NCBI RefSeq assembly: GCF_025751585.1 | Contig: NZ_JAOWKX010000003.1 | Coordinates: 62,001 to 126,000 of the forward strand | Length of the DNA stretch: 64,000 nucleotides | Source of the DNA: Fluctibacter corallii | GTDB taxonomy: Bacteria; Pseudomonadota; Gammaproteobacteria; Enterobacterales; Alteromonadaceae | Direction: 5' to 3' | Part shown: one piece after another, positions 1-64,000 of the stretch | Numbering within the stretch: the stretch's first letter is position 1 | Layout of the letters: each line of letters begins with the position of its first letter | The notes under the pieces: generated by a model | The model's database searches: none | Told to the model about the DNA's origin: nothing | What the model saw: the letters and a program-made list of their open reading frames with translations, nothing else | Made by a program: the position numbers and the translations under genes

Positions 1-333
1 GGCGAGCTGAACTGGGGAATGTACTCTCAAAAAGTGCGCACAGAGCGATTTGGCGTAATGCCTACGTATTCATTAACCGACAGCGTTAAGCTCGGTATTG
101 GATATATCTACCAATCAGCGCCAGATTTTCGTTCGATGCAAGGTGAAGACACGCAACTGGCTGCCAGTCGTCATTGGGTGATAAAAACCGAAATGCCAGG
201 ATTTCAGAATGACCATACAATGAATGTCAGTGTGGTATCGTCGTCATGGAATGCGCAAAATTCAGCGGGTAACTGGATGGAGCGTGGTGCGGTAGACACC
301 AAGCTCATGTTGACCTACGAAGTAAAATTTTAA
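1..333 (+). CDS. C-terminal end of an outer-membrane beta-barrel protein (partial)
   Basis: The reading frame is open from base 1, so the start lies outside the window; 110 residues are visible. The visible part alternates polar and hydrophobic residues in strand-like stretches and ends in YEVKF. A terminal Phe preceded by alternating hydrophobics is the usual signal for insertion by the BAM machinery, so I infer an outer-membrane barrel. The family (porin, transporter or receptor) cannot be told from this fragment. Its stop overlaps the convergent purU stop by a few bases. Confidence 0.6.
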   Translation, partial: GELNWGMYSQKVRTERFGVMPTYSLTDSVKLGIGYIYQSAPDFRSMQGEDTQLAASRHWVIKTEMPGFQNDHTMNVSVVSSSWNAQNSAGNWMERGAVDTKLMLTYEVKF

Positions 334-1184
334 GCGAATACGACCGTTTTATTCTGATGAATAATCACGCGGTCTTCCAGATGGTATCTGACGCCATTTG
401 CTAATGCAGTTTTTTCGCAATCTTTGCCTTTTCTCACCATGTCGGCGGCGCTGTCACTATGACTGATGCGAATAACCTGTTGCTCAATGATGGGGCCTTC
501 GTCTAAATCTTGCGTGACATAATGGCATGTCGCGCCAATCAATTTAACGCCGCGTTCGTAAGCTTGTTGATAGGGCTTTGCACCCGCAAACGAGGGTAAA
601 AAGCTGTGATGAATATTTATTGCTTTGCCAGCCAGTTCATCGCATAGCCAATCAGGCAAGATTTGCATAAAGCGGGCAAGCACGGTGAGATCTGCATCAT
701 AATGCGCAAGGAGCTCAGACACTTTCTTAAATGCAGCATTTTTGCCTAGTGCTTTGAAATCAACAAAATGAAAGGGAACTTGATACCATTCGGCAAATTT
801 TTCCATGTGCGCATGATTTGCAATGATGCATGGGATCTCGCAATTAAGTTCGCCAGTGTGCCAGCGATGAAGCAAATCAATAAGGCAATGAGATTCGTGA
901 CTGGCCAATATCGCCATTTTGGGTTTTTCAGCCGACGCAGTAAGGTGCCAATTCATTGAAAATTGTTGTGCAATGGGCTCAAATGCGTCGATAAAACTGG
1001 CTTTTGTTAAAGCCAAAGAATCGGCATTGATCTCATGTCGCATGAAAAAGTGGCCGAGTTGGAGGTCGGTATGGTGACTTGCTTCGACAATCGTCGCATC
1101 GTGTTCAGCCAAGAATTGACTCACCGCTGCGACTAGCCCAACCTGATCTGGGCAGTCGATCACCAATTTAAACGTTTGTTGCAT
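330..1184 (-). CDS. purU: Formyltetrahydrofolate deformylase
   Basis: A 284-residue cytoplasmic enzyme that hydrolyses 10-formyl-THF to THF and formate, supplying formate for PurT and balancing one-carbon pools. An N-terminal ACT-type regulatory domain (about residues 5-80, containing DCPDQVGLVAAVS) is followed by a formyltransferase domain. The catalytic block INIHHSFLPSF and the later Asp in TQDLDEGPI match the Asn-His-Asp active site of the family. Length is the normal ~280 residues. It stands alone, converging on the upstream barrel gene, with about 190 bp to thpR. Confidence 0.95.
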   Translation of the reverse strand: MQQTFKLVIDCPDQVGLVAAVSQFLAEHDATIVEASHHTDLQLGHFFMRHEINADSLALTKASFIDAFEPIAQQFSMNWHLTASAEKPKMAILASHESHCLIDLLHRWHTGELNCEIPCIIANHAHMEKFAEWYQVPFHFVDFKALGKNAAFKKVSELLAHYDADLTVLARFMQILPDWLCDELAGKAINIHHSFLPSFAGAKPYQQAYERGVKLIGATCHYVTQDLDEGPIIEQQVIRISHSDSAADMVRKGKDCEKTALANGVRYHLEDRVIIHQNKTVVFA

Positions 1185-1371
1185 AAATTTCCCTGAAACT
1201 TGTCATTGAGTCGCGTGTTGGATGCAGTTAATTGAGTGTAGTTAAATCGCAAGGGCCTGCTATTACTCAGTTGCATCCACTAACGTGAGGGCGTGTTATT
1301 GTTATTTTTGTTGAGCCCTCGACAATATCGAATCTGAAGAATGTATGCAACGCTCTCTTTAAACAGATTGT

Positions 1372-1884
1372 CTAAACGAGCGGCCACGTTTTTAAAATTG
1401 GATAACGAACGCCTTTTTCTGTGGAGCAAGATTCAAAAAGGTGGATCGCATCAAATTGGCATGTAAAGTCTGGTGCAATAATGGGCGCGGGCGGCGCATG
1501 GGAAGCTTTTCTTTGTATAGTAACATGAGGGATGTAACGTCTATCTTCCACCCTGACAGACAGGCGTTTAGCGATATGGCTTAGTTTGGTCGCAATGTGG
1601 GTCAATTCGGAAGACGGTGAAGTTGACGTGAGAAATGTCACTCGTGGTTTCGACCAATAACCCATTTCATTGAGTAGGATCTCAGCCTTTGGTAGAGAAA
1701 GGTGATCCACTTCACTACAAATAGCATCCAATACGGGCATGCTCACATCGCCCAAAAACACCGATGTAATATGAAAATTACAAGCAGGAATCTGGCTACG
1801 TGTAACAGGCAGCGCTTTGTCACGCCATTGCTCGATGGCGAGTTTTGTCTGTGGTGAAAGATCTAATCCTAAAAAGCAACGCAT
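1372..1884 (-). CDS. thpR: RNA 2',3'-cyclic phosphodiesterase / 2'-5' RNA ligase-like protein
   Basis: A 170-residue member of the 2H phosphoesterase superfamily. Two HxTx motifs are visible, HITS near residue 43 and HVTI near residue 124, which form the symmetric active site opening 2',3'-cyclic phosphates. The N terminus MRCFLGLDLSP is typical of bacterial ThpR. It is transcribed divergently from hrpB with about 60 bp between the starts, an arrangement common in gammaproteobacteria. The physiological substrate of ThpR proteins is not well established. Confidence 0.9.
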   Translation of the reverse strand: MRCFLGLDLSPQTKLAIEQWRDKALPVTRSQIPACNFHITSVFLGDVSMPVLDAICSEVDHLSLPKAEILLNEMGYWSKPRVTFLTSTSPSSELTHIATKLSHIAKRLSVRVEDRRYIPHVTIQRKASHAPPAPIIAPDFTCQFDAIHLFESCSTEKGVRYPILKTWPLV

Positions 1885-1943
1885 AAAATGAAAACTCCCG
1901 TTAAAATAACCCGCATGTACAGCCTAACGTAGTTTGGATTGCT

Positions 1944-4406
1944 TTGTCTTTACCTGTTGAATCTATTGTTCCTGACCTTTTAAATGCTCTGCCTGAAGGG
2001 AATGTTATTCTTGCTGCACCGCCTGGAGCGGGAAAGTCTACTTATTTGCCGCTGGCTTTACTGAATAGTGATGTTGACTGCACAAAGAAAAAAATCATTA
2101 TGCTGCAACCTCGTCGCGTGGCGGTAAGAAGCATCGCAGAGTACTTAGCCTCTCAGTTAGGTGAACCTGTTGGGCAAACCGTGGGTTACCGTATTCGTTC
2201 AGAACAACGGGTGAGTGATAGTACGCGACTAGAAATTGTAACAGAAGGGCTACTAACTCGGCTTATTCAACATGATCCTGAACTCACCGATATCGGGTTG
2301 ATCATTTTTGATGAGTTTCATGAACGCAATGTGCATTCTGATTTTTCCTTAGCGCTGAGTATCGATGTTCAGCAAGGGTTGCGGGAAGACCTACGGCTGT
2401 TAGTTATGTCAGCTACCCTCGATATTCAGGGCGTGCAGCGTGTATTGCCTCAGGCTAAAGTGATTGAGTCACAAGGGCGAAGCTTTCCCATTGATTACCA
2501 ATATAGACCTTATTCTCATCAACACTCATTGTCTACTCACGTCGTCAAGGTTATCAATGAAGCGATATCAGCTGATAACGGTAGTATCTTAGTCTTTTTA
2601 CCTGGCGTAGGGGATATTGAGCAGGTTGCTGAGGGTGTATCTCAAACATTGCCTGCCAATATGTCGTTACATAAATTACATGGCAGCTTGAGCAAAGAGC
2701 AGCAGAAAGCGGCGATAATGCCTGCAAAAGCGGGTCATCGTAAAATTGTATTGGCTACCAACGTAGCAGAAACCTCACTCACTATCGAAGGTATCTCCGT
2801 TGTTATTGATAGTGGCTTAGAAAAGGTCGCGCAGTTTGACGTTAAACGCGGAATGACTCAGCTTCAAACGCAAATGATTTCACAAGCGTCTGCCACGCAA
2901 CGAGCAGGGCGTGCCGGACGCACGCAAGCGGGCACATGTATACGTTTGTGGTCGCAAGAACAACAACAACGGTTGATTAAGCAAGCGATACCAGATATTC
3001 AGCGTGTGGATGCGGCTCCGTATCTATTAGAATCGCTGGCATGGGGAACCGAACTCGCTTCATTGCCCCTCATTGATATGCCTTCTCAGGCGAACTATCA
3101 GGGAGGTATGACGTTACTTGAACGTTTAGGTGCAATTAAAGGCGGAAAGTTAACAGAGCGAGGACAACACATAGCGCAATGGGGTTGTCACCCTCGTTTA
3201 GCCAACATGTTGTGTGATGCGAAGGAACGTGCACAAAACAATGACGCGGCCTATTTACAACATGCCGCGATGCTGGTGGCATTATTAGAGTCTAATCAGC
3301 CTCTTTTACGTCATGGAGCGTCAGTGACACAGCAGTTGCATGAAATGCAGCGAACACCGGGGCATCCTGTGTCAAAGCAGATGATGCGATGGTGTCGTCG
3401 CTTGAATATTTCGTATAACAAGCAAAGTCCCATTTTACCCGAAACCGTCAACTCACTGCTTGCTATCGCCTTTCCCGATTTTTTAGCGAAATCTCGTGGC
3501 AATGGCGGATTTTTATTGGCCAATGGCTCTGGTGCTTATCTAGATGAAGCGCATCCTTTGGCACATGTACCTTGGTTGTTAGTGGCTGACGTTATTGTCG
3601 GTAAACGGGCAGATGCACGAATTACATTGGCTGAAGCCATACCTCAGTCTGACGTCGACGTATTGTTTGTAAAGCATATATCGACAGATGTTGATTATCA
3701 GTGGAATAAACAAACTGAGAGCATACAGGCGAAATCCCGCACGCGAATCGGGGCGATCGAATTAAAAGCTGAAGCGTTACCGAATCCCAATGGTGATGAA
3801 ATGCGCCGTGTATGGAATCAGTTGTTAGAAAAAGAAGGTTTGCCATTATTAGGTGAGCAACCACAGCTCACAACTCTGCTTAACACGACTCAATTGGCGA
3901 CGCAGCTTATTGACGATACATTTACATCGCTTAACACCGACGTACTCATGGCAAGACGTGATGAATGGTTTGCGCCTTATCTCGACAATGTAAAAACGTT
4001 ATCTCAATTACAACAACAAGATTGGTTTAACAGGGTAAAAGGGCTGTTAACTTGGGATGAACAGCACGCGTTGGCGGGCTGGTTTCCGTCTCATTTGCGC
4101 GTGCCAACGGGAAATAAACACAAGTTACAGTACCACGCAGACGGGCGCGTAACCCTGTCAGTGCGCATACAGGAAATGTATGGGTTGTCTGACACGCCGA
4201 CCATTGCTAACGGGCGCATTCCTATTTCAATTGAACTCTTGTCTCCAGCTCAGCGCCCAATTCAGACAACGAAAGACCTCAAAGGATTTTGGAAAGGCAG
4301 TTATAAGGAGGTTCAAAAAGAAATGAAAGGACGCTATCCCAAACATTTCTGGCCAGATGACCCCGCTACGGCGGTCGCAACCACAAGAACAAAGAAGGCC
4401 ATGTAA
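1944..4406 (+). CDS. hrpB: ATP-dependent helicase HrpB
   Basis: An 820-residue DEAH-box helicase. Motif I is APPGAGKST near residue 25, motif II is DEFHER near 122, motif III is SAT, and motif VI is QRAGRAGRT near 320; an HA2 region and the HrpB C-terminal domain follow. The TTG at 1944 is chosen because the translated start (SLPVESIVPDLL) aligns with the N terminus of known HrpB proteins and no upstream ATG exists in frame. The family is widespread in proteobacteria; its RNA target is poorly defined. Confidence 0.95.
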   Translation: MSLPVESIVPDLLNALPEGNVILAAPPGAGKSTYLPLALLNSDVDCTKKKIIMLQPRRVAVRSIAEYLASQLGEPVGQTVGYRIRSEQRVSDSTRLEIVTEGLLTRLIQHDPELTDIGLIIFDEFHERNVHSDFSLALSIDVQQGLREDLRLLVMSATLDIQGVQRVLPQAKVIESQGRSFPIDYQYRPYSHQHSLSTHVVKVINEAISADNGSILVFLPGVGDIEQVAEGVSQTLPANMSLHKLHGSLSKEQQKAAIMPAKAGHRKIVLATNVAETSLTIEGISVVIDSGLEKVAQFDVKRGMTQLQTQMISQASATQRAGRAGRTQAGTCIRLWSQEQQQRLIKQAIPDIQRVDAAPYLLESLAWGTELASLPLIDMPSQANYQGGMTLLERLGAIKGGKLTERGQHIAQWGCHPRLANMLCDAKERAQNNDAAYLQHAAMLVALLESNQPLLRHGASVTQQLHEMQRTPGHPVSKQMMRWCRRLNISYNKQSPILPETVNSLLAIAFPDFLAKSRGNGGFLLANGSGAYLDEAHPLAHVPWLLVADVIVGKRADARITLAEAIPQSDVDVLFVKHISTDVDYQWNKQTESIQAKSRTRIGAIELKAEALPNPNGDEMRRVWNQLLEKEGLPLLGEQPQLTTLLNTTQLATQLIDDTFTSLNTDVLMARRDEWFAPYLDNVKTLSQLQQQDWFNRVKGLLTWDEQHALAGWFPSHLRVPTGNKHKLQYHADGRVTLSVRIQEMYGLSDTPTIANGRIPISIELLSPAQRPIQTTKDLKGFWKGSYKEVQKEMKGRYPKHFWPDDPATAVATTRTKKAM

Positions 4407-4550
4407 AACAAGCCGTTTAGCAATCACCTAATTGCAATCAATATTGAGCCGCACGGCGTGTGAATGACCTGATGTGTTAGATACTGTGCATTGCACTTTC
4501 GTATTTACTCCTGCGGCTCTTGTTTTTGAATCAAAAAACGTGTGATTGTG

Positions 4551-5666
4551 CTAGAAGTCTTCCCACTTTTCTGCCTTGCCAATCGCGACTATGATTTCAC
4601 TGATTATGGCTGGCTGTTCTGCGCTGGTGAGCACCGCAATGCCATATCCTGCGCTATCGTGACCAAGCATCATTGACACATATCCATTGTTGTGGCCCGT
4701 GTGGCTGAAATACATGTCGTCAATCACCAGCCCCAATCCTGACATCGAATCTTCAAAAGGCGTCAGCATTTTTTTCGTGGTTTCTGGCGTGAGTATACCT
4801 TTCATGCCTTGTTTGGCAGATGTCTGTATACCCACTACTAAACGTGCGACATCAGCCGCATTTGACCACATTCCCGCAGCGGCAAGCTCTGGATAGTTAA
4901 AGTATCCTCCAGACTCAGGTAAGCGGCCTGAAGATCCTAGCGCAATTTGTTCTTTCAAATCGCTATCAAGAGGTTGCGCAAAGTGACTCGAATGCATTCC
5001 CAGTGGCTTTAATATTGAAGCCTCGACATAGTCCGTGAAGGATTGCTTACTGACATCTTCGATTAGCATCTCAAGAACGGTGTAGCCGCCACCAGAGTAT
5101 TGATATTGCTGCTTTGGCGCAGAAGTAATATTCACTTTGGGAGAATTAGAGGGCGACTCTCCGTTGAGTATTTGCTCTGTAGTTGGCAGTGGAGTACCCA
5201 CAGCGTACCCAGCGAAAGAAGGAACATTAATGCCTGCTGTGTGGTTAAGCACATCGGTAATGGCAACGTGGGTATTACCCGTGTTTGACGGTTCTAACTT
5301 CCAGCGCGTTAAGTATTTGTTTGGTGAATTTGTTAATTCAATTTGCCCCTCCTCTGCCAATTTTAGCACGGCTAAGGCGGTTATCGGTTTAGAAATAGAC
5401 GCAACTTGAAACAGCGTAGACGGGTCTACATGACGATTTCTCGTATCTTTGTTGCCGGCTGCAAAAGTGCATGCGACAGAAAAGTCTTTTACCAGCGCTA
5501 CGCTTAATCCGTTAATGCCTAAATCGTGCATTCTCTCTTTTATGGTCATATTGCCTTTAGGCGTACTTAACGTGAGGTGAGTAAGTGCGTCGCACGTTGG
5601 GTATGCGGCGAATCCAGAGAATGGCACTAATAAAACGAGTAAACATCCGATGATATGTTTGTACAT
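4551..5666 (-). CDS. Secreted serine hydrolase of the beta-lactamase class C / PBP4-like family
   Basis: A 371-residue protein with a Sec-type signal peptide (hydrophobic residues 5-20, cleavage after about GFAA). The SxxK motif is SISK near residue 93, the YxG/YxN-type Tyr motif is YSGGG near 193, and a late HTGHNNGY block replaces the KTG box as in esterase/peptidase members. These point to the beta-lactamase-related serine hydrolases, acting in the periplasm or beyond. I cannot decide between D-aminopeptidase, esterase or peptidoglycan carboxypeptidase activity; a true AmpC is less likely given the HTG box. It is divergent from mrcB. Confidence 0.8.
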   Translation of the reverse strand: MYKHIIGCLLVLLVPFSGFAAYPTCDALTHLTLSTPKGNMTIKERMHDLGINGLSVALVKDFSVACTFAAGNKDTRNRHVDPSTLFQVASISKPITALAVLKLAEEGQIELTNSPNKYLTRWKLEPSNTGNTHVAITDVLNHTAGINVPSFAGYAVGTPLPTTEQILNGESPSNSPKVNITSAPKQQYQYSGGGYTVLEMLIEDVSKQSFTDYVEASILKPLGMHSSHFAQPLDSDLKEQIALGSSGRLPESGGYFNYPELAAAGMWSNAADVARLVVGIQTSAKQGMKGILTPETTKKMLTPFEDSMSGLGLVIDDMYFSHTGHNNGYVSMMLGHDSAGYGIAVLTSAEQPAIISEIIVAIGKAEKWEDF

Positions 5667-5826
5667 ACATAATCCCTATGAAATGAAGCTCAATTTGTTG
5701 GAGGGTAGTGTGCGTTAAAAATTTATGAAAGTCATGAACAAATATGAACGACCTGTGTCTTATTCACCCCGACTTACTATCGTGGTGGCAGTCGCGAGAA
5801 CCGTGAGTGGGTGTAAAACAAATAAC

Positions 5827-5871
5827 AAGCCGTACTTTCGTCTTTTCGTTTAATGTTTTAAAGTGCGGCTT
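5827..5871 (+). repeat. Long hairpin in the mrcB 5' leader
   Basis: Arms AAGCCGTACTTT (5827-5838) and AAAGTGCGGCTT (5860-5871) pair over 12 bp with one G-T wobble around a 21-base loop, 29 bp before the mrcB start. No T-run follows in the sense direction, so it is not an obvious terminator. It may be an mRNA leader structure or part of the promoter. Confidence 0.5.
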
Positions 5872-5900
5872 CTTCAGGTAATTGAGGTAAATACAGTCTT

Positions 5901-8213
5901 ATGGCGAATAAAGCGAAATCAGCGTCAAAAAATCCGTTCAAATGGCTTTGGCGAAACAAGTGGAAGCTTGGGCTTGCGCTGTTTACTTTGTTTGCAGTGT
6001 ATTTATTGTATTTGAATATCATCATTCAAAATCGCTTTGAAGGAAATAAATGGCAAGTACCAGCGCAAATTTATGCGCGCCACTTAGTGCTTGAACCTAA
6101 ACAGCAAATGACAGCGAAAGAGATTAAAGAAGAGCTGTCACTGCTAAATTATCGGAAAGTGAAAAAGGCCTCTAATACAGGCGAGTACCAACAAAATGGT
6201 AATAGCTTTATCATCATGCGCAGAGCATTTCATTTTCCTGATGGTTTCCAGCGAGAAGGCGGTTTTAACATTGTGCTCGAAAATAATCGGGTCAAATCCA
6301 TTGTCTCATTAGCCACGAACACGCCAATTTCTGAGTTTCGCATGGAGCCTTGGCTGGTAACTCGCTTAATTAATAGCGGGCGAGAAGACCGAATGCTGGT
6401 GTCGTACGGTGAAGTGCCGCAAGCGCTTAAAGATGCTCTAGTCTTGGTGGAAGACCGCGATTTTTATCAGCATCATGGTGTTGCGCCACTTTCCATTGCC
6501 AGAGCATTAATGGCAAATATTGCTGCGGGTAAAGCGGTTCAGGGCGGTAGTACCTTAACTCAGCAGCTAGTGAAGAACTTGTTTCTAACGCGCGAAAAAA
6601 CCATTACGCGTAAAATTAACGAAGCGCTAATGGCGCTCATTATCGATGCACGCTATACGAAAGAAGACATCCTTGAAGCGTATATCAATGAGGTTTTTCT
6701 CGGTCAAAATGGTGCTACGGGCGTACATGGATTTGGTTTAGCGGCACAATTTTATTTTGATCGTCCACTTAGAGAGTTGAATACAGCTGAAGTTGCCACG
6801 CTGGTGGGCATGGTAAAAGGGCCGTCGTTTTATAATCCTAGGCGGAATACAGCACGTGCTGAAGAACGACGTAATCTCGTGCTACGTATTTTGTTTGAAG
6901 CGAACAAACTCAGTCGCCAACAGTTTGAGCATTATGTGAATACGCCCTTAAAGGTGGTAAATGGTAAGACGCTTCTTTCTGGAAAACATCCGGCCTTCAT
7001 GGATAGAGTGCGCCGCGAGTTAAGCGATATTCTTGATAATCCTGATATTCGTCAGTCAGGCGTAAAAGTATTTACAACGCTAGATACCACCGCACAACGT
7101 AAAGCCGAGAAGACGGTTAGCCAACAACTCTCACGACTAGAAAAAGCAAAAAAAGTCGAAGCGTTAGAGGCTGCTATGGTTGTTACCGATATTCGTAGTG
7201 GTGAAGTTCGTGCGATTGTCGGGAGTAAAGAGACTCAATACAGCGGTTTTAACCGGGCCTTAGATGCCAAGCGTTCTATTGGCTCGCTGATCAAGCCTGC
7301 CATTTATTTAACGGCGTTAGAGCAAGCCGCTTCTTACAACTTGGCAACGCCGTTGAGAGATCAGCCTATTCGCCTAAAAAGCAGCAAAGGCGCGGTTTGG
7401 GAACCAAAAAATAACGATAAGGCATTCCGTGGGCAAGTGCCACTTTATACCGCGCTTACACGCTCTCTTAACGTGCCAACGGTTTCATTAGGTATGGAGT
7501 TGGGGCTGTCTACTATTGTTGATAGCATGCGTCGGTTGGGTGTAACGTCTGACATTAAAAGCTACCCAGCGTTAACGCTGGGGGCGGTAGAGCTAGCACC
7601 AATTGAAGTCAATCAGATGTATCAGACGATTGCCAACAATGGCAAGCTAATGCCTATTCATACGGTACAAACGATTTTGTCAGCTGATAATGCCCCTATT
7701 TGGCAGTTCTCTTCACAAGGACGTCAGCGGTTTGATGAAGATGCAGCCTATCTTTTAAATTACGCGCTGCACAAAGTCACGCTGGAAGGTACGGCCAAAT
7801 CTTTAAGTAAACGGTTTCCTAATGTGAATATGGCGGGCAAAACAGGTACAACAGACGACTATCGCGATAGCTGGTTCAGTGGCTTTGATAACAACCTCTT
7901 GATTACGACATGGATCGGTAAAGACAATAATACACCTACTGGACTAACGGGAACCTCTGGTGCGCTGGCGTTGTTTAGTGATTTTCAGTCTAAACAGTCT
8001 CCGAAATCATTAGTCAGACGCTTCCCTGAGGGCTTGGGGATCGCGCATTTTCGGGTAAAAGACGGCATGCAAACCACCGCTGGCTGCAAAGGCGCATTGA
8101 GTGTTCCTGCCATACTGGATGCACTGCCGCTTCAAACCGTACCGTGTGATTCAGCTCCTCCTGCGCAACAAAAACAAAAAGCAAAAAGTTGGTGGGAGCG
8201 AATATTTGGGTAG
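5901..8213 (+). CDS. mrcB: Penicillin-binding protein 1B, bifunctional transglycosylase/transpeptidase
   Basis: A 770-residue inner-membrane peptidoglycan synthase. A basic cytoplasmic tail is followed by one membrane anchor (about residues 24-42), a UB2H-like region (about 60-150), and a GT51 glycosyltransferase domain with the catalytic Glu in VEDRDFYQHHG (E184) and QGGSTLTQQL. The transpeptidase domain has SxxK as SIGSLIK (Ser 459), SLN near 522 and KTGTT near 650. The UB2H region, which receives LpoB in enterics, distinguishes it from the PBP1A encoded at 40.9 kb. Length is close to family norm. Confidence 0.96.
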   Translation: MANKAKSASKNPFKWLWRNKWKLGLALFTLFAVYLLYLNIIIQNRFEGNKWQVPAQIYARHLVLEPKQQMTAKEIKEELSLLNYRKVKKASNTGEYQQNGNSFIIMRRAFHFPDGFQREGGFNIVLENNRVKSIVSLATNTPISEFRMEPWLVTRLINSGREDRMLVSYGEVPQALKDALVLVEDRDFYQHHGVAPLSIARALMANIAAGKAVQGGSTLTQQLVKNLFLTREKTITRKINEALMALIIDARYTKEDILEAYINEVFLGQNGATGVHGFGLAAQFYFDRPLRELNTAEVATLVGMVKGPSFYNPRRNTARAEERRNLVLRILFEANKLSRQQFEHYVNTPLKVVNGKTLLSGKHPAFMDRVRRELSDILDNPDIRQSGVKVFTTLDTTAQRKAEKTVSQQLSRLEKAKKVEALEAAMVVTDIRSGEVRAIVGSKETQYSGFNRALDAKRSIGSLIKPAIYLTALEQAASYNLATPLRDQPIRLKSSKGAVWEPKNNDKAFRGQVPLYTALTRSLNVPTVSLGMELGLSTIVDSMRRLGVTSDIKSYPALTLGAVELAPIEVNQMYQTIANNGKLMPIHTVQTILSADNAPIWQFSSQGRQRFDEDAAYLLNYALHKVTLEGTAKSLSKRFPNVNMAGKTGTTDDYRDSWFSGFDNNLLITTWIGKDNNTPTGLTGTSGALALFSDFQSKQSPKSLVRRFPEGLGIAHFRVKDGMQTTAGCKGALSVPAILDALPLQTVPCDSAPPAQQKQKAKSWWERIFG

Positions 8214-8271
8214 TAGAGCCTTGTAGGGTAAACGAATAAGCAGACAGTATAAAACAACATAGGATCGTATT

Positions 8272-8502
8272 ATGGAAGGAATTTTAGAGGGGGTTGGCAG
8301 CGGAATAATGCGTTTTCTGCGATGGTTATTCATCGGAGTCGTGTTGGAGTATTTGCTATATTGGCTTGGGCGAATTGTACTGAAAATGGTGTCTTTCGGA
8401 AAATATCCAACGTCTTCTGATGAAGCTGATATGCCTTGCGTCCTAGCTGGTCTTGTAACTGTTATAGCAATTCTTGTGATGCTTGCAATTCACTTTAATT
8501 AA
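8272..8502 (+). CDS. Small two-helix membrane protein, unknown function
   Basis: A 76-residue protein with two hydrophobic segments (about residues 17-38 and 56-74) separated by a short polar loop, so both ends are predicted on the same side of the membrane. I do not recognise a family. An ATG is preceded by AGGATCG at useful spacing. It follows mrcB by about 60 bp on the same strand and could be co-transcribed, or belong with the Mrr-like gene 135 bp downstream. Confidence 0.6.
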   Translation: MEGILEGVGSGIMRFLRWLFIGVVLEYLLYWLGRIVLKMVSFGKYPTSSDEADMPCVLAGLVTVIAILVMLAIHFN

Positions 8503-8672
8503 GTGGAATTAGACATCATTTGAGTTGATGTTTTTAATCTTCACCTCTGTAACTTTAATATCATCCAGTAATTGCTAATACGCTATCAGCGTTTTGGCTA
8601 CGCAGTATATGTTACCTTCTACATATACTTATTTTATTGAACATTCTAGTGTCCGGAAAAGTTGCGCAAAAC

Positions 8673-9203
8673 ATGAAAGGTCTCGGTCGAAAATTGAGAT
8701 ATGGCAAGTTGAGCCTAGATTCTACTATGGAGCTAATAAAAATTGGTTTATCTGATAGTGAATTGGCTATTCGTTATGCTGACCTCAAGCCGTCAGACTG
8801 GGGATATATTTATGAGAAATATGTTTCACAATCACTGGCTGAAGACGGTTACACGGTTGCTGAGCATGGGTTAGAGAAGGGCTTCAATGATGGAGGTATT
8901 GATTTGATTGCTGAGAAGGGAGGTGAATCGATCTTTATTCAATGCAAATACGCTTATTCATCTAAATTTAGTCGCCAGAAGATTGAGTGGATATTGTACA
9001 AGGCATCAAGCTATCTTGCTAAAGTATACACTGGCGAGAAGCTAAATTTTTGGTTGGTAATTCCCTCATTAAACAAGGCGTTTTCTTCCCGAAAAAATAA
9101 GTCAGGCAAGAAAGTGTACCCAATGGCAGAATATTTCTTGTCACACAATTTTACGCAATCCAAAGTTCGGCTATGCATTAAAGAAATAGATATGCATCGC
9201 TGA
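8673..9203 (+). CDS. Mrr-like restriction-endonuclease-fold protein
   Basis: A 176-residue protein (188 if the TTG at 8637 is used; I prefer the ATG at 8673). It contains the hallmarks of the Mrr_cat / PD-(D/E)xK nuclease fold: YEKYVSQSLAEDGYTV, then GGIDLIAEKGG and IFIQCKY, supplying an Asp and a QxK pair. A Glu/Lys-rich helix follows. No methyltransferase or specificity gene is adjacent, so a standard restriction-modification system is unlikely. It might act on modified DNA, as Mrr does, or in DNA repair. The base composition is more AT-rich than mrcB, consistent with later acquisition. Confidence 0.72.
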   Translation: MKGLGRKLRYGKLSLDSTMELIKIGLSDSELAIRYADLKPSDWGYIYEKYVSQSLAEDGYTVAEHGLEKGFNDGGIDLIAEKGGESIFIQCKYAYSSKFSRQKIEWILYKASSYLAKVYTGEKLNFWLVIPSLNKAFSSRKNKSGKKVYPMAEYFLSHNFTQSKVRLCIKEIDMHR

Positions 9204-9372
9204 GCAACGAGTGAAGGCGAATATCAAACTATGTAACCGAAATTTACGTTAATCGGAGGTTGTCACTCTAGAGAATATATCGCACTGGCCTCTGAATTTC
9301 AGTCATTCTCGAAACTGTGCCGGTGTTTACTCTTGTCGATTGTCGTCCGTCAAGTGCGAAAATGCCCCTAAA

Positions 9373-9651
9373 TCAACTTCGATAAATAGTCTTAATCAAA
9401 TGAAAACCAAATTTGGTTTTTACTGGACCATGTACTTCAAGCAGGTTTTTTTTAAATACAACATCGTCAAAGGCTTTGACCATATCACCGCGGTTAAACT
9501 CACCTAAATCCCCTCCGCGTTTACCCGAAGGGCAGATAGAGTGCTTTTTAGCTAACTGTTGAAAGTTAGCGCCTTTGGCCAATTTTTGCTTGAGGTTTTC
9601 TGCTTCTTCTTTTGTCTTTACCAGAATGTGGTATGCGCTGGCTCGTGGCAT
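9373..9651 (-). CDS. ppiC: Parvulin-type peptidyl-prolyl cis-trans isomerase
   Basis: A 92-residue single-domain rotamase, the length of E. coli PpiC (93). Family signatures are ASAYHILVKT at the N terminus, HSICPSGKRGGDLGEF in the middle and KTKFGFHLIK at the end. The ATG at 9651 is chosen because it yields the canonical MPRASAYHIL start; the frame is open upstream but that extension is not family-like. No signal peptide, so the enzyme acts in the cytoplasm. Confidence 0.94.
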   Translation of the reverse strand: MPRASAYHILVKTKEEAENLKQKLAKGANFQQLAKKHSICPSGKRGGDLGEFNRGDMVKAFDDVVFKKNLLEVHGPVKTKFGFHLIKTIYRS

Positions 9652-9992
9652 GAGTTTCTCTTTTGACTGTGATTTTGTAAAGTATAAATGAAGCGCCAGC
9701 CATACCAAAGCAATACAATTGTAATAAAGGCTTCGGAGTCAATGAAGCCAAAGACGCCGCCGCTACATACGAGAAGGAAACATGCTAAATGAAGCTCGTA
9801 TGTTTATGTCCACTTCCCCTAAGACTTAATGAATTAATAATTATATGTGCTAATAAATGCATCAGCCGAGCTGTTTTTTCTTTGGAGGAGCGACTTCTTT
9901 TTGCTTCGGGTATGCTTCATATACATCTATATACTTTACCTTGTGATTCTACGCTGCTGAATAAAGACAGACTAAGTTAATAGGGGGGAATT
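9652..9992. other. Gene-poor interval upstream of ppiC
   Basis: 341 bp between the divergent ppiC and reductase starts. A 63-codon open frame at 9789-9980 has no ribosome site or recognisable composition and I do not call it. On the minus strand a short frame around 9660-9800 encodes a hydrophobic stretch but has no plausible start codon; it may be a remnant. A strong Shine-Dalgarno run (AGGGGGGAA) sits just before 9993. Confidence 0.5.
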
Positions 9993-10529
9993 ATGTCCAA
10001 TAAAGTATTTATAGCTACAAGCCTTGATGGTTACATTGCTGGAAAGAATCATGAAATCGATTGGCTCGACACTATTCCCAATCCAGATAAAATCGATATG
10101 GGTTATCAGGCTCATATGGAAAGTATCGATGCGTTAGTTATGGGGCGTAACACGATGGAGTTGGTGACTGGTATGGATATCGAATGGCCCTACAGCAAAC
10201 CTGTTTTCGTTTTAAGTAAATCATTGAAGAACGTGCCAGAAAAATTAGAAGGAAAGGTATTTCTAGCGAAAGGGGATATAAAAAGTATCAATAACGAGCT
10301 AAAGGAAAAAGGATACAACAACTTATATATAGATGGAGGGTTGACTATTCAGAGCTTTTTAAAAGAAGACTTGGTTGACGAGCTGATAATTACAACAATA
10401 CCAATATTACTTGGTAGTGGAATCCGATTATTCGGTGAATTAGATCGCGCGTTAGAATTTAGATGCACAAAATCCGAAAGATACTCAAATGGTATTTGTC
10501 AAAATCACTTTGAGCGTTACTCTGGTTAA
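9993..10529 (+). CDS. Dihydrofolate-reductase-fold oxidoreductase (RibD C-terminal-like)
   Basis: A 178-residue protein starting SNKVFIATSLDGYIAGK, the signature of the stand-alone RibD-C / YyaP-type family. Later motifs are ALVMGRNTMEL, the Gly-rich NLYIDGGLTIQSF and ITTIPILLGSGIRLF. The family binds NAD(P)H in a DHFR-like fold; true substrates are mostly unknown, and this is not the folate-pathway FolA. A strong ribosome site (GGGGGGAATT) precedes the ATG. Confidence 0.85.
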   Translation: MSNKVFIATSLDGYIAGKNHEIDWLDTIPNPDKIDMGYQAHMESIDALVMGRNTMELVTGMDIEWPYSKPVFVLSKSLKNVPEKLEGKVFLAKGDIKSINNELKEKGYNNLYIDGGLTIQSFLKEDLVDELIITTIPILLGSGIRLFGELDRALEFRCTKSERYSNGICQNHFERYSG

Positions 10530-10622
10530 AAATTGGAGAAGTGGACACTATGCTAATGTTAAGGACCTTTTTTGGCACAAACCAGTTTCACAAACATGCA
10601 ATCAAGAATTTCCGTTTATTGT

Positions 10623-11438
10623 CTAGCGTTGCCCGTCGGACGGAGCCTTCTTTACGCGTTGATTGATAAATTTATCCACATCAGGGGGATCGGTGCACCT
10701 TAGTGTTCCCCCTACAAACGATGAGAGTGACGCTAAGGTTTTGTTAACGCCAGATTCGCAATTGACCCGTGTTTGTACTCTTTTTCGGAGTTTTTCGTCT
10801 TCAGTTGTAAAGGTATCATACTCCTGCTTTGGTAATGTCGGTGAGTCCTTGCTTACCTGAAAGTCTTTTGATGCCTGAGTTGCATCGTGTTGATATTGTT
10901 GTCGGAAATACTGTTCTAGATGCTGCCTGGCAAGGTTGCGAGAGGACGAATGGTCACCTGTCTGTTTCGTTGACGGTGTTATGGCTTGTTGCGTGCTAGG
11001 AATCGGGTTTTCTGACGGGGTTGTCTGCAATTCTGCAGCGGTTTCTTCACTTGGCTTTTCGCTAGGTTGCTCCTCTACTTTTGGCGTTTCGGGTTCGGAT
11101 TGCTCAGCTTGCACGGAAAGCGCTGCGTTATTTTCTATTTCTGCTACGGGCGGTTCTTTCTTTTCTGCTTCAACAGACGTTGAGGCTTCAGGTATTTGCC
11201 ACTGCGTTAAATCAATATTCACTAATGTTGCTTTGAGCGGCTCAGTCTTTGGCAGTGGTGCTAATGTAGGCTTACTGTCATGGTGCAGCGATACTAGCCA
11301 GACAATCAACACATGAATACCAATGGACACAACTACAAAGCGCCATACTGATTGGGGTGTTTTGGTGTGATTGTTGAAAGAATGACGAGCGTCCAATCTC
11401 AAAAAGCTCCTTAGTTTTCCTCCGAGTAAGAACATCAA
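10623..11438 (-). CDS. TonB/TolA-like membrane-anchored envelope protein
   Basis: About 271 residues with a short cytoplasmic N terminus and one transmembrane helix (about residues 33-52, ending GIHVLIVWLVSL). A KATLVNIDLTQW block follows, then a long Glu/Pro/Ser/Thr-rich linker (about 95-170) and a small C-terminal domain with two Cys (VNCESGVN and LRCTDPP). The helix plus the KAxLVNI motif resemble TonB/TolA-type energy transducers, but I see no TonB C-terminal YP motif. The start is uncertain: the ATG at 11435 has little ribosome site, while a TTG about 30 bases further in lies behind AAGGAGC. Divergent from glnK. Confidence 0.55.
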   Translation of the reverse strand: MMFLLGGKLRSFLRLDARHSFNNHTKTPQSVWRFVVVSIGIHVLIVWLVSLHHDSKPTLAPLPKTEPLKATLVNIDLTQWQIPEASTSVEAEKKEPPVAEIENNAALSVQAEQSEPETPKVEEQPSEKPSEETAAELQTTPSENPIPSTQQAITPSTKQTGDHSSSRNLARQHLEQYFRQQYQHDATQASKDFQVSKDSPTLPKQEYDTFTTEDEKLRKRVQTRVNCESGVNKTLASLSSFVGGTLRCTDPPDVDKFINQRVKKAPSDGQR

Positions 11439-11455
11439 GCTTAGCTAAAGTTCAA

Positions 11456-11472
11456 TGCACCTAGTTGGTGCA
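11456..11472 (+). promoter_or_regulatory. NtrC-binding site 1 upstream of glnK
   Basis: TGCACCTAGTTGGTGCA matches the NtrC consensus TGCACC-N5-GGTGCA at every fixed position. It lies about 110 bp upstream of the sigma-54 promoter, a normal enhancer distance. Confidence 0.85.
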
Positions 11473-11484
11473 TTGTGTGTGCAT

Positions 11485-11501
11485 AGCACCAATCTGGTGC
11501 G
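11485..11501 (+). promoter_or_regulatory. NtrC-binding site 2 upstream of glnK
   Basis: AGCACCAATCTGGTGCG matches the NtrC consensus at 10 of 12 fixed positions and is centred 29 bp from site 1. Paired sites allow cooperative NtrC oligomers. Confidence 0.75.
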
Positions 11502-11564
11502 ACCAAATTGTGCATATTAATGGGTGTGGTGAATAAATAACTGAAAATTAAAGATAAATATTTA

Positions 11565-11580
11565 TGGCATGGCTTTTGTT
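11565..11580 (+). promoter_or_regulatory. Sigma-54 (-24/-12) promoter of glnK-amtB
   Basis: TGGCATGGCTTTTGTT fits TGGCAC-N5-TTGCW with the correct GG to TG spacing, one mismatch in each half. It lies 48 bp before the glnK ATG, behind two NtrC-type sites. Confidence 0.8.
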
Positions 11581-11610
11581 ATGTCGATATATCAGCGCAA
11601 ATAATGATAA

Positions 11611-11967
<357 letters not shown>

Positions 11968-11990
11968 AAGATGTACGGGAGAGTAGGATA

Positions 11991-13250
11991 ATGGAAACAA
12001 CGTTTCAGCTAAGTTATGCCCTAGATACGTTTTACTTTTTGATGTGCGGAGCGCTAGTCATGTGGATGGCTGCGGGTTTCGCTATGTTGGAAGCCGGTCT
12101 AGTAAGAGCAAAAAATACTACCGAAATTTTAACCAAGAACGTCGCTTTATACGCAATTTCATGCACCATGTACATGATCTGTGGGTACGGCATCATGTAT
12201 GGTGGTGAAGATTTTAGTTTCTTCTTAAAAGATATCGTGGGAGATGGTGCGACTGGGCAAGATGAACCCGCAAGTTATGCTCCCTCTGCTGACTTTTTCT
12301 TCCAGGTTGTATTCGTAGCTACTGCGATGTCGATTGTTTCAGGTGCAGTGGCTGAGCGCATGAAGCTGTGGGCATTTCTGAGTTTTGCTGTGATTATGAC
12401 AGCCTTTATCTACCCTATGGAAGGCGCATGGACATGGGGCGGACAACCCGTGTTTGGCATGTACACCTTGGGTGAATTAGGCTTCTCAGACTTCGCAGGT
12501 TCAGGCATTGTGCATATGGCAGGTGCAGCGGCAGCGCTTGCAGGTGTATTAGTACTTGGCCCGCGCAAGGGAAAGTACAGTGCAGACGGACGCATTAACG
12601 CGATTCCAGGCTCTAACTTACCCTTGGCGACACTAGGCACTTTCATTTTATGGATGGGCTGGTTTGGATTTAACGGCGGCTCGGTATTGGCAACCGCGTC
12701 TGTCGAAAGTGCAAACAGTGTGGCCGTGGTATTTATGAATACTAATGCGGCAGCAGCAGGCGGATTAATCGCTGCGTTATTGCTCGCTAGAGTGATGTTC
12801 GGCAAAGCTGATTTGACGATGGCGTTGAATGGCGCGCTTGCTGGTCTGGTTGCGATTACCGCTGAGCCTTCGACACCAACGCCTGCGATTGCAACATTAT
12901 TCGGAGCGATTGGCGGTATTCTGGTTGTGTTTAGCATTGTCACCTTTGATAAGCTGAAAATTGATGATCCGGTTGGCGCAATCTCTGTTCACGGTGTGGT
13001 TGGATTGCTCGGTTTATTGCTTGTGCCAATCACTAATCCACTGACAGAAGATGGTGGTGCATCGTTCGTCGGACAGCTAATTGGTGCAGCCACCATTTTT
13101 GTTTGGGTATTCGTGACTAGCATCATTGTTTGGCTAGCATTGAAAACCATTATGGGTATTCGCGTAAGTGAAGAGGAAGAGTTTGAAGGCGTTGATATGA
13201 GTGAGTGCGGCCTTGAAGCTTACCCAGACTTCACTGGTGGACGCCAGTAA
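11991..13250 (+). CDS. amtB: Ammonium transporter AmtB
   Basis: A 419-residue inner-membrane channel of the Amt/Rh family with about 11 helices. Visible signatures include the N-terminal YFLMCGALVMWMAAGFAMLE segment, GSGIVHMAGAAAALAG (pore His region) and VHGVVGLLG (second conserved His). There is no cleavable signal peptide. The acidic C-terminal tail (EEEEFEGVDMSECG) ends in a cytoplasmic region of the kind that contacts GlnK. It is co-transcribed with glnK, followed by a clear terminator. Confidence 0.96.
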   Translation: METTFQLSYALDTFYFLMCGALVMWMAAGFAMLEAGLVRAKNTTEILTKNVALYAISCTMYMICGYGIMYGGEDFSFFLKDIVGDGATGQDEPASYAPSADFFFQVVFVATAMSIVSGAVAERMKLWAFLSFAVIMTAFIYPMEGAWTWGGQPVFGMYTLGELGFSDFAGSGIVHMAGAAAALAGVLVLGPRKGKYSADGRINAIPGSNLPLATLGTFILWMGWFGFNGGSVLATASVESANSVAVVFMNTNAAAAGGLIAALLLARVMFGKADLTMALNGALAGLVAITAEPSTPTPAIATLFGAIGGILVVFSIVTFDKLKIDDPVGAISVHGVVGLLGLLLVPITNPLTEDGGASFVGQLIGAATIFVWVFVTSIIVWLALKTIMGIRVSEEEEFEGVDMSECGLEAYPDFTGGRQ

Positions 13251-13311
13251 TAACGACAGAGCAAAGGGAAAGACGTACCACTAACAAAAGAATAAAGGTA
13301 TGTTGATGGAG

Positions 13312-13336
13312 CCCCAGCATTGCTGGGGTTTCTTTT
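13312..13336 (+). terminator. Rho-independent terminator after amtB
   Basis: CCCCAGC and GCTGGGG pair over 7 bp around ATT (13312-13328) and are followed by TTTCTTTT. It lies 62 bp after the amtB stop. Confidence 0.88.
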
Positions 13337-13507
13337 ATGGTTCGTCTTGCTTTACGTGAGCAAGAGTGGTTTTTTCGAACGTAAGCCAGAGTGACAAGCT
13401 TAGCTTTATTGGAGCTTCGACGGTAACCAAAGATCCACTTTCTTATTTTACTTCAATGAATTATATAGTCGGGTTATGCTTGTCATCTCACTCGCTTAAT
13501 CGGTTCA

Positions 13508-15205
13508 ATGACAATGAAAATCTACAGACTTTGTTTCCTGTTCTTATGTGCAATTCACACTTCTGCAGTACATAGCTATGACCGCATTACGGGCGAGATG
13601 TTTGCTAGCCGTTCTGAGGTGATAGCAGCAAATGGCATGGCTGCTACTAGCCAACCATTGGCGACTCAGGTAGCGCTCGATATTTTAAAGCAAGGCGGAA
13701 ATGCAATAGATGCTGCCATTGCAGCGAATGCCATGCTAGGGCTCGTTGAACCCACGGGAAATGGTATTGGTGGTGATCTGTTTGCCATGGTCTGGGATGC
13801 TGAAACACAAAAGCTCTATGGTCTCAATGCGTCAGGTCGTTCTCCTAAATCACTCACGATAGATTACTTCAAAGAAAATGGATTATCGCGAATACCCGCA
13901 TACGGCCCATTGCCGGTTTCTGTACCGGGCGCTGTAGATGGCTGGTTCGAACTTCATAAGAAGTTTGGTAGCTTACCTATGTCGGCTTTACTTGCGCCCG
14001 CCATTCAGTATGCAAAGGAAGGGTTTCCGGTGAGTGAACTTATCGCCTACTATATGCAGCGCAGTGTGCCCAAGTTGAGTCAATATAAAGGTTTCAAAGA
14101 AACCTTTATGCCAAATGGTAGAGCGCCTGAAAAAGGCCAAATATTCAAAAATCCAGATTTAGCCGCTACCTACGAAAAGATTGCCACGGGCGGGCGAGAT
14201 GCATTTTATAAAGGCGATATAGCACGCACTATCGCTGCGTATATGAAAGAGCAAGGCGGCTTTTTAACCTACGAAGACTTAGCCTCACACACATCGGATT
14301 GGGTTGACCCAGTTTCAGCCAATTATCGAGGTTATGATGTTTGGGAGCTTCCGCCAAACGGCCAGGGTATTGCTGCACTACAAATTCTGAATATTCTTGA
14401 ACAGTTTGATATAGAAGGCATGGGGTTTGGTTCACCTGAATATGTCCACACCTTTGTTGAGGCCAAAAAGCTGGCGTTCGAAGACAGAGCCAAATATTAC
14501 GCTGATCCCGAATTTAATAAGATTCCAGTCGATTGGCTAATTTCTAAAGAGTACGCCAAGTCGCGCCGTGCACTGATTGAGCCGAATAAAGCGCTAAAAA
14601 GAATTGATGCTGGTATTCATCACGGCGATACGATTTACCTGACGGTGGCTGACAAAGCGGGCAACATGGTGTCACTGATTCAATCAAATTTTCGAGGTAT
14701 GGGCTCAGGCATGACGCCAGATGGTCTCGGTTTTATCCTGCAAGACAGAGGTGAATTGTTTTCTCTTGAAGAAGGGCATGCGAATCAATATGCGCCAAAC
14801 AAACGTCCATTTCACACTATTATTCCCGCTTTTGTTACCCGTAATGGAAAGCCTTGGCTGAGCTTTGGCGTGATGGGCGGTGGTGCACAGCCACAAATGC
14901 ATGCACAGATCATTGTGAATTTGATCGACTTTGGAATGAATCTTCAGGAAGCTGGCGATGCACCGCGTATTCTTCATTCAGGCTCGAGCCAACCAACCGG
15001 CGAGCATATGGAGGACGGTGGCTTTGTGAGCTTAGAGAGTGGGTACTCTAAACAGGTTCGCCGAGCATTATTAGAAAAGGGGCACACCATTAAAGATGTG
15101 TCTGGTTGGTTTGGTGGTTATCAGGCGATTATGCGAGATACCAAAACAGGTGTATATTACGGCGCATCCGAATCCAGAAAAGATGGTCAGGCTGCGGGTT
15201 ATTAA
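13508..15205 (+). CDS. ggt: Gamma-glutamyltransferase (Ntn-hydrolase, secreted)
   Basis: A 565-residue precursor with a signal peptide (hydrophobic 6-18). The N-terminal large-subunit motif MAATSQPLATQVALDIL and the GNAIDAAIAANAMLG block are typical. The self-processing site lies at GDT-IYLTVAD, where Thr 375 aligns with E. coli Thr391 and would become the N-terminal nucleophile; the usual second Thr is Ile here. The late GGGAQPQMHAQI block matches the family. It would cleave gamma-glutamyl bonds of glutathione in the periplasm. Paralogues acting on cephalosporins exist, so substrate range is open. Confidence 0.9.
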   Translation: MTMKIYRLCFLFLCAIHTSAVHSYDRITGEMFASRSEVIAANGMAATSQPLATQVALDILKQGGNAIDAAIAANAMLGLVEPTGNGIGGDLFAMVWDAETQKLYGLNASGRSPKSLTIDYFKENGLSRIPAYGPLPVSVPGAVDGWFELHKKFGSLPMSALLAPAIQYAKEGFPVSELIAYYMQRSVPKLSQYKGFKETFMPNGRAPEKGQIFKNPDLAATYEKIATGGRDAFYKGDIARTIAAYMKEQGGFLTYEDLASHTSDWVDPVSANYRGYDVWELPPNGQGIAALQILNILEQFDIEGMGFGSPEYVHTFVEAKKLAFEDRAKYYADPEFNKIPVDWLISKEYAKSRRALIEPNKALKRIDAGIHHGDTIYLTVADKAGNMVSLIQSNFRGMGSGMTPDGLGFILQDRGELFSLEEGHANQYAPNKRPFHTIIPAFVTRNGKPWLSFGVMGGGAQPQMHAQIIVNLIDFGMNLQEAGDAPRILHSGSSQPTGEHMEDGGFVSLESGYSKQVRRALLEKGHTIKDVSGWFGGYQAIMRDTKTGVYYGASESRKDGQAAGY

Positions 15206-15232
15206 TGCAGCGTGAAATACAGAGATAGACGT

Positions 15233-16159
15233 ATGGCTCAGCCGCAAAAAGGCATATGCGCAGAACCCAATTTGCACGCTCAATATTTGATGTTCAATGT
15301 CGTTGATGATGACGATCAAGCTATTCGCGCAAAACTAGCGCGTATCCTTGATATCTTTGAGTATTACGATAACGAGCACTATGAGGCTATGGTGACCGGG
15401 GTTGTCGCAGTAGGTAATAATTATTGGATGGAATTGTACCCTGGGCTGTTACCGATTGAGTTGGCCCCGTTTCCTGATATGCAATGTGATGATCGCTGCG
15501 CGCCTGTTGTTGCTTGTGATTTATTTATTCAAATTCGCGCTGATCGTGCTGATATTTGTCATGCTATTGGTATAGAGGTTTATGAGCTTTTACGTCTACA
15601 TGTTGAATTAGTAGAAGAAGTTCGAGGATTCCGATATCTGGATGGCAGAGATTTAACGGGTTTTATTTATGCGCCAGATAATCCAAGAGGGATGAAAAAA
15701 CTGGATGCGGCCATCGTTGGTGACAATGATCCTGATTTTTCGGGTGGCAGTTATTTACATGTGCAGCGTTTTCGCTATGACATCGCTAGCTGGAATCGAT
15801 TATCGCAACAACAGCAAGAGATGATCATGGGGCGAAATAAAGAAACGGGTATGCCGTTAGCGTCGGAATTACTTTTGCCTTCTGCACATCTTGCGCGCAC
15901 GCAGCTAAAAAATGAGCGTGGAGATCTTATTCCCTTACTTAAACAAAGTATGCCTTATGGTGATATGGCGACACAGGGCTTATATTTTGTTTCCTGCTGT
16001 TCGAGCCCTAAGCCGTTTAAAAATATGCTATACAGTATGATTTATGGTGATGAATCGGGTCAATATGATGCCTTCCTAGATTATGCAACAGTTGAAACGG
16101 GTGCGGCATTTTTCGCTCCATCTGTTACTTTTATAAAACAACAAGCATTAATAGATTAA
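15233..16159 (+). CDS. DyP-type (YfeX-like) heme peroxidase homologue lacking the catalytic Asp
   Basis: 308 residues from the ATG at 15233, which gives the family-like start AQPQKGICAEPN; a GTG at 15212 is less likely. The YfeX-like blocks LDGRDLTGF, GGSYLHVQRFRYD, SAHLARTQL (His of the proximal heme ligand), KQSMPYG and GLYFVSCC are all present. However the canonical GFIDGTENP motif reads GFIYAPDNP, so the distal Asp is Tyr and the following Gly is Ala. No signal peptide. It probably still binds heme, but classical peroxidase activity is doubtful. It starts 27 bp after ggt and may be co-transcribed. Confidence 0.85.
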   Translation: MAQPQKGICAEPNLHAQYLMFNVVDDDDQAIRAKLARILDIFEYYDNEHYEAMVTGVVAVGNNYWMELYPGLLPIELAPFPDMQCDDRCAPVVACDLFIQIRADRADICHAIGIEVYELLRLHVELVEEVRGFRYLDGRDLTGFIYAPDNPRGMKKLDAAIVGDNDPDFSGGSYLHVQRFRYDIASWNRLSQQQQEMIMGRNKETGMPLASELLLPSAHLARTQLKNERGDLIPLLKQSMPYGDMATQGLYFVSCCSSPKPFKNMLYSMIYGDESGQYDAFLDYATVETGAAFFAPSVTFIKQQALID

Positions 16160-16186
16160 GAAAAATATGATTTGGTCTGAAAACAG

Positions 16187-16200
16187 CAACCTTAAGGTTG
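16187..16200. repeat. 14-bp palindrome before the GGDEF gene
   Basis: CAACCTTAAGGTTG is a perfect palindrome 10 bp before the GTG start at 16211. It could be an operator, or chance. Confidence 0.3.
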
Positions 16201-16210
16201 TAGGCGTATA

Positions 16211-18103
16211 GTGTCTCACCCCCTTCCACCTTTCGAACGTGCACTTCCCATTGCATCTGGTGTATTGCTATTTGCTTTATTGGCATTGCTGTTTGTGTCT
16301 ATTTCTGTGGTGTTGGTTGATGATGTGTTTGAAACACAACATATTAGTGCCAAAAAAGGGCAACTCACTCTTAGTGAATCGATGTTTTCGAATTACCATA
16401 CGATTCCTTTAAAGGGAGAATGGGAGTTTCATTGGGGGGAAACATTAACACCCGAGAGCTATCACATATATCAAGAGCGATTGTATACGGCGGTACCTCA
16501 CTCATGGGAAAAAAGCACCTATGGCGATCAGCCTATTCCACAATACGGTGTTGCCTCCTATGTATTGCATGTCAATCTGCCAGATTCTCCTGCTGAATAC
16601 GGCATGTTGCTTCCACAAATAGGCAATAGCTATCGATTGTTTGTTGATAACCAAGAAATTGCATCTGCCGGAAAAGTGGGGGCGACTGCTGACACTTCTG
16701 AACCTGCCTATCGCGCGGGGGTGGTAACCTTTAAGGCGTCAACGCAAGCGCGTATTATTTTGCAAGTTGCGAACTTTGATTATTATTGGGGTGGTATTTG
16801 GCATAATATTCACTTTGGCAAACGCAGTGATATTGAGCGTAAAAATCTGTTTGGTGTACTTCGCTCTACCATCATTGTAAGTAGTTTCCTTATACTCGCT
16901 ATTATAAACTTGATTCATTATTCGCTTCGCCCGTCGGTTTTATTACCGTTCGTGATTGCTCTTAGCTGTTTGTTGCTAGGCGGGAGAGAGTTAGAAGATA
17001 GCCAGCTGCTGGGAAGAATTGGCTACCACGATATTGATTGGCACACACATGCACGAGCGAGCTTTCTGACCTTTATACTGGCCACTGCGACGTTGACGGC
17101 TTCATTCCACTTAATGTTCAAAGACTCTTTCCAGCGCTGGGTAATGCTCGCTATTTATGCGTTCTGCACTTTCTTTGCCTTGCTCACTGTGTTTTTTGAG
17201 CCATTGTTTGCAAGCCAGTATATGTATATTTTTCAGTTTGGCGTACTAATCGGCATCGTTTACGTATTGGCCAGATTAATGGTGAATGTTAGAAAAAGGC
17301 AACGAGCAGCGGGCATATTATTGGTCGGAACACTCTTTTTATTTGTGCTGGTCGCGAATGATATCCTGTATAACCTGGGATGGGTGAAAACGGGGCATAC
17401 CGTGAGTTTTGGCTTGCTCGCTTTCGTATTGTGTCAGTTGTATGTTACCTACACGAAATTTATTCACGCTACGGAAGAAAACCAAACCCTGTATACAGTG
17501 CTTGAGACCAGAAATCGGGCGCTTGAAGAGCTCAGCCAAAACCTTGAAGCGAAAGTAGAAAAGCGTACAGAGGAGCTTGCCAGCGCGAACAAGAAGTTGA
17601 AAAATTTGGCAAATCAAGACCCACTCACATCGTTACCAAATCGAAGAGGGTTGTTGCAGTATATCAATGAATTTATGTCTGGAAATTTATACACAGCCAC
17701 ACCGATGACACTGCTCGTACTCGATTTTGATAACTTCAAACAATTAAACGACGTGCACGGGCATGATGCTGGCGACAAGGTGCTTTTGATGGGAGCGCAG
17801 CTAATGCGCGCAGCGCTGAGAAAAAGCGACAGTATTGCCCGTTGGGGAGGAGAGGAGTTTTTAATCTTTCTTCCTGACACAACGCTTGAAGGCGCGAAAA
17901 TCTTAGCAGATAAACTCAATCAGCTTGCACAAAATGAATTGAGCGAACGGATCAACATTCCTGTTACCGTAACGATTGGCATTGCTGAGTTTCGGCTAGG
18001 AGAAACCTTTGACGAGTGCTTCAAACGTGCTGATGATGCGCTGTATCAAGGTAAATCAGCAGGACGAAATACCGTTGTTTTGGCAAAAAGTGCACTGCGT
18101 TAA
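16211..18103 (+). CDS. Membrane diguanylate cyclase with 7TMR-DISM sensor and GGDEF domain
   Basis: A 630-residue protein. One N-terminal helix (about 14-36) precedes a periplasmic beta-rich region (about 45-205, with LKGEWEFHWG) like 7TMR-DISM extracellular domains. About seven hydrophobic segments (215-415), a coiled coil (about 425-465) and a GGDEF domain follow. The active site is WGGEEF, with an upstream RKSD matching the RxxD inhibitory I-site five residues before it. It should make c-di-GMP from GTP in response to an outside ligand, with product inhibition. The start is GTG with a weak ribosome site. Confidence 0.92.
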   Translation: MSHPLPPFERALPIASGVLLFALLALLFVSISVVLVDDVFETQHISAKKGQLTLSESMFSNYHTIPLKGEWEFHWGETLTPESYHIYQERLYTAVPHSWEKSTYGDQPIPQYGVASYVLHVNLPDSPAEYGMLLPQIGNSYRLFVDNQEIASAGKVGATADTSEPAYRAGVVTFKASTQARIILQVANFDYYWGGIWHNIHFGKRSDIERKNLFGVLRSTIIVSSFLILAIINLIHYSLRPSVLLPFVIALSCLLLGGRELEDSQLLGRIGYHDIDWHTHARASFLTFILATATLTASFHLMFKDSFQRWVMLAIYAFCTFFALLTVFFEPLFASQYMYIFQFGVLIGIVYVLARLMVNVRKRQRAAGILLVGTLFLFVLVANDILYNLGWVKTGHTVSFGLLAFVLCQLYVTYTKFIHATEENQTLYTVLETRNRALEELSQNLEAKVEKRTEELASANKKLKNLANQDPLTSLPNRRGLLQYINEFMSGNLYTATPMTLLVLDFDNFKQLNDVHGHDAGDKVLLMGAQLMRAALRKSDSIARWGGEEFLIFLPDTTLEGAKILADKLNQLAQNELSERINIPVTVTIGIAEFRLGETFDECFKRADDALYQGKSAGRNTVVLAKSALR

Positions 18104-18124
18104 CACTACACGTATTACGTTTGC

Positions 18125-18883
18125 TTATTCAGCCAACGCCAATTTACGGTGATAGTCGATTAGACGATGCATTTTTCCGCTTTTTATCAATTCGTCGATA
18201 ATGCGGTTAATCTCTGGCATCAGCGGTGCGCAAGGGCTTTTTTGCGAAAGACTCAAGTGAATACCAAAGCGCTTGAGAGGAGTGTTATGAAGTGACAGCG
18301 TCTTATCTTGATTTAGGTGTGGTTGAGCTGCTTCTAACGGTGTAATGAGATAATCTACACGACCTAGCCTGAGCATTTCATACATCTGCGCGTGCTCCCG
18401 AACTTCTACCACATCTAATTGCGGACGGAGCGCGTCAAATGCTCGTCCCATTTCCATTCCCATTGGCATAACGCCTCTAAGGGGGATAAGGTCTTCAAGC
18501 GATTCGTATTTGAATGATGCGTTTTTTAACGCCAACACATGTACTGATTCGAAAGCAAAGGGGGCCGATATGAGCCACCGTTTTTCTCGCTCTTCGCTCC
18601 AGTAGTGCCCTGCTACCATATCAATATCGCCAGTTTCTAATAGGATTTCTAACCTTTTCCAAGGCATTTTGGGAATGCGAGTGACGGGAATATGTAATTC
18701 ATGCGAGATAATATCGATCAAAGAGTGTGCCACACCTCTTACTTGAGGCCGAGGCGTGTAAGCTACGTAGGAATAAGGACGCCATTGTTCTGCCCCAGCA
18801 ATAATTAGTTGAGAGCAGGTGTCTGCCTTAGCAGGCGAATGGGAAAAAAAGGCTAACAGCGAGAATAAAAAAAATAACTTCAA
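18125..18883 (-). CDS. Periplasmic solute-binding protein, family 3-like
   Basis: A 252-residue protein with a signal peptide (residues 1-20, cleavage near PAKA). The sequence (EQWRPYSYV, then LIDIISHEL, and GDIDMVAGHYWSEER with WLISAPF) fits SBP_bac_3 amino-acid-type binding proteins. No ABC permease or ATPase genes are adjacent. Such orphan proteins in marine gammaproteobacteria often act as sensors or are of unknown use, so the ligand is not predictable. It is convergent with the GGDEF gene. Confidence 0.8.
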   Translation of the reverse strand: MKLFFLFSLLAFFSHSPAKADTCSQLIIAGAEQWRPYSYVAYTPRPQVRGVAHSLIDIISHELHIPVTRIPKMPWKRLEILLETGDIDMVAGHYWSEEREKRWLISAPFAFESVHVLALKNASFKYESLEDLIPLRGVMPMGMEMGRAFDALRPQLDVVEVREHAQMYEMLRLGRVDYLITPLEAAQPHLNQDKTLSLHNTPLKRFGIHLSLSQKSPCAPLMPEINRIIDELIKSGKMHRLIDYHRKLALAE

Positions 18884-18928
18884 AATACTAAAGTACAGCG
18901 TAGAAGGTTAACTGCATCATAACGAATT

Positions 18929-18955
18929 TTAGGAGCAGATCAAATCTGCTCCTAA
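18929..18955 (-). terminator. Strong hairpin after the DUF1338 gene
   Basis: TTAGGAGCAGAT and ATCTGCTCCTAA pair perfectly over 12 bp with a CAA loop. It lies between the DUF1338 stop and the next minus-strand gene, where a transcript end is expected. The following minus-strand sequence (AAAATTCGTT) is only weakly T-rich, so it may instead stabilise the 3' end. Confidence 0.6.
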
Positions 18956-19002
18956 TGGGTTGGCGAGATTTGAGGGCTAGCTTCGAATGCCAACCCCGAT
19001 CA

Positions 19003-19809
19003 CTACCCTTTAGCGTTAGTGCTCTCAAAGATTTTGTCAGCTGATGCTGCAACAAAGCCTTGATATAGTTCACCGCTAGGCGTATTAAAACGTTGAGCGA
19101 ATTCATAGAAACAACTAGGAATCACTTTTTTCACGTCTTTGAATTGTACTTCGACTTTGTCGGCCATCGTGGAAGATTGTGCTAAATGCACTTCTTCACC
19201 ACCTTTAATTTCACCGCCAGACGTATTCAGCACAAAGCCTGCATCTTTCAATTTCTGATTTACATCAGCCAACACTTGGAAGTGCTCCATATGGTTCACA
19301 CTAACGGTAAAGTGGTTTGCTCTGAAGCCCCATGCGCTCATCCATGCTGCGTATTCAGATGCTGCAAGCAATGTTTCATACTCGTCACTTGTGACTTCCC
19401 AATGCGTACCCGAGTACAAGAAGTCACGGTGTTGTGCTGCATCGTCAGCAATGCTATCGACCATTTTGTGAATGATCGTTTGAACTTCATCAGAGAATTC
19501 TTCAACAAGTAACTCACTGATAAACACCTTCGGCTTGCTGGTGTCAGCGTGTTCGAAATGCTTTGCAGCAAGCTTTTTAGCTTCAAAGTTGTAGCTGCCT
19601 TTTTCCTCATAGCCCAGTGCCAAAAAGTGTGCAGCCAGCTTATCAAGGTTTACTTTTTCAATGTTAAACGTGCGAAACGCTACGTGGTCATTGATGATTT
19701 CGTCACCAGAATTGCTGCTTAAAAGCTCATGAACTTTTTCTGCTGACGGAGTAATAGAGATGTAATTCTGCCAAAGGTTGGCAAAAAGCGTGTCGATATT
19801 GGTATGCAT
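19003..19809 (-). CDS. DUF1338 protein (VOC-fold, 2-oxoadipate dioxygenase/decarboxylase-like)
   Basis: 268 residues from the ATG at 19809 (MHTNIDTLFANLW), preferred over one four codons upstream. The family includes HglS, an iron(II) enzyme converting 2-oxoadipate to 2-hydroxyglutarate in lysine catabolism. Candidate metal and substrate residues are His and Arg in NDHVAFRTF, His in NHFTVSVNH, and Glu in CFYEFAQRF. It follows astD in the same direction, as in Shewanella ast clusters, which suggests a role in arginine/succinylglutamate or lysine degradation. A terminator-like hairpin separates it from astD. The actual substrate is unknown. Confidence 0.82.
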   Translation of the reverse strand: MHTNIDTLFANLWQNYISITPSAEKVHELLSSNSGDEIINDHVAFRTFNIEKVNLDKLAAHFLALGYEEKGSYNFEAKKLAAKHFEHADTSKPKVFISELLVEEFSDEVQTIIHKMVDSIADDAAQHRDFLYSGTHWEVTSDEYETLLAASEYAAWMSAWGFRANHFTVSVNHMEHFQVLADVNQKLKDAGFVLNTSGGEIKGGEEVHLAQSSTMADKVEVQFKDVKKVIPSCFYEFAQRFNTPSGELYQGFVAASADKIFESTNAKG

Positions 19810-19865
19810 ACTGCCTCTCACTGCACAAACTTGTCGAAGTTGACAAGGTTTGTATTCGCTTACAT

Positions 19866-19898
19866 AAAAACCGCGCGCGTATTATACAAAATACGCGC
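19866..19898 (-). terminator. Terminator-like hairpin between astD and DUF1338
   Basis: On the minus strand GCGCGTATT and AATACGCGC pair over 9 bp around 6 bases, followed shortly by GGTTTTTATG. It should end or attenuate most astD transcripts, making the DUF1338 gene partly independent. Confidence 0.65.
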
Positions 19899-19914
19899 AA
19901 AAAGTGAACAAATA

Positions 19915-21393
19915 TTATTCAGAAAAATCCAACCCTGGACTCAATTGCTCGGGCAGAATTGATGTGTCGAGTTCAACTGACGCAACTGGATACGCGCAGT
20001 AATCAGCTGCATAGTAGGCACTCGCTCTGTGGTTACCGCTATCCCCTATGCCACCAAATGGTGCCGCGCTGCTTGCGCCAGTAATAGGACGGTTCCAGTT
20101 AACGATTCCTGCACGAATACGCTTAAAGAAGTGATTGTACAGGTCTTCGCTGTCAGACAGTAACCCGGCTGACAAGCCGAAGCTGGTGTTATTTGCCATG
20201 CGAATAGCGTCATCAAAATCCGTATAGCGAATGATCTTAAGCAAAGGACCGAAGTGCTCTTCATCAGGCATGGTGTCAGCAATTGCAGTAACATCCAAAA
20301 TGCCTGGTGTGACGAAGCCTGATTCAGTGTCAGTATGCGTGAGCTCTACTAGCGCTTCTGCACCCATGTCCAACAATTGCTTCTGAGCAGAGGCCATCAT
20401 TGCCGCTGCGTTTTTAGAAATCATAGCGCCCATAAACGGCTGCTTTTCTGCGTCATATTGACCGACTTCAATACGCTTAGTGACATCAACAAGACGTTGA
20501 ATCAGCGCATCGCCTTGGCTACCAGCTTCAATAAACAGACGTCTAGCACAGGTACAGCGCTGTCCTGAAGTGATAAATGCCGACTGAACAATATCGTGTA
20601 CAGCAGCATCAATATTTTGAATATCTTTGACGATAAGCGGATTGTTACCCCCCATTTCCAACGCAAGAATTTTGCCGGGATGCCCTGCAAACTGCTCGTG
20701 AAGAATTTTTCCTGTACGCGAACTTCCTGTGAAGAATAAGCCATCTAAATCGGCATGAGAGGCAAGGGCTTTGCCGGTTTCCACTTCACCTTGAACTAGG
20801 TTTAGTACGCCTTTAGGAAGGCCGGCTTTTTCCCATAGTTGAACGGTTTTCTCTGCTACTAGCGGCGTTAAGTCGCTTGGCTTAAAGATGATGGTGTTGC
20901 CAGCTAATAATGCAGGTACAATGTGACCATTGGGTAAGTGACCTGGGAAGTTATAAGGGCCAAATACAGCCACCACACCATGCGCTTTGTGGCGAATGAA
21001 TGCCTTGCCTACTGGCATTGGGTTTTCAACTAACCCAGTTCGTTCATGGTAGGCACGCTCTGAAATCGCAATTTTACCAATCATTGCGCCCACTTCAGTG
21101 GCCGTTTCCCATAACGGCTTGCCAGTTTCTTGAGCAATGGTTTCAGCCAGTGCTTGTTTATTTTCACCGAGCAATTCAGCGAAGCGCTTTACGATGGCTA
21201 AACGCGCATTGAATTCAAGATCACTCCAAGCAATAAATGCATCACGGGCTGCGCGTACAGCTTGATCAACTTGCTCAGACGAAGCTGAGTTTGCTTGCCA
21301 AATTACTGCTTTTTTAGCGGGGTCAACAGATTCAATCGGATGGCCATTGCCAGCAACCCAATTGCCACCTATAAAATGTGTATGCGTACTCAA
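19915..21393 (-). CDS. astD: N-succinylglutamate 5-semialdehyde dehydrogenase
   Basis: A 492-residue NAD-dependent aldehyde dehydrogenase. The catalytic Cys is in [11 protein letters not shown] near residue 285 and the general-base Glu in [11 protein letters not shown] near 251. It oxidises succinylglutamate semialdehyde to succinylglutamate, step four of the AST arginine pathway. The position 118 bp downstream of astA supports AstD over other aldehyde dehydrogenases. The GGNNP motif and [12 protein letters not shown] tail are typical. Confidence 0.95.
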
Positions 21394-21416
21394 GATATTA
21401 ACTCCTGATATGTGAG

Positions 21417-21438
21417 GAAGCTGGGCATGCCCAGCTTC
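21417..21438. repeat. 22-bp perfect palindrome between astA and astD
   Basis: Arms GAAGCTGGG and CCCAGCTTC flank CATG, itself self-complementary. It lies about 25 bp before the astD start within the operon. It could form a strong RNA hairpin tuning astD expression, or bind a protein. No T-run follows on the minus strand. Confidence 0.6.
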
Positions 21439-21511
21439 TTGTTCACTAAACTTTCTAAAAACGTGTTACTTGCTTTCTATTGCCAAGTGTAAACACATTA
21501 AACGACATGAT

Positions 21512-22549
21512 TTACATGTTACTTAACTTTGCTGGCGAAAATCGAATCGGTTCGCCCTCTTTCACGTTTAATGCTTCAGCTGTTGACGAAGAGATAATTG
21601 CAATATGGGATTGCTCTTCTATCACAACAGGTGCAGCTGTAGCTCGGAAATTCTGTACTTCAGTGTTAATAATGTAATGGGTTTCACCTTGTAGTGCCAT
21701 AGCATCATCAATGTGTACATTCATTTTCAAGCTAGCTTGTGCCGTGCGAATGTGTTGAAGATTAGCTTCGACCGTTGGGCCTGCATCAAAAATATCCACG
21801 TAGCCTCGGCTACAAAAGCCTTCTTGTTCTAAAAGCTGCAATGCTGGCTTCGTTTTTTCATGGACTTTGCCAATAACAGCTTGTGCTTCTTTACTCAGTA
21901 AACTGACATAAATTGGATATTTCGGCATAAGCTCAGCAATAAATACTTTATTACCAATACCCGTTAAATAATCTGCCGTTGGGAAATCCAGTGAGAAAAA
22001 GTGTTCTTCGAGCCATTTCCAAAATGGAGACTCGCCATTTTCGTCACTCACACCGCGCATTTCTGCAATGACGGTTTCTGCAAATCTTTCTTGATGTTCC
22101 ATCATGAACAAGAAGCGAAACTTTGATAGCAGTTTGCCATTGGTGCCTTCACGGGCTTTTTCTTTTAGAAACAACGTACAGATTTCTGATACCCCAGTGT
22201 AATCGTTACACAGGGTGAGAATGTCGACGGTGTTGTGAATGTTAAGTTCACGGGATGCGTGTACAACCGTACCTAAATGGTAATGGTAAAACGCATCGTC
22301 CATACCAACTGTAGATTCAATACCGCTGGTGCCCACCACTTCTTTTGTCTCTGTATCTTCCATGACAAACAAGTAGCTCTCAGAACCAGGGGCAGTGACA
22401 CTTGATTGGAAAGACGCTTCCGCAGAAGCAATCTTTCGTTTCAATAGGTCTTCATTGACAGGCAGTGAAGTGAAGCCGATGCCAGACTCCACTGCAATGG
22501 TATGAAGCGCAGAATAGTCACTAGAGCGGATTGGGCGAATGATCTTCAT
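21512..22549 (-). CDS. astA: Arginine N-succinyltransferase
   Basis: A 345-residue enzyme that transfers succinyl from succinyl-CoA to arginine, the first step of the AST pathway. The N terminus MKIIRPIRSSDYSALHTIA and the GIGFTSLPVNEDLL and CTLFLKEKAREGTNG blocks are diagnostic of AstA, which has a GNAT-like fold. It lies 29 bp downstream of argD/astC. No astB or astE is present nearby, so the later steps must be encoded elsewhere. Confidence 0.96.
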   Translation of the reverse strand: MKIIRPIRSSDYSALHTIAVESGIGFTSLPVNEDLLKRKIASAEASFQSSVTAPGSESYLFVMEDTETKEVVGTSGIESTVGMDDAFYHYHLGTVVHASRELNIHNTVDILTLCNDYTGVSEICTLFLKEKAREGTNGKLLSKFRFLFMMEHQERFAETVIAEMRGVSDENGESPFWKWLEEHFFSLDFPTADYLTGIGNKVFIAELMPKYPIYVSLLSKEAQAVIGKVHEKTKPALQLLEQEGFCSRGYVDIFDAGPTVEANLQHIRTAQASLKMNVHIDDAMALQGETHYIINTEVQNFRATAAPVVIEEQSHIAIISSSTAEALNVKEGEPIRFSPAKLSNM

Positions 22550-22578
22550 ACTCGCTTACTCTCGTTATTTAGTGGCGA

Positions 22579-24089
<1,511 letters not shown>

Positions 24090-25247
24090 TCAACTTTCCT
24101 CCATTTTTAGATTCAGATGCTTCAAATCAATCGACTTTAGGGCTGCCAAAGAGCCGTCTGGAAATCTGAAGTGGCGCAAGTAACTTTTGGCTTCATCCAT
24201 TGAAATCAGACGATGATTTTTTAACACGCGGTAATTTGTGTAAGCGCGAGCTTGGGTGAGCGTTTGCGCAAGTGGAGACATGTCTTTAAACGATATCTTC
24301 TTCGCAAACTCTTCCATAGCATTGGCAATAAATACACGTTCAAAGCCCATTCTTCGAATCAAAGCAAGGGTTAATGGATTACCATATTTTTCAATTAATG
24401 AAACTAAAAACGCACACGAAGGCTGAATTTTCGATAACGCGGCATGTTCTTCGCGTTTTTTATCGTTGTGGGCTTCGATTAAGGCTTCTTGCTGAACTTG
24501 GTCAAAGATTCTGAAGTACAAACGCATTAATACGATGTGTCCGATGTTGTGAAACAGTCCCAATGTAAACGCATGACCACCATCCACCTTATTATGCTCG
24601 GCAATTTTTTTACTGGAAATAGCTGTGCCTAATGCAAACTCCCAAATGCGACTTTTTATTTCAGGATAGGGATCGGTAATTTGAGGTATCCAGCGCCTAA
24701 ATGCGAGCGAAGGTACGACCATTTTCAAGTTTTCGATACCGAAAAAGCCTAGGGCAACCCGCAATGTGTCAACCGTAATCGCCTTGCCCTTGGCATCAGT
24801 GCGTCGGTATTTAGGCATATTAACCATCCGCATCATGTCATCGTATAGCCAAGGCATACTGGCTGCGAGAGGTTCAATTTTAGAGATAGAGCTGGCTCTT
24901 ACAGACAATGCATCAAGTAAAGGAGACAAATTTGCGTCGTAATTTAGTATCTTGGTGAAAATATGTTCCTGATCGCCAAGGGCCTCGGCAATGCGTTGAG
25001 AAATCGCTTCTTCAACCATATCGCGTATGCTGTTTACAAATGTTTGTTCAGATCGCTTATTCAATTCTTTGTCGCGTACGGCCTGTTTTTCAACGCGAAG
25101 AAGTTGTCGGTTATCTGATTGGGATACACTAGCAACGTCATCTTGTTGTTCATTGCTAAGTATTAAGGTTTGCGCCTCAGACAAACTGATAGTGAGCGTA
25201 TCAGCCCGGTGCTGAATAATGTGTGAGAGAGGCTGCGTTAAAGGCAT
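24090..25247 (-). CDS. HDOD-domain signalling protein
   Basis: A 385-residue cytoplasmic protein. An N-terminal Gln/charged region (about 1-110) precedes an HDOD domain (about 110-320) with LSVRASSISKIEPLA and the degraded HD motif in LGLFHNIGHIVLMRLYF. HDOD proteins usually lack phosphodiesterase metal ligands and act as regulatory modules in motility, c-di-GMP or DNA-damage signalling. The output here is unknown. It lies between trpG/pabA and argD on the same strand. Confidence 0.85.
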   Translation of the reverse strand: MPLTQPLSHIIQHRADTLTISLSEAQTLILSNEQQDDVASVSQSDNRQLLRVEKQAVRDKELNKRSEQTFVNSIRDMVEEAISQRIAEALGDQEHIFTKILNYDANLSPLLDALSVRASSISKIEPLAASMPWLYDDMMRMVNMPKYRRTDAKGKAITVDTLRVALGFFGIENLKMVVPSLAFRRWIPQITDPYPEIKSRIWEFALGTAISSKKIAEHNKVDGGHAFTLGLFHNIGHIVLMRLYFRIFDQVQQEALIEAHNDKKREEHAALSKIQPSCAFLVSLIEKYGNPLTLALIRRMGFERVFIANAMEEFAKKISFKDMSPLAQTLTQARAYTNYRVLKNHRLISMDEAKSYLRHFRFPDGSLAALKSIDLKHLNLKMEES

Positions 25248-25344
25248 TAGGGTACTCGTTAATTGTTATAGTTTATTTATCGTTTAAAAAACGCAATTAA
25301 ACAGGAATTCTCACAAAAATAACACGATAAAGAGGTATGACTTA

Positions 25345-25920
25345 TTACCGCGTGACCTTAAGAAAGTTATTCAGTACTTCATAGCCATGTGAGGTGAGCA
25401 ATGACTCTGGATGAAATTGTACGCCCATAACGGGCAGGGTTTGATGTTCAATTGCCATGATTTCTCTTACACCGTCTTCCTCACACCATGCCGTGACTGC
25501 AAATTCCTTTGGCAGCGAATTCTCGTTTAAAACTAATGAATGGTAACGCGTTGCAGTAAAAGGGTCGGGAATATCCTTAAACAACAGAGAGTGGTTGTGA
25601 CGAATCTCAGACGTTTTGCCGTGTAATACCCGCTGTGCGCGAATGACGTCTGCACCGAATGTCTGCCCAATAGCCTGATAGCCTAAGCAGACACCTAAAA
25701 TCGGTATTTTACCCGCGAAATGCCGAATTGCAGACAAGGTCACTCCCGCTTCATCAGGTGTGCATGGGCCAGGAGAAAATACTAAGTAATCTGGATCAAG
25801 CCCTTCAATGTCTTGGCAGGTAAGGGTGTTTCTTTTTACACATACATCTTGGCCCAGCTCAATAAAGTAGCGGGCCAAGTTGTGGGTAAAAGAATCAAAG
25901 TTATCAATCAATAACAGCAT
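25345..25920 (-). CDS. pabA: Glutamine amidotransferase, component II of anthranilate / aminodeoxychorismate synthase
   Basis: A 191-residue class I amidotransferase. The nucleophile Cys is in GVCLGYQAIGQ near residue 79, and the His-Glu pair in GVQFHPES near 170. It supplies ammonia for PabB (folate) and possibly TrpE. The position next to argD resembles the pabA-argD linkage of other gammaproteobacteria, so PabA is favoured, but trpS is its immediate upstream neighbour, so TrpG naming is also common. The gap to trpS is 15 bp. Confidence 0.9.
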   Translation of the reverse strand: MLLLIDNFDSFTHNLARYFIELGQDVCVKRNTLTCQDIEGLDPDYLVFSPGPCTPDEAGVTLSAIRHFAGKIPILGVCLGYQAIGQTFGADVIRAQRVLHGKTSEIRHNHSLLFKDIPDPFTATRYHSLVLNENSLPKEFAVTAWCEEDGVREIMAIEHQTLPVMGVQFHPESLLTSHGYEVLNNFLKVTR

Positions 25921-25935
25921 GTTGATAACATATCG

Positions 25936-26943
25936 TTACGGTTTTGGAATAAAACCAACAGCCTTATAAACATTGGATAATGTGACGCTCGCTTTTGCGC
26001 TTGCCTTTTCCGCTCCTGCTCGCATTACGCTGTCTAAGTACGCTTTGTCATCGCGAATAGCACGATATTTTTCCTGCATTGGCTCTAGAAAGCTAACAAC
26101 CGCGTCAGCAACATCTGTTTTTAAATGACCGTACATTTTGTCTTCATATTCTGGAACCAACTCGTCAATGCTACGCCCCGTTGCGCATGAAAGAAGCGTT
26201 AGTAAATTAGAGACGCCCGGTTTTTCCTCACGATCAAAGTATATGCGCGCTTGCTCATCAGAGTCGGTAACGGCGCGTTTGATTTTCTTAGCGACTTTTT
26301 TCGGCTCTTCTAATAAGCCCACAAAATTATTTGGGTTATCGTCAGATTTTGACATCTTCTTGGTGGGATCTTGAAGGCTCATGATACGGGCACCAAACTC
26401 GGGAATAAAAGGATCGGGGATGGTGAACAGGTCGTTGCCATAAATATTGTTCATTCGAGTGGCAATATCACGGGTTAGCTCAAGGTGCTGTTTCTGGTCG
26501 TCGCCCACAGGTACTTGGTTCGCCTGATACAACAAGATATCTGCCGCCATCAATGTGGGGTATGCGAATAAGCCAACATTGATATTCGAGACATTTTTCG
26601 CAGACTTATCTTTGAATTGCGTCATGCGGTTTAGCTCACCCATTTGGGCGTAGCAATTGAGTATCCATGCTAATTGAGCGTGCTCTGGGACGTGAGATTG
26701 TACAAATAGGGTACTTTTCTCAGGATCAATACCGCACGCAATATAGAGTGCTAAACCATCTAAACAAGCTTCATAAAGCGCTTTAGGATCTTGTCTTACG
26801 GTAATGGCATGAAGATCAACCAGCATATATAAACAGTCGTGGTCATCTTGCATGTTAACCCATTGGCGAAGTGCTCCCATGTAGTTACCAATGGTGAGTT
26901 GTCCTGATGGCTGACAGCCACTTAATACAATGGGTTTAGTCAT
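25936..26943 (-). CDS. trpS: Tryptophanyl-tRNA synthetase
   Basis: A 335-residue class I aminoacyl-tRNA synthetase, the usual bacterial length. The nucleotide-binding signature [18 protein letters not shown] and the KMSKS loop in [11 protein letters not shown] are both visible. It charges tRNA-Trp in the cytoplasm. It follows rpe with a 36-bp gap; the gph gene found between rpe and trpS in E. coli is absent. Confidence 0.97.
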
Positions 26944-26979
26944 AATTATGTGTGTCCAATAATGCTTATGTATTGAGAA

Positions 26980-27657
26980 TTAAATTTTCTGCGACGCTGC
27001 AAGTTCGTTGCGCATTTGCGTGATGACATCACGATAGTTTTGTTGTCCAAAAATCGCTGAGCCTGCTACAAACATGTCTGCGCCAGCTTCGGCAATGGCG
27101 CGAATATTATCGACTTTTACGCCACCGTCAATTTCTATTCGGATATCGCGGCCTGATTCTAAGATTTTTTGTTTAGTTTGACGAATTTTATCCAGCGTGG
27201 CTGGAATGAATGACTGTCCGCCAAAACCAGGATTCACTGACATGAGTAGCACATAGTCTAAATTATCTAGGGTGTAGTCTAGATAATGAAGGGGCGTAGC
27301 TGGATTAAGAACCAAGCCTGCTTTACATCCATTTTGCTTGATAAGCTGAATACTTCTGTCGATATGTTCTGACGCTTCTGGGTGAAAACTGATATAGCTA
27401 GCCCCTGCGTCTGCAAAGCGCTGAATGAGATCGTCAACGGGCTTTACCATTAAATGCACATCAATATCTGCTTTAATGCCATATTTACGTAATGACTCAC
27501 AAATCATCGGGCCAAAGGTCAGATTAGGTACGTAATGGTTATCCATTACGTCAAAATGTATGACATCTGCGCCAGCACTCAGCACATTTTCAACTTCTTC
27601 TCCAAGGCGGGCGAAGTCAGCAGATAGAATTGATGGTGCGATTAAATAAGGTTGCAT
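26980..27657 (-). CDS. rpe: Ribulose-phosphate 3-epimerase
   Basis: 225 residues from the ATG at 27657 ([15 protein letters not shown]). AAGAGG sits six bases before this ATG, which decides it over ATG 27663. TIM-barrel motifs are [25 protein letters not shown] and EIDGGV, covering the metal and catalytic residues. It interconverts ribulose-5-P and xylulose-5-P in the pentose phosphate pathway. It heads the rpe-trpS-pabA run. Confidence 0.97.
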
Positions 27658-27914
27658 GGTCATCCTCTTTGTTGGCGAATGCTTTGCGCGTCCTAGCAAA
27701 GATCAAGTCTTAACGAAACGCAATCCGGCTATTGTAACAAAGTTGGGCATAATTGGTATGTGAAAGCGATGTTGGTTTTCCGAGTAAAATGCGAGTCAGT
27801 CGCGCCAAGCCGACAGCTTAACAAACGAATGTAGCGGTAAGTCTCGTTCATTTATCTGATGAACAACAACGTTAAGCTAGATAATTCGTGCATTCCTCAC
27901 CAAAACGGTGAGGC

Positions 27915-27931
27915 TGCTCCAATTTAGTGCG
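27915..27931 (+). promoter_or_regulatory. NtrC-like site 1 upstream of the TorF-type porin
   Basis: TGCTCCAATTTAGTGCG matches TGCACC-N5-GGTGCA at 9 of 12 fixed positions. Confidence 0.5.
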
Positions 27932-27938
27932 TTCATGC

Positions 27939-27955
27939 TGCACCAATTCTGTCCA
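27939..27955 (+). promoter_or_regulatory. NtrC-like site 2 upstream of the TorF-type porin
   Basis: TGCACCAATTCTGTCCA matches the NtrC consensus at 10 of 12 fixed positions, with a perfect left half. It is centred 24 bp from site 1. Confidence 0.55.
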
Positions 27956-28050
27956 AGCGATAAAAGTAAACACACTTTTGAAATTAAAATAGTGATAAAA
28001 AACAATTTGTTAGATTAATTTTTTTATGGTTTTACCGCTTTGGTAAATAT

Positions 28051-28066
28051 CGGCATCTGTTTTGCG
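28051..28066 (+). promoter_or_regulatory. Sigma-54-type promoter of the TorF-type porin
   Basis: CGGCATCTGTTTTGCG carries GGCA and TTGC at the exact -24/-12 spacing of sigma-54 promoters. It lies about 100 bp before the ATG and about 100 bp after the NtrC-like sites. Confidence 0.6.
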
Positions 28067-28164
28067 TATTATTCGAACAATACGGCAAGTCGATCTAGCC
28101 ATTGGAACACAATAATAACAACGCATATTGCACATAATAACAAAGCGATTCTAGGGAGAGTCAT

Positions 28165-28794
28165 ATGAAAAAATCGGTAAAACTTGGCTTAATCGGCCTT
28201 TCGTTTATTGCATGCTCAGGCTCGGTTATGGCTGAACTGAGTGCAAACATTGGCTACGTTTCACAGTACCACTTTCGTGGCATTGAACAAACCTCAAGTG
28301 GCTCGGCAAGCGCTGGACTAGACCTAGAAAATCAGGGATTTTACTTAGGTACGTGGGCGGCTGATGTAAAGGATGGATTAGAAGTGGATGTCTATGGGGG
28401 CTATGGTTTTGAGCTAGAGAATGGACTTTCTCTAGGAATAGGTGCCACTACTTATCAATATACTGGGGATTTTGATTCTGCCTACAATGAAGTGAACCTT
28501 TACGCGGGATTTGGCATGTTTAGCCTTGAATACTCTGTGGGTAAACAAGAAGATGACGCGGATTTAGGTATTACTGAAACCGATTATACCTTTCTTGCGT
28601 TGACGCTCGAGCATGAAGGGTTTTCTGCTACGGTGGGAAGTTGGGGGGATGAAACCGACGGCGAGTACTTTGAACTTGGTTATGCTACTGAAGTCGGTGG
28701 ATTTGATGTGGGTATAGGAGTGCTATTTAGCGGCAGCGACTTAGACGATGATGAGTCGATGTTTTTGTCGATTAGTAAAACCTTTGATCTCTAA
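28165..28794 (+). CDS. TorF family putative porin
   Basis: A 209-residue outer-membrane protein with a signal peptide (cleavage after SGSVMA, residue 23). The mature start ELSANIGYVSQYHFRGIEQT is typical of the TIGR02001/TorF putative porin family, and the rest is alternating strands rich in Gly, Tyr and acidic residues, ending in Leu. From memory, members are often encoded beside glnK-amtB, which agrees with the NtrC/sigma-54-like control region here. The transported solute is unknown; a small nitrogen compound is an inference. Confidence 0.82.
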   Translation: MKKSVKLGLIGLSFIACSGSVMAELSANIGYVSQYHFRGIEQTSSGSASAGLDLENQGFYLGTWAADVKDGLEVDVYGGYGFELENGLSLGIGATTYQYTGDFDSAYNEVNLYAGFGMFSLEYSVGKQEDDADLGITETDYTFLALTLEHEGFSATVGSWGDETDGEYFELGYATEVGGFDVGIGVLFSGSDLDDDESMFLSISKTFDL

Positions 28795-28806
28795 AGTGTG
28801 TATCTT

Positions 28807-28832
28807 AGCAAGAGAGTGCCTGCTCTCTTGCT
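28807..28832 (+). terminator. Hairpin terminator after the porin
   Basis: AGCAAGAGAG and CTCTCTTGCT pair perfectly over 10 bp around TGCCTG, 12 bp after the stop. The downstream GATTATTTG is only a weak T-tract. Confidence 0.65.
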
Positions 28833-28930
28833 GATTATTTGAAACTAGTAGCGCCCTACATGCTAGGTGTTTTAGCGTACTGATCTAAAATTGAATAGAA
28901 GATTTCTGCACAAAATTTTTGCAAAACTAG

Positions 28931-28975
28931 GTACAGATTGTAGATTAATGCCACAAAAATTACGTTAATCTGTAC
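28931..28975. repeat. Inverted repeat upstream of the 98-residue gene
   Basis: GTACAGATT (28931-28939) and AATCTGTAC (28967-28975) are perfect complements. A shifted alternative, AGATTAA with TTAATCT, overlaps them. It lies 60 bp before the next start and could be an operator or alternative RNA hairpin. Confidence 0.35.
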
Positions 28976-29034
28976 TTGTTGATTTTTCGTCCAGCTGTAT
29001 AATCAACCATGTGTTCAACGTGGTGGATTGTTAA

Positions 29035-29331
29035 ATGAACAGGGTATCAAAAGGATTGGTAACAACATGCTTTAGCGCATTTCTTGTGGCGGGAATTTAT
29101 GCAATGGTTCCGACGTCACAAACATATCCGTTTTGTACGGCACACAATCCCGTTGAGTTTGATAAATCACTCCCTATTAGCCACCCGCATAATGTGTGTG
29201 CTCTGCAAACTGAGCACTCCGTAAGTTGGGTCTCTTGGATTTCTGGGTCTACTACCCAATCTGGCTTCCACTACCTAGACTTGCTTGAGCTGCTTACTCG
29301 TGGCGTAGAAGACGCATCTAAAAGAGGGTAG
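29035..29331 (+). CDS. Small secreted or anchored protein, unknown function
   Basis: A 98-residue protein with an N-terminal hydrophobic segment (about 7-25) that looks like a signal peptide or anchor. The remainder has two Cys (FCTAHNP and NVCALQ) that could form a periplasmic disulfide. I do not recognise the family. It is followed 32 bp later by the DUF2970 gene on the same strand. Confidence 0.55.
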   Translation: MNRVSKGLVTTCFSAFLVAGIYAMVPTSQTYPFCTAHNPVEFDKSLPISHPHNVCALQTEHSVSWVSWISGSTTQSGFHYLDLLELLTRGVEDASKRG

Positions 29332-29363
29332 GCGTTTCTTAATACACGCAATAAGGCGTTACT

Positions 29364-29546
29364 ATGTCTAATTTGGGTCGAGTATTAAAAAGTGTCGCTG
29401 CTAGCGCCTTTGGGGTTCAAAGCCAATCGAATTACGAACGTGATTTTAAAGATACTTCTGTAGTGCCTTATGTTGTCGTTGGCGTACTGTTTGTTGCGAT
29501 ATTTGTGATTGGTTTAGCATTATTGGTAAACTGGCTCGTCGCTTAG
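29364..29546 (+). CDS. DUF2970 small membrane protein
   Basis: A 60-residue protein. The start SNLGRVLKSVAASAFGVQSQ followed by a polar NYERDF stretch and one C-terminal transmembrane helix (about 34-57) is the DUF2970 pattern, found across gamma- and betaproteobacteria. Function is not known. Confidence 0.8.
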   Translation: MSNLGRVLKSVAASAFGVQSQSNYERDFKDTSVVPYVVVGVLFVAIFVIGLALLVNWLVA

Positions 29547-29626
29547 ATTTTATTGTCTATTTTGGCTTGTTTCGCCTTTGTATACCGCAGACAAATGCAC
29601 CACCGCTAACTGAGATAGTAAGCAGT

Positions 29627-30475
29627 TTAAAATCGAGAATGTGCGTTATGACCTCGATAAAGGGCGAATAGCTCGCTTACCTTTTTTCTGGTGTGTCCTT
29701 TTTGGCTGATGCTTCGGGTTACTTGCAATTCAGATATTTCAGCACCGTGGTAAAACTCCCTCGTATCAGGCGTATCATGGTTACTGACCAACACGGTAAT
29801 GCCTCTTTTCTTTGCTGTAGATAAAGCGTGTTCGGCTAGCTCCCTTTGATCGTTTAGACCAAACAGATTCCCCGCATATTGGGTGAAATTGGCGGTTTTG
29901 CTGATAGGGGCATAAGGCGGATCGCAGTAAATGACATTGTTTGCTCGTGCGCGCGCAAACGTGCTCTTGTAGTTTTCACACGTAAACACTGCCCGTTGCG
30001 CTTTCTCCGCGAAATGATAAAGCTCAGCCTTAGGGAAATAGGGTGCTTTATAACGACCAAAGGGAACGTTAAATTCGCCAGACAAGTTATAGCGACATAG
30101 CCCATTGTAGCCATGACGATTCAAATATAGAAACAACAAAGAACGGTGATAGATATCTACCGTCTGATTAAACTCTTTGCGAAGCGCATAGTAGGCTTCA
30201 GGCGCATTATTCATTGCGTTGAAATAAGCCTGAGCATCATTTATGTATGTGTCGGGCGCGTCGCGTAAAACGGTATATAAATTGATAAGATCAGCATTTA
30301 TATCGTTTAGAACGTATTTGGGGTAGTCAGTATTCAAAAACACTGATCCAGCACCCACAAAAGGCTCAAGAAGTTTATTCCCTTCAGGTAGGTGTGCTTT
30401 GATTTGCTCAATCAAGCTATATTTGCCGCCAGCCCATTTTAAAAAGGCGCGATGTTTATTTTTGTTCTTTCTCAT
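29627..30475 (-). CDS. dam: DNA adenine methyltransferase (GATC)
   Basis: A 282-residue alpha-class N6-adenine methyltransferase. The AdoMet motif is FLKWAGGKYSL near residue 12 and the catalytic motif is DPPYAP near 182. The length and overall sequence match Dam of gammaproteobacteria, which methylates GATC for mismatch repair and replication timing. In enterics it sits between damX and rpe; here it is separated from damX by a protease pair and from rpe by the porin region. Confidence 0.95.
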   Translation of the reverse strand: MRKNKNKHRAFLKWAGGKYSLIEQIKAHLPEGNKLLEPFVGAGSVFLNTDYPKYVLNDINADLINLYTVLRDAPDTYINDAQAYFNAMNNAPEAYYALRKEFNQTVDIYHRSLLFLYLNRHGYNGLCRYNLSGEFNVPFGRYKAPYFPKAELYHFAEKAQRAVFTCENYKSTFARARANNVIYCDPPYAPISKTANFTQYAGNLFGLNDQRELAEHALSTAKKRGITVLVSNHDTPDTREFYHGAEISELQVTRSISQKGHTRKKVSELFALYRGHNAHSRF

Positions 30476-30638
30476 GAAGGCGACAAAAGCTTCTCAATAC
30501 CGACCAAAGCGTGAAATTGTAACGCTGACTCAGCATATTACCAAGCGAAAAAGCGATATTGTGGCGTAATTTGTCCTGAATGAAGCATTTATGGTTCAGG
30601 CTTTAATTGAGAAAAGCGTCTCTGTTCTACCAATAAGA

Positions 30639-30660
30639 AAGGCGTCCATTTGGACGCCTT
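30639..30660 (-). terminator. Terminator of the metalloprotease operon
   Basis: AAGGCGTCC and GGACGCCTT pair over 9 bp. On the minus strand the hairpin is followed by TCTTATT. It lies 24 bp after the protease stop and 160 bp before dam in the same direction. Confidence 0.85.
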
Positions 30661-30683
30661 ATCCCCCGGAATTTATATTATTA

Positions 30684-31436
30684 TTAGTAGAAAGATGCGA
30701 TCTTGTCTTTTACGGCCATTACCGTTTTATAAGAGTTAGATACGCCTTGAACACCACATGGGTAGCCAGAACACGCATTCCAATCTGGATCTGAGAAGTA
30801 GTCTAGGCGTGTAGCACTACCAAATGCTTGTGGGTAAGCCATGATAGTCGAGAATACGTTGTTTACGCCGTGACCAATACCGTCAGTATATACGCCACCT
30901 GTAGAGCCTTGCTTTTGAGAGTGACCAAGGCCCATATTATGGCCTAGCTCATGAACAAATGTCGTTGATGCGCAGTCTACGGCTGTGATGCTGTACATCA
31001 ATTCTTTAGAAGAGCTGTACATGGTACCGTTGTTACCTTGCCCTACATAGCCAATACCACAAACCGTGCCGTCAGGCATTCTGTCAGCAGTACCTAAGAA
31101 TACCACCATGTCTGCTTTATAAGTACCTCGACGAGAGTTGATACCACTAGAGTTTTTTACTGCTTCTAAATAGCCTTCAGATGGAACCACTGAACTGCTG
31201 GTGTAAGAAGAAGATTGTGTACCTACTTCTCGTAGTTGCAATTCTGCGTAGTTGTTCGCATAAATGCGGTTTGAGTGGTCGATATAGTGATCGATTTTGC
31301 CCTGAATATCAGACGTAGCGCTTGCTGCGTTGTCAGAGTAAAGAATCATTACATCAATCACTGTATCGGCTGCTGTAGCTGAGAATGCAATAGCTGTTGT
31401 CAATGCAAGTGTGCTTAGTTTTAACACTTTTTTCAT
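30684..31436 (-). CDS. Secreted zinc metalloprotease with HEXXHXXGXXH site
   Basis: A 250-residue protein with a signal peptide (cleavage after SATAA, about residue 23). The zinc site is HELGHNMGLGH near 163, and the Met-turn is in TIMAYPQ near 196. This is the metzincin pattern, closest to reprolysin-like M12 enzymes. Four Cys (VCGIG, VDCAS, NACSGYPCG) are in pairs and probably form disulfides. No pro-region is fused, which is unusual. It is 35 bp downstream of a membrane-anchored gene that may be its partner. Substrate unknown. Confidence 0.87.
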   Translation of the reverse strand: MKKVLKLSTLALTTAIAFSATAADTVIDVMILYSDNAASATSDIQGKIDHYIDHSNRIYANNYAELQLREVGTQSSSYTSSSVVPSEGYLEAVKNSSGINSRRGTYKADMVVFLGTADRMPDGTVCGIGYVGQGNNGTMYSSSKELMYSITAVDCASTTFVHELGHNMGLGHSQKQGSTGGVYTDGIGHGVNNVFSTIMAYPQAFGSATRLDYFSDPDWNACSGYPCGVQGVSNSYKTVMAVKDKIASFY

Positions 31437-31471
31437 TTTATTTTCTCCTGTTTTTACTTCATTTTGGGGGA

Positions 31472-32191
31472 TTAGTTGTCAGCAGGTTCCAAAAAGATGG
31501 GCTCTGCTTCAGCACTGTGTGAGTTATTGTTATCAGTGCCAGGGATGATTTCGACGTGGTTTGATTCGAGATCACTTCTGGAGGCAATCCATGCATAGTT
31601 GCCTACGCCCTCCATAGAATATGTGTCAGACTGCGTGCCTAAAGTGGCATATATTGCGTTGTCTGTTATGGTTATCACCGCGCTGTATAGACGCCCTGCG
31701 CCAGGAATTGCCGCTTCTACAGTACGGTTACCGTTTGGTCGAACGCGTACAGCATCTACTTCGCCAGTGTAGCTGCCGCCAATTTGAGGGATATAGAGAT
31801 CAATAAAGTCTCCTGCTTCCAACGCAACCAGCTCTGCTCGGTCAATTTCCACATAGGCTTCATTTTTGAGGTCTTTAGTGGTGACGCCGAGCTCCTTCAG
31901 AACGCGCTCTGCTTCATCGGATTCCTGCCAGACAATAGAGTCTTTTTCAGTTACCGATGCGATTTCTTCGACCTTTTCAGAAGGTGAATCTTCTTTAAAC
32001 ATGTCCACTCCTGTAGAGAGCGGGTCTTCAGGGTTCGGACCGGGTATATAACGTAGTTCTTGCTTTTGGTGATTGTGTGTTTTGTGCTCAGGCTGTTGCG
32101 CAGTTTTAGCGGTATCGTCTTGCAAAAATGACCATGCTATTACACCTGCGAAAAAAGTAATAATTATTAAAATTAGGTACGTCTTATTCAT
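31472..32191 (-). CDS. Membrane-anchored periplasmic protein paired with the metalloprotease
   Basis: A 239-residue protein: one N-terminal helix (about 5-22), a charged linker (25-95), and a beta-rich C-terminal domain with DFIDLYIPQIGGSYTGEVD and GVGNYAWIASRSD. I do not recognise a named family. The C-terminal domain vaguely resembles pro-regions fused to other HEXXH proteases, from memory and not checked. Being immediately upstream of the protease suggests a separate pro-domain, inhibitor or anchor. The start is well supported by spacing and the hydrophobic N terminus. Confidence 0.65.
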   Translation of the reverse strand: MNKTYLILIIITFFAGVIAWSFLQDDTAKTAQQPEHKTHNHQKQELRYIPGPNPEDPLSTGVDMFKEDSPSEKVEEIASVTEKDSIVWQESDEAERVLKELGVTTKDLKNEAYVEIDRAELVALEAGDFIDLYIPQIGGSYTGEVDAVRVRPNGNRTVEAAIPGAGRLYSAVITITDNAIYATLGTQSDTYSMEGVGNYAWIASRSDLESNHVEIIPGTDNNNSHSAEAEPIFLEPADN

Positions 32192-32426
32192 TTACTTCCC
32201 ACTACGTTTACTTGCTCAATGCTTATCTTAAATGCTTTACTTCTGATCGTTTATTATTCAGAGGGAAATGCAATTTAACCTATTTTTGTGGGATAGGCGA
32301 ATAAATATTACCTATGGTTAATATTTTCTTTACAACTATCTTATTCCAATAAGGAATTGACTAAATGGTCAAGTTTATAGTTCAGTGGGAAAATATTCTG
32401 TAAAGCTGAATAAATATTGGGTTTGG

Positions 32427-34178
32427 TTATTGAAGCTGAGAGACTTTTTTCGCAAAAGGTGGGCTTTGTGTCATCGTGGCTGGCAGAGATTTTATTGCTT
32501 CTCTAGCCTCGATAATTGAAGAGAATTCCTGATTAAGTAACACAAGAAACCATAAGTTCCCATTTCGTTGTGTTGGGTAGATCCAAACCTTATCAATTAA
32601 ATCATTGTCAATTAAATATTCGTGCAATAATTGTTCATTACTAATGCCAGATATTTGAACAATAAATGAGCTGCTTTTTAATTCTGGCATCAATTTCAAA
32701 TCAGAATTTTTTAATTGTGGCAATGCATTAGCACGATTTTGTGGCGAAAGCAGAGTCGATGGAACCTCGTCGCCTAGTTGTTCAATTGATACCACATCCT
32801 CAACAGGATAATCATCGACTTGTTGGTTAATCGTGTCGTTGCTTACATCTGGTAGAGCTGGAGAGGCAATTTTATCCTGAGTTGAGGAAGGTGATGTAGT
32901 CGCTGTCGCGGACGCAGTCGGGGTCGAAGACGCGGTAATATTGTTGCTACCTTGGGAATCGGAACCGGCTTTTGTTATGTTTTCTACTGAAATCGGTGTG
33001 TCAGGCAACTTTATATGTGCAACCGCCTCTTCCCAACTTCTGACAAGCCCCTGATTTTCTTGATATTCTGCGGCTAAACGGGGCGTTTCTTTAGAGCTTA
33101 CCTTTTCTAATGCTTGGTCGTTTAACCTTTCACCCTGTTGAGATTGAGATAAGGTCGGCATGTCTACAGTAGGTGATTGGGTCATCTCTTTTGTTGAATC
33201 AGGCTGAACCGTTGATAACGCCGCAAAAGAAGCGACGACAGGTACTGTCGATTCAGGTTTTAAAGCGCCACTATTGATCGCTGTACCAGCCGCCGCACTG
33301 GCCGTTGCACTGGCCGCCGCACTGGCCGTCGCACTAGCTGCCGCACTAGCCGTCGCACTGGCCGCCGCACTACCCGTTGAATCTGCTACTAATTCGGCTG
33401 CATCCGCTTCCAAATGTGTTGATGTACCTTCTTCGTCGTGCACCGTGTCATCTGCCTGCAATGTTTGGTGGTAGAACGCGATTAGAGCGTCCTTGTATAG
33501 CATTGCCAAGCCACCGCCAAATAGGCCAATAAAAAGAAATGAGAAGAGAACAATCACCCATATACGTTTCAGTGGGTTACCTGAGGTGACTGCGTCATTT
33601 GCCTGAGCTTTCCTTGCTTCTATACGCGCTTCAAATGCCTTGCGCTTTTCTGCAATCACAGCCTCTAACTCCGAAGCAGGAGCTTGCTTCACTACTGATT
33701 CAGAGCTAAGTAATAGAGGCTTATTTTTGTTGTTTGCGGGTAACCACGCTTTGGCTTCATCTGTCCACTGTGAATCTCCAAACAAAAGTACATTTAAATG
33801 TTTTTGTTTGTTGGCCATGCGACTTTGCAATACCAGTTCCCACAACTCTTGCAATACTGGCCGAGGCAAAAATTCCGCCTGACATACAATAATGAGCACG
33901 GGACCCTGCTGTTGTTCGATGGAGGATAGCAGCTCAAAAAGTGGACGAGATGTTCTGGCGCGATTAGGGCCGAGCAATTGAGTCGCAATTTGTTGTCGGT
34001 AATCTGCCTGGCTCATCCTCGCTTCTGCGTTGATGAAGGCAATTTCAGCATTGTCTGATTGACGAGATATAAAGGCTTGAAGCGATTGTTGTTGCTCACC
34101 TACAGAGTCACCGCTCACAAAAATTAATTGTGAGGAATAGGTAACTAAATGTTCAAGCCTTGATTGTAATTCTGACAT
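32427..34178 (-). CDS. damX: Cell-division protein DamX with SPOR domain
   Basis: A 583-residue protein. The cytoplasmic N-terminal AAA-like region (about 1-180) contains VSGDSVGEQQQSLQAFI and precedes one transmembrane helix (about 206-228). A long low-complexity periplasmic linker follows, including seven Ala/Ser/Thr tetrads near 270-297. A C-terminal SPOR domain (about 498-575, SFIVQISGISNEQLLHEYL) binds denuded septal peptidoglycan. The genetic position after aroK-aroB confirms DamX. Confidence 0.9.
   Translation of the reverse strand: MSELQSRLEHLVTYSSQLIFVSGDSVGEQQQSLQAFISRQSDNAEIAFINAEARMSQADYRQQIATQLLGPNRARTSRPLFELLSSIEQQQGPVLIIVCQAEFLPRPVLQELWELVLQSRMANKQKHLNVLLFGDSQWTDEAKAWLPANNKNKPLLLSSESVVKQAPASELEAVIAEKRKAFEARIEARKAQANDAVTSGNPLKRIWVIVLFSFLFIGLFGGGLAMLYKDALIAFYHQTLQADDTVHDEEGTSTHLEADAAELVADSTGSAAASATASAAASATASAAASATASAAAGTAINSGALKPESTVPVVASFAALSTVQPDSTKEMTQSPTVDMPTLSQSQQGERLNDQALEKVSSKETPRLAAEYQENQGLVRSWEEAVAHIKLPDTPISVENITKAGSDSQGSNNITASSTPTASATATTSPSSTQDKIASPALPDVSNDTINQQVDDYPVEDVVSIEQLGDEVPSTLLSPQNRANALPQLKNSDLKLMPELKSSSFIVQISGISNEQLLHEYLIDNDLIDKVWIYPTQRNGNLWFLVLLNQEFSSIIEAREAIKSLPATMTQSPPFAKKVSQLQ
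33289..33372 (-). repeat. 12-bp tandem repeat inside damX
   Basis: Seven consecutive 12-bp units of the form GCCGCCGCACTG / GCCGTCGCACTA encode alternating Ser-Ala-Ala-Ala and Ser-Ala-Thr-Ala tetrads. They can be read as three and a half 24-bp units. Units differ by one to three bases. Copy number may vary between strains by slippage, in frame. Confidence 0.9.
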
Positions 34179-34204
34179 TGTCAGCCACGCGATTACTCGT
34201 TATG

Positions 34205-35281
34205 TTAGCGACATTCACCAATTGCTTTATTGATTTCCGATTCATCAACTTCATCTGTTACAACTGCCGAGCCCAAGCTATTTGGAATAATGAAACGTAT
34301 TTTTCCTGCCTGTACCTTTTTATCATGTTGCATATGCTGCATAAAGGTGTGCAATGACATATTTTTGGGTACGGTAACGGGCAATGAAAATGTTTCAAGC
34401 AATGCTTTTACGCGACAAACTTCTGACGCAGTAAGCCAACCTTTAGATTCCGCAATCAGCGAAGCAAGAAGCATACCTGTTGCCACTGCCTCACCATGTA
34501 GCCACGTGCCATAGCCCATTTCTGTCTCTATTGCGTGTCCGAAAGTATGGCCTAAATTTAGTAGAGCGCGAATGCCAGATTCCCTCTCGTCTTTGGCTAC
34601 AATCTCGGCTTTAATCTCGCAGCAACGCGTTATTGCGTACTGTAGTGCTTCGGGAGACAATTGACGAAGTGCTTGATGGTTTGCTTCAAGCCACTCGAAA
34701 AAATCTTTGTCGTAAATGATGCCGTATTTAATCACCTCCGCCATACCTGCAGAGAACTCTCTTGCCGGTAAGGTTGATAGCGTATCGATATCAATGAAAA
34801 CCGCGTTAGGCTGATAAAACGCGCCAATCATATTTTTACCTTTCGGATGATTAACGGCTGTTTTTCCACCTACCGAAGAATCTACTTGCGACAACAAGGT
34901 AGTGGGGACTTGAATAAAAGGAATGCCGCGTTGGTAACAGGCTGCTACAAACCCGCATAAATCACCTACCACACCGCCGCCTAAGGCTATCAACGTAGTG
35001 TCTCTTCCTGCGTGCATGTCAAGCAACTGGCTGATGACCAAATCGAAAGTGGCAAGAGTTTTAAATGCTTCCCCATCATTGATAGTAATAACTTGTGTGT
35101 CAAAAGACACAAGCGCATCTAATAGTGGTTTGATATAAAGAGGCGCGATGGTGTCGTTAGTCACCACAACCACTTTTGAAGTGGTAATAGCACCGCCGAC
35201 ATGACCGGGATTAGATAAGAGGCTAGAACCAATAGTGATGGGATAGCTACGCTCACCCAACTCTACGTTAACTGTTGACAT
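34205..35281 (-). CDS. aroB: 3-dehydroquinate synthase
   Basis: A 358-residue NAD-dependent, metal-containing enzyme that converts DAHP to 3-dehydroquinate, the second step of the shikimate pathway. The Gly-rich block ALGGGVVGDLCGFVA near residue 98 and metal ligands in LNLGHTFGHAIE near 262 are typical. It is 36 bp after aroK and 26 bp before damX. Confidence 0.97.
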   Translation of the reverse strand: MSTVNVELGERSYPITIGSSLLSNPGHVGGAITTSKVVVVTNDTIAPLYIKPLLDALVSFDTQVITINDGEAFKTLATFDLVISQLLDMHAGRDTTLIALGGGVVGDLCGFVAACYQRGIPFIQVPTTLLSQVDSSVGGKTAVNHPKGKNMIGAFYQPNAVFIDIDTLSTLPAREFSAGMAEVIKYGIIYDKDFFEWLEANHQALRQLSPEALQYAITRCCEIKAEIVAKDERESGIRALLNLGHTFGHAIETEMGYGTWLHGEAVATGMLLASLIAESKGWLTASEVCRVKALLETFSLPVTVPKNMSLHTFMQHMQHDKKVQAGKIRFIIPNSLGSAVVTDEVDESEINKAIGECR

Positions 35282-35317
35282 GAGCGAAGTCTCTCCACAC
35301 TAATTTTGGGGGTCGGA

Positions 35318-35833
35318 TTAAAGTCCGATTTTACTGATTATTTGGTTTGCAACCGCCCGAGCGCTTTGCTCGTCGGTGTCAATAACATAATCTGCAACCT
35401 CTTCGTACAAAGGATTGCGGGTGTCTGCAAGTTCTCTCAATACCGCTTCAGGATCATCGTTCTGAAGAAGCGGGCGACGTTTATCACGCTGCGTACGAGC
35501 CACTTGTTTGTCGATGGTTGTTTGTAGATAAACCACGATACCTCTTGCAGATAGTCGATTACGAACAGCTTTATTGATCACTGAACCGCCACCAGTAGCA
35601 AGCACGATACCTTGTTTATCGGTCAATTCATGAATGACATCTTCTTCGCGTTTGCGGAAACCGTCTTCACCCTCAAGATCAAAAATCCAAGAAATATCTG
35701 CACCAGTACGGCGTTCGATTTCTTGATCAGAATCATAAAATTCTAGGTGAAGTTCGTCGGCTAGATGTCTACCGATTGTACTTTTGCCGGCACCCATTGG
35801 GCCAACAAGGAAAATATTACGTTTTTCAGCCAT
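35318..35833 (-). CDS. aroK: Shikimate kinase
   Basis: A 171-residue kinase. The Walker A motif is GPMGAGKST (about residues 11-19), shikimate-binding residues are in [12 protein letters not shown] and ATGGGSV, and the lid Arg is in KRRPLL. It phosphorylates shikimate with ATP. The position upstream of aroB identifies it as AroK rather than AroL. Confidence 0.96.
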
Positions 35834-36228
35834 TTTTGCTTAATTCACAACTTTTTTAATTTAGGGTGAGCCACCCATTTCTCACAAATGCCAGACCTCG
35901 TCGAAATTTCGAGAGCGGGATTATCTCAGTTAATCGACGCGATATGCAAGTTTTGATCGCAGTCAATGCCAGCTTTGTCTAAAAATTAGGGAAGACTCAA
36001 CGATTTAGGTGTTGAGATTCAATGACGTTTCCCCACAAAATCGTGGCGAAGTCGGCAGGTTATCATACTCATTTGAAAAAATGCTAGCGCAAGTTGCACG
36101 ATTTTACGCCAGCTCCATTCAGGTAACACGCTATATAATGCGAAATATAGGTTAATGTGTCTCTGATCAGACCAGTGGTGCAGCATCGCTGGTGCACCAA
36201 TCTCAATGTACTCATCTTATCTCTACTT
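35834..36228. other. 395-bp gap between pilQ and aroK
   Basis: No gene is visible. An imperfect inverted repeat around TGGTGC/GCACCA (about 36175-36200) lies just after the pilQ stop; it has no T-run on the minus strand. The region presumably holds the aroK promoter. Confidence 0.4.
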
Positions 36229-37989
36229 TTACAAAGCTTCAGTTAATACTTTTGGTGTTACGAAGATAAGTAGCTCGCGCTTTTCACTGACTTCCTGACT
36301 TTTCTTAAACATTCGGCCTAAAATAGGCAAATCTCCAAGCAGCGGAACCTTGTTCACATCATCAGTGGACGTTTGTTGAAAAATGCCTCCTAATACGATG
36401 GTTTCGCCATTTTCGACCAGAACCTGTGTGCTAATTTCTTGCGTATCGATGGCTACCGCAGGGCCGGTTGAGGTTGAAACAGTTTCACCGCGGGTATCTT
36501 GAGTAACAACCAAATCCAAAATAATGCGGTTGTCAGGGGTAATATGTGGTGTAACTTTAAGGCTCAGTACCGCTTTTTTAAATTCTACCGATGTTGCACC
36601 GCTAGATGTGGCCTGTACATATGGAATTTCAGTCCCTTGTTCTATATAGGCTTCGCGCTGGTTGGCGACTGTGATGCGCGGGCTAGCGATAATTTCGCCT
36701 TTATTTTCCGTTTCTAGGGCAGATAACTCCAAGTCTAGAATTGTCCCGTCGACCAACCGTGCTATCTGGATGCCAATACTGCCTGCCGGATTCGTAACGG
36801 GTAAATTAACGTTAAGCCGATCATTTATTACGGGAATGTTGCCGCTGGCGATCGTGTTTGCGCCTTCAAGTGAGCCAGAGATACCATCGGTATCTTGTTG
36901 GTCACTGAATCCCCATCTCACACCAAGTTGCTCACCGTAGTTGTCTCTTACCGTTACCATACGAGATTCAATGAGTACTTGACGGATAGGAATATCTAGT
37001 TCGGTAATCACCTTACGGGCTTCTTCGATAGATTCGTAAGTGTCTTTAACCAACAGTGTATTTGTACGTTCATCCACTGTTACCGTGCCACGTGTAGTTA
37101 AAATGCTTGCGTCACCATTTTTTAGAATATTGGCCATTTCTGCGGCTTTGGCGTAATTGATCTGAATGCTTTGAGAGAGAAGCGGTGCTAAATCGGCTAC
37201 CTGCTTCTGCGATTGCAGCGTTTGAGTTTCTCTGGCGGTCAACTCTTCACTGGGCGCGATCAAAAGAATGTTACCTTCTACTCGCTTATCTAGGCCTTTA
37301 ATACGCAAAATCATGTCTAATGCTTGATCCCACGGCACATCGGTCAGGCTAATGGTAACGTTGCCGCTAACGGTGTCGGTGGTGACGAGGTTAAAGCCGT
37401 TCACCTGCGCAATAATTTGTAATACTTGGCGAACAGGGACGTCTTGAAAGTCGAGTGAGATAGGCTTTCCCTCGTACTCTTTAGCTTGGTTCTCGGCGTT
37501 TTCTTCAGAGGTTGCTGGCTTTTCTGACAATGAAACCACAAGGTGCTCATTGTTGCGCGCATGAGAGACAATGCTAGGTTGATTGACTTCAATAACAATA
37601 CGGCTGCGATTGTTTTCTGCAAATGATTCAATGGTTTTAACCATCGTGCCAAATTCGGTGACATCAAGCTCTACGAGTTGATCTTCTCCTAACTTTACGT
37701 TTGGCAGAATAATTTCGATAATGGCGTCTTTGTTTTCTACATGTAACTGATACTTCTCGTTTGAGAAAAGAAACTGAACCTGAGCTTCATTTTCGGTTCG
37801 CGTAAAGTCGATATTCTCTAAGACAGAACCGTTTTGTAGATCAGCCATGTGCATTGGAGCGTTGCTCAGATCGACTTTTGACTGAGCCATACTCTCGTGC
37901 CCAAACACTGCAATAGCCAGCATACCAAGCAAGTACCAAACACGGTTGGTGCGGTTTAATTTTTTATTAAATATGTAACGTTCAGACAT
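36229..37989 (-). CDS. pilQ: Type IV pilus secretin PilQ
   Basis: A 586-residue outer-membrane secretin with a signal peptide (about 20-36, FGHESMAQ). An AMIN-like N domain (about 45-160) is followed by a secretin/TonB N domain (VRQVLQIIAQVNGFNLV, about 190-255), a NolW-type N1 repeat (about 275-345) and the secretin barrel (about 390-580, EIASPRITVANQ). It is shorter than the ~700-residue PilQ of Pseudomonas, with one AMIN-like module rather than two. It overlaps pilP by 8 bp. Confidence 0.95.
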   Translation of the reverse strand: MSERYIFNKKLNRTNRVWYLLGMLAIAVFGHESMAQSKVDLSNAPMHMADLQNGSVLENIDFTRTENEAQVQFLFSNEKYQLHVENKDAIIEIILPNVKLGEDQLVELDVTEFGTMVKTIESFAENNRSRIVIEVNQPSIVSHARNNEHLVVSLSEKPATSEENAENQAKEYEGKPISLDFQDVPVRQVLQIIAQVNGFNLVTTDTVSGNVTISLTDVPWDQALDMILRIKGLDKRVEGNILLIAPSEELTARETQTLQSQKQVADLAPLLSQSIQINYAKAAEMANILKNGDASILTTRGTVTVDERTNTLLVKDTYESIEEARKVITELDIPIRQVLIESRMVTVRDNYGEQLGVRWGFSDQQDTDGISGSLEGANTIASGNIPVINDRLNVNLPVTNPAGSIGIQIARLVDGTILDLELSALETENKGEIIASPRITVANQREAYIEQGTEIPYVQATSSGATSVEFKKAVLSLKVTPHITPDNRIILDLVVTQDTRGETVSTSTGPAVAIDTQEISTQVLVENGETIVLGGIFQQTSTDDVNKVPLLGDLPILGRMFKKSQEVSEKRELLIFVTPKVLTEAL

Positions 37990-38524
37990 TGTCGTTTTCT
38001 CCTGCCTGGCTAGATTTGCTCAGCTTTGCCTGTTTAGGCTGCCAGCAACCCGCTCCATCCGGCACCATCTCTTTTATCGTTATTCCGTCTGCGGTAATCG
38101 ACGTAATTTCTCCGAAAAATAAACCAATGCGGTCACCTACTTGTGCTTTGTGGAGTGAACCGTCATTCGCTGTAATGAGTACCCATGTTTGGTTATTTCG
38201 GTTGATGGTGCCTGATATAGACAGTGCATCTAATCCGTATTTTTCCAATGCATGGCGCTTACCAGCGAGGTTAGGTTGCTGGCAGTTAGGTTTTGATTCT
38301 TGCTTGCGCGCCGTGAGCGATTGCTTAGGACGCTGAAAGGGGCTTCTCATAGACGTCGCGCTGTAGTCGAAAGCCGGTTGCGTTTCAAACGTCGGTAATG
38401 GCTCTATGCTCACAGATGTCGACGCTTTGACCTCTGCTGTAAAGCGTTGTAAATCTGAAATGTCGGGTTGACATGCAACTAAGCACGATGTCAGTAAAAC
38501 AAGTACAGCACTGCGGCGTTTCAT
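37982..38524 (-). CDS. pilP: Type IV pilus lipoprotein PilP
   Basis: A 180-residue lipoprotein with a lipobox LVAC at residue 18. The C-terminal beta domain (about 85-165, LDALSISGTI and GDRIGLFFGEITSITADGI) is the PilP fold that contacts PilQ's N0 domain and PilNO. It overlaps pilO and pilQ by a few bases. Confidence 0.93.
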   Translation of the reverse strand: MKRRSAVLVLLTSCLVACQPDISDLQRFTAEVKASTSVSIEPLPTFETQPAFDYSATSMRSPFQRPKQSLTARKQESKPNCQQPNLAGKRHALEKYGLDALSISGTINRNNQTWVLITANDGSLHKAQVGDRIGLFFGEITSITADGITIKEMVPDGAGCWQPKQAKLSKSSQAGENDNV

Positions 38525-39132
38525 GGCTGCGCCCCCTTCTGGTCTGCACTTGTGGCGGTTCGATACGTTTTAGCTTGTAACTTCAACGATAAAGCATCGT
38601 TTTCGCGCTGGATTTCAAAATCATGCAGAGTCACGATACGTGGCAGGGCTGCAATACTTGAGACAAATTCACCAAATTCGTGGTAATCGCCACTCACATC
38701 CATTTGGATGGGGAGTTCGGTGTAAAATTCTTTGGGAATTTCTTTTTGCCAGTTAATTAACTTAAATGTCAATCCTGCGGTGGTTCCAACAAAGGTAATA
38801 TCATCTAACAGCCCTGGGGTTTCGTTACTCGTGGGCAACGATTTGAGCATTGAGGAGAATTGATCTTGCAACTGGGCGAGTTGCGCTTCATATGCTTCAA
38901 GGTTGACCGCAATGGCGTATTTAGCACGAAACGTTTGCTTCAATTCATTTTCTTTATTTTGAGAGCGTTCGAGTTGAGGTAGTTTATCTTTTACTACAAC
39001 GTAATAACCTAGAACTAAAACGAGTATTGATGTCACTAATGCAACCACTACTTTGACTTCAAAGGGCCAAATAGCCACTTGCTCAAAGTCTAAATCATTC
39101 ATTTCTTTGAGTTTATTAACGTCGAATTTCAT
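38521..39132 (-). CDS. pilO: Type IV pilus inner-membrane protein PilO
   Basis: A 203-residue protein with one membrane helix (about 29-47), a coiled coil (about 50-95) and a ferredoxin-like periplasmic domain (MDVSGDYHEFGEFVSSIA). It forms the PilNO alignment complex. It overlaps both neighbours by 4 bp. Confidence 0.94.
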   Translation of the reverse strand: MKFDVNKLKEMNDLDFEQVAIWPFEVKVVVALVTSILVLVLGYYVVVKDKLPQLERSQNKENELKQTFRAKYAIAVNLEAYEAQLAQLQDQFSSMLKSLPTSNETPGLLDDITFVGTTAGLTFKLINWQKEIPKEFYTELPIQMDVSGDYHEFGEFVSSIAALPRIVTLHDFEIQRENDALSLKLQAKTYRTATSADQKGAQP

Positions 39133-39713
39133 TTGGCTTTTTCGCTTTCAATGGGGGTAAATTCAGGCGCCACACTTGGGCTGATATTGAATGTGATTTT
39201 GAAATCACTAACGGCGTCTGAGGCGCTTGTATCTGCGACGATTGATGACAACTCTTCATTAATAAACACCGGAGATTGCTGAATATTCCGCATAAAGTCA
39301 GACAAGCGATTGTTTGATTCACTCGTACCTTCAAGTTCTATTCTGTTACCTTTTCGGCTTAATGAGCGGAAAGAAACACCCGGCGGTACAATCTTTGCCA
39401 ACTCGTCAAATACTTTAGGTGCAACATTGCGGCTTGCCTGAAGTTGCTCTATCAGTGCCATACGTTGCTCAATGGCATCTTTCTTCTCACGAATATCACG
39501 TATTTGCTCTATTTGCTTATCGAGGACCAGAATTTCTCGGCTCAAATAAGCATTACGCTCTTCTTGGTTGATGATGAGCGTGTCAATGATTTCACTCACA
39601 GCAAACATTAAGCCGAAAGAGGATAGGGCCACTAAGCCTAAAATAAGCAAATAGTGTTGTTTCTGTCTCGCCCGAAGTTGCTCACGCCACGACAGTAAAT
39701 TTATATGTGACAT
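39129..39713 (-). CDS. pilN: Type IV pilus inner-membrane protein PilN
   Basis: A 194-residue protein beginning SHINLLSWREQLRARQKQ, the cytoplasmic INLLPWR-type motif that docks into PilM. One helix (about 21-44), a coiled coil and a periplasmic domain follow. It overlaps pilM by 13 bp. Confidence 0.95.
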   Translation of the reverse strand: MSHINLLSWREQLRARQKQHYLLILGLVALSSFGLMFAVSEIIDTLIINQEERNAYLSREILVLDKQIEQIRDIREKKDAIEQRMALIEQLQASRNVAPKVFDELAKIVPPGVSFRSLSRKGNRIELEGTSESNNRLSDFMRNIQQSPVFINEELSSIVADTSASDAVSDFKITFNISPSVAPEFTPIESEKAK

Positions 39714-40774
39714 GGGTTAAAACTCCTGCTCGCAAGACCGACGGCTACCGCGAATTCTGTTCCATTGGCAGCAAGTGTGGTGTTAATGGTGTCGGCTTTG
39801 TCCATATTGGAAAATGGGTCAAATACAACGATTTCAACTGCAAGATCATGTGCCAATTCTTCTGCCAAGCCGTTTAACTTCGCACCGCCACCGGTGAGAA
39901 CAATTTTTTCTGGTCGGGGAGCGTGTGTTGCGGAAATGTATAACTGCATCGCGCGGGAAATTTGTTGCTGCAAGTTAGCTAAAAAAACTGGGTAGGTTGT
40001 GTCTCGCCACGTTTCGGGCAATGCATCTGATAACAGTTGTTTTTCTACGTCATTTCTTTCAATCGAGAAGCCAACGCTAAGATCATCCATCAGAGCATCG
40101 AAACCAAAGCTGTGCTCTTTGGCATAGACCACTCTCTCTTTATCTCGCACACACACTTGAAGCATAGAAGCACCTAGGTTTATGCACACCAAATGGTGAT
40201 CAGACGATGTAGTATAAAAATGTGATAGCGCATTGCTTAACGCGTAGGTTTCGATATCGACGATTTTCGGGTCAAACTCGACTTCACGAAGAAGGGTAAT
40301 GCGCCCGTCTACCATATCTCTGTGGGCGGCGCTAAGCAGCACGTCTACTTGTCCCGGATGTGTGCGGCTTTGGCCTAATTCTTCAAAGTCTAAATACACC
40401 TCTTCAAGTGGATATGGGATAAGTGAATCGGCTTCGATTTCTATTTGACCTTCTAACTCGTGGTCAGTGAGCCCCGGTTCCATTTGAATAATTTTTGAGA
40501 TAACAGAGCCGCCGGCAATGGCTGTTGCGACGGTTTTAGTTTTAGTCTTTAAGGCTAATACCACTTTTTTAAGTGCGTTACTGACTGCATCAAAGTCTTT
40601 AATCTCGCGCTCAGCAAATGCATTTCCAGCTATCGCCTCTTTAGCAATACCTGATAAGGTGACAGCCTCACCTTGTTTCTCAAGCAGCACCGCTTTAACA
40701 TAGCGTGTACCTATGTCCAAACCGATGTATTGCTGTGTTTTAGGGCGTAATAGTTTACTTAGCACAGTTTTCAC
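39701..40774 (-). CDS. pilM: Type IV pilus actin-like ATPase PilM
   Basis: A 357-residue actin/FtsA-fold cytoplasmic protein. The IGLDIGTRYVKAVLLEK motif near residue 17 and the VLTGGGAKLNGLAEEL motif near 290 bind nucleotide. It binds PilN and links the pilus motor to the envelope complex. It is the first gene of pilMNOPQ and is divergent from mrcA, the usual arrangement in gammaproteobacteria. Confidence 0.96.
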   Translation of the reverse strand: MKTVLSKLLRPKTQQYIGLDIGTRYVKAVLLEKQGEAVTLSGIAKEAIAGNAFAEREIKDFDAVSNALKKVVLALKTKTKTVATAIAGGSVISKIIQMEPGLTDHELEGQIEIEADSLIPYPLEEVYLDFEELGQSRTHPGQVDVLLSAAHRDMVDGRITLLREVEFDPKIVDIETYALSNALSHFYTTSSDHHLVCINLGASMLQVCVRDKERVVYAKEHSFGFDALMDDLSVGFSIERNDVEKQLLSDALPETWRDTTYPVFLANLQQQISRAMQLYISATHAPRPEKIVLTGGGAKLNGLAEELAHDLAVEIVVFDPFSNMDKADTINTTLAANGTEFAVAVGLASRSFNPCHI

Positions 40775-40901
40775 TAAACCTTTAATTCCTATCGTTAAAA
40801 TTCATTATTACGTATTTTTTTAACGATTTTGGTTCTAATAACGGTACATAGGTATAAAATATAAGCCATTTCCTGTTAATTGCTCTGGTATCATTCTGTC
40901 T

Positions 40902-43538
40902 GTGAAGTACATAAAGCATTTATTTATCATTATTTTTTTAGGGCTTACTGTCGGTGCGTCGGCAGTAATTGGTACTTATTTCTATATCAAGCCTGATCTA
41001 CCCAGTGTAGACGTTCTTAAGGATGTTCGCCTGCAAACACCTATGCGGATTTTTACATCTGACGGGAAGCTGATCTCGCAATATGGTGTGAAACGCCGTA
41101 TTCCGCTTACCTTAGAGGATGCACCGGAACAATTGATTCAGGCTGTTCTTGCAACAGAAGACAGTCGCTTTTATGAGCACCCAGGTATCGACCCAATCGG
41201 TATGACGCGGGCTGTAATGAATCTGATTCTGACCGGTGAAAAAGGGCAAGGCGGTAGTACGCTGACCATGCAATTAGCACGAGGCTTCTTCCTTACGCGT
41301 GAGAAAACGTATATTCGTAAACTTCGTGAAATCTTTATCGCGTGGCATATGGAGCAGGTACTGTCTAAAGATGAAATTCTCGAACTGTATTTAAATAAAG
41401 TGGAGTTAGGGCATCGTGCTTTTGGCTTTGGTGCAGCCGCGCAGGTGTATTATGGTAAAGATATAAATGAACTCACGTTAGCGCAGATTGCGACTATTGC
41501 CGGATTACCAAAAGCGCCGTCTACGCTCAATCCAATTAGTCGACCTGAACGTTCGATCGATCGCCGTCGCGTGGTGTTGGCGCGTATGCTTGATGAAAAT
41601 TACATCACGCCACAGCAATATCGAGAAGCGGCTGATGCCCCTGTTACTGCGTCTAAACATGGCGCTGAGATTGAATTGGACGCCCCTTATCTCGCTGACC
41701 TCATTTACAATGAAATGGTTGAATTGTACGGGAAAGAAGAAGCCGAAACGGGTGGGTATCGTATCTATGCTACTGCATCATCGGAACTACAATATGCAGC
41801 CCAACAAGCAGTTAGACAAAATTTACATGATTATGACGAGCGGCACGGATTTCGCGGACCAATAAAGCAGCTTTGGGATGCACCTAGCGCATCGCTTGAC
41901 GGTGCTAGTCTTACCAATGAACAGAGTAAGTCTAACGATACTATTGCCTCCCCTGTTTGGTCGCATGCAGATATGCTTAATGCGTTAGCCGATATTGATG
42001 AGGTAGGTCCTCTTATTCCCGCCGTGGTAACGCGGGTTAGCGAACGTTCCATTATGGTGCTTGAAAAATCAGGTGACTACCGTGTCATTGATTGGGATGG
42101 ACTGATGTGGGCACGTCCCTATATTAGCGATAGCAAGCAAGGAAAAGATCCTAAATCTGCTGGCGAGATAGTATCTGAAGGTGCTTTGATTTATGTACGT
42201 TTTAATGAACAAAAAGACATCTGGCAACTAGCTCAAAAACCAGAAGTCAGTGGTGCTTTTGTTGCGCTCAATCCGACCAATGGCGCTGTTGAAGCTGTGG
42301 TTGGCGGATACAGCTTCTATGAGAGTCAGTTTAATCGCGCAACACAGGCCAAACGCCAAGTAGGCTCGAATATAAAGCCATTTATTTATTCAGCAGCATT
42401 AGAGCATGGATATACCATTGCAAGTGTTATTAACGATGCGCCAATTAACCAGTGGGATGCGAGATCGGGAGTGGCATGGCGACCGCAAAACTCTCCGCCT
42501 CAGTACGACGGCCCTATTCGTATGCGTGTAGCATTGGGTAAATCAAAGAACGTGGTGTCTGTGAGGTTGCTAAGAGCTGTAGGTATCGACAATATGGTTG
42601 AGCACCTTATGCAGTTTGGATTTGAGAAAGATGATATTCCCAGAGATGAAACCTTGTCATTGGGTTCTGGCTCTCATACGCCATTAGAAATCGTGACGGC
42701 TATGTCTACCATTGCCAATGGTGGTTATGCAATTACGCCTTATTTTATCCAACGCATCGAAGATGAGTTTGGCGACGTATTGTGGCAAGCCAACCCGCCG
42801 ACTGCATGTGACACTTGCCAGCTGTTTGCGGACGCGTCGGCACAACAGTCTCGTTCAGATGATGCGTTCGCCCCAGTAGCGATGGAAGAACCACCTCAAT
42901 TAAGTCCGCCAGCTCAACGGGTGATTTCTGCCGAAAACGCGTTTTTAGTGAAAGAAATGATGCGAACTGCCGTACGTGGAAATGGTCGCTGGAGTGACGA
43001 CAAAGAGCGAAATACGTATTGGCTAGGTACTGGGTGGCGTGCACGAAATATTTTGCAGCGTACAGATCTAGCAGGAAAAACTGGTACTACGAACGATTCT
43101 AGAGACGCCTGGTTTAGTGGGTTTGCGCCAGGGTTGGTTGCAACCTCCTGGGTTGGTTTTGATAATATGAGCCGAATGCTTGGGCGTGCGTCAAGAAATC
43201 AGAATCTGATTAATGAAAATCCGGAAAAATTCAACTGGATAGGGAATGCCATGATAGGCTCAGAGGATGGTGCAAAAGCTGCCCAGCCTGCTTGGATTCG
43301 ATTTATGGATAAGGCTTTGGGTGAATTGCCAGAATCGCATCCGCCGATTCCTGAAGGTATTGTAACTGTTAGAATTGATCGTAAGAGCGGTAAATTAACA
43401 AAGCGTACCGACAATTCATCTATGTTCGAATATTTTGCAACGGGTACGGAGCCCACAGTGTTTGAAGATAACACTGATTGGATCGATCCATTTGCGACAG
43501 AAGACACGCAGCAAGTCAAAGAAGAAGACATTTTCTAG
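40902..43538 (+). CDS. mrcA: Penicillin-binding protein 1A
   Basis: An 878-residue bifunctional peptidoglycan synthase. One anchor (about 6-28) precedes the GT51 domain with the catalytic Glu in TEDSRFYEHPGID near residue 87 and QGGSTLTMQLARGFF near 112. An OB-like insert follows, then the transpeptidase with VGSNIKPF, the SKN triad (GKSKNVVSV) and KTGTTNDSRDAWF. A GTG start at 40902 is the only good option. It is divergent from pilM. Confidence 0.96.
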   Translation: MKYIKHLFIIIFLGLTVGASAVIGTYFYIKPDLPSVDVLKDVRLQTPMRIFTSDGKLISQYGVKRRIPLTLEDAPEQLIQAVLATEDSRFYEHPGIDPIGMTRAVMNLILTGEKGQGGSTLTMQLARGFFLTREKTYIRKLREIFIAWHMEQVLSKDEILELYLNKVELGHRAFGFGAAAQVYYGKDINELTLAQIATIAGLPKAPSTLNPISRPERSIDRRRVVLARMLDENYITPQQYREAADAPVTASKHGAEIELDAPYLADLIYNEMVELYGKEEAETGGYRIYATASSELQYAAQQAVRQNLHDYDERHGFRGPIKQLWDAPSASLDGASLTNEQSKSNDTIASPVWSHADMLNALADIDEVGPLIPAVVTRVSERSIMVLEKSGDYRVIDWDGLMWARPYISDSKQGKDPKSAGEIVSEGALIYVRFNEQKDIWQLAQKPEVSGAFVALNPTNGAVEAVVGGYSFYESQFNRATQAKRQVGSNIKPFIYSAALEHGYTIASVINDAPINQWDARSGVAWRPQNSPPQYDGPIRMRVALGKSKNVVSVRLLRAVGIDNMVEHLMQFGFEKDDIPRDETLSLGSGSHTPLEIVTAMSTIANGGYAITPYFIQRIEDEFGDVLWQANPPTACDTCQLFADASAQQSRSDDAFAPVAMEEPPQLSPPAQRVISAENAFLVKEMMRTAVRGNGRWSDDKERNTYWLGTGWRARNILQRTDLAGKTGTTNDSRDAWFSGFAPGLVATSWVGFDNMSRMLGRASRNQNLINENPEKFNWIGNAMIGSEDGAKAAQPAWIRFMDKALGELPESHPPIPEGIVTVRIDRKSGKLTKRTDNSSMFEYFATGTEPTVFEDNTDWIDPFATEDTQQVKEEDIF

Positions 43539-43625
43539 CAAATCTGACCACAAGTGTCGTGAAACTTGGCTAAACTTGCGAGCAAATTAATGTAAAAAGC
43601 ACAAATTGTGCTGGAAAAGGATTAC

Positions 43626-45314
43626 ATGAGTAACAACCAGAACCCACTTTACATCCCCCATGCGGGACCGGCCCTTCTTGAAACGCCGCTATTGAATAAA
43701 GGCAGTGCATTTTCTGCAAAAGAACGTGAAACGTTCAACTTAACAGGGCTTCTACCCCCGCGCTACGAAACGATCGAAGAGCAGGTTGAACGTTGTTATA
43801 TGCAGTATTCGAGTTTTACTGCACCGATCAATAAGCACATTTACTTGCGTTCTATACAAGACAATAACGAAACGCTTTATTACCGTTTGGTTCAGGCGCA
43901 CATTGATGAAATGATGCCAATCATTTATACGCCTACTGTCGGCGATGCGTGTGAGCAATTCTCAGACATTTATCGTAGTTCGCGCGGCCTGTTCCTGTCT
44001 TATACAGACCGTGACCAAATGGATGATATTTTGCGTAATGCCACTAAGCGTAAAGTGAAAGTGATTGTGGTGACTGATGGTGAGCGTATTTTAGGCTTAG
44101 GTGACCAAGGCATTGGCGGTATGGGGATTCCTATTGGAAAACTCTCTTTGTACACGGCGTGTGGTGGGATCAGCCCCGCATATACCTTGCCCGTCATGCT
44201 TGATGTGGGTACCAACAATGAGAAGTTGCTCAACGACCCAATGTATATGGGCGCACGCCACAAGCGTATTAATCAGCAAGAATATAATGAGTTTGTGAAT
44301 ACTTTTATGGAGTCAGCACAAAAACGTTGGCCGGGTGTCATGATTCAGTTTGAAGATTTCGCGCAACCCAACGCGATGCCATTGCTGAACCGTTATCGTG
44401 ACAAGGTCTGCTGCTTCAATGATGACATTCAAGGCACGGCTGCTGTGACGGTTGGCTCTATATTGGCTGCCTGTCGCATCAAAGGTGAAAGATTACGAGA
44501 TCAGAAAGTGGCCTTTGTCGGCGCTGGTTCTGCGGGTTGTGGTATCGCTGAAATGATCATTAAGCAAATGTGCAATGAAGGTTTGTCTGATGAAGAAGCC
44601 CGCAAACAGGTCTTCATGGTCGATCGCTTTGGCATGTTAAGTGAAGGCATGGAAGGGCTTCGTGACTTCCAACAAGCTCTGGTGCAAAAACGTGCCGATA
44701 CTTCGACTTGGCGAATCGCGGGCGAGTATGCGTCGTTATTGGACGTCGTTAGTAATGGAAAGCCTGACATTCTTATTGGTGTTTCTGGCGTGCCGGGGCT
44801 ATTTACCGAAGACGTTGTGCGTACAATGAAGCAGAACACCACGACGCCAATTATCTTCCCTTTGAGCAACCCTTCCAGACACGTAGAAGCGCGTCCTGAG
44901 CAAGTTATTGAGTGGACAGATGGTGACGTTATCATTGCAACGGGCAGTCCATTTAAGCCAGTTGAGTTTGAAGGTAAGGTGTATCCCATCGCGCAGTGCA
45001 ACAATAGTTATATTTTCCCCGGAATTGGTTTAGGTGTTATTGCGAGTCGTGCCAATCTGATAACGGATGAAATGCTTATGGCAGCCAGTCAGGCATTGGC
45101 TGACGCATCACCGTTAGCGAATACAGGTCAAGGTGAACTGCTGCCACCACTAAAAGACATTGCCTCACTTAGCAAAAAGATCGCGTTTGCGGTTGGCAAG
45201 ATGGCTGAAAAGCAAGGTTTAACGCTAGAGTTACCGGATGACGTATTGCGTGACAGTATAGAAAAGAATTTCTGGACGCCAGATTACCGTCCTTATAAAC
45301 GCGTTAGTATATAG
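43626..45314 (+). CDS. maeA: NAD-dependent malic enzyme
   Basis: 562 residues from the ATG at 43626, preceded by AAAAGGA; a GTG six codons upstream is less likely. It oxidatively decarboxylates malate to pyruvate. Motifs are [17 protein letters not shown] near residue 160 and the NAD-binding [13 protein letters not shown] near 305. Length matches E. coli MaeA (565). Confidence 0.96.
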
Positions 45315-45337
45315 CCAAGGCTGACTTGATTATCGAC

Positions 45338-45361
45338 AGGGCGCTTTATGCGTCCTTTTTT
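45338..45361 (+). terminator. Rho-independent terminator after maeA
   Basis: AGGGCGC and GCGTCCT pair over 7 bp with one G-T wobble around TTTAT, followed by a T5 run. It lies 24 bp after the stop. Confidence 0.85.
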
Positions 45362-45466
45362 GTTATCGGGTTTAACTTGTGTATTGCTATGGTTGTGTGT
45401 ATCACTAGAACGTATCTGTGAGTACGATCCATAGTGTTCAAAACGTGCGTCTTTCATCTACATGAA

Positions 45467-45505
45467 GGTGAAGCGGTAGTGCTTCACCCAATTTTGTTTT
45501 TCACC
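45467..45505 (+). terminator. Second hairpin between maeA and the small secreted peptide
   Basis: GGTGAAGC and GCTTCACC pair over 8 bp around GGTAGT; the plus strand then reads CAATTTTGTTTTT. It may be a back-up terminator for maeA. It also lies just past the convergent small-peptide stop and could end that transcript. Confidence 0.65.
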
Positions 45506-45507
45506 TT

Positions 45508-45651
45508 TTAGAAAAGAATGAGTGGGCATTTATAAATGGTACCGTCGCTGGCGACACACTCGTCGAAAAATGCACCGGAATACGCTTGAGAGGTGAAACC
45601 CAATAGTGAGATTGCTGCTACAGAAAAAATAACTAACTTCATTTTTTTCAT
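45508..45651 (-). CDS. Small secreted peptide, unknown function
   Basis: A 47-residue frame with a basic start (MKKMK), a hydrophobic core VIFSVAAISLLGF and a plausible signal-peptidase site near SQAYSGA. The mature part is only about 23 residues with two Cys (DECVAS and YKCPL). AAGGA lies nine bases before the ATG. I do not know the family; similar tiny two-Cys exported peptides occur in marine gammaproteobacteria. The composition (signal peptide plus Cys pair plus ribosome site) argues against chance. Confidence 0.55.
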   Translation of the reverse strand: MKKMKLVIFSVAAISLLGFTSQAYSGAFFDECVASDGTIYKCPLILF

Positions 45652-45812
45652 AATTTATTATCCTTAATAAAATGTTATGTCTATTTTTGTTTCTGCATAA
45701 AATATGCTCAATCAGATTAGCATTTGAATTTTTATTTAACAATATATTTTGGTGTGAAAATTAACCGGTTTGGTGTTTGGAAAAAGTGAGGAGAGTTGAA
45801 TGGGGAAGGCTA

Positions 45813-45852
45813 CACTTAACCAACCCTCCTCTAACATCTGTAACGTTAAGTG
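45813..45852. repeat. Inverted repeat downstream of argA
   Basis: CACTTAAC (45813-45820) and GTTAAGTG (45845-45852) are perfect complements, in the 266-bp gap between the small peptide and argA. No other feature is evident in this gap. Confidence 0.35.
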
Positions 45853-45917
45853 CAGGAGTGTCATGAAGACCAGAGCATATTACCCTGATAAATTGTTTGA
45901 TATAACTGACCGAACGT

Positions 45918-47240
45918 CTAGGTTTTGAGGGGCAATACAAATACCTTTGAGTTACGTTGAAAGTTATAAAGTTGTTGCTTACTTTGAGGAAGTACCGACA
46001 GCGGTGCGTCTTCAAAGCCATATTCAATAAACCAATGCGCGGTGACGGTGGTTAGCACAAAAATAGAATCAAGCGCTTGTTCCTGTGCGAGCGCTTTCAA
46101 GGCATCCATTAGGCGCTGTCCGCGATTTTTCCCTCGGTAGTCAGGATGCGTCGCGACACAGGCAATTTCACCACAGCGCTCTTCTTTGTAGGGGTACAAC
46201 GCCGCACAGGCAACAATGGTTCCGTCTCTTTCTATAACGGTAAAGTAGTCTATCTCGGCCTCTAGTCTTTCTCGCGAACGTTTGACTAATACGCCTTGTT
46301 CTTCAAGAGGTTTAATTAATTTAAGTATGCCACCGACATCGTCAATGCGAGCCTGACGAAGTTGTTCGTAGTGGCGCTGTGATATCAATGTGCCAGAGCC
46401 ATCACGACTAAAGAGTTCCTGCAATAGTGCACCATCTTCCTGATAACTCACGTAGTGACAGCGTTCAACGCCTGAGGTTAAGCTAGCTTGAATGGCCTCC
46501 AGCAGTAACTGTTGATGTTGCACATGAGGTGAAGCCATAAGCGTATTCAGGCGATAGAAATCGATATTTCTGAGCATTTGCCCTTTTTCGTCGAATAGGC
46601 CTTTTTGCTCCCCAAAGAAAATTAATTTATCAGCGTTCAATGCAATGGCGGTTTCCATTGCGACTTCTTCATGTGACAGATTAAACACCTCACCTGTGGG
46701 CGAGTAGCCAATGGGGGAAAGCAGTACAATCGAACCATCGTTAAGGTGATCATTTAACCCTGCAACATCGACTCGCCTCACTCGGCCTGTATGCTCATGA
46801 TCAATGCCATCTTTTACACCAATGGGCCTGGCGACAACCAAATTACCCGAGCACACTCGAATTTGCGCGCCATGCATGGGAGAATTTGCTAACCCCATTG
46901 TTAGCAAAGCTTCTACTTGAGAGCGCACCGAACCCGCCGCATCTTTTACAGATTCAAGCGTGTCTTTATTGGTTAATCGCACGCCTTCATGAAAGCGTCC
47001 TTCTAACCCTCGTAACGCTATGCGGTGATCGATCTGGGGTCTAGCGCCGTGAACTAGCACCAGACGTACGCCCAAACTATTTAACAAGGCGATGTCGTGG
47101 ATGATATTGGCAAAATTATCGCACTCCACTGCTTCACCGCTGCATACTAAAACAAAGGTTTTGCCTCTATGTGCATTAATATATGGCGCGGAGTGCCGAA
47201 ATAACCTGATACTATCGGAGTGAGCCCAGCTACTAACCAT
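45918..47240 (-). CDS. argA: N-acetylglutamate synthase, classical two-domain form
   Basis: 440 residues from the ATG at 47240, which overlaps the argH stop (ATGGTTAG, 8 bp). It has an amino-acid-kinase domain (about 20-290, TFVLVCSGEAVECDN and VLVHGARPQID) that binds arginine for feedback inhibition, and a C-terminal GNAT domain with VATHPDYRGKNRGQRL. It makes N-acetylglutamate from glutamate and acetyl-CoA, the first step. In some relatives a short acetyltransferase is fused to ArgH; here a full-length separate enzyme is present. Confidence 0.94.
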   Translation of the reverse strand: MVSSWAHSDSIRLFRHSAPYINAHRGKTFVLVCSGEAVECDNFANIIHDIALLNSLGVRLVLVHGARPQIDHRIALRGLEGRFHEGVRLTNKDTLESVKDAAGSVRSQVEALLTMGLANSPMHGAQIRVCSGNLVVARPIGVKDGIDHEHTGRVRRVDVAGLNDHLNDGSIVLLSPIGYSPTGEVFNLSHEEVAMETAIALNADKLIFFGEQKGLFDEKGQMLRNIDFYRLNTLMASPHVQHQQLLLEAIQASLTSGVERCHYVSYQEDGALLQELFSRDGSGTLISQRHYEQLRQARIDDVGGILKLIKPLEEQGVLVKRSRERLEAEIDYFTVIERDGTIVACAALYPYKEERCGEIACVATHPDYRGKNRGQRLMDALKALAQEQALDSIFVLTTVTAHWFIEYGFEDAPLSVLPQSKQQLYNFQRNSKVFVLPLKT

Positions 47241-48609
47241 TGATTGCGTCCTTAAATACGCGCAGCGCATTTTCGACAGCTGATAACCCCGTGCCACCTA
47301 GAATCTTGCGTTTGTTAACAAGAAAATCAAGGTCAAGAATGTCGTAAACATCATCGGCAATCTCAGGGCTGTGAGATTGCAATTCAGTGAGAGACAGTGA
47401 TTCAATTGCACAGCCTTTTTCGAGCGCGCAAAGCACTACTTTGCCAGTAATATCGTGTGCCGTTCTAAATGGAATTCCTTTCGCCACTAAATAATCTGCC
47501 AGCTCTGTTGCATTGGCATAGCCCTGTTGTGCCGCTTCTCGACAGCGCGCTTTATTAAGGGTCATGCTTTCAATCACTTCTTTGGCTATACAAAGACAAA
47601 TGTGCCATTGATTCATGGTATCAAATAGGCCCTCTTTATCCTCCTGCATGTCTTTGTTATAAGCGAGTGGAAGCCCTTTCATCGTGACTAATAAACTCTG
47701 TAAATGACCAAACACACGTCCGCATTTACCCCGCATGAGTTCGAGGGCATCGGGATTTTTCTTTTGCGGCATAAGAGATGAGCCTGAAGTGACGGCGTCT
47801 CCTAATTGAATAAACCCAGCCTCGCCTGAATTAAAGAAAATTAGGTCTTCTGCCATACGCGACATGTGCATCATGCTGGTGCTGGCGATAAACAACGTCT
47901 CGAGCACATAATCCCGATCTGAGACTGCATCTAAACTGTTTGCGCAAGGCTGGGAAAAGCCAAGGGCATCTGCAATATCGTGTCTGTCGACTGGAAATGT
48001 TGTACCTGCCAGCGCGCCCACACCGAGTGGGCAGTGATTGACACGATTAAGCGTATCGTCGATGCGGCTCATATCTCGTAACAGCATCTCGCCATAGGCT
48101 AAACACCAGTGTGCATAACGCACTGGTTGCGCACGTTGAAGGTGCGTGTAGCCTGGCATAATCACATCAATATTAGTGTGAGCAGAGTGTGCCAGAGCAT
48201 GCGCCAATTGTTGTAAATCTTCACGTATCTTTTTCAAGTGTAACCGACACCAAAGGCGAAGGTCTGTTGCCACCTGATCGTTGCGGCTGCGGCCCGTGTG
48301 CAGTTTCTTACCTAATTCCCCGATGGCGGCAATCAATTCGGTTTCTACGAAACTATGGATGTCTTCTTCACTTCGCTGGTGGAAGTCAATCTCACCTGCT
48401 TTCACCCGAGATAATATCTGTTCTAAGCCGTGCTCAATATGCGACTGCTCCTGCTCTGTTAATACGCCCGCTTTGTGAAGAGCCTGACTCCACACGATGG
48501 AGCCACTAATATCTTGCTCTGCCAAGATATGATCAAAGGGTAACGAGTCATTCACTTGCTTGAACATGCTGCTTGTGCCACCGGTAAACCGTCCACCCCA
48601 AAGGCTCAT
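47233..48609 (-). CDS. argH: Argininosuccinate lyase
   Basis: A 458-residue fumarase/aspartase superfamily tetramer that splits argininosuccinate into arginine and fumarate. The signature [12 protein letters not shown] near residue 277 is intact, and [16 protein letters not shown] near 104 binds substrate. It overlaps argG by 4 bp and argA by 8 bp. It is not fused to an acetyltransferase. Confidence 0.97.
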
Positions 48610-49823
48610 GCTTTGTCTCCTTTTTGCATAGCGGCAATGCGGCTAGACAGGCTATACAAACGAATAAACCCTTCTGCATGGCGTTGGTCGTATACATCGT
48701 CTGCGCCAAAGGTTGCAAAGTCTTCAGAATATAAGCTGTTGGGCGAACGGCGCTGTGTGACGGTGGCTTGTCCTTTATATAGTTTGACGACAATGTCGCC
48801 GGTCACTTGCTTGGCAAATACTTCTGCGCCGGCCAATAGTGACTGTGCCAGCGGCGTAAACCAACGGCCGTCATACATCACATGAGAAAACTCTAACCCT
48901 AATTGCTCACGATGTTTGAGTGAGGCTTTATCTAATATCAGGCTTTCAAGTGCCTTATAAGCAGACATTATAACGGTGCCCCCTGGCGTTTCATAACACC
49001 CTCTGGATTTCATGCCAACAAGGCGGTTTTCGACAATATCGATGCGACCTACACCGTGCTTTGCCGCGACAGTATTTAGGGTGACAAGCGCCTGATAGGG
49101 AGATAGTGATTCGTTGTTTACCTGTTTGAGCTCGCCAGCTTGAAAAGACAGAGTGACATATTCTGGTTTGTCTGGTGCTTGCTCAGGCGATACGGTCATT
49201 GTCCAGACCGCTTCGGTAGGCTCGCACCAAGGGTCTTCTAACTCGCCTCCCTCGTGGGAGATGTGCCAGGCATTGGCATCTCGACTGTAGATTTTTGTTG
49301 CCGATGCGGTGGTGGGGATGTCTCTTTCAGCTAAGTAGCTCAATAGATCTTCACGAGACACCATGCTCCATTCACGCCACGGTGCGATAACGGTTAAATC
49401 AGGTGCAAGTGCGGCAAACGCACCTTCAAAGCGAACTTGGTCGTTCCCTTTGCCGGTACATCCATGGCATAACGCATCAGCGCCGACTTTTCTGGCAACC
49501 TCTACTTGCGCTTTTGCGATAATGGGGCGCGCCATTGATGTACCAAGCAAATATTGACCTTCGTACACTGCACCTGTTTTGATGGTGGGGTAAATGTATT
49601 CCTCAACGAATGCGTCCTTCAAATCGACAATGTGACACGCTGAGGCTCCTGAGCGAATCGCTTTGTCGTGCAGCCCTTCCAGCTCTTCCTCACCTTGCCC
49701 AACATCGGCAGCAAAGGCAATGACGTCGCAGTCATAATTTTCTTTTAACCAAGGGATAATGGCGGACGTATCTAAACCGCCAGAGTAGGCGAGTACTACT
49801 TTATTAATCGAAGATTTAGCCAT
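48606..49823 (-). CDS. argG: Argininosuccinate synthase
   Basis: 405 residues from the ATG at 49823 ([21 protein letters not shown]). That start overlaps the argF stop by 8 bp (ATGGCTAA) and aligns with the family; the open frame extends upstream but only over argF. The ATP-pyrophosphatase loop AYSGGLDTS is intact. It joins citrulline and aspartate using ATP. Confidence 0.97.
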
Positions 49824-50751
49824 GAGCAAGTTCCTTAAATTCGTTGTTGAGTAAGTGTAGTAGTACAGCATTTTGGCCATGCATGCGGTTTTCGGCCTGT
49901 TGCATTATTCGTGATGCTGGGCTGTCGATTAGCGTGCCTGTGATTTCCAGATCGCGATGGGCGGGTTGGCAATGCATCACAATCGACGCGCCACTATCGC
50001 TCATAAGGGCTTCGTTTACCTGAAATGGCATAAACATAGACTTGATTTGTTCTAAAGGTGTGTCGTCGCCCATCGAAATCCATGTGTCGGTGTAAATAGC
50101 ATCGACGTGTTTTACGTCATGTATATTGTGTGTAACTGTAAGGTGCCCGCCTTTGGTGGCGAGTATGTCTTGCGCCCAATCTACGAGGCGTTTATCAGGC
50201 GCACGACCTTCTGGTGTGGCGATAATCATATTAACGCCCATGTGTGCTGCAACGATCATCAATGAATGTGTGACGTTATTACCATCTCCCACATACGCGA
50301 GCGTTTTGCCGTGAAGTTCGCCGATACTTTCTTTTAGGGTGATAAAATCTGCCAGTGCCTGACAAGGATGGTATTGATCGCACAGTGCGTTAATTACTGG
50401 CACATGAGTATGGCTAGCAAGGGTTTCTAAGGTGCTATGGCGATTTACTCTGGCAATGATACCTTGTGCCCAGCAGCCGAAGTTGGCCGCCATATCTTGT
50501 ATATCTTCTCGTCCCGCCAGTTTGCCGCCTTGGCTATCTAAATACACCATGTGCCCGCCGAGTTTTTGGATGCCAATATCGAAACTGACTCGCGTGCGCA
50601 AAGAGGGTTTTTCGAAAAAGGCAATTAATGCATTTCCCTCCAATGCGTTGGCGTATTTTTGTGGATGATGCTTGGTGTCGATGGCTAAATTAATCAGCCC
50701 TTTGACGGTGTCTGTCGACCAGTTTTTAAACGTCAGTAAATCTTGTTTCAC
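49816..50751 (-). CDS. argF: Ornithine carbamoyltransferase
   Basis: A 311-residue enzyme making citrulline from ornithine and carbamoyl phosphate. The carbamoyl-phosphate motif [11 protein letters not shown] near residue 52, HPCQALAD near 128 and ornithine motif HCQPAHRD near 269 (HCLPAHRG-like) are visible. It lies 17 bp after argB and overlaps argG. Confidence 0.96.
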
Positions 50752-50768
50752 GTTCTGTCCTGCTTACC

Positions 50769-51581
50769 TTAGTGAGGTGAAATGGTGGTACCGGCAGTCT
50801 TGTCGAGACTGCGAGAGATAATGTTTGGCGCTTGCCAACTGCCAATAGTGACGGGTTGCCCCAATTGTTTGGCTGCGTTGAGTGCTGCATTGACTTTGAC
50901 AGCCATGCCATCGCGAATCACGCCTTGTTCAATTAACGTTTGAATATCCGCTTGATTTAATTTGCGTATAGGCATTTTCTGGTTGTCTAATACACCCTCT
51001 ACATCTGAGAGCAGTAGCAAACGTGCATTGAGTACCGACGCGACAGCGACAGCGGCGTCATCGGCATTGACGTTCAGCAATGCACCATGAGCGCTGCACC
51101 CGATAGAGCTAACAATGGGGAAGAAATCGTCGCTACACAGCGTTTGAAGTAATTTCTTATTCCCCGACATAACGGTGCCTACCGCGCCATGTTTATTTGA
51201 AAACTGCTGACAGGTTGTCATGTTGCCGTCTGCTAAACTGATTCCAACTGCTGCCATACCCGATTGACGCGCCAATGCCACTAGGCTTTTGTTGGCTGTT
51301 CCCGCCAACGCACCCACCACATAAGGGAGGTGTTCTTGTGGGGTAACCCGTAAACCGTCAACCTTTTGTGTGTCTAAATTCAATTCGTCCATGAGTCGTT
51401 GCACATGATTACCGCCCCCATGTACCAGCACAATATGATGATCTTGCTGCTGCGCTTTGAGGGCATCAAAAAACAATGCGGCTTTATCAGGAGCATCTAT
51501 AAATGCGCCGCCAACCTTCACCACAATAACGGGGCGTGAAGGTCGATTTTGTCGTGGTTTAGAGGTATGTGCTATGTCCAT
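50769..51581 (-). CDS. argB: N-acetylglutamate kinase
   Basis: A 270-residue amino-acid kinase. The Lys and Gly loops are VKVGGAFID near residue 21 and IVLVHGGGNHV near 50; the later NVNADDAAVAVA block is typical. It phosphorylates N-acetylglutamate. It overlaps argC by 10 bp. Confidence 0.95.
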   Translation of the reverse strand: MDIAHTSKPRQNRPSRPVIVVKVGGAFIDAPDKAALFFDALKAQQQDHHIVLVHGGGNHVQRLMDELNLDTQKVDGLRVTPQEHLPYVVGALAGTANKSLVALARQSGMAAVGISLADGNMTTCQQFSNKHGAVGTVMSGNKKLLQTLCSDDFFPIVSSIGCSAHGALLNVNADDAAVAVASVLNARLLLLSDVEGVLDNQKMPIRKLNQADIQTLIEQGVIRDGMAVKVNAALNAAKQLGQPVTIGSWQAPNIISRSLDKTAGTTISPH

Positions 51582-52612
51582 AATCCGGTTCCTACGTCAA
51601 AGCCAAAGCTATGGTTAGCGCATTGCAGCGCTTGGGTTGCCGCGCCCTTAAGAAGGTTGTCGATGGCGCTTGTTATTACTCCGTAACCCGCCTCTTCATC
51701 GATTTGCCAATGAAGCTGGCAAAATGGTGTATTTACAACGTCGTCGAGTCTGGGACTATGGGGCATGCACAATACACCGCGATTATGTTGGTAAGCGTCT
51801 TTAAAGGCTTGGTTGACGGCTTCTGAGGTGACGTTGTTGTTAAGCTTGACGGTTACAGTTGCCAATATGCCACGTTTGAAATTGCCCAAATGTGGCGTAA
51901 AAATCACATCTGTATGTAAGTGCTCGCTAATTTCGGGCTGATGACGATGGCTCAATATTCCATAAGCTTGCAAGCTGACTTCGCACACGCTGGTGTTTAT
52001 GTTTGCTTTACGCCCTGCGCCACTCACTCCCGATGTCGCATTAATAATCGGCCTAAAGGCTGCGTCTAACAATTGCTGGTTTTGAAGTGGTTTTAATGCC
52101 AATAGTGAGGCTGTTGGGTAGCACCCTGGAACGGCAACAAGCTGACTTTGCGCAATCGCGTGTTGGTTCCAGTCAATGAGTCCGTAAGCCGCAGTTTGCT
52201 GAATCTGCTGATGAGCATGTGAAAATCCATAAGCCTGTTCGAAGGTATGCATATTTGAGAGTCTAAACGCGCCAGATAAATCAAACACCTTTGCTCTACC
52301 TGAGAGTAATAATGGCATCCAGTCATGGCTGGCTTCATGAGGGGTGGCTAAAAATATCGCATCCATCGTATCGCCAAGTTGACTAAGAAACGATGGAAGT
52401 TCTGACGCATCAGGAAGTGGCGTTAATGCCAGCGCGGTTTGCGCTATAAAAGAGGGATGAATGTCTGCCAGTGCCTTATTTGCGTCTTGGCTCCCGTGAG
52501 AGACAAATAAATCGGTAACGTCGAAATGAGGATGCAATAAAAGCCAACGAACTAATTCAGCTCCCGTATAGCCACTGGCGCCAATGACGCAGCAACGCAT
52601 TTTTATCGTCAT
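51572..52612 (-). CDS. argC: N-acetyl-gamma-glutamyl-phosphate reductase
   Basis: A 346-residue NADP-dependent enzyme. The N-terminal Rossmann motif is CVIGASGYTGAELVRW and the catalytic Cys is in VPGCYPTASLLAL near residue 157. The ATG at 52612 is used; one four codons later is possible. It is the first gene of the argCBFGHA operon and divergent from argE. Confidence 0.96.
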   Translation of the reverse strand: MTIKMRCCVIGASGYTGAELVRWLLLHPHFDVTDLFVSHGSQDANKALADIHPSFIAQTALALTPLPDASELPSFLSQLGDTMDAIFLATPHEASHDWMPLLLSGRAKVFDLSGAFRLSNMHTFEQAYGFSHAHQQIQQTAAYGLIDWNQHAIAQSQLVAVPGCYPTASLLALKPLQNQQLLDAAFRPIINATSGVSGAGRKANINTSVCEVSLQAYGILSHRHQPEISEHLHTDVIFTPHLGNFKRGILATVTVKLNNNVTSEAVNQAFKDAYQHNRGVLCMPHSPRLDDVVNTPFCQLHWQIDEEAGYGVITSAIDNLLKGAATQALQCANHSFGFDVGTGLWT

Positions 52613-52654
52613 GTGTGTTATCTCTAATAAAAAAGATTAATAAAAAGATAGTCG

Positions 52655-52707
52655 AAATAAAAAGCACTCTCCGCCCATGAAAACCCAAATAGCATGAGCT
52701 GAGAGTG
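52655..52707 (-). promoter_or_regulatory. Terminator-like hairpin in the argC leader
   Basis: On the minus strand CACTCTC and GAGAGTG (52665-52671 and 52701-52707) pair, with inner CATG/CATG pairs, and are followed by CTTTTTATTT. It lies about 45 bp before the argC ATG, where an attenuator would sit. Whether it is controlled by a leader peptide, protein or RNA cannot be told. Confidence 0.5.
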
Positions 52708-52709
52708 GG

Positions 52710-52758
52710 CTATGCAATAAAAATAGACTCGGTTCGTCGCTTTACTGCTTTTGCATAG
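52710..52758. promoter_or_regulatory. Inverted repeat in the argC-argE control region
   Basis: CTATGCAA (52710-52717) and TTGCATAG (52751-52758) are perfect complements 33 bp apart. The left arm continues into an A/T-rich ARG-box-like stretch (TGCAATAAAAATAGACT). It probably overlaps the argC promoter. Confidence 0.4.
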
Positions 52759-52853
52759 CAAGGCAGGGAATTCGTGTGTACAGTTAATGAAACTCGGTGC
52801 ATGTTTTCCAATTTGTGCATAGTGATAAAGTCATTGGTATCTAGCATGCCATG

Positions 52854-52897
52854 TGATATATAAATATGCAATAAAACTGAATAAATATATTTATTAA
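52854..52897. promoter_or_regulatory. Probable ArgR operator upstream of argE
   Basis: Two A/T-rich, palindromic boxes lie next to each other: TGATATATAAATATGCA (52854-52870) and TGAATAAATATATTTATT (52878-52895), the latter including a perfect 16-bp palindrome. ArgR binds paired 18-bp boxes of TGAATwwwwATTCA type a few bases apart, so this fits moderately. It ends 7 bp before the argE ATG. Confidence 0.5.
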
Positions 52898-52903
52898 ATT
52901 TTT

Positions 52904-54049
52904 ATGAAAAATTTGTCTTTTATTGATTTGTATAAGCGTATCATTGCAGTCCCATCCATCAGTTCTGAAAAGGAATACTTGGATCAAAGTAATCTGGCAA
53001 TCATTGATTTACTTAGCCAGCAATTTGCAGAGTATGGGTTTAACATAAGTATTCAAAAGGTGCCAGAGACACGAAGCAAGTACAATATGTTAGCGAGGAT
53101 AGGAACGGGCGAGGGCGGCCTGTTGCTGTCAGGGCATTCAGACACAGTGCCATTTGATGAGGGCAAGTGGCTGCAAGATCCCTTCATGCTGCGCCACGCA
53201 GATAATCGTCTGTATGGATTGGGCGCGTGTGATATGAAAGGGTTCTTTGCATTTATACTTGAAGCGCTGAAAACGGTTCCTTTACATCAATTAAAAAAGC
53301 CGTTGTATATATTGGCCACAGCCGACGAAGAAACCTCAATGGCGGGCGCACGCTTTTTTTCAGAGCAGCAGCTTATAAAGCCAGATATGGCAATTATTGG
53401 CGAACCCACCGAGTTGAAACCCATCGCTAAACATAAAGGTCATATTGCGCATAGTTTGTCTGTAACGGGACAAGCTGGGCATTCTAGCGACCCCGCAAAG
53501 GGAGTGAATGCAATTGAAATCATGCATAAGGCGATTGGCGCGTTGATTGACTTAAAACAGCAGCTTGAGCATGCTGAGCAAGATACTGATTTTACGGTTT
53601 CTCACACAACGCTTAACCTTGGACATATTCACGGTGGCGACGGAGAAAACCGTATATGTGGCCATTGCCAGTTAAATTTTGATATGCGTGCTGTTCCCGT
53701 TGTCGAAGATGAAGATGCCATATTGCGTGTAGATGATGCATTGAAAGGTGTGGTCGAGCACTATCCCGGACGCATTGAACGACGCCTTATGTACCCAACC
53801 GCACCAGCCTTCGCCTGTAAAAACGAATATGGCATTATTGAACTTGCTGAGTCGCTAACAGGGTTCTCTGCAACCAGTGCAAATTATGCGACCGAAGGGC
53901 CATTTATTAATCGCTTGGGCTGCGATACGTTAATCTTAGGACCAGGCAGTATTACGCAAGCGCACCAGCCCAATGAATATATTTCATTGTCTTATGTGGA
54001 TCCGACGGTCACACTGTTGCAAAAGATGATAAAGCGAGTCTGCTTTTAG
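52904..54049 (+). CDS. argE: Acetylornithine deacetylase
   Basis: A 381-residue M20 metallopeptidase-family enzyme hydrolysing N-acetylornithine to ornithine. Metal ligands are in SGHSDTVPFD (His near 77), GACDMKGF (Asp near 109) and ADEETSMAG (Glu-Glu near 142). Its presence with a classical argA indicates the linear rather than the cyclic (argJ) pathway. It is transcribed away from argCBFGHA. Confidence 0.95.
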   Translation: MKNLSFIDLYKRIIAVPSISSEKEYLDQSNLAIIDLLSQQFAEYGFNISIQKVPETRSKYNMLARIGTGEGGLLLSGHSDTVPFDEGKWLQDPFMLRHADNRLYGLGACDMKGFFAFILEALKTVPLHQLKKPLYILATADEETSMAGARFFSEQQLIKPDMAIIGEPTELKPIAKHKGHIAHSLSVTGQAGHSSDPAKGVNAIEIMHKAIGALIDLKQQLEHAEQDTDFTVSHTTLNLGHIHGGDGENRICGHCQLNFDMRAVPVVEDEDAILRVDDALKGVVEHYPGRIERRLMYPTAPAFACKNEYGIIELAESLTGFSATSANYATEGPFINRLGCDTLILGPGSITQAHQPNEYISLSYVDPTVTLLQKMIKRVCF

Positions 54050-54133
54050 AAAGGTGTGGCGAGTGTTGACGTAACGAGGCCAAACTAACGCAGAAAATGC
54101 TGAGTTGAGTAAATTGATGTAGAGGATGTAGGG

Positions 54134-54541
54134 ATGAAAAAAACGATTGCGCTGGTGGCGCATGATCATAAAAAGCAAGCGCTGTTAAGCTGGATAGAGA
54201 ACCACAAATCAAAGCTTGAATGTCATGATTTAGTCGCCACAGGGACGACGGGAGGGCTGATTCAGGATAAGCTCAATTTATCGGTTTATCGTTATAAAAG
54301 CGGCCCGTTAGGTGGCGACCAGCAAATTGGTGCCCTTATTGCGGAAAATAAACTAGACTGTCTGGTGTTTTTTTGGGACCCGCTTAACCCTGCACCTCAT
54401 GATCCCGATGTTAAAGCGTTGCTCAGGTTATGTTCTGTGTGGAATGTGCCCGTAGCATGTAATCCATCTACTGCTGATATGTTGATTACATCTCCGCTTT
54501 TTAACGACCCAGATTACAAGCGCATACAGCCCAGTTATTAA
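54134..54541 (+). CDS. mgsA: Methylglyoxal synthase
   Basis: A 135-residue enzyme that converts dihydroxyacetone phosphate to methylglyoxal and phosphate. The start [22 protein letters not shown] phosphate loop, [12 protein letters not shown] and [18 protein letters not shown] blocks include the catalytic Asp and His. It is slightly shorter than E. coli MgsA (152) at the N terminus. It follows argE by 84 bp. Confidence 0.95.
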
Positions 54542-54568
54542 TGGCCAATCAGGTAAAGGATAACTCGA

Positions 54569-55549
54569 ATGGAAATGCTCGCGCCTATTGCAGATAAAAT
54601 GACCGAAGATGAAATCATCGAGCGTTACGACAATATCATTCAACCGTTTTGGCTTGAGACCGTCAAAACGGGTATGTTTGTCGGTTTGCGCGAGGCCGAA
54701 ATACATTACGCATACGTGACTCATCCGGCTGCAAGGGGGGCGGTGGCAATATCGAGTGGAAGAATAGAGTCGCTGATCAAATACAAAGAAGTGGTGTATG
54801 ACTTGTATCAAGCCGGTTATTCGGTGTTTATTCATGATCACCGTGGTCAAGGGCTCTCATCACGACTCACTACCAATCCTCATCAAGGTTATGTTGATAG
54901 CTTTAAAGACTATGTGGACGATTTCAATGTGTTCTATGAACGCGTTATTTCGCCTAACACCACAATAAAACCCATGTTGTTGTGTCACTCAATGGGCAGC
55001 GCAATCGGCGCGTTATATTTATTGGCCCATCCACAGAATTTCAGTCGCGTTGTCTTTTGTGCACCCATGTTTGGCATTCGTCCCGCGTTACCTCATTGGG
55101 TTGCAAAAACGTTGATTCGAAGTCATTTAACCCTGAATAAGATGCTTTCTTCTGACCCATGGTATTTTTGGGGGCAAGGAGATTATCAAGAGCACGATTT
55201 TGTGACAAACGTGCTTACTCATAGCGAAAGTCGTTACTGCATTTTTCGTGACGAATACCGTGAAAATCCAAATGTGTTTTTGGGGGGCGTAACCGGCATT
55301 TGGTTACGCGAAGCAGTGCATGCGATGAATGCCGTGAAGCGCGACGCGCATCGACTCAAGCTGCCAGTATTATTGCTTCAAGCTGGAGCTGATAAAGTGG
55401 TAGATAATCGCGCACAATTACAGGTGGCCAATTCATTACCTCATTGCCAACTGGTCAAAGTAGAAAATGCCCGCCATGAAATACTGATGGAGTCAGAACA
55501 ATACCGAGCTCCAACATTAAAGCGAATTCTTTCGTTTTTAGCTGAGTAA
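54569..55549 (+). CDS. pldB: Alpha/beta hydrolase, lysophospholipase L2 (PldB)-like
   Basis: A 326-residue alpha/beta hydrolase. The oxyanion region is VFIHDHRGQGLSSR near residue 88, the nucleophile elbow is LCHSMGS near 141 and the late block LLQAGADKVVDNRAQL plus a His in ENARHEILME complete the triad. This is the Ser aminopeptidase-S33/PldB pattern, acting on lysophospholipids. It starts 27 bp after mgsA and converges on the array below. Confidence 0.85.
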   Translation: MEMLAPIADKMTEDEIIERYDNIIQPFWLETVKTGMFVGLREAEIHYAYVTHPAARGAVAISSGRIESLIKYKEVVYDLYQAGYSVFIHDHRGQGLSSRLTTNPHQGYVDSFKDYVDDFNVFYERVISPNTTIKPMLLCHSMGSAIGALYLLAHPQNFSRVVFCAPMFGIRPALPHWVAKTLIRSHLTLNKMLSSDPWYFWGQGDYQEHDFVTNVLTHSESRYCIFRDEYRENPNVFLGGVTGIWLREAVHAMNAVKRDAHRLKLPVLLLQAGADKVVDNRAQLQVANSLPHCQLVKVENARHEILMESEQYRAPTLKRILSFLAE

Positions 55550-55565
55550 AAAGGGAATATCTCTA

Positions 55566-56516
55566 CTACTTCACACTAAGCACTGCCTTTTTCCATGGTT
55601 TTAGGCGGATCACACTTTCAACCAGTAGCGAGATGAAGATTAGGTTAAATGTCCATTGAATAGGCAAGAATAAATTGTAAACAATGAGTGTATTAAAGTG
55701 AAGAATATGACGAACGCCATATTCAATTACCATTAATAAAATCAGCCAGAAGTAACAATAACTATGAAACAGAAAGAATTTATCATAAATACTCAAGCTA
55801 ATAAAACTATAATGCTTTCCATGTAAAATATTGAGCTTCGTTTTAATTGTTTTAATAATAAGGGTATTTATAAATGCGCAATGAATATACCAAGTTATAT
55901 CTGGGCGATAAATTTCTTTTAAATACCAGATTATCTCCATTGATATTGCCGAAAAAATGATCATATACATCATTGTCATTACATAATTTTTAGCTAAAAA
56001 ATGTACGGATATCAAGGCGGAGATATAAAGAGCCATTGAAATTTCAAAAGAACTATCTTTTAAAATTACAAAAGCGAACTCGTTTATTAATAGTGATGCT
56101 GAATAAAGTAAGCTGGTAAATACAAGGTCTTTATCTCTTCTTGCAATAAAGGATATACTCAAAACGGCTATCAAATTAAATTTATCGTGATTGTCTGCGT
56201 CACTATATAAAACCATAAAAATCGCATACAGGAAGAAAAGCATTCCAATAACAATAAATAGTGAGATAAATGAAACCCCTCTCTCGACACTGGTCGTAAT
56301 TTTCGGTTTCATTTCTATAGTCTCAGTAGTGCTGCTTTGGCCTGCATTCTGCCAAACTAACATAGCTGATTTCGATAGAGCTTGGTGAGGCGCGGTTTTA
56401 CCTTCTTCAATCGCCTGAATTAAGTAAACGCCCACATTTAGCCTTTCAGCGAGCGCCTCTTGTGATAACCCTGCATTGATGCGTTTTGCTTTTAGCTCTT
56501 CAGATAATAATGTCAT
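55566..56516 (-). CDS. HTH-multi-TM paralogue A
   Basis: A 316-residue protein of the six-member array. The N-terminal RodZ-like helix-turn-helix (about residues 8-42, SQEALAERLNVGVYLIQAIE) is followed by a conserved Trp near 54, a short linker and about eight membrane segments from about 95 to 305. Shared motifs are IARRDKD after the second helix, the acidic Glu in LLINEFAF, EIIWYLKE...PDITWY and EYGVRHI. There is no signal peptide, so the HTH is cytoplasmic. Its 5' end is nearly identical to genes B and C. I do not recognise a family name. Confidence 0.75.
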   Translation of the reverse strand: MTLLSEELKAKRINAGLSQEALAERLNVGVYLIQAIEEGKTAPHQALSKSAMLVWQNAGQSSTTETIEMKPKITTSVERGVSFISLFIVIGMLFFLYAIFMVLYSDADNHDKFNLIAVLSISFIARRDKDLVFTSLLYSASLLINEFAFVILKDSSFEISMALYISALISVHFLAKNYVMTMMYMIIFSAISMEIIWYLKEIYRPDITWYIHCAFINTLIIKTIKTKLNILHGKHYSFISLSIYDKFFLFHSYCYFWLILLMVIEYGVRHILHFNTLIVYNLFLPIQWTFNLIFISLLVESVIRLKPWKKAVLSVK

Positions 56517-56575
56517 AACTACGTGGTACTTGGTTGTGAGAGTGAAAACATGCTATTTCCAGAGTTTGTCTCGAA
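56351..56575. repeat. Array repeat copy 1
   Basis: Covers the 5' end of gene A, the 36-bp spacer and the 3' end of gene B. It is nearly identical to copy 2 from about 56380 on, including spacer motifs GTCATAACTACGTGGT and TTGGTTGTGAGAGTGAAAAC; its first part also matches copy 3. Only scattered substitutions and one small indel separate copies 1 and 2. Confidence 0.85.
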
Positions 56576-57467
56576 TTATCGCATCTATAATTAATGTAAT
56601 AAAGATAATTGAAAAAGCTAAATTTATTATCCAGTAGCCAAAGTAAAATATAAATACCTCGTAGCCTATGATATGTCTTACTCCATATTCAAGAGAGCAT
56701 AACGTCGTCATTACTAATAAAAGGTTAGAAAAGTAAAAGTAAACTTTATCATAAAATCTAAGTTCAGATATGGTCCTATGCTTTTTAAATAATATGTATT
56801 CTTTTGTCTTTAAGAAATAAATAGTTGCTAGATTTGATAACGTTATCCAAGTGAACCATGCGATTTTGGGTGAGTCATATTCCGTTATATACCACCAAGA
56901 TTCTAGACCGATATTAACAAGAAAATGACAGAGCACTAGAAATTTAATTGTATTATTCTTCAATAAAGGAATAACTAATAATGTCAATATATAAATGATA
57001 GCGTTAAAGGTAAAGTTTTCCGAATTTAATAAGGCAGAAAACATAATATCATTAGGGGCTAGCGTTAGAGCGTAAAGAGTACATGTGAAAAAAATGCTTT
57101 TATTTCTTCGACCTATAACAGCACAGGCTAGAACAGTAATTAGTACCGCTCTGTCCAATTTTATTGCATCATTGTATAAATGATAAAAAATAGAAAAAAT
57201 AAATAGTATTATAGAAAGTATAAACAGTTTGGAAATCAATGAAATTGGCAGCAATAAACTTTGATGACCCGACGAAAATTCGGAATTATTTGGCAAAGTA
57301 TACCATGACGAAATTTTTGATTTAGAAAATGCTTGGTGAGGATCGGTTTTACCTTCTTCAATCGCCTGAATTAAGTAAACGCCGACATTTAGCCTTTCAG
57401 CGAGCGCCTCTTGTGATAACCCTGCATCAATGCGTTTTGCTTTTAGTTGTTCAGATAATAATGTCAT
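56553..57467 (-). CDS. HTH-multi-TM paralogue B
   Basis: A 304-residue member. The HTH (SQEALAERLNVGVYLIQAIE) is identical over 20 residues to genes A and C, but after about residue 50 the sequence diverges strongly. About eight hydrophobic segments follow. Shared motifs are IGRRNKS, LAPNDIMF, ESWWYITE...PKIAWF (Trp-Phe instead of Trp-Tyr) and EYGVRHI. It ends in a basic DKLWK. The gene is separated from A by 36 bp and from C by 39 bp. AT content is high in the membrane part. Confidence 0.75.
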   Translation of the reverse strand: MTLLSEQLKAKRIDAGLSQEALAERLNVGVYLIQAIEEGKTDPHQAFSKSKISSWYTLPNNSEFSSGHQSLLLPISLISKLFILSIILFIFSIFYHLYNDAIKLDRAVLITVLACAVIGRRNKSIFFTCTLYALTLAPNDIMFSALLNSENFTFNAIIYILTLLVIPLLKNNTIKFLVLCHFLVNIGLESWWYITEYDSPKIAWFTWITLSNLATIYFLKTKEYILFKKHRTISELRFYDKVYFYFSNLLLVMTTLCSLEYGVRHIIGYEVFIFYFGYWIINLAFSIIFITLIIDAIIRDKLWK

Positions 57468-57545
57468 AACTACGTGGTGCTGCTTGGTTGTGAGAGTGAA
57501 AACATGCTACTTCCAGAGCTTGTGGCGGATTATACTTTCAACTAG
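57331..57545. repeat. Array repeat copy 2
   Basis: Covers the 5' end of gene B, the spacer and the 3' end of gene C. It matches copy 1 with only a few substitutions from about 57331 to 57522, then weakens into the diverged C-terminal coding part. Confidence 0.85.
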
Positions 57546-58430
57546 GAGCAAGATGAAGATTAGGCTAAATACTCCTTGTATGTATGGATACGCGTAATGA
57601 ATATTGAGTGTATGGTAATGAAGAATATGTCGAATACCATACTCAATCACTACTAATAAAATTAGTAGGAAATAGAAATAGTAATGAAATAGAAAAAATT
57701 TGTCATACAGTTTTAAATCAGAAAACCTAAAATTCTTTTTGTAAAGGAGTTTAGGCTTTTGTTTAATTAGACTAATAACAATGATATCTATAAATATACA
57801 ATGTATATACCATGTTATGCTTGGCCTACTATATTCCTCTAAGTACCAATACAGTTCCATTGATACAACTAAAAAAACAGTTAAAAATATTATTTTTTTT
57901 AACAGGTTTCTAGTTAAAAAATGTGCCGAAAGTAGCGTAAAAATATAAATGGTTATTGATAACTCCAATGAACTGTTTATTAATATTGGAAAGAGTAAGT
58001 CGTTTATAACAAGTAGTGCAGAGCAAAGTAGACATGTGAAAACTAGATCTCGGTCTTTTCTTGCAATAAATCCTAAACTTAATATCGTTATTAGAATAAC
58101 TCTATCATTATTGACTGGATTACTATGGGATAAAATGAAAACTAAGAGTAGAAAAGCTACTATGCCTACAACAATAAGTGAGCTACAAAAAGAGACTGCC
58201 ATTGCGATAGTGGAGGTAATATTTGACCTGATCTGCATAACGCCAGACGGGTTCCTTCGGCATGCAGTCCCCCAAACTACCATAGCTGATTTCGATAGTG
58301 CTTGGTGAGGAGAGGTTTCACCCTCTTCAATCGCCTGAATTAAGTATACGCCCACATTTAGCCTTTCAGCGAGCGCCTCTTGTGACAAACCCGCATTGAT
58401 ACGCCTTGCTTTTAATTCTTCAGATAACAT
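57507..58430 (-). CDS. HTH-multi-TM paralogue C
   Basis: A 307-residue member most like A over its full length (AMVVW after the HTH, YDKFFLFHYYFYF, EYGIRHILHYHTL, ESIIRHKLWK). About eight membrane segments. Shared motifs are IARKDRD, LLVINDLLF, ELYWYLEE...PSITWY. It starts at MLSEEL, two residues shorter than A. The region upstream of its start differs from that of A and B, and the IS element ends 50 bp upstream, so its native promoter may have been displaced. Confidence 0.75.
   Translation of the reverse strand: MLSEELKARRINAGLSQEALAERLNVGVYLIQAIEEGETSPHQALSKSAMVVWGTACRRNPSGVMQIRSNITSTIAMAVSFCSSLIVVGIVAFLLLVFILSHSNPVNNDRVILITILSLGFIARKDRDLVFTCLLCSALLVINDLLFPILINSSLELSITIYIFTLLSAHFLTRNLLKKIIFLTVFLVVSMELYWYLEEYSRPSITWYIHCIFIDIIVISLIKQKPKLLYKKNFRFSDLKLYDKFFLFHYYFYFLLILLVVIEYGIRHILHYHTLNIHYAYPYIQGVFSLIFILLLVESIIRHKLWK
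58271..58430. repeat. Array repeat copy 3
   Basis: Covers the 5' coding end of gene C. It matches copy 1, including the shared CATAGCTGATTTCGATAG stretch, and is more diverged than copies 1 and 2 are from each other. It stops at the gene C start, without the shared spacer. Confidence 0.8.
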
Positions 58431-58528
58431 CTACAGCTCGTCACCTAGTTTTATGTAATACATGGCTAACATACTCAAAATGACCTTTCCCCGAGATTAA
58501 TACCAATCTCTCGATGAGATTTTTCATA

Positions 58529-59347
58529 TTATGCTGCCCGTTTTGCATACTCAACAGGCGGTAAATAATTCAGTGAACTGTGTGGTCGAATATGGTTGTA
58601 ATGGTCACGCCACAGATCAATTTCATACTTTGCTTCTTCAATCGTTCTGAACCAGTGTTGATTCAGACATTCATTCCTGAATTTTCCATTGAGACTTTCC
58701 ACAAAGGCATTTTGTGTTGGTTTACCTGGCTGAATAAACCCAAGCTCTACTCCTGACTCTTTGCTCCAGAAGAACATAGCTATACTAGTGAATTCCGTAC
58801 CATTGTCGCAAATCACTTTCCTTGGTTTACCACGTTGCTCAATTAACTGACTCAGAAAACGAGCTACCTGCCTGCCGCTGATGGAAACAGAGACTAACTG
58901 GCCCACCATCTCTCGCGAGTAATCATCAACCACATTGAGTACGCGGAAACGCCTTCCATTGGCCAATTGGTCGGATACAAAGTCCATCGACCAACGCTCA
59001 TTCGCTGCGGTTGGCACCTCCATCGGCTGCCTGGGGCGCGTCAACTTCTTACGCTTCTTGGTTCTGACCTGCAATACTTCTTCGGTATACAACCGATAAG
59101 TACGCTTCCGGTTGATGACCAAGCCTTCACCTTTGAGCAGGCCATGCAACATCAGATAGCCATACCGTGGATACTGCGACGCAAGCTCCTTGAGCCTTGT
59201 TCTGATAGGAACATCGCCCTTGTCCTTACGCTGATAGCGAAACGCTGTCCTACTCACGCCAGCTAGCCTGCACGCAACACGCTCACTCAGTTTGAATGTC
59301 TCCATCAAGTGGCGGGCAACGGGCTTTCTTGCAGCTGGCTTCACCAC
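58529..59347 (-). CDS. IS3-family transposase OrfB (DDE integrase core)
   Basis: A 272-residue frame read by -1 frameshift from OrfA at the A6G slippery run at 59347-59353. An HTH_21 region precedes the rve integrase core. DDE residues are in SMDFVSDQ, VICDNGTEF and NAFVESLNGKFRNECL. No internal stop is present. The GTG at 59347 is the start of the open frame, not necessarily of translation. Confidence 0.93.
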   Translation of the reverse strand: MVKPAARKPVARHLMETFKLSERVACRLAGVSRTAFRYQRKDKGDVPIRTRLKELASQYPRYGYLMLHGLLKGEGLVINRKRTYRLYTEEVLQVRTKKRKKLTRPRQPMEVPTAANERWSMDFVSDQLANGRRFRVLNVVDDYSREMVGQLVSVSISGRQVARFLSQLIEQRGKPRKVICDNGTEFTSIAMFFWSKESGVELGFIQPGKPTQNAFVESLNGKFRNECLNQHWFRTIEEAKYEIDLWRDHYNHIRPHSSLNYLPPVEYAKRAA

Positions 59348-59604
59348 TTTTTTGACAACGCATCCTTCATGGCTTCGACTTCCAACAACTTGTCAGCCAG
59401 CATCTTCTTGAACTTATTGTTCTCTGACTCTAGCTCCTTGAGTCGCTTGGCTTCGTTTACCTCAAGTCCCGCGTATTTGCTTCGCCAGTTATAAAACGTG
59501 CCGGTGGATATGCCCATATCACGACAGATGTCGTCAACCTTGGCTCCGGCTTCATGCTGCTTGATGGCTTTTATGATTTGTTCTTCGCTGTAACGTTTCT
59601 TCAT
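59341..59604 (-). CDS. IS3-family OrfA (HTH protein)
   Basis: An 87-residue protein starting MKKRYSEEQIIKAIKQHEAG, with GISTGTFYNWRSKYAG and a leucine-zipper-like tail ending LSKKW. It is the DNA-binding partner of OrfB, typical of the IS407/IS51 group. Confidence 0.93.
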   Translation of the reverse strand: MKKRYSEEQIIKAIKQHEAGAKVDDICRDMGISTGTFYNWRSKYAGLEVNEAKRLKELESENNKFKKMLADKLLEVEAMKDALSKKW

Positions 59605-59747
59605 CTTAAGATCTCCATTGTCTCCAGTTTATTGGAAATCTCATCAATGTCATGGTGTTAAATTTGGGGGAAAGGGTCAAAAAGTATCTTGTCTATTTGA
59701 AATGCTTATGGTGTTGGCAAATTAAGTATTCTCTCATTGCTAGTTTT

Positions 59748-59776
59748 AAAATAATTAAATTCAGCGAATAGCTGAA
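59748..59776 (-). terminator. Terminator after gene D of the array
   Basis: On the minus strand TTCAGC and GCTGAA pair around TATTC and are followed by TTTAATTATTTT. A second hairpin (GTAGTG/CACTAC, near 59783-59810) lies just before it. It suggests that transcription of F-E-D normally ends before the IS and that C-B-A form a separate unit. Confidence 0.6.
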
Positions 59777-59846
59777 GTTGTAGTGGTCGGGGCATCTTGG
59801 TCACTACAAGTAGAAATATTAAAAAATTATAACGCACACTTCAGAT

Positions 59847-60932
59847 TTATCGGATATTGTTATCAACATTTTTTATACCCTCAGCTTGCGCTCCTTTTAG
59901 GAAGTTAGGGATAAATACTCTTTTCGCCAGAGCTGGTAAAGATATGTTTTCCTCATAGCTTTTTGTCTTAGAAAAAACGTGATAAAACAGCGCCGCTATA
60001 AATGAAAATAGATAAAGACTTGCAACGTAACTATATGATGTGTGTAAAAATACCGAATCTATTTTTCCAATATGTCTCAATATATATTCTATTATCACAA
60101 TGAAAATTAGAGGTTGATAAAATGCCATAAACCTTAATATTATTTTATCAAATACGTGTTTTTCAACCCTTCCTTGGGGGGTGATGGATATATATTTTCT
60201 TTCAATTAAAGTGGTGACAATTAAACATTCAGCTGATACATAAAGATACCAAGATATAAAAGGCGACGGATATTCATTCAAATACCAGTAAGTCTCAGTA
60301 GTAAGAGCGGTTAGTAGCGTAATGAGGTAAATTGGCGAATAACGGCATTTTCTACATAAAATGTAGGCAAGCATGCTTATCACGTAAAGCAAAATTTTAG
60401 GAAGATAATTTCTAAAATTGTCCACATAATCTACCACTAAAAAAGAAAAGATAATATCATTGATTACTTTAATGATAATGATTATAAATGCGGTGGCTAT
60501 AAAGTGTGGGTCTTTTCGTCCTACGTAGGCTAAAACCATAACTAATAATAGGCTTACACGATCGGGATTTATACGAAAGTTGTACTCTGATGTAACATCA
60601 TATGCCTGTATATGTGAAAAAAAAGCCAAAAAAAAGAATAAGAATAGAAGCAACCAAACGCTAAAATTTATGGCCTTTGTTAAAGCATTTGAATTGCGTG
60701 TTGATTGATGGGATAAACTTAACCAGAGAGTTAAGGTCTTTGATGGTAATGCGGCTTTGGCATCTATAGTGCCTACCTCTATGCTTTCAATCAGATAAAT
60801 ACTGATATTAAGTCGGTCTGCCAGTTCTTTTTGTGATAATCCTGCATTCTTTCTTATATTTTTCAGCGTTAAGTGAGAAGCGTTACGGCTATTCAATGTT
60901 TTCTGGTCCTGTTTCCTTGGCGTTTTGTCCAA
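59847..60932 (-). CDS. HTH-multi-TM paralogue D
   Basis: A 361-residue member, the longest. A basic N-terminal extension leads to the HTH (SQKELADRLNISIYLIESIE, about 32-51), a conserved Trp near 68 and eight membrane segments. Shared motifs are VGRKDPH, KVINDIIF, ETYWYLNE...PFISWY and EYILRHI. The C terminus carries a 30-residue polar tail. The start is a TTG at 60932, three bases after the gene E stop; no in-frame ATG exists before the HTH, so translation is probably coupled to gene E. Confidence 0.72.
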   Translation of the reverse strand: MDKTPRKQDQKTLNSRNASHLTLKNIRKNAGLSQKELADRLNISIYLIESIEVGTIDAKAALPSKTLTLWLSLSHQSTRNSNALTKAINFSVWLLLFLFFFLAFFSHIQAYDVTSEYNFRINPDRVSLLLVMVLAYVGRKDPHFIATAFIIIIIKVINDIIFSFLVVDYVDNFRNYLPKILLYVISMLAYILCRKCRYSPIYLITLLTALTTETYWYLNEYPSPFISWYLYVSAECLIVTTLIERKYISITPQGRVEKHVFDKIILRFMAFYQPLIFIVIIEYILRHIGKIDSVFLHTSYSYVASLYLFSFIAALFYHVFSKTKSYEENISLPALAKRVFIPNFLKGAQAEGIKNVDNNIR

Positions 60933-60935
60933 TAC

Positions 60936-61889
60936 TCAATGCTGTATGTCGAGGGGTTTTATATTATCACCATAGTATAAGAAATGTACCTGAACGAGAA
61001 GTAGTGAAGCAACAAATATCACGTAAACATAAGAATAGATTTCGTAAATCACGAACACCTCAATCTGGAACATATGCCGTGCGATAAATTCAATGATATT
61101 AAGCAGAATTATGTATTGATAGAATGATGCGAATATATGAATGATACGATCATAATTTTGAGTTCTTTTATTTTCATTACTGGCAACGCGTGCGCTCTTA
61201 AATGCGATGCATTGGCTGAGTAAGAGATATTGACATCCAATATATAAATACCAACTTATAAATGGTGCGGGTAGCCCTTGATGGGCCCAGTATAAGTCGG
61301 CGCTTAAACAAGTGAAGAAAGCCACTACGCTCGCCCTTATGTGCTTGTGGTTTCTAGCGAATATTAAACAGATGACGCTTGTGGCATATAAAAGTAAGCT
61401 AATTAAAAGCTTTTCATTAGTTAGGGTGGAATAATAAACATTTATAATTAAAGAATAGAAGAATTCCTCTGCTAGCATGAAAGCGATGATTAATACCGAG
61501 CTAAGGAAGAAATCTACATGCCTTCTTCCCACTAAAGCGAGCATTAGTAGGAATGCTAAGGCAATTCTTGATGCATTCACACCCGAATCAAATGCATTTG
61601 GAAATCCCAATGAGTACACTTGAGCGAGCGCGCAAATCGTGCATAAGACTAAAATAATGGAGAATGAGAATAACTTATATATCTGGGCATAGGTTGACTG
61701 GCGTTTATGTTTTTCCGTGTTGTGGTCTAGCCAACGTTTGAAGGCGCTGCGATTCAGCGCTTTTTTCGCATTCACATCGCCGCGTTCGATTGCTTCTAGT
61801 AGAAATTGTCCCACACCAACATGTTGAGCGATTTTGGCATCGGAATTATCTTGCTTGTGGAGCATTCTGCTTTCCATATTAAAATGCAT
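60936..61889 (-). CDS. HTH-multi-TM paralogue E, with diverged HTH
   Basis: A 317-residue member. The N-terminal HTH is degenerate (DAKIAQHVGVGQFLLEAIERG replaces SQ-x-x-LAxRL), so DNA binding may be altered or lost. Eight membrane segments follow, with shared motifs VGRRHVD, LAEEFFY, ADLYWAHQ...PFISWY and EFIARHM. Starts at 61889, 61877 or 61865 are all possible; the last has the best ribosome site (GGAAAGCAGA). It lies three bases after the gene F stop. Confidence 0.72.
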   Translation of the reverse strand: MHFNMESRMLHKQDNSDAKIAQHVGVGQFLLEAIERGDVNAKKALNRSAFKRWLDHNTEKHKRQSTYAQIYKLFSFSIILVLCTICALAQVYSLGFPNAFDSGVNASRIALAFLLMLALVGRRHVDFFLSSVLIIAFMLAEEFFYSLIINVYYSTLTNEKLLISLLLYATSVICLIFARNHKHIRASVVAFFTCLSADLYWAHQGLPAPFISWYLYIGCQYLLLSQCIAFKSARVASNENKRTQNYDRIIHIFASFYQYIILLNIIEFIARHMFQIEVFVIYEIYSYVYVIFVASLLLVQVHFLYYGDNIKPLDIQH

Positions 61890-61892
61890 TAG

Positions 61893-62861
61893 CTACGAAT
61901 GGAGTTTTTCGATTCTAAAGCGATAATATATAATTGATAGTAAAAAACTGAAAAAATATATTGTCGAAAACAGTAAGTAACCATCATAAATTAATCTTAT
62001 ATTTAAATTAAATTCATATCGTAGTACGTATTCTAGTATCATGAACAATATAAGATATTGATATAGTTCCATATATTTTTTTATAACCATGTCATAAACT
62101 TTGTATTTTCCTTTAAAATTATTTAATTTTCGATGTTTAACTTTTAATAGGGCTAAGATCAATAGACACTGTGACCCATTGTACATATACCAGGCTATTT
62201 TAGGTGCATCGACTTGTGTAATCGTCCAGTAAACTTCTAGGCTGATTGCTAATAGCAAACTCGATAAGAATATTATTCGACACCTTTCTTTTTTGCATAA
62301 AAAGTAGGTGATAATACTAAAAATATATATTAATACATCGTAGCCTGTGTCTACTTTTACAAAAGTATCTGGGGATGTTTGTACGGCGCTGATATAGTCT
62401 CCGTATAGGACAGAGTAAACTAATTCTGCAGCAATTTTGAAGATAATAAGAATGACTATAGATAAGAATAGGTCTTTGTAATTTCTATTTATGATAGCGG
62501 CTATAAATAGAATCAGAATTCCCACTTTATCAGCATTAGAGCCAGGTTCAAAGTCCGCACTCAGGTCAAAAGTACCGATAAAAGAAGTCACTGCAACAAG
62601 ATAAAGGCCGGCTAACAAAAATATGCTAAACAGAGGAGTGGTATTTTTTTTAATTTTGGTTAACAGGCTTTTAGGTTCTCCTTTTGATAAGTTTATCCAT
62701 CCCTGACGAGCTTCATCGGGGATGTGTGATATCGGAATGTTTCCTTCTTCTACTTTTTTTATTAGAAACGCGCCAATCCTTAACCTCGTAGCTAGTTCAT
62801 CTTGGCTAAGGTTTGCTGAGGTGCGAATCGATTTCAACGTTTCGCTTGAAATACTATCCAT
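61893..62861 (-). CDS. HTH-multi-TM paralogue F
   Basis: A 322-residue member and the first gene of the F-E-D operon. HTH: SQDELATRLRIGAFLIKKVE (about 20-39), conserved Trp near 55, then eight membrane segments (about 72-310). Shared motifs are INRNYKD, KIAAELVY, EVYWTITQ...PKIAWY and EYVLRYEF (Tyr instead of His). The ATG at 62861 gives MDSISSETLKSIR. It is divergent from trmL with a 160-bp gap that should hold its promoter. Confidence 0.75.
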   Translation of the reverse strand: MDSISSETLKSIRTSANLSQDELATRLRIGAFLIKKVEEGNIPISHIPDEARQGWINLSKGEPKSLLTKIKKNTTPLFSIFLLAGLYLVAVTSFIGTFDLSADFEPGSNADKVGILILFIAAIINRNYKDLFLSIVILIIFKIAAELVYSVLYGDYISAVQTSPDTFVKVDTGYDVLIYIFSIITYFLCKKERCRIIFLSSLLLAISLEVYWTITQVDAPKIAWYMYNGSQCLLILALLKVKHRKLNNFKGKYKVYDMVIKKYMELYQYLILFMILEYVLRYEFNLNIRLIYDGYLLFSTIYFFSFLLSIIYYRFRIEKLHS

Positions 62862-63021
62862 TCCGTATCACTGACTGTCTTTACTGCAATTAATGTGCAC
62901 AATATGTTTGAGCGTGTTATTTATTACAGCGTTGGCAAATCAATTTCAAGAATTATTGTGTGCAGATCCTGAATCGCACTTTTGGTAAACTGCACGGAAT
63001 GTTTTACATGACTAGAGCTAC

Positions 63022-63489
63022 ATGATGCTTGATATCGTTTTATTTCAGCCTGAAATTCCTCCTAATACTGGTAATATCATTCGTTTGTGCGCAAACACAG
63101 GGTTCAATCTTCATTTAATTGAGCCTCTTGGTTTTGATTGGGACGATAAGCGGGTGAGGCGAGCAGGGCTTGATTATCATGAATTTGCGGACGTGATCCG
63201 TCATCAAGATTTACAAGCCTACATAGATGCCCGCCAGCCGAAAAGAATATTTGCTTGCACAACCAAAGGGAAGGCTTACCACGCTGATGTATCTTATGAG
63301 CAGGGAGATGCATTGCTATTTGGGCCAGAAACGCGTGGTTTGCCTGATGATATTATTCAATCATTGCCTCCTGAGCAGCGAGTGAGAATTCCAATGTTGC
63401 CTCAAAGCCGCAGTATGAACTTGTCGAACGCTGTGTCGGTATTCGTATATGAAGCATGGAGACAGTTTGATTTCTCTGGCTCGATATAA
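63022..63489 (+). CDS. trmL: tRNA (cytidine(34)-2'-O)-methyltransferase
   Basis: A 155-residue SPOUT-class enzyme that methylates the ribose of position 34 in tRNA-Leu isoacceptors. The N-terminal [26 protein letters not shown] and [18 protein letters not shown] motifs form the trefoil-knot AdoMet site. Two adjacent ATGs (63022 and 63025) are possible starts. Confidence 0.96.
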
Positions 63490-63574
63490 TTTGAAACTTG
63501 AAGGTGAGCGTAGATTCCGCCTTCTTGTATTGAATTAATAGAAGGTATTAGTTCCCATCAGCATGAAGGTACCC

Positions 63575-63600
63575 CAGTTGCGCCACCTTGTTTTTGGGTG
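63575..63600 (+). terminator. Hairpin between trmL and gpsA
   Basis: GCCACC and GGTGGC pair around TTGTTTTTG in the 165-bp gap between the convergent genes. There is no strong T-run on either side. A bidirectional transcript end is likely here but not proven. Confidence 0.4.
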
Positions 63601-63654
63601 GCTCACTGGATTGCATTAATGATGAGCGTATCTGTTCAACATCAAACAATAAAA

Positions 63655-64000
63655 TTATTCGGTTGTTTGCGCACGCCCAAGCAGAGTTAAAGCGGCCTCT
63701 TTTGGGGCTTTACCTTCATAAAGCACCGCATAAATTTGCTCGCAAATAGGCATCTCTACGTTTTGCTGCTTCGCAAGAGCGTGTACTTCATCTGTGTTTC
63801 GGTAACCTTCAACCACTTGTCCAATGCTGTCCATGGCTTCTTTGACTTGCATGCCTTTGCCCAGTGCTAATCCAAATCGTCTGTTACGAGATTGATTGTC
63901 TGTACACGTCAGGACGAGATCGCCAAGACCAGCCATGCCCATGAAAGTTTCTGGCTTCGCGCCAAGCTTCATACCCAGTCGTGTTAACTCCGCCAAGCCA
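63655..64000 (-). CDS. gpsA: Glycerol-3-phosphate dehydrogenase [NAD(P)+], C-terminal part (partial)
   Basis: 115 codons to the window edge, open at the 5' end. The substrate-binding domain motifs [23 protein letters not shown] and the late [12 protein letters not shown] and [19 protein letters not shown] blocks are typical of GpsA, which makes sn-glycerol-3-phosphate for phospholipids. Confidence 0.94.

Follow-up and report, generated by a model that had tools for sequence, protein, structure and literature searches.

The six tandem genes (A to F) located in a 64,000-nucleotide stretch of Fluctibacter corallii DNA (hereafter, the window) probably encode fused receptor-regulators that descend from a peptide-signalling cassette of three genes, whose receptor belongs to a new family; judging from sequence comparisons, we put the probability of this reading at roughly 60%. 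The membrane parts of all six proteins were homologous to stand-alone proteins of ~237 aa (E-values from 1e-20 to 1e-28), according to a profile built solely from these split receptors, for which the best of ~1200 shuffled or reversed controls reached 1.4 bits. Profile-profile comparison of the array membrane part with the split receptors gave 99.7%. In the split form, a separate gene for a helix-turn-helix (HTH) protein of ~88 aa, without a TPR match, overlaps or lies near the receptor gene. The whole cassette, found in marine Gram-negatives, comprises this regulator, an eight-helix membrane protein and a small predicted-secreted peptide precursor, and it was present in 45 out of 397 genomes of the window's own family. 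The split form is the common one and the fused form the exception, and the window fusions serve as Rosetta-stone evidence for regulator and receptor working as a single unit.

The six minus-strand ORFs that the initial annotation had placed between pldB and trmL were all recovered, with the same boundaries and gaps: gene F (61893–62861, 322 aa), gene E (60936–61889, 317 aa), gene D (59847–60932, 361 aa, TTG start), gene C (57507–58430, 307 aa), gene B (56553–57467, 304 aa) and gene A (55566–56516, 316 aa). Intergenic gaps measured 3 bp for F-E and E-D, 39 bp for C-B and 36 bp for B-A. Each gene codes for an HTH followed by an eight-helix membrane protein; genes A and B were assigned by ORF call, alignment and the split-receptor profile, and the membrane parts of C, D, E and F matched that profile with E-values of 1.7e-28, 1.8e-22, 1.1e-24 and 1e-21, respectively. 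The six proteins aligned with each other from end to end, and the residues that none of the six has changed include the previously noticed Trp after the HTH, as well as W197, P205, W209, D245, E265 and R269 (A numbering). Two features of the locus had been overlooked. An IS3-family element (58481–59679, minus strand), with imperfect inverted ends (TGACC...), a 3–4 bp AAA(A) flanking duplication and transposase ORFs at 58529–59347 and 59341–59604, splits the array between D and C. Moreover, the pldB-like hydrolase gene on the left flank (54569–55549, plus strand) and the trmL-like tRNA methyltransferase gene on the right (63022–63489, plus strand) are often directly adjacent in relatives without the array, which therefore represents an insertion between them. 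A terminator-like hairpin (59760–59776, minus strand) lies 3' of D and closes the F-E-D unit, in a setting where the count of terminator-like sites was not above that of shuffles.

Genes A, B and C had Pfam HTH matches above the curated cut-off, mainly of Cro/C1 type, and D passed with HTH_24; the match of F was sub-threshold, and E had no Pfam HTH match, so that its HTH looks degenerate. The HTH profile of the split cassette matched A, B, C, D and F, reaching through the conserved Trp, with D as the best match. The polar recognition-helix residues SRET of the split HTHs are replaced in the fused ones by hydrophobic residues (GVYL, SIYL or GAFL), which makes DNA binding by the fused HTHs uncertain. 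The RodZ likeness suggested initially held within the HTH, where both have an N-terminal domain of the HTH_25/HTH_3 group within a membrane protein, but not beyond it: the RodZ model NF008109 gave 13.7–16.2 bits on A to D against a cut-off of 208, and the top RodZ-type HTH match of the window genome (62.5 bits) was a 355-aa frame at a different locus, presumably RodZ itself.

The AlphaFold model of C (68-row alignment, mean pLDDT 91.4) starts with five short helices, followed by exactly eight long ones (residues 67–103, 105–122, 127–151, 155–169, 175–197, 206–223, 241–270 and 276–305), in agreement with the about eight hydrophobic segments counted beforehand. The positive-inside rule favours eight passes with both termini inside, and A to F keep this topology together with the conserved outer-face residues. 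RodZ crosses the membrane with a single helix and carries a periplasmic domain; ToxR and CadC resemble the array proteins in combining a cytoplasmic DNA-binding-type domain and a membrane part in one polypeptide, but they are single-pass proteins with a winged HTH, whereas the array proteins have a Cro/C1-type HTH, eight passes and no periplasmic domain. Neither plan fits, as had been proposed. No family match to the membrane part was detected in Pfam, NCBIfam, PHROGs, PADLOC or PDB sequences, and Foldseek gave no match in PDB or BFVD (viral folds). The rhodopsin/GPCR fold stood at the top of one list, yet with E 0.16 or worse and TM of at most 0.40, and we do not claim it. Scans of Pfam and NCBIfam revealed no catalytic domain, and in particular no histidine kinase domain in either fused or split proteins. 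The overall interpretation of the initial annotation, an undescribed family of membrane-bound regulators or receptors, possibly with one ligand each, is thus supported, except for the idea of a contact or defence system: PADLOC matches covered a generic HTH stretch alone, and no anti-phage defence family matched beyond it. The exceptional status of the fused form was not visible from the window.

The neighbourhoods of homologues, which had been suggested as the place to look for a constant partner gene, showed that the split form nearly always accompanies a gene for a predicted secreted peptide precursor. Cultured marine hosts of the split cassette include Aliiglaciecola lipolytica and Cognaticolwellia aestuarii. 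The core of the precursor reads [G/S][G/S]KxxPP, its start is signal-peptide-like, and it comes as a single copy, as 3–6 tandem genes (near-identical copies) or as 3–30 repeats within one protein. Under a strict rule the peptide gene lay downstream in 58 out of 68 loci (2 out of 1360 shuffles), and under a looser rule it was found in 66 out of 73 loci: 27 multi-repeat, 6 tandem-gene and 33 single. Split loci L029, L087 and L094 were peptide-less. A non-systematic look revealed no export or protease gene accompanying the cassette. In split cassettes, the peptide gene is preceded by the palindrome TGTGGATTTAAATCCACA (44 out of 65 loci, compared to 11% of shuffles); across 10 scanned genomes this site occurred 0–2 times per genome, all but one at the cassette, with 0 occurrences of the reversed-pattern control. 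Matches in the class and order genome samples were confined to the window's own family, and the fused form was not found in viral contigs or the other sampled genomes. Searching plasmids with a split receptor and phages with window protein C gave no match. The cassette is apparently undescribed: literature searches found no description of it, although subscription papers were mostly beyond their coverage, so this does not prove absence.

The peptide core covaried with the receptor when the HTH was controlled for (partial Mantel r 0.41, p 0.001), and did not covary with the HTH given the receptor (partial Mantel r -0.13). Loci L054 and L055 share a 100% identical HTH with L057, while their receptors are 42–43% identical; between L054 and L048, DNA homology ends early in the receptor gene and returns at 91% past the peptide gene. 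Receptor and peptide have therefore been replaced as a block in some strains, with the HTH kept constant, as in pheromone specificity groups, and a conserved acidic/aromatic receptor cluster is common to all specificity types. We also compared the C-terminal tail of the peptide with that of the HTH, and rejected mimicry between them (cognate 15.7, non-cognate 16.2).

The precursor-receptor linkage expected of a pheromone system was found in the split cassette and not at the window array. A six-frame motif scan and a small-ORF scan of all gaps detected no peptide gene in the window, the empty-site check at the IS3 insertion uncovered none, and a profile search found none elsewhere in the window genome except for the C18 cassette. 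A 43-aa ORF after D (59706–59837) overlaps the terminator-like hairpin and was judged to be due to chance. No palindrome copy within two mismatches was found in this genome, for which all genome-wide statements come from sequence searches. With no local peptide gene and no palindrome, the array is not a canonical cassette; its copies probably sense the single known peptide of the genome (that of C18) or peptides of neighbours.

Based on these computed features, we propose that the small Cro/C1-type regulator would bind the palindrome at the peptide-gene promoter, and that a translationally coupled eight-helix receptor of the inner membrane, with cytoplasmic N and C termini, would hold or control it. 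The precursor, presumably exported through Sec, would be processed to a short cationic Gly/Ser-Lys-x-x-Pro-Pro peptide of a predicted 8–20 residues. The conserved acidic/aromatic cluster, situated where helices 2, 5 and 7 end on the periplasmic side, would putatively sense it, with D109, E192, W195 and E263 (C numbering) as the candidate pocket on the outer face. Sensing would alter the activity of the regulator and close an autoinducing loop, and joint change of receptor and peptide with a constant regulator would create signal types private to one another. The window version has the regulator fused to the receptor and the unit multiplied six-fold, without an adjoining peptide gene. We give even odds to a fuller version, a Gram-negative peptide pheromone system in which the eight-helix proteins form a new receptor family, polyprotein precursors resembling that of alpha-factor are cleaved at repeated sites of signal-peptidase type, strain-specific types are exchanged as receptor-peptide blocks, and the six fused orphan receptors of the window hear several neighbour peptides.

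Ribosomal peptide quorum sensing is regarded as a Gram-positive speciality. In agr and ComQXPA, receptor and ligand change fast and jointly while the output regulator stays constant, a likeness to the cassette, but these systems sense through histidine kinases paired with response regulators, and array and cassette lack a kinase domain. The cytolysin operon of Enterococcus faecalis combines a Cro-type HTH protein (CylR2) with a membrane protein (CylR1) believed to pass on a peptide signal from outside the cell, freeing the regulator from the peptide-operon promoter (PMC3709268). The split cassette likewise unites an HTH regulator, a membrane protein and a peptide predicted to be under its control, and its HTH resembled CylR2 only distantly, through the Cro fold (E 0.1). 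However, CylR1 is set apart by its description, with three predicted helices instead of eight, and the system is Gram-positive, with a lantibiotic toxin subunit as ligand, no fusion and no repeat precursor. RRNPP receptors (Rap, Rgg, NprR, PlcR, PrgX) are cytosolic TPR proteins of 250–500 aa that bind a re-imported peptide; the likeness lies in a secreted propeptide adjoining the regulator, specificity groups and phage occurrence (PMC10075063), whereas here the ~88-aa HTH protein lacks TPR, the membrane protein bears the specificity and the fused form is membrane-embedded. A 2026 review treats peptide signals as the Gram-positive paradigm, and the passages considered here mention no comparable Gram-negative peptide pheromone acting through a membrane receptor (PMC13220807). 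If our reading is true, a compact three-gene cassette that has a receptor fold of its own, a near-confined palindrome and specificity types would make peptide signalling directly testable in abundant marine bacteria, and would supply synthetic biology with orthogonal receptor-ligand pairs.

The matched fast evolution of peptide and membrane protein, together with orphan arrays, is also typical of toxin-immunity pairs, and insects have proline-rich antimicrobial peptides with multi-copy precursors. The secreted cationic, proline-containing peptide would then act as an antimicrobial of narrow spectrum against which the membrane protein confers immunity; the HTH would regulate the operon, and the array would be a bank of orphan immunity proteins. 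We consider this unlikely: an immunity protein does not require an attached HTH, yet every one of the six window proteins is an HTH-type fusion; autoregulated signalling is the better fit for a palindrome nearly confined to the cassette and for the translational overlap of HTH and receptor; and a receptor cluster common to all specificity types is as expected for a common ligand scaffold. Rather improbable, in our view, is an envelope-state sensor, in which the small exported protein would serve in the periplasm as a reporter or modulator, in the manner of other small regulatory proteins of the envelope, and the membrane protein of its own cell would read it without any signal passing between cells. 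It equally predicts the signal-peptide-like start and autoregulation, and the Gram-negative outer membrane would hold back larger precursors, but the 3–30 core repeats, the near-identical tandem genes and the block replacement around a constant HTH suggest a released ligand whose dosage and specificity matter, rather than a housekeeping sensor. Finally, a relic of recombination-homogenised, IS-broken and decaying fused receptors that no longer signal would account for the IS3 insertion, the degenerate HTH of E, the changed recognition helices and the missing peptide and palindrome, but is very improbable, given that all six frames are intact (304–361 aa) and the outer-face residues are kept across highly divergent sequences, which argues for selection on the array genes.

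The six minus-strand genes A–F (55566–62861, between pldB and trmL) of the initial annotation were present at these coordinates and encode proteins of 304–361 aa, alignable end to end with 17 invariant columns in the six-protein alignment, among them the Trp after the HTH, W197, P205, W209, D245, E265 and R269 (A numbering). The annotated "about eight" hydrophobic segments agreed with the AlphaFold model of gene C (mean pLDDT 91.4; 68-row alignment), which has five short helices followed by exactly eight long ones. Loops on the presumed cytoplasmic side were richer in Lys and Arg (counts of 1.63, 2.46, 3.35 and 1.91) than the remaining loops (0.90, 0.90, 0.62 and 1.43), which argues for N and C termini inside. 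Since pldB and trmL are often immediate neighbours in relatives (e.g. 74 bp apart in genome G016), the array is an insertion; an IS3-family element lies between D and C (58481–59679). Gene E (60936–61889) has lost most of its first HTH helices and retained the membrane part, and may serve as a partner that does not bind DNA. A 43-aa ORF with a hydrophobic start (59706–59837), 9 bp past D and overlapping a terminator-like hairpin, is probably due to chance.

Only generic HTH family models matched A–F, confined to the N-terminus. The membrane part had no match in the PDB sequence set and nothing significant among PDB and viral-model folds; within these sets, the suggestion of an undescribed family was thus upheld. 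Membership of the RodZ, ToxR/CadC, RRNPP and agr-type groups was tested and rejected in each case. A search of relatives with an alignment of the window proteins alone recovered homologues (E as low as 4e-22) in which the HTH and membrane parts are two neighbouring genes. This split form was found in 45 of 397 Alteromonadaceae genomes (those with G handles are a sample), with Aliiglaciecola, Paraglaciecola, Thalassomonas, Cognaticolwellia and Pseudoalteromonas as named hosts, and once more in the window's own genome (contig C18, position 183564), which makes seven copies there; class and order samples gave no further split-form matches beyond the family. Genomes G071 and G106 each hold four to five separate cassettes, most differing in peptide core.

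A profile made solely from split receptors found all six A–F membrane parts (E 1e-20 to 1e-28; shuffled and reversed controls, maximum 1.4 bits), and profile-profile comparison gave a probability of 99.7%. The split HTH profile matched A, B, C, D and F, reaching through the conserved Trp. The window proteins are therefore fusions of the split products, and the array is a fused derivative of the split cassette.

About 40–200 bp downstream of the receptor gene we found a small ORF that begins like a signal peptide and contains the core Gly/Ser-Gly/Ser-Lys-x-x-Pro-Pro (or Asp-Pro). A strict rule recovered it at 58 of 68 loci (dinucleotide shuffles 2/1360, antisense regions 3/68, upstream regions 11/132) and a looser pass at 66 of 73. 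Of these 66 loci, 27 encode at least three cores per protein (up to 30), 6 have tandem gene copies and 33 are single. Three of the seven looser-pass negatives reach contig ends, one has a peptide visible on other inspection, and L029, L087 and L094 apparently lack the gene. Draft contigs stop within or just ahead of the peptide gene at loci L055, L057, L058 and L064, as expected if repeats disrupt assembly, and peptide genes are probably under-counted. Residues before every core are small or hydrophobic, resembling a signal-peptidase site, and the precursor would be cut before each core.

With up to two mismatches allowed, 44 of 65 loci (11% of shuffles) have a palindrome of type TGTGGATTTAAATCCACA ahead of the peptide start, at a distance that is commonly 25–35 bp. 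In ten whole genomes scanned, it occurred once or twice in eight, always at the cassette bar one two-mismatch site; the reversed pattern had zero occurrences. Position and linkage suggest that the HTH protein binds it. The window's genome has no palindrome within two mismatches. Loci L282, L284 and L278 carry a second palindrome of this type ahead of a small HTH gene (MYITG[SA]DLRKMRLEAGLTT...) adjoining the cassette; this gene may be the output regulator.

Loci L054/L055 and L057 have identical HTHs and receptors only 42–43% identical. The DNA of L054 and L048 is alignable up to the receptor gene start, not over the remaining receptor and peptide gene, and again at 91% past the peptide gene. 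The peptide core covaried with the receptor once HTH divergence was removed (partial Mantel r 0.41, p 0.001) and not with the HTH once receptor divergence was removed, in tests that correct shared ancestry only in part. The same pattern recurs inside one genome: in A/B/C, the HTH part has 82–91% DNA identity and 76–91% identical codons at conserved residues, against 45–64% and 42–60% in the membrane part. The head of the protein thus seems constant and the body variable, and gene conversion has probably contributed.

In the mechanism we propose on purely computational grounds, the HTH regulator would control the peptide gene, and the receptor, translationally coupled to it, would pass on binding of the exported peptide. 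D109, E192, W195, P203, E263, Y264 and R267 (C numbering), conserved family-wide and mostly retained in A–F, map to helices 2, 5 and 7, at their outer ends, and to the loop after helix 5, a set that would be suited to a cationic Lys/Pro peptide; K225 and D243 are on the inner side. In the array, the regulator is fused to the receptor and multiplied. Its ligands may be shared or foreign, since a peptide for A–F was found neither near the array nor elsewhere in the window's genome except at C18. The recognition helices of the fused HTHs (residues about 24–34) are hydrophobic and RodZ-like (GVYL, SIYL, GAFL, GQFL), unlike the polar SRET of split regulators, and may bind protein instead of DNA; given these alterations and the degenerate HTH of E, perhaps not all copies bind DNA.

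Among working systems the cassette comes closest to CylR1/CylR2, whose three-helix membrane protein is believed to hand a peptide signal on to the Cro-type regulator of the pair (PMC3709268). RRNPP receptors are TPR proteins of the cytosol (PMC10075063), and a 2026 review treats peptide signals as the Gram-positive paradigm (PMC13220807). Five putative phage contigs from IMG/VR (L195, L198, L202, L207 and L209) encode the cassette HTH protein, Trp/Cys extension included, standing alone without receptor or peptide; in L195 the gene adjoins apparent lysis genes. Such phages possibly tap or block host signalling.
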